Source: Pseudomonadota bacterium (GTDB taxonomy: Bacteria > Pseudomonadota > Gammaproteobacteria > Burkholderiales > Sulfuriferulaceae). Taken from it: a stretch of DNA of 33,378 nucleotides. The notes under the pieces are model-generated. The model was not told the origin of the DNA. It saw nothing but the letters and a program-made list of their open reading frames with translations, and made no database searches. Made by a program: the position numbers and the translations under genes. The DNA is taken from assembly GCA_021790515.1 (NCBI GenBank), contig JAJYHV010000010.1, forward strand, positions 1 to 33,378, written 5' to 3'. Within the stretch, counting starts at the first letter, position 1. Each line of letters starts with the position of its first letter. Positions 1 to 33,378 of the stretch are shown piece by piece.

Positions 1-80
1 CGGTGGGCACAAAATCGTCTGCAACAGACTTACTTGTTGAGGAAATTTTTCTGGTAGCGCCAAACAGGAATCTACTGCGT

Positions 81-86
81 TATAAT
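81..86 (+). promoter_or_regulatory. Possible -10 box upstream of the ycgR-like gene
   Basis: A perfect TATAAT lies 30 bases before the ATG at 117. No good -35 hexamer is found 16-18 bases upstream of it. Nothing else recognisable is present in bases 1-116. The call is weak and rests on the single hexamer. Confidence 0.3.
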
Positions 87-116
87 TACGCGTCTCTTCT
101 CCCGTCGTGATGGAAA

Positions 117-878
117 ATGTCAGTCATCAACCAGACCACCACTTTTGAACTGGGTACCGAAGATCAAAACCTGTATCAGGTTTATGACAAACGGGAAATT
201 TTGCGTTTGTTGCAGGGCATCGTCAAAGAAGGCGGTTTTGTCGCGCTGTCATTACAGAATGGCATGGGTTCTTTTCTGAGTCGTTTGTTGAAAGTGGACG
301 ACAAGCATCAACGTGTCATGCTGGATGCGTCACAAGACGAAACCGTGAACAACCTGTTTATCACCAACAGTCATGTCATGGCAGAAGCAAGCCTGGAAAA
401 AGTTCGGATTTTATTCAACATTTCCAAATTATCCAGTTGTCATGACGACGGATTTCCCGCGTTGTGTTTTCCCGTTCCGGACAGCTTGATCCGTTTGCAA
501 CGCCGCGAATTTTTTCGGGTCAACACACCTGTTGCGCAGGCCGCCGAATGTATCATTCCCATTTTTTCCGAGCCGTATGTACTGAGGCTCGCCGATATCA
601 GTTGCGGCGGTGTGGCGTTGCTGGATGAAATGAAATATTTGAGCACGGAATTGGGGCATGAATACACGAATTGCCAGATTGATCTCGGCGATAGCGGGAA
701 TATTCTGGCCACACTACAGATTCGTAATTTCCTCGACCTGACTTTATTGAATGGTAAGATAAAACGCCGTTTCGGCTGCCAGTTCCAGCAACTTGCACCA
801 GGAACGTTGGCGACCATTCAACGTTATATCATGGCGTTGGAACGCGAACGCAACGCACGCCTGACAGGTATGTTTTGA
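117..878 (+). CDS. ycgR: YcgR-like flagellar brake protein (PilZ domain, c-di-GMP effector)
   Basis: Cytoplasmic c-di-GMP receptor that in this family binds the flagellar motor and slows swimming. The 253-residue protein has the two-domain YcgR layout: an N-terminal YcgR/PilZN part (about 15-120) and a C-terminal PilZ domain (about 125-245). The two c-di-GMP contacts are visible: an RxxxR motif (R130 to R134, in QRREFFR) and a DxSxxG motif (D160, S162, G165). The length is normal for YcgR. The ATG at 117 follows a weak GGA. The stop codon overlaps the start of the next glycosyltransferase gene, so the two are probably co-transcribed. That arrangement suggests a link between motility arrest and surface polysaccharide synthesis; this part is inference from position only. 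The PilZ identity is firm, the YcgR assignment good. Confidence 0.87.
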   Translation: MSVINQTTTFELGTEDQNLYQVYDKREILRLLQGIVKEGGFVALSLQNGMGSFLSRLLKVDDKHQRVMLDASQDETVNNLFITNSHVMAEASLEKVRILFNISKLSSCHDDGFPALCFPVPDSLIRLQRREFFRVNTPVAQAAECIIPIFSEPYVLRLADISCGGVALLDEMKYLSTELGHEYTNCQIDLGDSGNILATLQIRNFLDLTLLNGKIKRRFGCQFQQLAPGTLATIQRYIMALERERNARLTGMF

Positions 879-2008
879 ACGACAATGAATCAAAGCGGCG
901 CTTGACAGTTTTGCAACTGTTACCCGCCTTGCATGCCGGCGGTGTCGAGCGCGGCACGCTCGAAATCAGCCGTTATCTGGTGCAACAAGGCCATCGCTCA
1001 CTGGTGATGTCGTCTGCTGGCGGAATGTTGCCACAACTATTGGCAGAAGGTGGCGAGCACATCGATTGGCCGGCAGGAAAAAAATCACTCAAAACCTTGC
1101 TGTTGATACCGCGATTGCGCCGGCTTTTGCGTGAACAGCAGGTGGATATTCTGCATTTGCGCTCGCGCATGCCCGCATGGATAGGTTATCTGGCCTGGCG
1201 CAGCATGCCGAAGCAACAACGTCCGCGACTGGTTACCTCCGTGCATGGTCCCTACACTGTAAACGCTTACAGCGCCGTCATGACCAAGGGTGAACGTGTG
1301 ATTGCCGTCTCCAGTTTCATCTACGATTATCTGGCGCAAAATTACCCTCACCTCGACATGGAACGGGTACAGATTATCCATCGGGGCGTCGATGCAATCG
1401 AATTCCCTCGCCATTTTCGGCCGTCTGCCGCGTGGATGACCGAGTGGCAGAAAACGTATCCTGCCTTGTCGAACCGGCTTCTCATCACCCTGCCCGCCCG
1501 CATCACGCGCTGGAAAGGACAACAGGATTTCATTCAACTCATTGCGCGATTGGTAAAAAGCAACTTACCGGTGCATGGGTTGATTATCGGCAACGTTGAT
1601 GCCAAAAAAACACGCTTCGCACAGGAATTGCAAGCACAAATCGCCACGCTCGGTTTAATAAATAACATTAGTATGATTGGTCATCGAAATGATTTAAAAG
1701 AAATAATGTCAATATCAAGTCTGGTATTGTCTTTATCAGAAAAACCCGAGGCATTCGGTCGAACCATCCCGGAAGCGCTCAGCCTTGGCATACCCGCCAT
1801 TGGTTACGATCACGGAGGAACGGGCGAAATTTTGCGTCAATGGTACCCGCAAGGATTGACCCCGGTGGGAGATATCAACGCACTGGAAGCTTGCGTGCGA
1901 GCGTTATTGAATCAACCACCCCCCGTTCCCGCACAAACCGACTTTAGCTTGCTTGGTATGCAGCAACAAACGCTCGCCGTGTATCAAGACCTGGTGCAGA
2001 CAGCATGA
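875..2008 (+). CDS. Glycosyltransferase family 4 (GT-B fold)
   Basis: Retaining glycosyltransferase expected to act at the cytoplasmic face on a lipid-linked or polysaccharide acceptor. The 377-residue protein shows an N-terminal GT4 acceptor domain with a glycine-rich loop (AGGVERG, about 22-28) and a conserved SVHGPY (H124). The C-terminal nucleotide-sugar domain has the E-x7-E signature (E292 to E300 in EKPEAFGRTIPEAL). The start is a TTG at 875 that overlaps the ycgR stop as TTGA. An AGG lies about seven bases before it, and no in-frame ATG precedes the conserved part. The 3' end overlaps the next gene by ATGA. Donor sugar and acceptor cannot be read from sequence. Confidence 0.85.
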   Translation: MNDNESKRRLTVLQLLPALHAGGVERGTLEISRYLVQQGHRSLVMSSAGGMLPQLLAEGGEHIDWPAGKKSLKTLLLIPRLRRLLREQQVDILHLRSRMPAWIGYLAWRSMPKQQRPRLVTSVHGPYTVNAYSAVMTKGERVIAVSSFIYDYLAQNYPHLDMERVQIIHRGVDAIEFPRHFRPSAAWMTEWQKTYPALSNRLLITLPARITRWKGQQDFIQLIARLVKSNLPVHGLIIGNVDAKKTRFAQELQAQIATLGLINNISMIGHRNDLKEIMSISSLVLSLSEKPEAFGRTIPEALSLGIPAIGYDHGGTGEILRQWYPQGLTPVGDINALEACVRALLNQPPPVPAQTDFSLLGMQQQTLAVYQDLVQTA

Positions 2009-2988
2009 TCCGTTCACCCAAAATTCTCGTTATCGGCAAAACCCGCAGCATCGTGTATTGGGTAGAAAGCACTGTCACCGCTTTTCATGAATCCGGTTGT
2101 ACGGTAAAACATTTCTCGTTGAATGGTGATAGTGTCTGGCAATCATTGCGTTATAAATGGAGTAAGCGATGGCGCGGAGATGCTACCGATTCGATTTGCA
2201 CGGATCTTGAGCAGATGTTGCATCACTTCCAGCCAGACATCATTTTGTTTGTTGCCATCGCAGCGTTATACATGCCAGAAAACCTGTTCACACTGTGTCG
2301 CTCCGAATGCCCGCGCGCAAGATTGGCGGTATGGATTGGTGACAGATTGAATCAAAAAGAGGCCGCCTTCTCACACCATGTCGATCATGTGTTTGTTACG
2401 GATACCGGTTTTATGGCCGATTTGCGCCAACAGGGCTATACCGTCCCTGTCAGTTATCTACCGTTGGCCGTCGATACCAATTTTTTTCGGCCACAAGCCG
2501 TCTCTCGCTCAAACAAAATCGTGTTTGTCGCCAACCGCAGCCCCGGACGAGGTGACATTCTGGAACAAATTCAACATCCTGTCAGTTTATATGGTAAAGG
2601 CTGGTCAGCCTTGAAGAACCCTGTGCATGACGTGCATGCCAGTCGCCTGCCCCGGCGTCAATTGCCTTTTGTTTATGCCGGTGCACGCGCCGTGCTGAAT
2701 ATTCATCAGGATAAAAATGTCATTCATGGCCTGAATCAACGCAGTTTTGAACCCTGCGCCTGCAAAATTCCCGTACTACACGATGACATGCTGGATTTAC
2801 CACGTTGTTTTGAACCAGAAAAAGAAGTGCTGGTTTATCGTTCACTAGAAGAGTTGCACTATTGGTGCGAGCGTCTGACTCACGATCAAAAAATAGCCAC
2901 CAGCGTTGGCGAGGCCGCATGGCGACGGGTTCTGGCCGAGCATACCTGGCATCTGCGTGGGCAAAGCATCTTGCGCACATTCGAATGA
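2005..2988 (+). CDS. CgeB-like glycosyltransferase
   Basis: Probable glycosyltransferase of the CgeB / glycosyl_trans_1_2 type, whose substrates are mostly unknown. The 327-residue protein begins with a nucleotide-fold segment (KILVIGK). It has a middle stretch typical of the family (YLPLAVDTNFF). The C-terminal block (RSFEPCACKIPVL, then FEPEKEVLVYRSLEEL) resembles the donor-sugar region of CgeB-like enzymes. No signal peptide or membrane segment is seen. It overlaps the upstream GT4 gene by four bases (ATGA), making a tight ycgR-GT4-CgeB unit. The assignment rests on the C-terminal motif and context. A GT4 enzyme outside the CgeB branch is the main alternative. Confidence 0.72.
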   Translation: MIRSPKILVIGKTRSIVYWVESTVTAFHESGCTVKHFSLNGDSVWQSLRYKWSKRWRGDATDSICTDLEQMLHHFQPDIILFVAIAALYMPENLFTLCRSECPRARLAVWIGDRLNQKEAAFSHHVDHVFVTDTGFMADLRQQGYTVPVSYLPLAVDTNFFRPQAVSRSNKIVFVANRSPGRGDILEQIQHPVSLYGKGWSALKNPVHDVHASRLPRRQLPFVYAGARAVLNIHQDKNVIHGLNQRSFEPCACKIPVLHDDMLDLPRCFEPEKEVLVYRSLEELHYWCERLTHDQKIATSVGEAAWRRVLAEHTWHLRGQSILRTFE

Positions 2989-3084
2989 TATATGTGAATA
3001 ATTTATCAAATTTCGTGTCATCGTTATGCGAATTTTCGAAATATCCGCGATAATCGCCCTCTGTCATCCATTTTTGTCTTTGTC

Positions 3085-4551
3085 ATGTCAACCATACAGC
3101 CATCAACCCGATTAGCTTGGGCACGCTGGATCCCTTATTGCCTGATGGTCAGCGACATCTTGGCGTTATTGCTGGCATTTTATCTGGCGCGGATTTCTCA
3201 TGCCCTGCGCAGCAACATGAATCCTGTCGCAGTATTGAGCCACTGGTGGGGCGATTCAGTACACATCAGTCTGTTATTGCTGGCAGCTTTGGTCATTTTT
3301 GCTGTCGGGTTATTCACCTTCAAGGGGCATTACAACCAGCGCAAGGCATTCTGGGATGAAATTGGCGAGATTATCTGGGTACTCACTGTCTTGACCATCC
3401 TGAATGCTGCCATTGCTTTTTCCGGCAACTGGGCAATTTCACGGCTGTGGATTTTTACCAACTGGATACTGGCTTTATTGTTGTTACCCGGTTTACGTGC
3501 CCTCTGCCGAAAAACATTACGCTGGATAGGGATCTGGGAACGACCAGTCGCCATTATTGGTTGTGGCGAAAATGCACATGATGTCATGCAAATGATTCGC
3601 CAGGAAACCACGCTGGGTTATACGTTACAGGCCATTCTGCAACCAGATGCCTCGTGCGTTGCAGACTCATTATCAGCGCTACCGGTTTCCACACAGGTAT
3701 TGGGCGATGATTGTTTTTCCACCCTGTCCCGTCTGGGTAATCCGCATGTCATTCTGGCGCTGGAGCCAGAGCAATGGGCATTGCAGGAACAACTGTTGCG
3801 TTCCATGGGCAACCGCTACCCCAACCTGAGCATTTCTCCACCATTGCGTGATTTGCCGCTGTTCGGTCTGGAAACCATCCATTTTTTTGGCCACGAAGTT
3901 TTGATGTTGCGTATCAACGACAATCTGGCCAGAATTGGTCCACGTGTCATCAAACGGGCGTTTGATCTGATTGTTGCCACCTTGCTGCTATTGCTGCTCG
4001 CCCCATTCATGTTGTCGATTGCCTGGCGCATCAAGCGGGCGGATGGTGGTGCCGCTTTGTATGCACAGGAGCGAATTGGTTTTAGGGGCCGGCCTTTTCA
4101 ATGTCTGAAATTCAGAAGCATGATAGTCGATGCTGACAAAAAACTTTTTGAATACCTTGAATTACATCCGGAACTAAAAGCAGAATATGAGCTTAGTTTC
4201 AAGCTGAAGAACGATCCGCGCATCACCAGTATTGGTAATTTTCTGCGCAAAACCAGTCTGGATGAATTACCGCAACTGCTCAATGTTATTCATGGTGACA
4301 TGAGCCTGGTTGGCCCCCGCCCGGTCACCGAGAAAGAACTGGACGAATACTATAAAGAATCAGCGCAGATTTATAAACGCGTACACCCTGGCATTACAGG
4401 TTTGTGGCAAATCAGCGGCCGTTCGGAAACCACCTATGCCAGAAGAATCGATCTGGATTCATGGTATATCCGCAACTGGTCGCTCTGGCACGATATCGTC
4501 ATTCTGTTGCGCACTGTCAAAGTCGTGCTGCAAAACAAAGGCGCCTACTAA
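3085..4551 (+). CDS. wbaP: Undecaprenyl-phosphate sugar phosphotransferase (WbaP-like polyprenyl glycosylphosphotransferase)
   Basis: Inner-membrane initiating enzyme of O-antigen, capsule or exopolysaccharide synthesis. It transfers sugar-1-phosphate (galactose-1-P in classic WbaP, glucose-1-P in relatives) from UDP-sugar to undecaprenyl phosphate. The 488-residue protein has four N-terminal membrane helices (about 15-37, 58-78, 95-113, 120-140) and a central Rossmann-like domain (VAIIGCGENAH, from about 155). A re-entrant helix near 290-315 follows, then the catalytic domain with KFRSM, RKTSLDELPQL and SLVGPRP. The C-terminal HPGITGLWQISGR is also a family hallmark. It is preceded by 96 bases without a clear promoter and no strong Shine-Dalgarno. 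The sugar cannot be decided; the ending KGAY is WbaP-like. Confidence 0.9.
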   Translation: MSTIQPSTRLAWARWIPYCLMVSDILALLLAFYLARISHALRSNMNPVAVLSHWWGDSVHISLLLLAALVIFAVGLFTFKGHYNQRKAFWDEIGEIIWVLTVLTILNAAIAFSGNWAISRLWIFTNWILALLLLPGLRALCRKTLRWIGIWERPVAIIGCGENAHDVMQMIRQETTLGYTLQAILQPDASCVADSLSALPVSTQVLGDDCFSTLSRLGNPHVILALEPEQWALQEQLLRSMGNRYPNLSISPPLRDLPLFGLETIHFFGHEVLMLRINDNLARIGPRVIKRAFDLIVATLLLLLLAPFMLSIAWRIKRADGGAALYAQERIGFRGRPFQCLKFRSMIVDADKKLFEYLELHPELKAEYELSFKLKNDPRITSIGNFLRKTSLDELPQLLNVIHGDMSLVGPRPVTEKELDEYYKESAQIYKRVHPGITGLWQISGRSETTYARRIDLDSWYIRNWSLWHDIVILLRTVKVVLQNKGAY

Positions 4552-4575
4552 ACACATTGCCCGAAACATCTACCC

Positions 4576-5691
4576 ATGCCGCCAGATATTGCCATCATCC
4601 TGCCACCAAAAGAACAATACTCCGCTCAACAAAAGGGCGCTGTCGCATTATGCATGGCCGATTTTACCCGGCATAGTCGTTATCGGGAAAATACGACTTT
4701 TCTGGGACATACAGAAGCAGATTTTGATGGCTTGCATTATCACCGGCTACAGCGTTGGCAACACTGGTATTGGCGCGATAGCTACGCTTATGCCCGAACC
4801 TGCGCCAAATGGGTTCTGCGGCAGAATATCAGCCATGTTGAAGTGCAGAACAGGCCAGTCATTTTTCGTTATCTGGCAAAATTGCTGCCAGACCACATTG
4901 CACTGACCCTGCACCTGCACAATGATTTGCAAGAAATGCGTTGGTTTACTTCAGCACGCGCACGGGAATGGGTATTGAAACATGCCGCTGCGGTGTATTG
5001 CGTTAGCGACTATATTCGACAACGTTTATTGCAAGACATCCCTGACCGGCACGGCGCACACGATAAAGCGGTTGTCATCCACAACGGTATCGATACACAA
5101 CGTTTTGTTCCACAAGACAAGACACGCACCATACTATATGTCGGGCGCATCATCCGCGAAAAAGGTACGCTGCCGCTTGCAGAAGCCTTGAGCATCATCG
5201 CCCCGCTGTTGCCAGATTGGGAGTTCGTGCTGTGCGGTGTAGACAGATTGACAGTCGTATCCGATTATGAGCGCGCTACCCATGCATGGTTGGCAAAAGC
5301 AGGAGCGCAATGCCGTTACACCGGCTATCTGGATCATAACGAAATTATGCAACAGTTTGCGCGAGCCGCAATTGCCGTGATTCCCTCTGTCTGGCAAGAA
5401 CCTTTTGGACGCACGGCGCTGGAAGCCCTGTGCGCAAGCGCAGCAGTGTTGACCAGTGGTTCAGGCGGTTTGGCCGAAGTCGTGGCAGAGGCTGGCATGA
5501 CTCTACCCAACAGTCCAGCGGAATCCTTCGCGCAAAATCTGGCCAATGCTTTATTGAAATTGGCCACAGACGATGGTTTTCGGGCAAATTTACAACAAGC
5601 CGGTCGTCGACGCGCCATCGAACACTTTGACATCCGTCGACAGGCGGCATTACTGGATGACTGGCGACAGCGCATTCAACACGACAAATAG
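4576..5691 (+). CDS. Glycosyltransferase family 4
   Basis: GT-B glycosyltransferase, 371 residues, expected to extend the glycan started by the WbaP-like enzyme just upstream (24-base gap). Visible features are an acceptor-domain H-L-H-N segment (about 113-116), VIHNGIDTQRF (about 167-177) and VGRIIREKG (donor-domain entry). The E-x7-E catalytic signature is E275 to E283 in QEPFGRTALEAL. No membrane helix is present. The stop codon is TAG at 5689-5691. The Tn3-type element begins at 5691, so the last base of the stop is the first G of its inverted repeat. The reading frame is intact, because the uninterrupted site would also read TAG. The sugar specificity is unknown. Confidence 0.85.
   Translation: MPPDIAIILPPKEQYSAQQKGAVALCMADFTRHSRYRENTTFLGHTEADFDGLHYHRLQRWQHWYWRDSYAYARTCAKWVLRQNISHVEVQNRPVIFRYLAKLLPDHIALTLHLHNDLQEMRWFTSARAREWVLKHAAAVYCVSDYIRQRLLQDIPDRHGAHDKAVVIHNGIDTQRFVPQDKTRTILYVGRIIREKGTLPLAEALSIIAPLLPDWEFVLCGVDRLTVVSDYERATHAWLAKAGAQCRYTGYLDHNEIMQQFARAAIAVIPSVWQEPFGRTALEALCASAAVLTSGSGGLAEVVAEAGMTLPNSPAESFAQNLANALLKLATDDGFRANLQQAGRRRAIEHFDIRRQAALLDDWRQRIQHDK
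5686..5690. repeat. 5-bp target-site duplication, left copy (AAATA)
   Basis: AAATA directly abuts the left terminal inverted repeat and is repeated at 6508-6512 directly after the right one. Five-base duplications are the hallmark of Tn3-family insertion. Removing the element and one AAATA restores a continuous AAATAGGGAATC. Confidence 0.85.
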
Positions 5692-5728
5692 GGGTCGCCT
5701 CAGAATTCGGAAAATAAAGCACGGTAAG
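5691..5728 (+). repeat. Left 38-bp terminal inverted repeat (IRL), Tn3 type
   Basis: Begins GGGGTCGCCTCAGAATTCGG and ends with the TAAG expected of Tn3-family 38-bp ends. It differs from the right end only at positions 5, 34 and 38, and positions 6-33 are identical. Confidence 0.92.
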
Positions 5729-5748
5729 CAATCCGGTATTGCCCTTGA

Positions 5749-5778
5749 ATTGTAGTCACAATGGAACTACAATATAAC
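5749..5778 (+). promoter_or_regulatory. Promoter and operator palindrome of the toxin-antitoxin operon
   Basis: A perfect 8-bp inverted repeat, ATTGTAGT (5749-5756) and ACTACAAT (5766-5773), has a 9-base spacer. It overlaps a sigma70-type promoter: TTGTAG at 5750-5755, a 17-base spacer, and TATAAC at 5773-5778. An AGGGA ribosome site precedes the ATG at 5805. The position fits autorepression by the antitoxin N-terminal domain, as known for DinJ/RelB systems; binding here is inferred. Confidence 0.65.
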
Positions 5779-5804
5779 CTCTGAAACCTTTAAGGGAAGT
5801 CACC

Positions 5805-6071
5805 ATGGGCACCGCCGATACCTATGTCCGCGCTCGCATCGACACCAGCACCAAAGAGCGCGCCGCTGACGCGCTTGAAGCAATGGGGCTGTCCATCTCT
5901 GACGCCATACGCTTGCTGATGCTGCGCATCGCCGACGAGCGCCGGATGCCCTTCGATGTGAAGGCTCCCAACGCGACTACGCGAAAGGCCATTGCGGAGC
6001 TTGAGGCCGGAAAAGGCAAGCGCTTCGCCAGCGTCGATGATCTGATGGCGGACTTGCATGCGGACGATTGA
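5805..6071 (+). CDS. RelB/DinJ-family antitoxin
   Basis: 88-residue antitoxin of a type II system. The N-terminal half has the ribbon-helix-helix pattern (TYVRARIDTSTKERAADALE followed by MGLSISDAIRLLM) that forms the DNA-binding dimer in DinJ/RelB proteins. The C-terminal tail is charged (ELEAGKGKRF, then VDDLMADLHADD) and should wrap and neutralise the toxin. The start is an ATG with a good AGGGA site. The 3' end overlaps the toxin gene by 14 bases, typical of coupled translation. Base composition is GC-rich compared with neighbours on both sides, in keeping with its place inside the mobile element. Family identity is clear; the specific name dinJ versus relB cannot be settled. Confidence 0.88.
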   Translation: MGTADTYVRARIDTSTKERAADALEAMGLSISDAIRLLMLRIADERRMPFDVKAPNATTRKAIAELEAGKGKRFASVDDLMADLHADD

Positions 6072-6339
6072 TCGTTCCTCAGCGTTCAAGCGTGACTACA
6101 AGCGGGAGGCCAAGGGCCAGCACCGCGCTACGCTCGATAACGATTTGAAACCTGTTCTCGTAGCACTGGCGACCGACCAGCTGCTTGACGCCAAATACCG
6201 CGACCATGACCTAAGCGGCGATTGGGCAGGCTACCGGGAATGTCACGTCAAGCCCAACCTGTTGCTGATCTACCGCAAGTCCGATTCGGACACCCTGCGA
6301 CTGGCGCGGCTTGGCTCGCACAGCGAGCTTTTCGGTTGA
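6058..6339 (+). CDS. YafQ-like mRNA interferase toxin (RelE superfamily)
   Basis: 93-residue toxin predicted to cut mRNA on the ribosome. The C-terminal half follows the YafQ pattern closely: KYRDHDL, GDWAGYRECHV, LLLIYRKSD, RLGSHSELFG. By alignment to E. coli YafQ recalled from memory, the catalytic histidines are present at H50 and H63, with a third at H88. The position equivalent to the catalytic Asp67 is Asn67 (VKPN). This could lower or change activity, or reflect a subfamily difference. The ATG at 6058 lies within the antitoxin end in another frame. The gene is intact, with no frameshift. A ParE-type gyrase poison is less likely given the histidines. Confidence 0.87.
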   Translation: MRTIDRSSAFKRDYKREAKGQHRATLDNDLKPVLVALATDQLLDAKYRDHDLSGDWAGYRECHVKPNLLLIYRKSDSDTLRLARLGSHSELFG

Positions 6340-6342
6340 GCC

Positions 6343-6460
6343 TGTCCGGTTGAAGTACGCCTGAACTTGGCGTCAGGTGAAGCCCCGAATTTCGTCAGAT
6401 TAGGGCCGTTTTCTGCTTTATCTGACGTTGCATGGACAACTTCTCAGGCTTCAACCTGAC
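6343..6460. other. res-like recombination site of the Tn3-type element
   Basis: This noncoding block between the toxin stop and the right end holds ordered repeats like the subsites of a serine-resolvase res site. One is a perfect 8-bp inverted repeat, CGTCAGAT (6393-6400) and ATCTGACG (6420-6427), spanning 35 bp. Related 11-12-mers of the form GTCAGGTTGAAG lie at 6344-6355 and 6372-6382 and, reversed, at 6449-6460. TCAGG and CCTGA face each other at 6444-6459. No T-run follows, so a terminator is less likely. The size of about 118 bp fits a three-subsite res. Function is inferred. Confidence 0.55.
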
Positions 6461-6469
6461 ACACTAGCC

Positions 6470-6507
6470 GTTAGCGTGCTTTATTTTCCGAATTCTGAGG
6501 CGCCCCC
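6470..6507 (-). repeat. Right 38-bp terminal inverted repeat (IRR), Tn3 type
   Basis: Read on the minus strand it begins GGGGGCGCCTCAGAATTCGG and ends GCACGCTAAC. It matches IRL at 35 of 38 positions. Confidence 0.92.
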
Positions 6508-6512
6508 AAATA
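6508..6512. repeat. 5-bp target-site duplication, right copy (AAATA)
   Basis: Direct repeat of 5686-5690, immediately outside IRR. The following 98 bases (6513-6610) are a spacer between convergent genes in which no gene or clear terminator was seen. Confidence 0.85.
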
Positions 6513-6610
6513 GGGAATCAGCGCTTTATTTCAGCATGACCAGGACGGGAAACGAGGACGGAATCAATTAATTTTGTGTGGTCAGAATGGTTTGGTGACT
6601 ATAATGCTGC

Positions 6611-7804
6611 TTAACGCGAAGTGGTTTCTGTTTTTTGACTTTCCATTTGATCAAACTTGTTCACTTTCCAGAGCAGTGTCGACACTCCCCATACCAACAA
6701 GAAAACGCCTACAATGACATACCCCAGCGCGCCAAAATCGAGATGACCGAGGTCGTCATAAAAACCTCCTTGAAGACGTAGCAGATGGATGAAAACCTGT
6801 AACAATTCGATACTACCGATGGCCAAAGCCACTGCAATCGACAAGCTTGTGGTTGTGAGATTGTAAAAAATCTTGCGCAGCGGATTGACGAGCGCCCAAC
6901 GGTAAACCTTTACCATCAACACACCATCGGTGGTATCCATCAGCGACATGCCTGCCGTGAACAGTATTGGCAACGACAACACCGCACCAATCGGTAAATT
7001 GCCGCTGGCTGCACCTGCGGTCATTGCCAGCAAGGCAATTTCTGAAGCCGTATCGAAGCCCAAGCCAAACAATAGACCCAGCGGATACATTTGCCAACTG
7101 CTTCGAACGAACCGTTGTAAACGACGACCAAGCAACCGGTTCAGCAAACCGCGCTTTGCCAGCAGAGCATCCAGATGGGCATGGCTATGCCGGCCGGTTT
7201 TGGCGAGACGCCAAACTTTAAGGATATCCAGCAACAACAAAAAATTGAGAATACCGATTAACCACAAGAAAAGTCCCGATACGCTGGCGCCGATCAAAGC
7301 ACCAAACTGTTGCAGTTCGGGCAAGCCATGCTTGACCGTATTAGCGGCGAATGCGATGGCCAACGCCAGAATGAACACCACCGTAGAATGCCCCAATGAA
7401 AAAAAGAAGCCAGTGCCAAACGGCTTTTGGCCTTTTTGCAACAGGTAGCGCACCGTATCGTCTACCGCAGCAATATGGTCAGCATCAAAAGCATGACGCA
7501 AACCAAACATATAGGCAGCAAAACCCAAACCTAACAGTGCCGGATAATGCGCCAGGTAGTAAAACAGCAACCCAAAGCCGAGCAGATGCATCAACAGGAT
7601 GACACCGTAAAATCCGCTCAAGCGCAACCATTCGGCGGCACTGAACCCGAAATGGTACAAGACATGGGCATTGGTTGCGTCGGGCGAATATTGTTCAAGC
7701 AGGTGGCGCCCACCGGTATGATTTGCCCACTTCGGCGGCATACGTTTCAAACCGAAACTTGCACGCCGCGTGGCTGCACAGCGACATGCATCGGAAATAA
7801 ACAA
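6611..7804 (-). CDS. NiCoT-family nickel/cobalt permease
   Basis: High-affinity inner-membrane Ni2+ (or Co2+) importer. Family signatures are all visible: RHAFDADHIAA in the second helix, FFFSLGHSTVVF, LGFDTASEIALL and GMSLMDTTDG. About eight hydrophobic helices are predicted. It is the last gene of the hydrogenase operon, 48 bases after the large-subunit stop, so nickel delivery for the active site is the likely role. The start is uncertain. A TTG at 7804 has a good AGGA five to six bases upstream and gives 397 residues. An ATG at 7741 gives 376 residues but lacks a ribosome site. The N-terminal extension with two cysteines would be unusual for the family. Confidence 0.92.
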   Translation of the reverse strand: MFISDACRCAATRRASFGLKRMPPKWANHTGGRHLLEQYSPDATNAHVLYHFGFSAAEWLRLSGFYGVILLMHLLGFGLLFYYLAHYPALLGLGFAAYMFGLRHAFDADHIAAVDDTVRYLLQKGQKPFGTGFFFSLGHSTVVFILALAIAFAANTVKHGLPELQQFGALIGASVSGLFLWLIGILNFLLLLDILKVWRLAKTGRHSHAHLDALLAKRGLLNRLLGRRLQRFVRSSWQMYPLGLLFGLGFDTASEIALLAMTAGAASGNLPIGAVLSLPILFTAGMSLMDTTDGVLMVKVYRWALVNPLRKIFYNLTTTSLSIAVALAIGSIELLQVFIHLLRLQGGFYDDLGHLDFGALGYVIVGVFLLVWGVSTLLWKVNKFDQMESQKTETTSR

Positions 7805-7852
7805 AAAATCCTGACCAGCGGGTTTATGTGGCGGGTATTGATCGCGATACTC

Positions 7853-9607
7853 CTAACGAATTTTTACTTCAATGAGTTCTTCGCCATCAGGATCGCTAAC
7901 GTGCACAGCACAGGCAATACAGGGGTCAAAACTGTGAATGGTGCGTAATATTTCCAGCGGTTGTTTGGGGTCTTGCAGATGGGTGCCTTTGAGCGCGGCT
8001 TCATAGGGTCCATCCTGTCCCTCTGCATCACGTGGCCCCGCATTCCAGGTGCTGGGAACGACGGCCTGATAATTGTCGATCTTGCCATCCTTGATGACAA
8101 TCCAATGTGCCAGAGAGCCGCGCGGAGCTTCCGTGTAACCCACGCCTTTGACCGTAGACGGCCAGGTAGAGGGTTCCCACAGCTTTTCATTAAATGTGCG
8201 CACATCGCCAGCCTTGATGTTGGCAATCAAATTGTCGTGCCAGGGTTGCATGGCATCGGCAATGATCTTGCTTTCCAGTGTGCGTGCTGCCGTGCGCCCC
8301 AGGGTGGAGTACAGTGCGGCAACGGGCAGGTCGAGTTTTTTCAGTGTCATGCTCACCAACGCTTGTGTTTGCTCATGTCCTTTGGCATACAGCATCAATA
8401 CGCGTGCCAGCGGGCCTACTTCCACGGCATGACCTTTCCAGCGCGGTGATTTGATCCAGGAGTAGGATTGATCCACATCTAACTGGGCATAGGGTGGCTT
8501 GGGTCCGCTGTAATCCAGATTGGTTTCGCCGACATAAGGATGCAGTCCCTTGTTTTTGCCTCCGCTGTAGTCATACCATGAGTGGGCAACATATTCTTGA
8601 ATTTGATCCTCGGCATTGAGATCGACAGGATGAATAGTGGACAGGTCGCGGTTTAAAATGACGCCGGAAGGAATCAGAAAGCTGTTGGTGTCGGACATAC
8701 CCTTTTCGGGAAAATCGCCATAACTCATGAAATTGCCAATTCCTTCGCCCAGCTTGAACCAGTCTTTATAGAAACCGGCGATGGCCAGTGTATCTGGCAG
8801 ATAAACCTGATCGACAAACTCACGCATCTGATGGATGATGTCCTGCACTTTTTGCAGTCCCTCCATGTTCAGCGAAGTGGTGCCAGAACTGGCGCCTTGA
8901 CCCTCAGGGTGAATGCTGATTGCGCATGGCACGCCACCCACCACAAAGTTGGGATGCGGATTCTTGCCCCCGAAAATTGCATGCAGTTGCGCCACATTAC
9001 GTTGCCAGGCCAGTGCATCCAAATAGTGGGCGACGGCCATCAGATTGGCCTCGGGCGGCAATTTGTAACCGGGGTTTCCCCAATATCCGTTGGCAAAGAT
9101 ACCGAGTTGACCACCTTCGACAAAACCCTTGAGTTTCTTCTGCACATCGGAAAAATAACCGGGAGAGGATTTGGCATAGCTGGAAATACTTTGTGCCAGC
9201 TCCGAAGTGGCTTTGGGGTCGGCCTTGAGTGCCGAGACGACATCGACCCAATCTAACGCATGCAGGTGATAAAAATGCATGACGTGATCGTGCACAAACT
9301 GTGCACCGATCATCATATTGCGGATCAATTGTGCATTGGCCGGAATGTCGTATTTCAGTGCGTTTTCCACTGCACGGACTGAGGCAATGCCGTGTACCAA
9401 GGTGCATACTCCGCAGATACGTTGGGCAAATGCCCAAGCATCACGAGGATCGCGGCCGCGCAAAATCAGTTCAATGCCGCGCACCATGGTGCCGGCACTG
9501 GAAGCACGGGTAATCATACCATTGGTATCTGTTTCGGCCTCAATGCGCAAATGCCCTTCGATGCGGGTAATCGGATCGACAATAATGCGGTTGCTGGGTG
9601 TGTTCAT
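7853..9607 (-). CDS. hynL: [NiFe] hydrogenase large (catalytic) subunit, Isp-type group 1 (probably 1e)
   Basis: Carries the NiFe(CN)2CO site that splits H2. The 584-residue protein has the N-terminal ligand motif RICGVC (C65, C68) and the C-terminal motif DPCIACAVH (C563, C566, H569). Fifteen residues follow H569 and would be cut off by the maturation protease encoded in the same operon. The N-terminus RIIVDPITRIEGHLRIE is canonical. The ATG overlaps the isp2 stop as ATGA. The subunit has no signal of its own and should be exported with the Tat-bearing small subunit. Placement after isp1-isp2 is the hallmark of the Isp-type enzymes of sulfur-oxidising and related bacteria; assignment to group 1e is from gene order, not phylogeny. 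Confidence 0.96.
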   Translation of the reverse strand: MNTPSNRIIVDPITRIEGHLRIEAETDTNGMITRASSAGTMVRGIELILRGRDPRDAWAFAQRICGVCTLVHGIASVRAVENALKYDIPANAQLIRNMMIGAQFVHDHVMHFYHLHALDWVDVVSALKADPKATSELAQSISSYAKSSPGYFSDVQKKLKGFVEGGQLGIFANGYWGNPGYKLPPEANLMAVAHYLDALAWQRNVAQLHAIFGGKNPHPNFVVGGVPCAISIHPEGQGASSGTTSLNMEGLQKVQDIIHQMREFVDQVYLPDTLAIAGFYKDWFKLGEGIGNFMSYGDFPEKGMSDTNSFLIPSGVILNRDLSTIHPVDLNAEDQIQEYVAHSWYDYSGGKNKGLHPYVGETNLDYSGPKPPYAQLDVDQSYSWIKSPRWKGHAVEVGPLARVLMLYAKGHEQTQALVSMTLKKLDLPVAALYSTLGRTAARTLESKIIADAMQPWHDNLIANIKAGDVRTFNEKLWEPSTWPSTVKGVGYTEAPRGSLAHWIVIKDGKIDNYQAVVPSTWNAGPRDAEGQDGPYEAALKGTHLQDPKQPLEILRTIHSFDPCIACAVHVSDPDGEELIEVKIR

Positions 9608-10965
9608 TTCTCCTCCAGATTGTCGGCGACCAACTCTAACAGGCTGAGCATGGTTTTATCCCAATGAAAGTGGTTTTGGCTATCATCAAAGGTTTGACGG
9701 CAGTTGGAGCAACTTGAAACCAGCAACTCAGCGCCCGTATCGTCCACCTGCTTCATTTTGATCTGGAATGCCTTGTAACGGAGGGGATCAGCCCGATGTA
9801 TGGTGACCACACCGCCGCCGCCGCCACAACACCAATTCAACCCCTTGTTGTTTTTCATTTCGATTAACGACACCCCCAAACCACTGAGCACATCACGCGG
9901 CGCTTCAATGGCACCACCACGCCGCGATATTTGGCAAGGGTCATGAAAAGTCAGCGTTTTGCCAAGCGGTTTGGTTTTTATCGCACCATTTTTGGTATTT
10001 TCCGCCAAAAATTCAGAGATGTGCAGTACCCTGAAAGGCAAAGGCTTGCCATAAATGTTTGCACCCTGCCAGCGCATTGCACCGTAGGCGTGTCCACATT
10101 CCGGCAGAAGCAACAATTTTGCCCCGGCAGCGATAGTGGCATGAATGAGCTTCATGCTCGCCTCCCGTTGCCAGGCCGCGTCACCGGAGAGCATACCGAA
10201 GTTCGTTGCCTCATAGCCATCGCTGCGAAAAGTCCAGTTCAGACCGAGGTGATTGAGAATTTTTGCCGTGGCAACAATCGAATCCGGATATTTCATGATT
10301 TCTATGGAAGACATGGTTGCGACAACGTCAGCCTGTGTTTTATCCATAGGGATTTCAACGCGATTGTCGTCGGCGAGCCATTCGCAGCGATCTTTGAATA
10401 CTGCGGGCGTGGCGCCAAGCGGGCTACCCTCGCGCCGGGCTCGTTCCGCCACAGCCCAGAGATCATGCGGTGCCAGTCCGGCCTGACTCATGCCATGACG
10501 CGCCAACCCAACCAGCGAGGCAATGTCGATGCCCATGGGGCAGATCAGCGTACAGCGACCGCACAAGGTACAACTGTCGTAAATCAGCGTTTGCCATTCT
10601 TCCAGCTGTGTCACTGTAACTTTTTTCTTCAGATTCAACGCTCGATAAATTATGGCGAATGGCCCCGCTTCCCGCTTATACGCTTGCTTGAACGGTTCCA
10701 GTTTCCAGATTGGCGTGTATTTGGGATCTTCGGTAACAAGGTAAAAATGACATGCGTCTGCGCACATGCCACAGTGAATGCACGATTCCATATAAGTGGC
10801 GACGACAGCACCAAAATCTTTTACGAAAGAACGCATTGCCAGTTCTACCCGTTGCGTGTCGGACAGGTCACCTTGCTTGTCATAACGCACCTCAGGGTCT
10901 TTTATCGAGAGACGCGGCTGAGCGGGTTCCAGAGAATGTGCGCTGTCAATATCTGCCGTGCTCAT
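9604..10965 (-). CDS. isp2: Isp2: HdrD-like iron-sulfur protein of the Isp-type hydrogenase
   Basis: Electron-transfer partner resembling the heterodisulfide reductase subunit HdrD. In its 453 residues there are two [4Fe-4S] ferredoxin motifs: CIHCGMCADAC (C62, C65, C68, C72) and CTLCGRCTLIC (C132, C135, C138, C142). The C-terminal part carries a full CCG motif: C in HDPCQ, CC in NWCCGGGGG, and CxxC in SSCSNCRQ. A weaker upstream copy is seen at PECGHAYGAMRW. The ATG overlaps the isp1 stop (ATGA), and the stop overlaps the large-subunit start. It probably acts on the cytoplasmic side with Isp1. Whether the CCG site handles a real thiol/disulfide substrate is unknown. Confidence 0.92.
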   Translation of the reverse strand: MSTADIDSAHSLEPAQPRLSIKDPEVRYDKQGDLSDTQRVELAMRSFVKDFGAVVATYMESCIHCGMCADACHFYLVTEDPKYTPIWKLEPFKQAYKREAGPFAIIYRALNLKKKVTVTQLEEWQTLIYDSCTLCGRCTLICPMGIDIASLVGLARHGMSQAGLAPHDLWAVAERARREGSPLGATPAVFKDRCEWLADDNRVEIPMDKTQADVVATMSSIEIMKYPDSIVATAKILNHLGLNWTFRSDGYEATNFGMLSGDAAWQREASMKLIHATIAAGAKLLLLPECGHAYGAMRWQGANIYGKPLPFRVLHISEFLAENTKNGAIKTKPLGKTLTFHDPCQISRRGGAIEAPRDVLSGLGVSLIEMKNNKGLNWCCGGGGGVVTIHRADPLRYKAFQIKMKQVDDTGAELLVSSCSNCRQTFDDSQNHFHWDKTMLSLLELVADNLEEK

Positions 10966-11615
10966 ATTGATGCTCCCTTACGTTCAAACAATGCGCCAGT
11001 CGTGCCGCGCGAAATAAAGATCAGTGCCGAATGCATCAGTTTGCCAAAAGGAAACCACACCAGCAGCAACGCGACGGACAAAATATGAATCGCCAGCAAT
11101 GTTTCGTAACGCGCGCCAACGTGAGCAACGGCCAGCATACCGGTTGCGACGGGGGCAGTCGTGACAAACCAACTGAAATAGTCGTCGAAATTCGACAACA
11201 ATCGCAGCACCGGATGGCTGAGTCGTCGAATCAATATGACGATGAGAGTGACGAGGGTGATTGCGCTGGTCAGATTAATGACCGCACTGGGTAAATTAGG
11301 CCAATCAAACCCTGTCAATGCTTTGAGAAACAAAATATGAGGTGCAAAACCAAACACGATAATCACCAGACCAATGTGAAAAACATAGCTGAGAGACAAA
11401 CCGAAAATAGTACGTTGCCTGAACTCGCGGTGTGGCCAGGATCGGGCAATGATTAACTTGATGGCGCCAAGCCAGTTGGCGGCATTGCGTGCTTCCGAAA
11501 AATCAGGACTGCGTTTGAGCAGAAGAATACCCAGCAAGCGCCAGGCAATGCCAAAAAAGAACACTGTAGCGGCCCAAGTCAATGCAGGCCCACGGGCAAA
11601 TTGCAGCAAGTCCAT
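10962..11615 (-). CDS. isp1: Isp1: NarI-like b-type cytochrome membrane subunit
   Basis: Membrane anchor expected to carry electrons between the periplasmic hydrogenase and Isp2 or the quinone pool through two b haems. The 217-residue protein has about five hydrophobic helices, with candidate haem histidines in SYVFHIGLVIIVFGFAPHIL, VAHVGARYETLLAIHI and GKLMHS. It resembles the gamma subunit of nitrate reductase and HdrE. The ATG at 11615 was chosen because it gives a normal first helix (LLQFARGPALTW), has a GGAG site, and follows the small-subunit stop by one base. A longer reading frame upstream would run into that gene. The stop overlaps the isp2 start by four bases. Confidence 0.9.
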   Translation of the reverse strand: MDLLQFARGPALTWAATVFFFGIAWRLLGILLLKRSPDFSEARNAANWLGAIKLIIARSWPHREFRQRTIFGLSLSYVFHIGLVIIVFGFAPHILFLKALTGFDWPNLPSAVINLTSAITLVTLIVILIRRLSHPVLRLLSNFDDYFSWFVTTAPVATGMLAVAHVGARYETLLAIHILSVALLLVWFPFGKLMHSALIFISRGTTGALFERKGASI

Positions 11616-11616
11616 G

Positions 11617-12675
11617 TTATTTCTCCTCGCCAATATGGGTCTGATGTTCGCGTGACAGAGCTGCCGCGACTGCGCCTGCGGCGACACCACCCAATGCGCC
11701 AATGGCGACAACATGCGCATTAGGTGCAAGCGGTGTCGATAACGGTTGGTAAAAACTGCCTTTGTCCCAAAAATCGGGTTCAGAGCAACCCAGACAACCA
11801 TGTCCGGATTCAATCGGATAACTCACGCCGCCATTCCATTTGATGGTGGCGCAAGCGTTGTGCGTCGTCGGCCCCTTGCAACCCAGTTCATAAAGACACC
11901 AGCCATTGCGTGCGCCTTCGTCATCAAAGGTTTTGGCAAATTTTCCTTGATCGTAAAATGGCCGTCGATAACAACGGCCATGGATGGTGTCAGCAAAAAA
12001 CACCTTGGGGCGCCCAAGGTGATCCAATTCCGGTAATTTTTCATATGTAACAAAATAAGCCAGCGTGCCTGCAATAACCGAAGGGATGGGGGGACAGCCC
12101 GGCACATTCATGATTGGTTTGTCTTTGATGATGTCGGATACCGATACCGCGCCAGTCGGGTCAGGATTGGCATGCGGAATACCGCCGTAAGAAGAACATG
12201 TTCCTACGGCTACGATAGCCGCTGCACCTTTGGCAGCATCTATCAGCCTGTCATGGTTGGAAACACCGGCCACCGTAGAATACACTCCGCCGTCTTTAGT
12301 CGGAATGGAGCCGTCAACGATGAGGAGATATTTGCCATAGGAGGATTTCATGGCCTCGTCACGAGCCGATTCGGCAGCTTCACCAGAGGCTGCCTGCAGC
12401 GTCTCCTGATAATCGAGTGAAACCATTTCGAAAATCATTTGCTCCAGTGTCGGTTCGAAGGAGCGGGTCAGCGATTCCACACAGCCGGTGCATTCCTGAA
12501 AAGACAACCAGATCACCGACTGGCGCTTTGTTTGGTCAAGTGCGCCAGCCATGGCCAGAGCGACACCAGGCGGCAGTGCCATCAACGAAGCCATGGCCGT
12601 GCAAAATTTGAGTAAGGAACGGCGACTCACGCCGCGCCGCGCCAAACCGGCGCCCAAGGTATCAGGTTCGTTCAT
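11617..12675 (-). CDS. hynS: [NiFe] hydrogenase small subunit with Tat signal, Isp-type group 1
   Basis: Electron-relay subunit holding three Fe-S clusters. Start chosen at the ATG at 12675, which has GGAG seven bases upstream. It gives 352 residues and puts the Tat motif SRRSLLKF at residues 17-24, followed by a hydrophobic stretch to about 42. The proximal-cluster motif is CTGC (C62, C65). O2-tolerant group 1d enzymes have CTCC, so the standard O2-sensitive cluster is predicted. A GHGCLGCSEPDFWDKG segment near the C-terminus is typical of the family. A C-terminal hydrophobic helix (about 318-340) would anchor it in the membrane. It lies between the HupH-like gene and isp1, after a 175-base spacer. 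Confidence 0.95.
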   Translation of the reverse strand: MNEPDTLGAGLARRGVSRRSLLKFCTAMASLMALPPGVALAMAGALDQTKRQSVIWLSFQECTGCVESLTRSFEPTLEQMIFEMVSLDYQETLQAASGEAAESARDEAMKSSYGKYLLIVDGSIPTKDGGVYSTVAGVSNHDRLIDAAKGAAAIVAVGTCSSYGGIPHANPDPTGAVSVSDIIKDKPIMNVPGCPPIPSVIAGTLAYFVTYEKLPELDHLGRPKVFFADTIHGRCYRRPFYDQGKFAKTFDDEGARNGWCLYELGCKGPTTHNACATIKWNGGVSYPIESGHGCLGCSEPDFWDKGSFYQPLSTPLAPNAHVVAIGALGGVAAGAVAAALSREHQTHIGEEK

Positions 12676-12711
12676 GATTTGCTCCATTCGTTCGTGACTT
12701 GCTCCAACGGG
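12672..12711 (-). repeat. Imperfect 20-bp tandem duplication of the hynS ribosome-binding/start region
   Basis: Two adjacent 20-base units (12672-12691 and 12692-12711) match at 14 of 20 positions and share TTGCTCCA, which on the minus strand is TGGAGCAA. The gene-proximal unit supplies the Shine-Dalgarno and ATG of hynS. In the distal unit the ATG position reads ACG. Confidence 0.5.
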
Positions 12712-12833
12712 TTGCCAACCACCCGACTGTTCAATATTTTTTAATTTTTTATGTCGACTCACTACTCCCAAGAAATTTTTGGATTTATTCTGCCTGACTG
12801 CTCTTGCGAGCATAAGGGAACAATATGAAAATG

Positions 12834-12863
12834 AATCAGCGGTTCCCTAATCAGCGGTTTCCT
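12834..12863. repeat. 15-bp tandem duplication at the 3' end of the hupH-like gene
   Basis: AATCAGCGGTTCCCT (12834-12848) is followed directly by AATCAGCGGTTTCCT (12849-12863), 14 of 15 identical. The second copy contains the hupH-like stop codon, so the gene end has been duplicated into the spacer. The 175-base spacer 12676-12850 also holds a small TGCTC-TTGC-GAGCA hairpin at 12799-12812. No clear promoter was found in it. Confidence 0.7.
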
Positions 12864-13273
12864 AACAAATCATTTAACCGGACAACTCCCTCTCGAATAT
12901 CTTCCGCAGGCGCTTTCAGGATTTCAGGAATGGCCGTTATTTCAAGCAAATCCGCCACGACGCTCCCCTTTTCATCATAATATGTCAGCCACCACACACC
13001 AGGATAAATTGTCTCGCGTACCTTGGTGTCACCAATGACATCAACATGCGCATGAACTTCGCCATCACCCAAAGTGACGCGCAGCAATTCATGGTCGCTA
13101 ACCGTCAGAGGAAGGCTACGCAAATCTATGGCGCCGGTCTGTCCGGTTGTCATCAATATTTTCAGCCGTGCGAGGATTTCATGCAGGATGGCATTCGTAT
13201 TACCGGACAAGCCATCTGGTTCGTCTGGCAGCGATTTAACCACTTTTACCGTAATGTGACTCAAGGTGTTCAT
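12851..13273 (-). CDS. Short HupH/HyaF-like hydrogenase expression protein
   Basis: Cytoplasmic accessory protein thought in this family to help mature or couple the small subunit. The 140-residue protein matches the HupH C-terminal domain pattern: a central LGDGEVHAHVD, then ETIYPGVWWLTYYDEKG, then a LEITAIPEIL ending. Typical HupH/HyaF proteins are about twice as long; only one domain copy is present here. The ATG at 13273 was chosen because it overlaps the protease stop as ATGA. A GTG at 13282 would add three residues. A tandem repeat lies on its stop codon. The role in this Isp-type system is inferred from position between the protease and small-subunit genes. Confidence 0.78.
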   Translation of the reverse strand: MNTLSHITVKVVKSLPDEPDGLSGNTNAILHEILARLKILMTTGQTGAIDLRSLPLTVSDHELLRVTLGDGEVHAHVDVIGDTKVRETIYPGVWWLTYYDEKGSVVADLLEITAIPEILKAPAEDIREGVVRLNDLLGNR

Positions 13274-13737
13274 GTGCGCCACGCCGCGATTAACTCAAGG
13301 GTCAGGTCACAGGCATAAGGGATGGCTTGCGCAACGGCGACAGTGGGAGCTTCGCCCCAATCCACGATGTCAGGTTGTATACCGACCAGCGCACGACGTT
13401 CCGGTAAATGACCTGCAAGATGCGCCACGGCCATCAAATCGAGCAAACCGACTTCATGTACGCTGCGTTTGCGATTGACGCCCAAAAAATGATCCATGTC
13501 CGCGCCAATAAAGGCACGAACCGTCCCGGGTGGACTGTCCAATTCAGCAGCATCAATCACAATGAGTTGGCTGGCGTCTTCGACATCGCCGGCAAGAGAA
13601 AAACTGAGCGTCCCGCCATCGATGAATTCGACGTCGGTCAGATGAAAGTGCTCTTGTGCCAGGATGCGCACCGTATGCACCCCCACACCCTCATCACAGA
13701 GCAGCGTATTGCCAATACCGAGCACTAGCGTAGTCAT
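13270..13737 (-). CDS. Hydrogenase maturation protease (HyaD/HupD/HynC type)
   Basis: Endopeptidase that removes the C-terminal tail of the large subunit after nickel is inserted. The 155-residue protein starts TTLVLGIGNTLLCDEGVGVH, the family signature, with the nickel-sensing glutamate (E of DEG). A second metal-binding aspartate is expected in VIDAAELD, and a third ligand histidine in SVHEVGLLDLM. The ATG at 13737 gives the canonical N-terminus. An upstream extension of 26 residues does not look like the family. No Shine-Dalgarno is obvious (TTTTC before ATG). It is the first gene of the structural operon, facing hypC across the regulatory spacer. Its target is the hynL product tail after H569. 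Confidence 0.92.
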   Translation of the reverse strand: MTTLVLGIGNTLLCDEGVGVHTVRILAQEHFHLTDVEFIDGGTLSFSLAGDVEDASQLIVIDAAELDSPPGTVRAFIGADMDHFLGVNRKRSVHEVGLLDLMAVAHLAGHLPERRALVGIQPDIVDWGEAPTVAVAQAIPYACDLTLELIAAWRT

Positions 13738-13772
13738 GAAAATTATACCAATATAATTCAATAACTTACTAA

Positions 13773-13786
13773 CTACCGCGCGGTAG
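13773..13786. promoter_or_regulatory. Perfect 14-bp palindrome upstream of the hydrogenase operon
   Basis: CTACCGCGCGGTAG is its own reverse complement and lies 36 bases before the protease ATG. It is GC-rich inside an AT-rich spacer. It could be a repressor or activator operator for the structural operon; no regulator gene is nearby to suggest which. Confidence 0.45.
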
Positions 13787-13913
13787 ACAAACAGCGACCA
13801 GGCGGCCCCAGACAAATACTTACTCTCAAAACATGGTTAATGCTATCACACTTGATCCAAATAAGATATCAAACTCGATTTAAATAACAAGCAACAGACA
13901 AGCAACAAAATTG

Positions 13914-13943
13914 CCCTGATATTCAGACTGAAAAATATCAGGG
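13914..13943. promoter_or_regulatory. 30-bp perfect inverted repeat upstream of hypC
   Basis: Arms CCCTGATATT (13914-13923) and AATATCAGGG (13934-13943) are separated by 10 bases. Allowing a bulge, the pairing extends to TGCC and GGCA. It sits just upstream of a TATACT (13966-13971) that could be the hypC -10, so it overlaps the expected -35 position. It may be an operator or an RNA hairpin; no T-run follows. The rest of the 269-base spacer 13738-14006 is AT-rich and holds no gene. Confidence 0.5.
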
Positions 13944-13965
13944 TGGCAGAATTCAAATCCGGGTT

Positions 13966-13971
13966 TATACT
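13966..13971 (+). promoter_or_regulatory. Possible -10 box for hypCABDFE
   Basis: TATACT lies 36 bases before the hypC ATG. No convincing -35 is found 17 bases upstream (GTGGCA), which would fit a promoter needing an activator at the adjacent inverted repeat. No GG-N10-GC sigma54 pattern was found near it. Confidence 0.35.
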
Positions 13972-14006
13972 GTACAAATTAAAGGTCGAACTCAGTGAGG
14001 TGTATC

Positions 14007-14249
14007 ATGTGTCTGGCCATACCTATGCAAATTACTGTGATTGATGGCTTCGTCGCGCAGGCATCTGCCAAAGGCGTGACACGCGAGGTCAGTCTTTTCT
14101 TGCTGCAAGATGACATGCCTATGGCTGGTGATTACGTGATGGTGCATGTGGGTTATGCCATCCAGACCATAAGCGCGGTCGAGGCACAAAATGCCTGGGA
14201 TATTTATGACGAAATGCTGTCTGTCGAATCGTCTGCGCCTCATGCATGA
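14007..14249 (+). CDS. hypC: Hydrogenase maturation chaperone HypC
   Basis: Small chaperone that with HypD carries the Fe(CN)2CO unit to the large subunit. The 80-residue protein begins MCLAIPMQITVID; Cys2, exposed after methionine removal, is the essential iron-binding residue. The ATG at 14007 was chosen over the upstream in-frame GTG because family members start MC[LI]AIP and a GAGG lies seven bases before it. It opens the hypCABDFE operon, divergent from the structural genes. The 3' end overlaps hypA by eight bases. Confidence 0.95.
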   Translation: MCLAIPMQITVIDGFVAQASAKGVTREVSLFLLQDDMPMAGDYVMVHVGYAIQTISAVEAQNAWDIYDEMLSVESSAPHA

Positions 14250-14586
14250 GTTATCGGTATGCCAAGCGTTGGTGACTCAGGTCATTGACATTGCGCAGCA
14301 AAATTCAGCCCGCGAAGTGCTGACGATTACGCTGCATATCGGTCCGTTGTCAGGTGTCGAGCCTGCGTTGCTGGTCAATGCTTTTCCTCTGGCAGCAGCA
14401 GGAAGCGTGGCTGCATCGGCACAATTGGTCATCGAACCACAACCGTTGCGGGTACACTGCCAGACTTGCGGTGCCGATACCGAGGCAACAGCCAATCGTT
14501 TGCTGTGCGGAGTATGTGGAGATTATCACACCCAATTGATCAGTGGCGACGAGCTGCTGCTGGCGAATCTGGAATTAATGTCATAA
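14242..14586 (+). CDS. hypA: Nickel insertion protein HypA
   Basis: Delivers nickel with HypB to the hydrogenase large subunit. The 114-residue protein starts MHEL, where His2 is the nickel ligand. It has the zinc site of two CxxC motifs (C73, C76, C89, C92). The ATG at 14242 was chosen because MHEL is invariant; it lies inside the end of hypC in another frame. The stop is 12 bases before hypB. Confidence 0.95.
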   Translation: MHELSVCQALVTQVIDIAQQNSAREVLTITLHIGPLSGVEPALLVNAFPLAAAGSVAASAQLVIEPQPLRVHCQTCGADTEATANRLLCGVCGDYHTQLISGDELLLANLELMS

Positions 14587-14598
14587 AAAGGATTGCTC

Positions 14599-15414
14599 AT
14601 GTGCGACAGCTGTGGCTGCAATGTCACGCCAGGCAACAAACATCTGGCGTATAAACCCATCCAGAATGGCGGCAGTGCCGTTTCCATATTAAAAAAACTG
14701 TTGGCGCACAATGACGATCAAGCTGTGCACAATCGTGCACATTTTAACATGCACGGCATCCTTGTCATCAACCTGATGTCCTCTCCCGGCTCTGGCAAAA
14801 CAGCTTTGCTGGAAGCAAGCATCGACGCGCTTAAACATGAATTCCGTTTGGCCGTGATTGAAGGGGATCTGGAAACCGAAAACGATGCCGCACGTATCCG
14901 CACTCACGGCGTACCCGCCTATCAAATTACGACGGGTAGCGCATGCCATCTTGATGCGCACATGGTGCATGAGGCTTTGCATCACCTGAATTTATCCGAG
15001 ATAGACATCCTGTTTATTGAAAATGTCGGCAATTTGGTGTGTCCGGCGAGTTTCGATCTGGGGCAACACCGCAATGTGACATTGCTGTCAGTGACAGAGG
15101 GTGACGACAAACCTGCCAAATATCCGGTGATGTTTCGTGCCGCCGATGCCGTCGTGTTGAGCAAGATAGATTTGTTGTCGGTACTGGATGATTTTGACCC
15201 GGCGCAAGCTGAACATCATTTGCGCCAATTGGCAAGTACTGCGCCGCTGTTATCGCTTTCGGCGCGCAAAGGGCAAGGCATGACAGTCTGGCTCGACTGG
15301 TTGCGCCATGAACTTGCTGCGCAACGCGCTCACGCGCAGGACGGAGCAACAGCCAGACCTCACCTGCAGCCCAACGACACCGACGTGAATATACAGACCG
15401 GGTTTTCATCATGA
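14599..15414 (+). CDS. hypB: GTPase HypB, nickel insertion
   Basis: SIMIBI GTPase that powers nickel delivery with HypA. In the 271-residue protein, MCDSCGC at the N-terminus is the high-affinity nickel site (CxxCGC). The P-loop SSPGSGKT lies at 61-68, EGDLET is the switch region, ENVGNLVCP holds the metal site at the G domain, and SKIDL gives guanine specificity. It lacks the histidine-rich stretch that stores nickel in some HypB proteins, in keeping with a dedicated nickel permease gene nearby. The ATG at 14599 follows AGGA; a TTG two codons upstream is less likely. The stop overlaps hypD by ATGA. Confidence 0.95.
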   Translation: MCDSCGCNVTPGNKHLAYKPIQNGGSAVSILKKLLAHNDDQAVHNRAHFNMHGILVINLMSSPGSGKTALLEASIDALKHEFRLAVIEGDLETENDAARIRTHGVPAYQITTGSACHLDAHMVHEALHHLNLSEIDILFIENVGNLVCPASFDLGQHRNVTLLSVTEGDDKPAKYPVMFRAADAVVLSKIDLLSVLDDFDPAQAEHHLRQLASTAPLLSLSARKGQGMTVWLDWLRHELAAQRAHAQDGATARPHLQPNDTDVNIQTGFSS

Positions 15415-16511
15415 GGTACGATGCAGCTTACTGGTTACAAAAAATTCATGCGCTGGAACTGCCGCTCCACGTTAGAATCATGAATGTATGCGGCGGCCAC
15501 GAACGCTCCATCACAATGGCTGGCTTGCGCGGCGTTCTGCCGCGCAACATCGATCTGATCCCTGGCCCTGGCTGCCCGGTATGCGTCTGCCCCGAAGAAG
15601 ATATCTATCAGGCCATCCAATTGTCATTAAGCGAAAAAATTATTCTGGTGGCATTCGGCGACATGTTGCGCGTGCCTGTCAACGTACCCAAAAACGAGCC
15701 GCGCTCACTGGATGCAGCGCGTGCTGCAGGCGCAGATATCCGGCCGGTTGCCAGCCCGACCGAAGCGGTACAAATCGCCCATAACAATCCGAATGTTCCT
15801 GTGGTGTTTTTTGCTGCCGGGTTTGAGACCACGACCGCACCTGTGGCGGCAATGCTGGCTGCAGGCATACCACAAAACCTGTCTGTTCTGCTGTCCGGGC
15901 GGCTGACCTGGCCCGCCGTCGCCATGTTGCTGGAAGCAGGGAAACCAGGGTTCGATGCACTCATTGCGCCCGGACATGTTGCCACAATCATGGGTGCGGA
16001 TGAATGGAATTTCGTCCCTGCCCAACATGGTTTACCTGCGGCGGTAGCCGGTTTTACGCCACAATCGTTGCTCGCGGCAATTTATTCGGTCTTGCGGCAA
16101 TTGCTGACTGACCGACCTTTTCTCGATAATTGCTATCCGGAACTGGTGCGCCCTGCCGGTAATAGCAGTGCCCGCCGTCAACTGGCGCAAGTCATGACCG
16201 TCACCGACGCCAATTGGCGTGGTGTGGGCGTCATTCCGGCTTCAGGCTTCGGCATTCAGCCAGCATTGGCAGTGCATGATGCCAGACTGCGCTTCCCCGC
16301 TTACAACGACCCCTCACGCAAACGCGCCGGTGAAATGCCGCCTGGATGTGATTGCGCTCGGGTTGTTCTCGGCAAAATTTATCCTGATCAGTGTCGCCTG
16401 TACGGCAAAGCATGTACTCCGCGTGCACCCGTCGGACCGTGTATGGTATCCGATGAAGGTGCCTGCAGAATTTGGTGGGCGAGCGGCATTCGTGAGGCGA
16501 AAGTCGCTTGA
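15411..16511 (+). CDS. hypD: HypD, scaffold for Fe(CN)2CO assembly
   Basis: Iron-sulfur protein on which, with HypC, cyanide and CO are attached to iron. The 366-residue protein has the conserved blocks MNVCGGHE, GPGCPVCVCP and FGDMLRVP, then GFETTTAP. The cysteine-rich C-terminus (PPGCDCARVVLGKIYP, then CRLYGKACTP and GPCMVSDEGAC) carries the [4Fe-4S] ligands. The length is normal for the family. It overlaps hypB at its start and hypF at its end, both by four bases. Confidence 0.96.
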   Translation: MRYDAAYWLQKIHALELPLHVRIMNVCGGHERSITMAGLRGVLPRNIDLIPGPGCPVCVCPEEDIYQAIQLSLSEKIILVAFGDMLRVPVNVPKNEPRSLDAARAAGADIRPVASPTEAVQIAHNNPNVPVVFFAAGFETTTAPVAAMLAAGIPQNLSVLLSGRLTWPAVAMLLEAGKPGFDALIAPGHVATIMGADEWNFVPAQHGLPAAVAGFTPQSLLAAIYSVLRQLLTDRPFLDNCYPELVRPAGNSSARRQLAQVMTVTDANWRGVGVIPASGFGIQPALAVHDARLRFPAYNDPSRKRAGEMPPGCDCARVVLGKIYPDQCRLYGKACTPRAPVGPCMVSDEGACRIWWASGIREAKVA

Positions 16512-18745
16512 ATCCGCTGTTGGCAACGCATTTCGTGGTATCCGGCCGGGTACAGGGCGTGGGTTTTCGTCCCTTTGTATACCGGTTGGCGCAGCACTTC
16601 GAGTTAAATGGCTGGGTGCAAAACAAGCTAGGCCAGGTAGAAATTCATGTCGAAGGAACACCGCAACATTTGGCTGCTTTTGCGACGGCCTTGCTGAACG
16701 AAGCGCCCCCACTGTCACAAGCTCGCATTCTTGAACAAATGGCCGCACCGGTCACTGGTACCAGCGGTTTCGTGATCCGTTCCAGCGCCGGCGCTACGCA
16801 ACCGGATATTCATGTGCCACCGGATTATTTTACTTGCGACGCATGTCTGGCCGAGTTGTTCAACACACAAGATCCCCGTTACCGTTATCCATTTATCAAT
16901 TGCACGCAATGCGGCCCTCGTTACACATTAATTGAATACTTGCCTTACGATCGCGCCGCGACCAGTATGCGTCACTTTACATTGTGCGCTACTTGTCGCG
17001 CTGAATACGAAAATCCGCTGGATCGGCGATTTCATGCCGAACCGCTGGCTTGCCCCCAATGCGGACCGCAACTGCTGTTCAAACACGACAAACTCATGCT
17101 GACAGGTGAAAGTGCTTTGGCGGCGACCGTCGCGGCATTGCGCGACGGTCAGATTGTGGCGCTGAAGGGTGTCGGAGGATATCATCTGTTGTGTGATGCC
17201 AATTCAGACCTTGCAGTGATGCGATTGCGCACGCGCAAAATGCGGCCGCACAAACCTCTGGCAGTAATATTTCCCGATCTGGCGAGCGTGCAGCGCGTTG
17301 CAGTACTGAGCGAGCGCGAAGCCGATTTTTTGTCCGGCCCACAACGACCTGTCCTGTTGCTCAAACAGCGCACCGATAGCCTGCTTTCTGCACAAGTGGC
17401 GCCGGGACTGACGGAGATTGGTGCAATGTTGCCTTATAGCCCGCTGCATCATTTGCTGCTCGCCGATTTCGCAGCACCGTTGGTGGCAACGTCAGCCAAC
17501 ATCAGTGGTGAACCAGTCATTACCGATAACACGGAAATTGAAGCAAGATTATCTGGGGTGGCCGATGCATTCCTGCATCATGACAGACCCATCGTGCGCC
17601 CTGCCGACGACCCAGTCTTTCGTATGAGCGCAAATCAACCGCGACCATTACGACTGGGGCGTGGCACATCTCCGCTGGAAATGAGCTTGCCGTTCGAACT
17701 GGAAACACCGTTACTGGCGGTAGGTGGACACAATAAAAATACGGTTGCATTGGCATGGAAACAACGCGTGATTATTTCACCACACATCGGCGATCTAGGT
17801 TCGCTACGATCAATGACCGTATTTGAACAAATGATTGCCGATTTGCAGAAGCTGTACAACATGACAGTGACCCGTGTGGTGTGCGATGCGCATGGCGGTT
17901 ATGCCAGTAGCCGTTGGGCACGAACCAGCGGATTGACGCTGGATACGGTCTTTCATCATCACGCCCATGCTTCTGCGTTGGCTGGGGAATATCCTGACAT
18001 GGACAATTGGCTGATATTTACCTGGGACGGTACGGGTTATGGGGAAGACGGCACAATGTGGGGTGGCGAAGCATTATATGGCAGCCCCGGAAAATGGGTA
18101 CGAGTGGCAAGCATGCGCTCATTTCATTTACCCGGCGGTGATGCTGCCGGGCGGGCCCCTTGGCGCTCCGCTGCCGCCTTGGCGTGGGAAACCGGAACTG
18201 CATGGACAGATTTGCCGGTGGATAACGACCTGGTACAGGCAGCCTGGCAACAACGCATCAATACACAACAAACTTCGGCCGTGGGGCGTTTGTTTGACGC
18301 GGCAGCGGCTTTTACCGGCCTGACCAGCATGGCGAGCTTCGAAGGGCAAGGACCGATGTGGCTGGAAGCCGCCGCACGCGGTGATGCGTGCGATGCCATC
18401 GCGCTCCCACTGAACCGCGATAAACAGGGGGTTTGGCGCACCGATTGGGCACCATTGATCGCCATGCTGACAGATACAGCGCTGAGCACAAGCCAGCGTG
18501 CGGATTTATTTCATACCAGCCTCGCGCAAGCGCTATTGGCACAGGTACAGGTGATACAAACGACATACTCAATCCAGTGTGTCGGGTTGGCTGGCGGGGT
18601 ATTCCAAAATCGCCGTCTGACTGAATTGGTTGTTCATTTGCTCACTTCGAATGGCTTGCCAGTAAAGCTGGCGCAAAGCGTTCCTGTCAATGATGGCGGA
18701 ATCAGCTTTGGTCAGATTATAGAAACAGGATACCGACATGACTGA
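16508..18745 (+). CDS. hypF: Carbamoyltransferase HypF
   Basis: Makes the thiocarboxamide on HypE from carbamoyl phosphate, the source of the cyanide ligands. The 745-residue protein has the expected order of domains. An acylphosphatase domain comes first (GRVQGVGFRPFVYRLA, about 12-27). Paired zinc fingers follow (CDACLAE, CTQCGPR, CATCRAEY, CPQCGPQ, about 110-190). A YrdC-like domain (about 200-390) and a Kae1-like C-terminal domain (HHHAHAS, then WDGTGYGEDGTMWGGE) complete the protein. The start is a TTG at 16508 overlapping the hypD stop as TTGA, with GAGG upstream; no ATG lies before the conserved acylphosphatase motif. The 3' end overlaps hypE by eight bases. Confidence 0.95.
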   Translation: MNPLLATHFVVSGRVQGVGFRPFVYRLAQHFELNGWVQNKLGQVEIHVEGTPQHLAAFATALLNEAPPLSQARILEQMAAPVTGTSGFVIRSSAGATQPDIHVPPDYFTCDACLAELFNTQDPRYRYPFINCTQCGPRYTLIEYLPYDRAATSMRHFTLCATCRAEYENPLDRRFHAEPLACPQCGPQLLFKHDKLMLTGESALAATVAALRDGQIVALKGVGGYHLLCDANSDLAVMRLRTRKMRPHKPLAVIFPDLASVQRVAVLSEREADFLSGPQRPVLLLKQRTDSLLSAQVAPGLTEIGAMLPYSPLHHLLLADFAAPLVATSANISGEPVITDNTEIEARLSGVADAFLHHDRPIVRPADDPVFRMSANQPRPLRLGRGTSPLEMSLPFELETPLLAVGGHNKNTVALAWKQRVIISPHIGDLGSLRSMTVFEQMIADLQKLYNMTVTRVVCDAHGGYASSRWARTSGLTLDTVFHHHAHASALAGEYPDMDNWLIFTWDGTGYGEDGTMWGGEALYGSPGKWVRVASMRSFHLPGGDAAGRAPWRSAAALAWETGTAWTDLPVDNDLVQAAWQQRINTQQTSAVGRLFDAAAAFTGLTSMASFEGQGPMWLEAAARGDACDAIALPLNRDKQGVWRTDWAPLIAMLTDTALSTSQRADLFHTSLAQALLAQVQVIQTTYSIQCVGLAGGVFQNRRLTELVVHLLTSNGLPVKLAQSVPVNDGGISFGQIIETGYRHD

Positions 18746-19742
18746 TACGTATATCACCTTGGCACACGGTAATGGTGGACGCTATATGCGAGAGTTGATT
18801 GAGGACGTGTTTGCCCGCCATCTGGGCAATCCACTGCTGGATGTCAACGTCGACGCGGCACGATTACCCTGGAATGCGCATGAACTGATGTTTACCACCG
18901 ACGGCTTTACCGTGCAACCACTGGAATTTCCCGGTGGGGATATCGGCAGTCTGGCCGTCAATGGCACCGTCAACGATCTGGCAGTCTCCGGTGCTACGCC
19001 ACGCTATTTGTCGCTGAATGCCTTTATTGAGGAAGGTTTGCCGCTGGCGCAACTGGATCGCATCGTTGCCAGTCTGGCACGGGCAGCCAAGGAAGCCGGA
19101 GTGGTCGTGGCAGCAGGCGATACCAAAGTGCTACGGCGTGGCGAGGGAGGTGGACTGTATCTGGCGACTGCCGGTATCGGTGTACGTATGCCGGATCTTG
19201 AGTTGGGCATGCAATGCATCCGGGCAGGCGATACCATCCTGGTCTCCGGCCCGGTAGGCGATCACGGCACCGCCGTGATGCTGGCGCGCGAACAGTTTGG
19301 TCTCAAGGGAGATCTGGCCTCGGATTGCGCCAGCGTGCTGCCGCTGACGCAAGCATTATCAGATTTGCCAGGTCTGCGTTTTATGCGTGATCCTACACGT
19401 GGAGGATTGGCCACTGTAGTACATGAAATTTGCCGTGCGTCGGGATTGCGCGCTGACTTGCAACAGTCCGACATTCCTGTACGCGATCAGGTGATGTCGG
19501 TGTGCGAAATGCTGGGTTATGACCCATACTATCTGGCTTGTGAAGGCCGAGTGGTGGCTGTGGTGGCACCGGATGACGCCACGGCGGCACTCGCCATTTG
19601 GCACGCGTTGCCCAACGGGAAAAATGCCGCGCTGATCGGCCAACTGCAATCCGGGCGGGCACAAGTAGTGTTGCACACACCTTTGGGCGGAACACGCATT
19701 TTAGATGAACTGGAAGATGACCCCTTGCCGCGAATCTGCTGA
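18738..19742 (+). CDS. hypE: HypE, thiocyanate-forming maturation protein
   Basis: Dehydrates the carbamoyl group received from HypF to a thiocyanate used for the Fe-CN ligands. The 334-residue AIR-synthase-like protein has the N-terminal LAHGNGGRYMRELI, the ATP-binding GGDIGSLAVNGTVNDLAVSGA, and DPTRGGLATVVHEI. The C-terminus is PRIC, whose last cysteine (C334) is the carbamoyl acceptor. The ATG at 18738 lies within the end of hypF. It closes the hyp operon. The following 137 bases contain a lone TATAAT (19784-19789) without a good -35, and a short leader-like frame before the RIO kinase. Confidence 0.96.
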   Translation: MTDTYITLAHGNGGRYMRELIEDVFARHLGNPLLDVNVDAARLPWNAHELMFTTDGFTVQPLEFPGGDIGSLAVNGTVNDLAVSGATPRYLSLNAFIEEGLPLAQLDRIVASLARAAKEAGVVVAAGDTKVLRRGEGGGLYLATAGIGVRMPDLELGMQCIRAGDTILVSGPVGDHGTAVMLAREQFGLKGDLASDCASVLPLTQALSDLPGLRFMRDPTRGGLATVVHEICRASGLRADLQQSDIPVRDQVMSVCEMLGYDPYYLACEGRVVAVVAPDDATAALAIWHALPNGKNAALIGQLQSGRAQVVLHTPLGGTRILDELEDDPLPRIC

Positions 19743-19811
19743 GCAATAAGGCAATAAAAGAGGATAAAATTGTGCCTGGGCAGTATAATCAGGCATTCCC
19801 GGCTATTTATC

Positions 19812-19883
19812 ATGAAGCTTGAATCCGTAAAGTTTAAAATCAGCGTCCTTGATCTTTTATCCAGAATCGGATTTCCCGTATGA
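19812..19883 (+). CDS. Possible 23-codon leader peptide before the RIO kinase
   Basis: An ATG at 19812 opens a 23-codon frame ending in TGA at 19881-19883. That stop overlaps the kinase ATG as ATGA, the same coupling used by real gene pairs in this window. No strong Shine-Dalgarno is seen before it (GGCTATTTATC), and the peptide matches nothing I recognise. It may be chance, or a translational-coupling leader. Confidence 0.25.
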   Translation: MKLESVKFKISVLDLLSRIGFPV

Positions 19884-20734
19884 AAACACCCAAAAGACTG
19901 GAGTCACTGGTAGAGGATGGATTGATCGACGAGGTCATCCGTCAACTGATGAGTGGCAAAGAAGCTACTGTCTATGTGGTGCGTTGTGGCTTCGATATTC
20001 GTTGCGCCAAGGTATACAAAGAGGCGAATCAGCGCAACTTTCACCAGAATGCCGATTACACCGAAGGCCGTAAGGTCAAAAACAGCCGGCGCGCACGCGC
20101 GATGGAAAAACACACCCGCTATGGGCGCAAAGCCGAGGAAGAAGCGTGGCAAAACGCTGAAGTGGATGCCCTGTACCGCCTTGCCGCCGTCGACGTGCGC
20201 GTGCCGAAACCGTACAATTTCCATGAAGGCGTACTGTTGATGGAGTTGGTAACCGACGACGCCGGCAACGCCGCGCCTCGGCTTAACGATCTGGAACTGA
20301 CGGCCAAAGTCGCACGTGAATATCATCGTACTTTGCTTACTCAGGTGGTACGCATGTTATGTGCAGGTATCATCCATGGCGATTTGTCTGAATACAACGT
20401 GCTGGTAGACAGTACCGGTCCGGTCATTATCGATTTGCCACAAGCCGTCGATGCCGCCGCCAACAACTCCGCCAACAGTATGCTGTTGCGCGACGTTGCA
20501 AATCTGGCCGCTTACTTCGGTCGTTTTGCGCCTGAACTACTGAACACAGACTATGGCAGAGAGATTTGGTCGCTCTATAAGAATGGCCAGCTACGCCCGG
20601 ACAGTCCACTGACAGGGCATTATGAACGCGTTGAAAAACCCGTGGATTTGAATAGTGTCATGCGCGAAATTAACGATACGCTCAAAGAAGAGGCGGCAAG
20701 ACAGCTGGCCCGGTCTTTGGCGAACGATACATAA
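19880..20734 (+). CDS. RIO-type serine/threonine protein kinase
   Basis: Atypical protein kinase/ATPase of the RIO1 group, a family best known from archaeal and eukaryotic ribosome maturation but also present in proteobacteria with little-known roles. The 284-residue protein shows the RIO version of the kinase motifs. These are a flexible loop SGKEATVYVV replacing the glycine loop, the catalytic lysine in RCAKVY, the catalytic loop HGDLSEYNVLV (D and N), and the metal-binding IIDLPQAV in place of DFG. There is no signal peptide or membrane helix. It is not obviously part of the hyp operon (137-base gap) and is convergent with prmC. Its stop lies inside an 11-bp tandem repeat. Substrate unknown. 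Confidence 0.88.
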   Translation: MKTPKRLESLVEDGLIDEVIRQLMSGKEATVYVVRCGFDIRCAKVYKEANQRNFHQNADYTEGRKVKNSRRARAMEKHTRYGRKAEEEAWQNAEVDALYRLAAVDVRVPKPYNFHEGVLLMELVTDDAGNAAPRLNDLELTAKVAREYHRTLLTQVVRMLCAGIIHGDLSEYNVLVDSTGPVIIDLPQAVDAAANNSANSMLLRDVANLAAYFGRFAPELLNTDYGREIWSLYKNGQLRPDSPLTGHYERVEKPVDLNSVMREINDTLKEEAARQLARSLANDT

Positions 20735-20755
20735 ACGATACATAAACGATACATA
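20723..20755 (+). repeat. Three perfect 11-bp tandem repeats at the RIO kinase stop codon
   Basis: AACGATACATA occurs three times head to tail. The stop codon (TAA) straddles the end of the first unit, so the extra copies lie in the 88-base spacer before convergent prmC and do not change the protein. They look like a slippage or duplication of the gene end. Confidence 0.9.
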
Positions 20756-20821
20756 GACGGACAGGAACGGGTATTGGTAGAAATTCATTGCCAAGCCGGG
20801 GTACCCTCGTCATGCACAAAA

Positions 20822-21682
20822 TCACGCTGGCCGGCGACCAACACTTACCCGCTCGTTTCCGGCCAGATCACGGTATGTTGCGACATGCAGGAAACCGGCC
20901 TGTCGCAACAACATTCTCACCGTTTCGCCTTGTTCATAACCGTGTTCCAGCAAGACATACCCTTTTGGTTTCAAATGCAACGGCGCGCGCTGAATGATGG
21001 TGCGTAAATCATCCAGACCATCTTCTCCTGCCACCAACGCAGATAATGGTTCAAAACGCACATCGCCCTGTTGCAAATGCATATCTTGCGCAGCCACATA
21101 CGGCGGGTTACTGACAATGACGTCAAACAACTGATCCGTTATCGCTTGCCACCAGTCACTGACGGCAAAATCAATATTAACCGTTTTTAATCGCCTGGCA
21201 TTTTGTTGCGCCACTTGCAAGGCTGCCGCACTAAAGTCAACGGCCAGTACGTGTGCTGCCGGACGTGCGATGGCAATGCTTATCGCTACGGCGCCACTGC
21301 CCGTCCCCAAATCCAGCACTCGCGTTCCGGCTTCGAACGGCAATACTGCCAAGCTCTGTTCAACAAGCAATTCCGTGTCCGGGCGCGGAATCAACACGTG
21401 GGCATTCACCTCAAACACATGGCCGTAAAATTCACGTTCGCCCAGCAGATACGCCACCGGTTCGCCCAGCAATCGTCGCGATAACCACGCGTCATACACC
21501 AGCCACCCCGATTGCGGTACCGATTCTTCGCCGTGCGCCAGCAACCAGCTACGTTCAACTCCACACGCCCGCGTCAACAATAAACCGCATTCAAACCGGG
21601 CAAGCGCCCATTCCAACCCCAGCGCCTGCTGCAAGCGCTGTGCACCATGATGCAAACAAACGGCGAATGTCGGCGTGATCAC
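20822..21682 (-). CDS. prmC: Release factor glutamine methyltransferase PrmC
   Basis: Methylates the glutamine of the GGQ motif in release factors, needed for efficient termination. The 286-residue protein has the N-terminal helical domain with [16 protein letters not shown] and IPRPDTE. The SAM-binding [12 protein letters not shown] and the catalytic SNPPY follow. The start is a GTG at 21682 overlapping the prfA stop as GTGA. The gene follows its substrate gene prfA, the standard arrangement. Confidence 0.95.
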
Positions 21683-22758
21683 GCCTCGCCCATCGCGGCC
21701 AGTTGCTCCGCCTGATGTTCTGTCGCCAAGGCATCCATGAGGGCAGTCAAATCACCATCCATGATGGCATCAAGTTTGTACAAGGTTAAATTGATGCGAT
21801 GATCGGTCATCCGCCCTTGCGGAAAATTGTATGTGCGGATACGTTCGGAACGGTCGCCGCTACCGACCAGTGATTTTCGCGTCGCGGCTTCCTTGTCTGC
21901 TTGCTCGCGCATCTGCGCCGCCTTGATGCGCGCCGCAAGTACCGACATGGCCTGTGCCTTGTTTTTGTGCTGTGAACGATCATCCTGACATTCCACCACA
22001 ATCCCTGTCGGCAAATGGGTAATGCGCACAGCCGAGTCGGTTTTGTTGATATGCTGCCCGCCTGCGCCACTGGCGCGAAATGTATCAATACGCAATTCGG
22101 CGGGGTTGAGCGCCACTTCACTGACCTCATCTGCTTCAGGCATAATTGCCACCGTGCACGCCGACGTGTGGATGCGTCCCTGTGCCTCGGTTTCCGGCAC
22201 CCGTTGCACACGGTGCCCGCCCGACTCGAATTTCAGTCGCGAATAGGCGCCCCGCCCGATGATTTTGATTACCACTTCTTTATAACCGCCCAACTCGCTC
22301 GAACTTTCCGAAATCAACTCGGTTTTCCATCCCTGCCGTTCGGCATAACGCACATACATGCGCAGCAAATCGCCAGCGAACAGCGCAGATTCATCGCCAC
22401 CGGTTCCGGCGCGGATTTCCAGAAAAATATTGCGCTCATCGTTGGGATCTTTGGGCAGCAGTGCTGTCTGCAATGCCAGTTCCGTATCGGCCAATTGCAG
22501 GCGCCCTTCCCGTAATTCCTGCTCGGCCAGCGCCTTCATGTCGTCATCGGCCAACATGGTCTGTGCATACGCCACATCGTCCGCAATTTTCTGCCAACGA
22601 CGAAACAGCATCACGATTGGGGAGATGTCGGCATGTTCACGCGTCAGACGACGGTACAAATCCATATCCAGCGCCGTCGTTTCTTGTGCCAGCAAACGGT
22701 CAAGTTCATCCAACCGCTCAGCCAGAGCGGCCAATTTGTGCTGCAGGGAAAGTTTCAT
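21679..22758 (-). CDS. prfA: Peptide chain release factor 1
   Basis: Recognises UAA and UAG and triggers release of the finished protein. The 359-residue protein carries the GGQ motif ([22 protein letters not shown] region), the target of PrmC. Length and domain order are normal for RF1. RF2 would need UGA decoding and usually a programmed frameshift, not seen here. The ATG at 22758 overlaps the hemA stop (ATGA), and the 3' end overlaps prmC. Confidence 0.96.
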
Positions 22759-24008
22759 GAATCGAGGTAACCGGGATACAGCTGAGACAGCAAGGTCACC
22801 ATGTCCTGCCGTTCATCATCACTGGCGTGATGCAGGGCATGTGTCGGGTGATGCAGGAACTTATTGGTCAGGCTGCGGGAAAACTGTTCCAGCACCTGTT
22901 CAGGCGATTCACCTCGTGCAAGCTGTTTGATGGCGCGCTCGACTTCATGCCGCCTGACGCGATCTGCGTGATCACGCAGGCTGCGAATGACTGGCACCAG
23001 TTCCCGCATTTCCAGCCAATGCGAGAATTGCCGTACACTGGATTCGATGATGGCCTCGGCTTCGCCAACCTGCGATTGCCGATTCTCCATGCCCTGTTGA
23101 ACAACGCTACCCAAATCGTCGACCGTATACAGAAACACGTCATTCATCTCGGCGACTTCTTCCTCGATATCGCGTGGCACAGCCAGATCTACCATGAACA
23201 TGGGACGATGGCGACGTGATTTGAGCGCGCGTTCAACCATGCCCTTGCCCAATATGGGCAGTTGACTTGCCGTGCTGGTGACAATGATATCAAATTGTGC
23301 CAGTTTGTCTGGCAGTTCGTTCAATGCAATGGCATCACCGCCATACTGCTCTGCCAGCACTTGTGCGCGTGTTACGGTACGATTGGCAACGGTCAACTGT
23401 TTCGGATGGCGTGCAGCAAAATGTGCGGTGCACAGTTCGATCATTTCTCCTGCGCCGATGAACAAGACTTTCTGCCCGGCGATATCCGGAAAAATCTGTT
23501 CTGCCAACCGTACCGCCGCAGCGGCCATCGACACGGAACTGGCGCCAATTTCGGTGCTTGTCCGCACATTTTTAGCCACAGAGAATGTCTGCTGAAACAG
23601 TTTGTGCAACATGACACCCAAGGTGCCGGCCTGTTCGGCGCGTCTGGCCGCATCACGCATTTGCCCTAGAATCTGTGTTTCTCCCAATACCATCGAATCC
23701 AGGCCGGAAGCCACCCGAAACGCATGTCTTGCCGCTTCGGCAGCCGGATAATGGTATAGATAAGGTTCGACACTGGGACGAGGCAACTGGTGGTATTCGG
23801 TCACCCACTCAACGGCTGCCGCCGGATTGCTGGCGTGGCAATAAATCTCGGTACGATTGCAGGTCGATAAAATAGCTGCCTCGCGCACCGCACCACTGCG
23901 CACAAAATTGCGCAGGGTTTCTTCCATGTTCTCGACATGGAAGGCCAGACGCTCACGAATACTGAGTGGCGCCGTCTGATGATTAAGGCCAAAGGTCAGT
24001 AATTGCAT
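22755..24008 (-). CDS. hemA: Glutamyl-tRNA reductase
   Basis: First committed step of tetrapyrrole synthesis by the C5 route: Glu-tRNA to glutamate-1-semialdehyde with NADPH. The 417-residue protein has the catalytic cysteine at C50 in [11 protein letters not shown]. The substrate-domain [13 protein letters not shown], the NADPH-binding [11 protein letters not shown] and the C-terminal dimerisation domain ([13 protein letters not shown]) are also present. The start lies 13 bases inside the end of the upstream penicillin-binding-protein gene. It is followed by prfA with a 4-bp overlap, a conserved order in proteobacteria. Confidence 0.96.
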
Positions 24009-27001
24009 TTAATACAACATGATGGAAATTTATGCCCAACATCAGGGGCAGTCAACGATGTCAAGAGCCACGGACTCATCGCCTTCATGATCTGTGCTGC
24101 CAACGCGCTGGTAAAATGGTAGTTACCGGCCATTTCACCGCGCACCATCGCGGTCATCGTACCAAAGTATTTATCACCAATATAAAACACAAGAGTACCT
24201 GTACGACTCACAGGGCGTGAGGTTATCACATTCCCTTGTGTATCGAAAGTGTCAAAGCGATGATCACCTGTCCCTGTTTTTCCACCGGCGGGCAGAACCG
24301 CACCATTGGCGTCGCGGTAGGCATTCGCCATTTTGGCCGCAGTACCGCTTTGTACCACGCTGGCCAGAGCTTCACGCACCACGGCAGTCAGTTCCGCTGG
24401 CAGCAAACGCTTCTCTGCGGGTGGTTGATAACGCAAATCTGTCGCATAAGGCGTGCCGTCGGCAAAGTTCATTCGAGTCAGCGACAAGTTCGGCATACTC
24501 ACGCCATTATTCAGAATGATACCCATCAATTGTGCCAGCGCTGCCGGACGGTCAGCAGATACCCCCAGTGCCGTGGCATAAGAAGGCACCAGACTATCGA
24601 ATGGATATCCCATCTGCTTCCATTGCTGGTAAATCTGTGTGAACGCCTCCACCTCCAATAAACTGCGAATACGAATATCCTGCGCGTTTTTGCGCCCGGC
24701 GTGAAACAGCCAGTTATACACTTCAATGCGCTGTGGGCGGCTTGTTGCCACCGCCTGTGCAAACGTGGCGCCCGGATGATCGCGTAAATACGCCACCAGC
24801 CATAATTCCAGTGGATGCACCTGAATAATGTAGCCCAAATCAGTCAATGACCACGCGCCAGGCGCGAATTCCCGGTACAAGGAAGCCATCTGCCGATCAT
24901 CTACCGGATTCTCTGCCCGCGCGCGCAAAAACAGTGAAAAACGGGAAAAATCCTCTTTGGGCGCCAGGTAACGGAACGCTGCTGCCAGACGACGAGCGCT
25001 TGGATGAATGCCATCCAGAAAAATCTCCGCCATCTCATCACTCGACTTGCCACGATATTTCTTATAGAAGCGCAACATGAAATCCTGCCCTTCCCTGTCC
25101 GCAAACCGTTCCAGGTAGGTGTGCCGTGCCGGATCCCGCGCGTCTTCCAGCACATGACCGGCAATACCTGGCGTGTGTGCAATGTAATAGCGTTCTACAT
25201 CACGCATCAAACGAATGTATACCAGATTCACTGAATCGCGCGTTGCCTGCCACAAATCCATCGTCTCAGCGTCTTCTTTCTTATCGAAATTGACAAAATG
25301 GTGCAGGCCGCCCGCCGTAAAAAATACCTCTTGCGGGTTGGCCGAATACTGCCGCGCCATCGCAGCGCGCAGCATTGCCGTCAACGATTTATCCGGATTG
25401 CTGGCATACCACGCCTGTGCCCAGTTTGAAATCGGGTCACTCATGACTTTGTCCATCGCAGCCAATTGTGCCGCGTCCATTTGCGAATACTGATGGTGTA
25501 AATCAGAGACAATTTGCAAATAGGTAATCAATGTGCGTAATTTTGCCGTCGATCCCATATCCAGTTTGGCTCCACGATTGATATCAAAGGGTTGGTTGAG
25601 ATTGTCAGCCTGAACCCGCAGAGCGCCTCCTTGCGGTGTACGCTCATATAACGTAAAACTGTAGATAATATGGCGTAAATCATCATGATCACCCAACAGA
25701 CGAAACCCATACAGTCCGTTGGCTCGTGCCAGCGTCGGGTTGCCGATATCGGTCAAAAACCGACTGACTTTTTGCTGCGCTTTAGCATTGAGCGTTGTCT
25801 GCACAGTCAAATCCAGCCGATCCAGAATATACAGTTTCGATAACCCCAGTATGCTTGCCAGATGGTTGCGCGTCGCATTGGCCGCTTTGTGGTTGACAAA
25901 ATTTTCTACGGGAATCAGCGGACTGGGATGAATCCGCAAGGGCGTTGCCAAGGCCAGATTGCACAACACCGGAGAAATGACACCATTGGCCGCCAGTAAA
26001 CGCAAATAGGTATTGGTCAGCGCTTCCAGCGCATCGGGCCGGGCATTCAGGAAATAATACGGTTTGCGCTGCGAAATCAACAAGGACAATGCATGTTTGT
26101 ATACATAGGCGGTACGGGCATCTGGTTGATCTCGCATCAACAGTGCGCTAACTTCTCGCCAGTCCAACCCGTACCAGGCCATCAAGGCATCGGGCAATCC
26201 AATCACCTCACCGGCACCCGGAGCTGCAGACAGGGGAACGCCATTCAGATAAGCCAACACCAACGCACGACGCGCCGGCAAAGTATTTTTGCCCCCCAGA
26301 TATGCGCGCACCGAGGCAGACGCCATCTGTTGCCATTTGTCACGCATGGTAAGTGTCAAGCCATCGCGGGAATGACGAAACTTCTCGATTTGGGTGGCTA
26401 ACGTGCTACCACCTGGTACATCATGCGTCGGGTCGATCAACTTGATGAGTTTGTCCATTATCGCCTGCGCCAACCGCCGCCATTCTACTGCCGGATTGCG
26501 GTCTGCCGGTGGAGAAAACAAGCGACGATTCTCAATGAATAGCAGACTATCGCGCAATATGGGAGGAATGGCCGCATAGTCGGCAATTGCCCGTTGCGGA
26601 ACCAGACTACGATAAAACACAGCACCTGTGTCATCCTGCAACACCAATCCTGCCTGATCTTTTTCGTGGTAAGGCAGATTGAGTCCATACGCTGCCATTT
26701 GCTGCATGGCAGGACTGATGCGCGCCTGTTGTGTCACAACAAAATTCTCGCCTGTCAGGCGTTTGACATAGTCCGGCAGGGCAACGTAACCCATCCGCAC
26801 GTCTGCCGGTCCCTGATGCGGGAAAACGATGTGATGGCTAATACCCGCTGCGGGATAAAACTGCATTTTTTCTGCATAGCGGGTCAGGTATTTCGCTTCC
26901 AGCGTGAAAGTGGTCGCCTCCCAGACCAGCAAACCGGCCAGTGCGGCAAGCAACACCACCCCTACCCCCATCGCAAACCAGAATAATCGGCGCAGCAGCA
27001 T
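23996..27001 (-). CDS. Divergent class A-like penicillin-binding protein (GT51-like plus transpeptidase)
   Basis: Predicted inner-membrane, periplasm-facing cell-wall enzyme of 1001 residues with one N-terminal helix (about 5-27). The transpeptidase domain keeps all three motifs: S484-TA-K487 (MGSTAKLR), S590-V-N592 and K908-T-G910 (GGKTGTGD), so it should bind penicillin. The glycosyltransferase part is recognisable by GGSTLATQ (197-204) and AYLNGVPL, but its catalytic motifs differ. The usual E-D-x-x-F-x-x-H is [11 protein letters not shown] (E157 followed by N158, no H), and the second glutamate of RKxxE appears as Q224 in RDKWQQ. GT activity is therefore doubtful. It lies three bases after hemF and overlaps hemA, an odd setting for a wall enzyme. 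Confidence 0.85.
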
Positions 27002-27004
27002 GGC

Positions 27005-27934
27005 TTATCCGCGCCCGACAAGCCAGTCTCTTGCCACCAGAAAATATTCGGTCAGGTGTGCTTCGACCGTTCCCGGTTCCGGGTGCCAATCGTAGCGCCA
27101 TTCTGCCCGTGGTGGCATGGAAACAAGAATTGACTCGGTTCGTCCTCGCGATTGCAAACCAAACAAGGTGCCACGATCGTACACCAGATTGAATTCGACA
27201 TATCGTGCACGTCGATATGCCTGAAAAGCACGTTCGCGTTCCGTATAAGCATGGTTGCATCGTTGTTCCAGAATCGGAACATACGCAGGCAGAAAGTGAT
27301 CGCCGACACTTTGCATCAATCCCAGGCCAGCAAAAAAATCCACCCCGGAATAATCGTCAAAAAATATACCGCCGATACCGCGCGCTTCTTGCCGATGAGG
27401 CAGGAAAAAATAACTGTCACACCATGCTTTAAAACGTGGATACAACGCATCATCGACCACATTCAGCGCTTTGCGACAAACGGTATGGAAATGAACGGCA
27501 TCATCCTCAAAACCATAGCAGGGCGTCAAATCCATACCGCCGCCAAACCACCAGACCGGATTTTCTTCAGTCACACCAGCCACAAAACAGCGTACATTCA
27601 TGTGCACAGTCGGCGCATACGGATTGCGCGGATGAAATACCAGCGACACACCCAGCGCTTCAAACGGCTTGCCTGCCAATTCCGGATGGCGTTCGGTTGC
27701 CGAGGGCGGCAAGCCCTTTCCGCTGACATGAGAAAAATTCACGCCTGCGCGCTCCAGCACCTCACCCTGCTCCAGCACGCAACTGATGCCGCCTCCACCC
27801 TCACTGCGCTGCCACGCGTCCCGTAAAAATACGCCGCCATCAATCTGTTCCATACGCTGAACAATACTGTCCTGCAACGCCAGCAAGTATTGTCTGGTTG
27901 CCAGAATATTTGCTGCCATAGTCTTCGCTGCCAT
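27005..27934 (-). CDS. hemF: Oxygen-dependent coproporphyrinogen III oxidase
   Basis: Converts coproporphyrinogen III to protoporphyrinogen IX with O2, so the organism meets oxygen. The protein of about 309 residues shows the family blocks [43 protein letters not shown] and [16 protein letters not shown]. The ATG at 27934 was chosen because AGG lies about ten bases upstream. A GTG at 27943 and an ATG at 27919 are possible alternatives. It probably starts or continues the chain hemF-PBP-hemA-prfA-prmC and follows tsaC by 80 bases. Confidence 0.94.
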
Positions 27935-27988
27935 TATCTTCACACCTTTTTTACAGCATCATCACAGCAACACGCAGCCATGCAATTC

Positions 27989-28020
27989 AATCATCAATCA
28001 TCAATCATCAATTATCAATC
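27989..28020. repeat. 7-bp tandem repeats at the tsaC stop codon
   Basis: AATCATC occurs three times perfectly, followed by one variant (AATTATC) and a partial copy. The tsaC stop (28015-28017) lies at the gene-proximal edge of the array, which occupies most of the tsaC-hemF spacer. Confidence 0.85.
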
Positions 28021-28548
28021 GCGTATCACACGTCCGCTCTGCCAGTCAACAATCCGGCTTGGCGTTCTGGCTGTGCCAATTTGACCAGCCACAACACGCA
28101 CCATTGCACCAAATTGCCGTCGCACTTCACGCGCCGTGCGCAACGCCCGTTGCCCACTACGGTTGGCACTGGTAGAAACCAGCGCATGCCCTGACTGCTG
28201 ACACAAACGCTCCGCCGGTACGAAATTTGTCCAGCGCACGGCAACTTTGCCATTTTTACCGCATAACCAGGCCGGACAGCGCTTACCTGCCGGCAACAAT
28301 AAGGTCAAGCGCCCCGCCGTATAACCACTGGCCAACACCGCAGCCAGTATTTTGTCGTCGACATACGGGCGCAACTGCTGCATGTCACTGACCAGCACGA
28401 TCAATCCCTTGTGCACAGGTCGCTTTTTAATCACCAGCAAACGGCGTACCATCCTTGCCGAACGGGGGTCACAACCCAGTCCGAAACAGGATTCTGTAGG
28501 ATATGCCAGTACATGTTTCATCACGTTGACTAAGGTTTGGCCAATCAT
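28015..28548 (-). CDS. tsaC: Threonylcarbamoyl-AMP synthase (TsaC/YrdC short form)
   Basis: Makes threonylcarbamoyl-AMP for the t6A37 modification of ANN-decoding tRNAs. The 177-residue protein is the short YrdC form without the Sua5 C-terminal domain. The motifs AYPTESCFGLGCDP, the basic KKRPVHKGLIVLV and the phosphate-binding STSANRSG are present. The ATG at 28548 overlaps the purD stop (ATGA). The YrdC fold also occurs inside HypF in this window, but this protein stands alone and has the tRNA-enzyme signature. Confidence 0.9.
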   Translation of the reverse strand: MIGQTLVNVMKHVLAYPTESCFGLGCDPRSARMVRRLLVIKKRPVHKGLIVLVSDMQQLRPYVDDKILAAVLASGYTAGRLTLLLPAGKRCPAWLCGKNGKVAVRWTNFVPAERLCQQSGHALVSTSANRSGQRALRTAREVRRQFGAMVRVVAGQIGTARTPSRIVDWQSGRVIRD

Positions 28549-29828
28549 GGCACCGGTTTTTTACGGTCAATGGCACGATAGCCGATATCATGGCGCATCT
28601 GCTTGCCCGCAAAATGGACATTTTCCGCCGCGTCATATGCCAGACGTTGTGCCAGTTTGACACTATCCCCCAGCGCTGTCACACACAGCACGCGACCACC
28701 GCTGGTCAATAATTGTTTGTCCTGCCAGCGTGTTCCAGCATGAAAAATATGCATGTCCTCACGATCAACCGGCAAGGTATCCACTACGTCGCCAATGCGC
28801 GGCAACATGGGGTAACCCTGTGTCGCGAGCACGACGCCAAGCGCTGCGCGTCGATCCCATTCGACTTCGACCTTATCCAGCGTACCGTCGAGCGCGTGTT
28901 CCATCAATGTGACCAAATCGGATTTCATGCGCATCATGATGGGCTGAGTTTCCGGATCGCCCATACGGCAGTTGAATTCCAGCACCCGAATGCCACCCTG
29001 TGCATCGATCATCAGTCCGGCATACAAAAATCCGGTGTATGGCGTTCCGGCCTGTTTCATGCCGAGCATGACCGGCATGATGACTTCGCGCAGCGCGCGT
29101 GCGTGCATTTCTGGCGTAATCACAGGCGCCGGTGAATATGCTCCCATTCCGCCGGTATTTTCCCCCGTATCGCCATCACCAATACGTTTGTGATCCTGGC
29201 TCGTCGCCAACGGCAATACATGCTCGCCATCGCACATCACCATGAAACTGGCTTCTTCACCAGTCAGAAACTCTTCAATGACGACACGAGCGCCTGCATG
29301 CCCCAACTGGTTATCCTGCAGCATGGCATCTACTGCCGCATGTGCTTCGGCCATCGTCTGCGCAACCACGACGCCTTTACCTGCTGCAAGGCCATCTGCC
29401 TTGACGACAATTGGCGCCTGTTGCGTATCAAGCCAGGCATGTGCGGCCACCACATCCGAAAAAGTACGATAAGCCGCTGTCGGAATACCATGTTGAACCA
29501 TGAACGCCTTGGCAAAATCCTTGGACGCTTCCAACTGTGCTGCCGCCTGCGTGGGACCAAAAACTTTTAGCCCCGCCGCACGAAACCGATCCACGATACC
29601 TGCTGCCAGCGGTGCTTCAGGGCCGACCACTGTAAAAACAATCGCTTCCCGACGCACAAATTCAATCAGCAATCCAATATCGGTAATCGGCACGTTGACC
29701 AGATTTTTTTCCATCTGTGTACCTGCATTGCCTGGTGCCACATATACGCGGGCAATGCGGGAAGATTGCGCCAGGCGCCATGCCAGGGCGTGCTCGCGCC
29801 CGCCGGAACCCACCACCAGAATGTTCAT
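28545..29828 (-). CDS. purD: Phosphoribosylamine-glycine ligase
   Basis: Second step of purine synthesis, joining glycine to phosphoribosylamine with ATP. The 427-residue ATP-grasp protein starts MNILVVGSGGREHALAW, the canonical N-terminus, so the ATG at 29828 was chosen over an upstream in-frame start. Further motifs are KADGLAAGKGV, EEFLTGEEASFM and NTGGMGAYSPAPV. It follows purH by 25 bases and overlaps tsaC. Confidence 0.96.
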   Translation of the reverse strand: MNILVVGSGGREHALAWRLAQSSRIARVYVAPGNAGTQMEKNLVNVPITDIGLLIEFVRREAIVFTVVGPEAPLAAGIVDRFRAAGLKVFGPTQAAAQLEASKDFAKAFMVQHGIPTAAYRTFSDVVAAHAWLDTQQAPIVVKADGLAAGKGVVVAQTMAEAHAAVDAMLQDNQLGHAGARVVIEEFLTGEEASFMVMCDGEHVLPLATSQDHKRIGDGDTGENTGGMGAYSPAPVITPEMHARALREVIMPVMLGMKQAGTPYTGFLYAGLMIDAQGGIRVLEFNCRMGDPETQPIMMRMKSDLVTLMEHALDGTLDKVEVEWDRRAALGVVLATQGYPMLPRIGDVVDTLPVDREDMHIFHAGTRWQDKQLLTSGGRVLCVTALGDSVKLAQRLAYDAAENVHFAGKQMRHDIGYRAIDRKKPVP

Positions 29829-29853
29829 GCTTTTTTCCGTTTCAATGTCAAAA

Positions 29854-31416
29854 TCAATGCCGAAAGTGGCGATAGCCGGTAAACGCCATCGCCACCCCTT
29901 GCTCGTCGGCAGCGGCAATCACTTCCGCATCACGCACACTGCCACCGGGCTGAATTACCGCTTTCGCGCCGGCTTGCGCCAACACATCCAACCCGTCACG
30001 AAACGGGAAAAATGCGTCAGACGCCACTGCACATCCGGCCAAGGAAAGATTCGCCCGCGCTGCTTTATCCACCGCAATGCGCGTCGAATCCACCCGGCTC
30101 ATTTGTCCGGCGCCAATTCCCAACGTTCGTCCATTGGCAGCAAATACCACCGCATTGGATTTTACGAATTTGGCGACGCGCCAGGCAAACAGCATATCCG
30201 CGACCTGTTGGTTGTCTGGCGCAAGCCTGGTCACCACACGCAGATTGTCCGCAGCAATGGCAAAAGTGTCGGCGCTTTGCACCAGCAAACCACCACCGAT
30301 ACGTTTCATTTCCATGACATTATGCCCACTTGCCAAAGGCACAATCAATACCCGCAAGTTGGATTTTGCCGACAAGACCTCACGGGCAGCAGCGCTGAAT
30401 GCCGGAGCAATCAACACCTCCACAAACAACTCGGCTACTGCCTCTGCCGTTGACGCATCGACTTCGGCATTGAAGGCGATGATGCCACCAAAAGCGGAGA
30501 CCGCATCTGTGGCCAGTGCCAGGCGATACGCCGTCAGTAATGTGTCGCCAACAGCCACACCACAAGGATTGGCATGTTTCACAATCACACAGGCCGGTTG
30601 CGAGAATGTTTTGACGCACTCCCATGCGGCATCGCTGTCAGCAATATTGTTATAAGACAATTCCTTGCCCTGCAATTGTTCATAATGCGCCAGACTGCCA
30701 TTCGTCGGTTGCATATCACGATAAAACGCTGCGCGCTGATGCGGGTTTTCTCCATAACGCAAAGATTGCTCGCGTACAAAATTCAGATTCAGTTGTGCCG
30801 GAAAATCCGCCATTTCGCCATTCAACTCACGCGCCGTCAGGTAATTGGCAATCGCTCCGTCATACGCTGCCGTGTGCGCAAATGCCTTGCGCGCCAGAGA
30901 ATAATTGGTCGCCGTCGACAAAGAACCCGAATGACGATGCAATTCGTCCAACACGCGCACATAATCTGCCGGATCGGTCAACACCGCCACATGCTGGAAA
31001 TTCTTGGCTGCCGAACGCAACATGGCCGGCCCGCCAATATCAATATTTTCAATGGCTTCCGCGAGCGTGCAATCTGCGCGCGCAATCGTTTGCGCAAATG
31101 GGTACAGGTTTACTACCAGCAAATCAATCGGCTCGATGCCCGCAGCGCGAATCGCCTCCATGTGCCCGACCACATCACGCCTTGCCAGCAAACCACCATG
31201 TACTTTGGGATGCAAGGTTTTCACTCTGCCGTCCAGCATTTCCGCAAAACCGGTGTAATCTGCCACTTCGGTGACCGGGATACCCTGTTCGGTCAGCAAA
31301 CGTGCCGTACCGCCAGTCGACAACAATTCGATGCCAAGACTGCGCAAGCCTTGCGCCAGCGCAACAACGCCGGTTTTGTCCGAAACACTGATCAGGGCGC
31401 GTGTGATGTAGGCCAT
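29854..31416 (-). CDS. purH: Bifunctional AICAR formyltransferase / IMP cyclohydrolase
   Basis: Last two steps of IMP synthesis. The 520-residue protein has the N-terminal MGS-like cyclohydrolase domain ([29 protein letters not shown], ending near 195). The C-terminal formyltransferase domain has the catalytic histidine in [10 protein letters not shown]. The C-terminus [10 protein letters not shown] is typical. The ATG has AGGA eight bases upstream. It follows fis by 72 bases and may have its own promoter there. The fis-purH-purD order is common in betaproteobacteria. Confidence 0.96.
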
Positions 31417-31461
31417 TCTTATCCTTTTATTTTGCGGGGGTTGAAATCGCTTTTTGTATAA

Positions 31462-31492
31462 AATATATTTTTTGCTGCTTGAGGCTCGTCAA
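31462..31492 (-). promoter_or_regulatory. Candidate purH promoter overlapping the fis stop
   Basis: On the minus strand TTGACG (31492-31487) and TATATT (31467-31462) are separated by 19 bases, slightly long for sigma70. The -35 overlaps the last codons of fis, and the region up to purH is AT-rich. No PurR-like palindrome was recognised. Confidence 0.35.
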
Positions 31493-31743
31493 TCAAGATG
31501 GTATTGCGCCATCTTTTTGCGCAACGTATTGCGGTTGATGCCCAGAAATTCGGCAGCGCGTGTCTGGTTACCCTGCGCGTAATGCAACATTTTTTCAATC
31601 AGCGGGCGTTCCACACACGCCAGCACCATATCATACACGCCAGTAGGTACCTCGCCATCCATATCCTGGAAATAGGCATCCAACGCCCGCGCAATACACG
31701 CACCGACTTCGCCATGATTCTTCAACTTGCCATTCACTGCCAT
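31489..31743 (-). CDS. fis: Fis-family DNA-binding protein
   Basis: Nucleoid-associated regulator that bends DNA and activates rRNA and other promoters in relatives. The 84-residue protein has the Fis C-terminal helix-turn-helix (GNQTRAAEFLGINRNTLRKKM), and VERPLIEKMLHYAQ precedes it. The ATG at 31743 was chosen because it overlaps the dusB stop as TGATG and has GGAG just upstream. A longer frame would run into dusB. The dusB-fis pair is widely conserved. The protein is slightly shorter than the 98 residues of E. coli Fis, as is usual in betaproteobacteria. Confidence 0.93.
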   Translation of the reverse strand: MAVNGKLKNHGEVGACIARALDAYFQDMDGEVPTGVYDMVLACVERPLIEKMLHYAQGNQTRAAEFLGINRNTLRKKMAQYHLD

Positions 31744-32783
31744 CACTCCATTTCCTGCAAGAGTTCTTCTGTCAAAGCACTGGATTCTGCCACATCGACC
31801 AATAAATCTCCCTGTTGCCGACATTGCTCAAAAAAAACATCCACGGCCGCCAATTGCTGTTGTACATCCGGCAAAATATTCATGGCATGGCGAAATCGCG
31901 CCGAATCACGCAACCCGCGCGTATACCAGGAAATATGCTTGCGTGCCACGCGCACGCCAGTTTCCTCACCATAAAATTCATATAAATCAAACAAATGTTC
32001 CCGAAGCAAAGTGTGAATTTCAGTGATATCCGGCGATGGCAAATGTTGTCCTGTGCGCAGATAATAATCTATTTCCCGAAACAGCCAAGGTCTTCCCTGT
32101 GCGGCACGGCCAATCATGATGGCGTCTGCGCCGGTATAATGCAACACATACGCAGCCTTTTCCGGTGTTGTAATATCGCCATTGGCAATAATTGGAATAT
32201 TTGCCCTCGCCTTTACTGCCGCAATCGTATCATATTCAGCGTGTCCGGTATAAGCGCATGCCCGCGTTCTGCCATGCAACGCCAACGCCACGATACCGCT
32301 CTCTTCGGCAATTTTCAGAACAGACAATGCATTCCGGTGTGATTTATCCCATCCGGTGCGCATTTTCAATGTAACAGGAACGCCCGGCACCGCAGCCACC
32401 ACGGCAGATAAAATTTTTCCCACCAGCGGTTCGTTTTGCAGCAATGCAGAACCCGCCATCACGTGACATACCTTTTTTGCCGGACATCCCATATTGATAT
32501 CAATGATTTGCGCGCCATGATCAACATTATAGCGCGCTGCTTCCGCCATCATGTCAGGGTCTGCGCCAGCAATCTGCACCGAAATGGGTGATACTTCTCC
32601 CTCATGGTTGGCGCGACGGCGTGTTTTGGCCGACCCATACAACAAGGAATTCGATGTCACCATTTCTGACACCGCCATCCCTGCCCCCAAACGCTTGCAT
32701 AACTGACGAAACGGGCGGTCAGTCACGCCAGCCATCGGCGCCACAATCAAATTGTTTTTTAATTCAAAAGAACCGATGTGCAT
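31743..32783 (-). CDS. dusB: tRNA-dihydrouridine synthase B
   Basis: FMN enzyme that reduces uridine to dihydrouridine in the tRNA D-loop. The 346-residue protein starts MHIGSFELKNNLIVAPMAGVTD, typical of DusB. It carries the catalytic cysteine in NMGCPAKKVCHVMAGSALL and the flavin-binding HGRTRACAYTGHAEYD. The ATG at 32783 was preferred to a TTG at 32801 because it gives the family N-terminus. The gene leads the dusB-fis-pur operon. Confidence 0.95.
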   Translation of the reverse strand: MHIGSFELKNNLIVAPMAGVTDRPFRQLCKRLGAGMAVSEMVTSNSLLYGSAKTRRRANHEGEVSPISVQIAGADPDMMAEAARYNVDHGAQIIDINMGCPAKKVCHVMAGSALLQNEPLVGKILSAVVAAVPGVPVTLKMRTGWDKSHRNALSVLKIAEESGIVALALHGRTRACAYTGHAEYDTIAAVKARANIPIIANGDITTPEKAAYVLHYTGADAIMIGRAAQGRPWLFREIDYYLRTGQHLPSPDITEIHTLLREHLFDLYEFYGEETGVRVARKHISWYTRGLRDSARFRHAMNILPDVQQQLAAVDVFFEQCRQQGDLLVDVAESSALTEELLQEME

Positions 32784-32819
32784 AAATTCTGACAACAACA
32801 AATGGATGGGTTAACAAGC

Positions 32820-32841
32820 GGTACAATTGCGCAATTTTACC
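32820..32841. promoter_or_regulatory. Near-perfect 22-bp palindrome between dusB and the RDD gene
   Basis: GGTACAATTGC facing GCAATTTTACC pairs at 10 of 11 positions around a perfect 12-bp core (AATTGCGCAATT). Read on the minus strand it contains TAAAAT, a possible dusB-fis -10, with TTGCGC 18 bases upstream. That would place it as an operator over the promoter. The 146-base spacer 32784-32929 otherwise holds no gene. Confidence 0.4.
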
Positions 32842-32929
32842 TCACAGACACCCTCTCGCGCAAAAATTCGGTGGCAAAAAATCCGGAGAAACAGCTTGCA
32901 ACATAAAAAATCCGGTAAAATCAGCACCC

Positions 32930-33355
32930 ATGACACCAAGCTTATCCACCTCCTTCCCCACTGCCAGTTTGAGCAAGCGCTTCGCAGCCATGATTTACGA
33001 GGCGCTGCTGCTGCTGGCATTATTGTTTGTGGCCGATTATCTGTTTATCAGTCTTACCCACAACCGGCAAAGCATGCCATTCAGGGCAGGTTTGCAACTG
33101 TGGCTCGCCAGTGTCATCGGCGTGTACTTTGTCTGGCAATGGCAGCATGGACAATCGCTGGCCATGAAAACCTGGCGTATCCGACTGATAGCCCGTGACA
33201 ATCAATCACCGACACTGACACGCAGCATTGTGCGACTGCTGTTCGTCATTTGCCTGCCTGGCATCAGCCAACTATGGGCTTTTGTTGACCGCGACCGGCA
33301 ATTCCTGCATGACAGGCTGGCAGGAACGCGTCTGGTTTCACTGGGGAAGCGCTGA
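32930..33355 (+). CDS. RDD-family membrane protein
   Basis: Small integral membrane protein of unknown or variable function (some relatives affect ion transport). The 141-residue protein has the RDD signature elements: KRFAAMIYEALLLLALLFVADYLF as the first helix with arginine at its start, a second helix (about 54-72), and GQSLAMKTWRIRL. A third helix (about 97-116) ends in FVDRDRQFLHDRLAGTRLV. The ATG at 32930 gives a normal N-terminus; no strong Shine-Dalgarno is seen. It is divergent from dusB and close to the window end. Confidence 0.88.
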   Translation: MTPSLSTSFPTASLSKRFAAMIYEALLLLALLFVADYLFISLTHNRQSMPFRAGLQLWLASVIGVYFVWQWQHGQSLAMKTWRIRLIARDNQSPTLTRSIVRLLFVICLPGISQLWAFVDRDRQFLHDRLAGTRLVSLGKR

Positions 33356-33378
33356 TTCATTCCCACACGGTCGCGACG

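Follow-up and report, generated by a model that had tools for sequence, protein, structure and literature searches.

Does an Isp-type [NiFe] hydrogenase operon inherit its electron-transfer subunits, Isp1 and Isp2, together with its catalytic subunits, HynS and HynL? We address this question from an operon in a stretch of 33,378 nucleotides (hereafter the window; contig JAJYHV010000010.1, positions 1 to 33,378) of a Pseudomonadota genome of the family Sulfuriferulaceae (GCA_021790515.1; 80 contigs, 2.0 Mb, 96% complete). Our reading, to which we assign a probability of about 0.75, is that a group 1e hydrogenase carries a cassette inherited apart from its catalytic core, with Isp1 serving as an adapter and Isp2 as an exchangeable head. 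The operon occupies positions 6611-13737 of the minus strand in the order hupD-hupH-hynS-isp1-isp2-hynL-nicT and is divergent from a complete hyp maturation operon:

13270..13737, minus strand, hupD (hynD), large-subunit maturation protease (HyaD/HybD-like), 155 aa; Pfam HycI 1.2e-19, TIGR00072 above cut-off
12851..13273, minus strand, hupH, HupH_C-domain protein, probable maturation factor, 140 aa; Pfam HupH_C 2.4e-29
11617..12675, minus strand, hynS, small subunit; TIGR00391 421 bits, 3myr_A the best solved relative
10962..11615, minus strand, isp1, integral membrane b-type cytochrome-like subunit; TmcC/HmcE-like below cut-off, Nitrate_red_gam
9604..10965, minus strand, isp2, type B; Pfam Fer4_8 and CCG
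7853..9607, minus strand, hynL, [NiFe] large subunit; Pfam NiFeSe_Hases 795.7 bits, 3myr_B 940.7 bits
6611..7741, minus strand, nicT, NicO-family Ni/Co permease; PF03824 292 bits, TIGR00802 above cut-off
14007..19742, plus strand, hypCABDFE, complete divergent maturation operon; profile matches for hypA, B, D, E and F
14007-14249, plus strand, hypC; read from sequence and matched in relatives
14242-14586, plus strand, hypA; Pfam/NCBIfam
14593-15414, plus strand, hypB; Pfam/NCBIfam
15411-16511, plus strand, hypD; Pfam/NCBIfam
16508-18745, plus strand, hypF; Pfam/NCBIfam
18738-19742, plus strand, hypE; Pfam/NCBIfam

The junctions from hupD to nicT measure -4, 175, 1, -4, -4, and 111 bases (negative values are overlaps). 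The seven-gene order, the 175-base spacer between hupH and hynS, and the 4-base overlaps of the original prediction are retained, whereas the overlap it had placed between hynS and isp1 is a 1-base gap and its 48-base gap before nicT becomes 111 bases; the divergent hyp operon is an addition to that prediction. The start of nicT was corrected to ATG 7741 from TTG 7804, which lies outside the conserved protein, and in 3 other loci (L003, L004, and L068) the permease starts at the ATG equivalent to 7741, each exactly 111 bases after hynL, with the L003 match covering the first 24 codons only, at a contig end. In 8 relatives the hupH-hynS spacer is 2, 13, 24, 25, 36, 60, 87, or 88 bases long, and we rejected the 175-base spacer of the window as a promoter region because neither its length nor its sequence is conserved in relatives. 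Promoter-like sites numbered 6 between 6400 and 14300, against 7.8 expected. A perfect inverted repeat between hypC and hupD (13914-13943), which scores also as a terminator-like hairpin, was likewise rejected as a regulatory site, being absent from what relatives conserve. At 13738-13760, a TATAAT box conserved in L004 and L068 ends 4 bases upstream of the hupD ATG, so close that the hupD transcript may be leaderless. Copies of (G)AACCGCTGATT were identified at 12834-12860, near hupH, and at 6516-6527, past nicT; with up to 2 mismatches allowed, the window holds 8 matches against 3.1 expected, a possible small dispersed repeat.

HynL matches its Pfam hydrogenase family beyond chance (796 bits). 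Among solved structures, its best relative is the membrane-bound hydrogenase of Allochromatium vinosum (3MYR; 71% identity, 940.7 bits, with the next at 757), which is likewise the best for HynS and which we take to be a group 1e enzyme. HynS carries a twin-arginine signal (RRSLLKF) and a C-terminal hydrophobic tail, and HynL ends in DPCIACAVH followed by a 15-residue peptide that, as a protease substrate, fits the presence of HupD. The CTGC motif of HynS spans residues 62-65, and Cys 62, 65, 160, and 194, presumably the ligands of the proximal cluster, are conserved in 95-100% of the compared rows. O2-tolerant (group 1d) enzymes have a six-cysteine proximal cluster, with 2 further cysteines close by. 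HynS lacks this cluster, with CTGC at one extra position and Gly at the other, and the earlier argument from CTGC against O2 tolerance of this kind is upheld, both extra positions being Gly. In the window, isp1 and isp2 lie between hynS and hynL, and excerpts of the literature describe hynS-isp1-isp2-hynL as the group 1e arrangement (PMC7735108). The group 1e label rests on the nearest solved relative (940.7 versus 757 bits) together with this gene order, and both support the original prediction that the operon would encode an Isp-type (group 1e) [NiFe] hydrogenase.

This is the one [NiFe] large subunit above the family cut-off in the genome, a second match scoring 21.7 bits, below it. HynL at least 80% identical to that of the window was identified in 11 of 18 congeneric genomes. 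One genome of the genus (G007) is identical to Sulfuriferula multivorans TTN across 4779 bases, which makes the window that of a Sulfuriferula relative. The genome also carries dsrA, a DsrK-like gene on the contig of the window, 4 DsrC-family genes, and an HdrC-B-A-x-C-B-like (sHdr-type) cluster (G000 contig 61; L161, 2202-7967) whose scores are all below the NCBIfam cut-offs. From these sulfur genes, the host is probably a Sulfuriferula-like sulfur oxidizer.

The nickel permease gene, nicT, is the only NicO gene of the genome; its product passes the NicO/HoxN permease model TIGR00802 (353.5 bits, cut-off 333.05) and falls below the narrower NicT equivalog NF052500 (397.7 bits, cut-off 450). 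A permease dedicated to the hydrogenase, as originally proposed, is therefore plausible from its being the sole NicO gene, but we rejected NicT as a fixed operon member, as it was found after hynL in 4 of the 11 congeneric genomes with the operon (the window's own, G004, G008, and G015, the last at a contig end). For G003, one of the 18 congeners, an absence would be weak evidence, that genome being 80% complete with its hynL contig read only a short way. In S. multivorans, a shorter permease relative (43%) was found downstream of hynL in 2 pieces. One alternative, that this is a standard group 1e operon, remarkable for nothing beyond a nickel permease of its own, draws on the fact that all its parts come from known families in the gene order given for Acidithiobacillus ferrooxidans and others in the excerpted descriptions; we consider it improbable, because it explains neither the Isp types nor the pairs in formate dehydrogenase operons reported below, and the permease is no regular companion of hynL among congeners.

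In Isp1, 4 histidines (H80, H93, H177, and H195) are invariant among 83 hydrogenase-linked sequences, enough for 2 b haems. Isp2 has 2 [4Fe-4S] ferredoxin motifs, C290, and a complete CCG motif (C344, C379, C380, C419, and C422), with the ligands invariant in 92 hydrogenase-linked Isp2, and the ligands of both subunits recur in 13 pairs outside hydrogenase operons. The AlphaFold2 model of Isp2 (pLDDT 85) best matched the fold of EtfD of Mycobacterium smegmatis (TM 0.67 by query), and HdrB chains were among the matches that followed. Isp1 resembles TmcC, HmcE, and DsrM and Isp2 resembles HmcF, TmcB, and DsrK, in the manner of the DsrMK, HmcEF, TmcCB, and HdrDE complexes, but all scores of the window Isp1 and Isp2 are below the curated cut-offs of the DsrMK, HmcEF, and TmcCB families (for Isp2, 213-223 bits versus 400-750 for the DsrK, HmcF, and TmcB equivalogs), and Isp2 is 29% identical to the DsrK-like protein of its own genome. 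Six other Isp2 (3 of type A and 1 each of types B, C, and D) scored 192-244 bits against the DsrK cut-off of 400, about the distance of the window; with distances to DsrK about equal, we rejected the idea that the Isp2 types are kin of different known complexes.

We compared 80 named loci, the best matches to the window HynL and thus a sample that leans to the relatives of the window, in which HynL is 74 to 95% identical to that of the window. Identity of near-full Isp2, by contrast, is 38-44% in some loci and 50% or more in the others. Single linkage with a cut at 56% Isp2 identity defined the types, so that cross-type pairs fall below 56% by construction. The 92 operons typed in this way (without the duplicates L084, L100, L103, and L104) comprised 60 of type A, 24 of type B, including the window, and 8 others in 6 small groups. 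Cross-type pairs reach HynL identities of up to 86.7% with an Isp2 identity of 41.1%, and the most distant pair within type B has 66.4% in HynL and 56.2% in Isp2; in the close pair L026 (type B) and L030 (type A), the values are 85% and 42%. With the linkage cut in mind, Isp2 identities of the two kinds of pair stay apart at each HynL level where cross-type pairs exist: the 95th percentile for cross-type pairs (41-45) never reaches the 5th for same-type pairs (58-60). Three operons have an Isp2 between the types (L075, L053, and L055, at 55%, 54%, and 50% identity to the window) and fall on the B side of the Isp2 tree, so that the sharp step is one between type A and the rest.

The order hynS-isp1-isp2-hynL was found in 78 of 91 loci, with 10 cut by contig ends and 3 rearranged (L053, L055, and L048). 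In L055 (8247-13031) the order is hynS-isp1-hynL-isp2, and in L053 (1-3215) isp2 likewise follows hynL; both carry a third Isp2 type, 50-54% identical to the window. Plasmid records with an Isp2 match numbered 32, the best at 42% in Methylovirgula and the rest, among the matches listed, at 27% or less.

All trees are quick searches. In the first HynL trees, built without L084 and without loci short of near-full Isp2, type B was scattered, and the AU test on HynL alone was modest (p 0.031). A tree of the HynS core and HynL (56 rows: 21 of the 24 type B, 28 of the 60 type A, and 7 of the 8 other operons) requires a minimum of 4 changes between A and B, and AU tests on the 2 subunits rejected a single clade for type A (delta lnL 212, p 1e-68) as well as for type B (delta lnL 199, p 7e-5). 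These results support types that appear separate and incongruent with the catalytic subunits. Among 62 hand-picked genomes, DsrA scored above cut-off in 31 of the 35 with type A, 10 of the 20 with type B, and 3 of the remaining 7 (Fisher p 0.003); we do not claim a link between type B and Dsr absence, as the contrast rests on only 3-4 independent pairs.

The borders of the cassette were examined at matched HynL identity (76-82%), for HynS, HynL, Isp1, and Isp2 in 65 loci, a set that omits most close congeners and operons without HynS or Isp1. Identities for B-B, A-A, and A-B pairs were 73, 67, and 41% for Isp2, 59, 54, and 42% for Isp1, and 48, 43, and 32% for the HynS tail, which thus co-varies with the Isp type. 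No type effect was identified in the HynS core (residues 50-310; 73, 77, and 74%), the first 40 residues of HynL (73, 71, and 70%), HupD (55, 54, and 54%), or HupH (41, 39, and 39%). The hyp genes were rejected as followers of the cassette, since A-B pairs are not the lowest for HypA, HypB, HypC, or HypD. With the effect confined to the HynS tail, Isp1, and Isp2, a single replacement of the middle is simpler than replacement of both flanks, and the comparison supports a segment, HynS tail-Isp1-Isp2, whose inheritance would be separate from that of HupD, HupH, and the HynSL core and which would have switched between A and B at least 4 times on the catalytic-subunit tree.

It could instead be argued that nothing was exchanged, Isp1 and Isp2 simply evolving faster or having diverged along with the acceptor of the cell within vertically inherited operons. 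Such a history would accommodate an Isp1 that is less conserved than HynL throughout, ligands that are identical in all types, and the 3 operons with intermediate Isp2. It is hard to reconcile with the gap between cross-type and same-type Isp2, even allowing for the linkage cut, with the lack of a type effect in the HynS core, HupD, and HupH, or with the AU tests on the catalytic subunits, and we regard it as quite unlikely compared with a cassette inherited apart.

A class-wide search with Isp2 matched 132 of 369 genomes at E <= 1e-30, with matches near 30% identity taken as DsrK. All 53 places outside the window with at least 37% Isp2 identity were read, along with one further locus of the genus, and these 54 loci comprised 41 hydrogenase operons (36 recognized by HynL and 5, at contig ends, by HynS), 12 FDH3-like formate dehydrogenase operons (9 recognized by FdhA; L143, L195, and L201 by FdhC alone), and one locus (L142) with neither enzyme. 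The order fdhA-fdhB-fdhC-isp1-isp2 was found in all 9 loci that reach fdhA. In L146, FdhB is above the FDH3_beta NCBIfam cut-off and FdhC above the gamma cut-off, as is FdhC of L143, and FdhA of L146 and L179 best matched formate dehydrogenase alpha, below cut-off. An Isp1-Isp2 pair related to that of the hydrogenases, with all 4 His and 14 Cys, accompanies the FDH3-type enzyme (FdhABC), but the latter is a molybdopterin enzyme with its own FdhC, and its Isp1 falls in a separate clade. Related pairs thus occur in operons of 2 unrelated dehydrogenases, with constant ligands, as the loci read support. Among the matches listed in titles and abstract openings of the open-licence PMC literature, we found no description of isp1-isp2 exchange or of isp1-isp2 in formate dehydrogenase operons.

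Two of the loci differ in their surroundings. L142 (8942-14463; G108:C55) carries isp1-isp2 of type B but no hydrogenase. A radical SAM gene comes next, along with genes for a c7-like cytochrome, an Fe-S protein, and NrfD, and the locus resembles a DsrMKJOP set that has an Isp pair as its base. In L136 (319-8698; G301:C81), the formate dehydrogenase operon with its Isp pair adjoins a gene for a TupA-like tungstate-binding protein (best NCBIfam match, below cut-off), and this formate dehydrogenase may therefore use tungsten.

The 2 subunits have different histories in these operons. The Isp2 tree (93 rows: 20 of the 60 type A, 19 of the 24 type B, all 8 others, 45 further read loci, and one DsrK; LG+G4 without mixture, with long branches joined to the DsrK outgroup) puts the formate dehydrogenase rows in 3 places: type A contains 10 of them, another groups with type D, and the last branches off basally to the non-A types; grouping FDH-linked Isp2 as one clade gave an AU p of 7e-50, with 3 changes. 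In the Isp1 tree (15 type A, 19 type B, 7 others, 12 formate dehydrogenase rows, and L142), all 12 formate dehydrogenase rows form one clade (SH-aLRT 100). An old duplication, with ancestors carrying 2 full hyn operons that differed in their Isp pairs, later loss of one or the other by lineage, and gene conversion of hynSL, might be suggested by the 2 isp1-isp2 pairs of 7 genomes (G144, G191, G213, G214, G268, G301, and G409), but it is the least likely account, as in all 7 the pairs belong to one hydrogenase and one formate dehydrogenase operon, the loci read include no genome that combines a full type A with a full type B hyn operon, and the hynS core and hynL would have to be converted on either side of an unconverted middle.

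Among known systems, the HydSL enzymes of Thiocapsa and A. ferrooxidans and the enzyme of A. vinosum share, in the excerpted descriptions, the gene order, Tat-type small subunit, b-type Isp1, and heterodisulfide-reductase-like Isp2. The window pair is of type B, with an Isp2 about 40% identical to type A; the pairs of Thiocapsa, A. vinosum, and A. ferrooxidans may be of any type. For A. vinosum, the order to which G075 belongs was searched with 3MYR, which took in one genome, at 77%. Type A includes L062, a MAG labelled Thiobacillus denitrificans, a species named in an excerpt of PMC2621215 as having the hynS-isp1-isp2-hynL gene order. Excerpts of PMC11018855 model Isp1 and Isp2 of the crenarchaeal Isp-type enzyme (group 1g, SUL2) as a relay to quinone and a cytoplasmic acceptor, and the likeness to this membrane/cytoplasmic relay is drawn from that description; the enzyme is archaeal and of another catalytic subgroup.

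By family, HynSL would be exported by the Tat system, attach to the membrane, and split H2 in the periplasm, after maturation by HupD, HupH, and HypCABDFE with nickel supplied by NicT. Within the membrane, the haems of Isp1 would receive electrons from the Fe-S relay of HynS and, judging from ligands and homology, pass them on to quinone or else to the DsrK/HdrD-like Isp2, an Fe-S protein whose CCG cluster site would be cytoplasmic. The flow to quinone via Isp1 and to a cytoplasmic acceptor via Isp2 would follow the model for the archaeal relatives (PMC11018855, in excerpts), and electron transfer to quinone or to a thiol/sulfur partner, as the original prediction suggested, fits the ligands. 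The ligands, identical in types A and B, give no sign of a functional difference between them. From the 2 trees, Isp1, with the HynS tail, would be a docking adapter fitted to its partner enzyme, and Isp2 an exchangeable cytoplasmic head with the same cofactors whichever dehydrogenase feeds it electrons. The operon itself would thus be a new member of group 1e, and the new part would be its exchangeable Isp cassette.

More tentatively, and at somewhat less than even odds, we propose 3 tiers: a catalyst (hydrogenase or formate dehydrogenase), a partner-specific adapter formed by Isp1 and the HynS tail, and an interchangeable Isp2 head whose type would fix the cytoplasmic acceptor. H2 and formate might then share one thiol/sulfur-linked sink, which exchange of the head would retune without touching the catalyst, and this arrangement might be general in proteobacterial energy metabolism. 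The natural swaps provide matched operon pairs in which nearly equal catalysts carry different heads, and in the formate dehydrogenase operons a related head sits on another enzyme; the question of the acceptor is therefore open to testing by cassette swaps. A classification of these hydrogenases that considers only HynL overlooks the component on which the fate of the electrons may depend.
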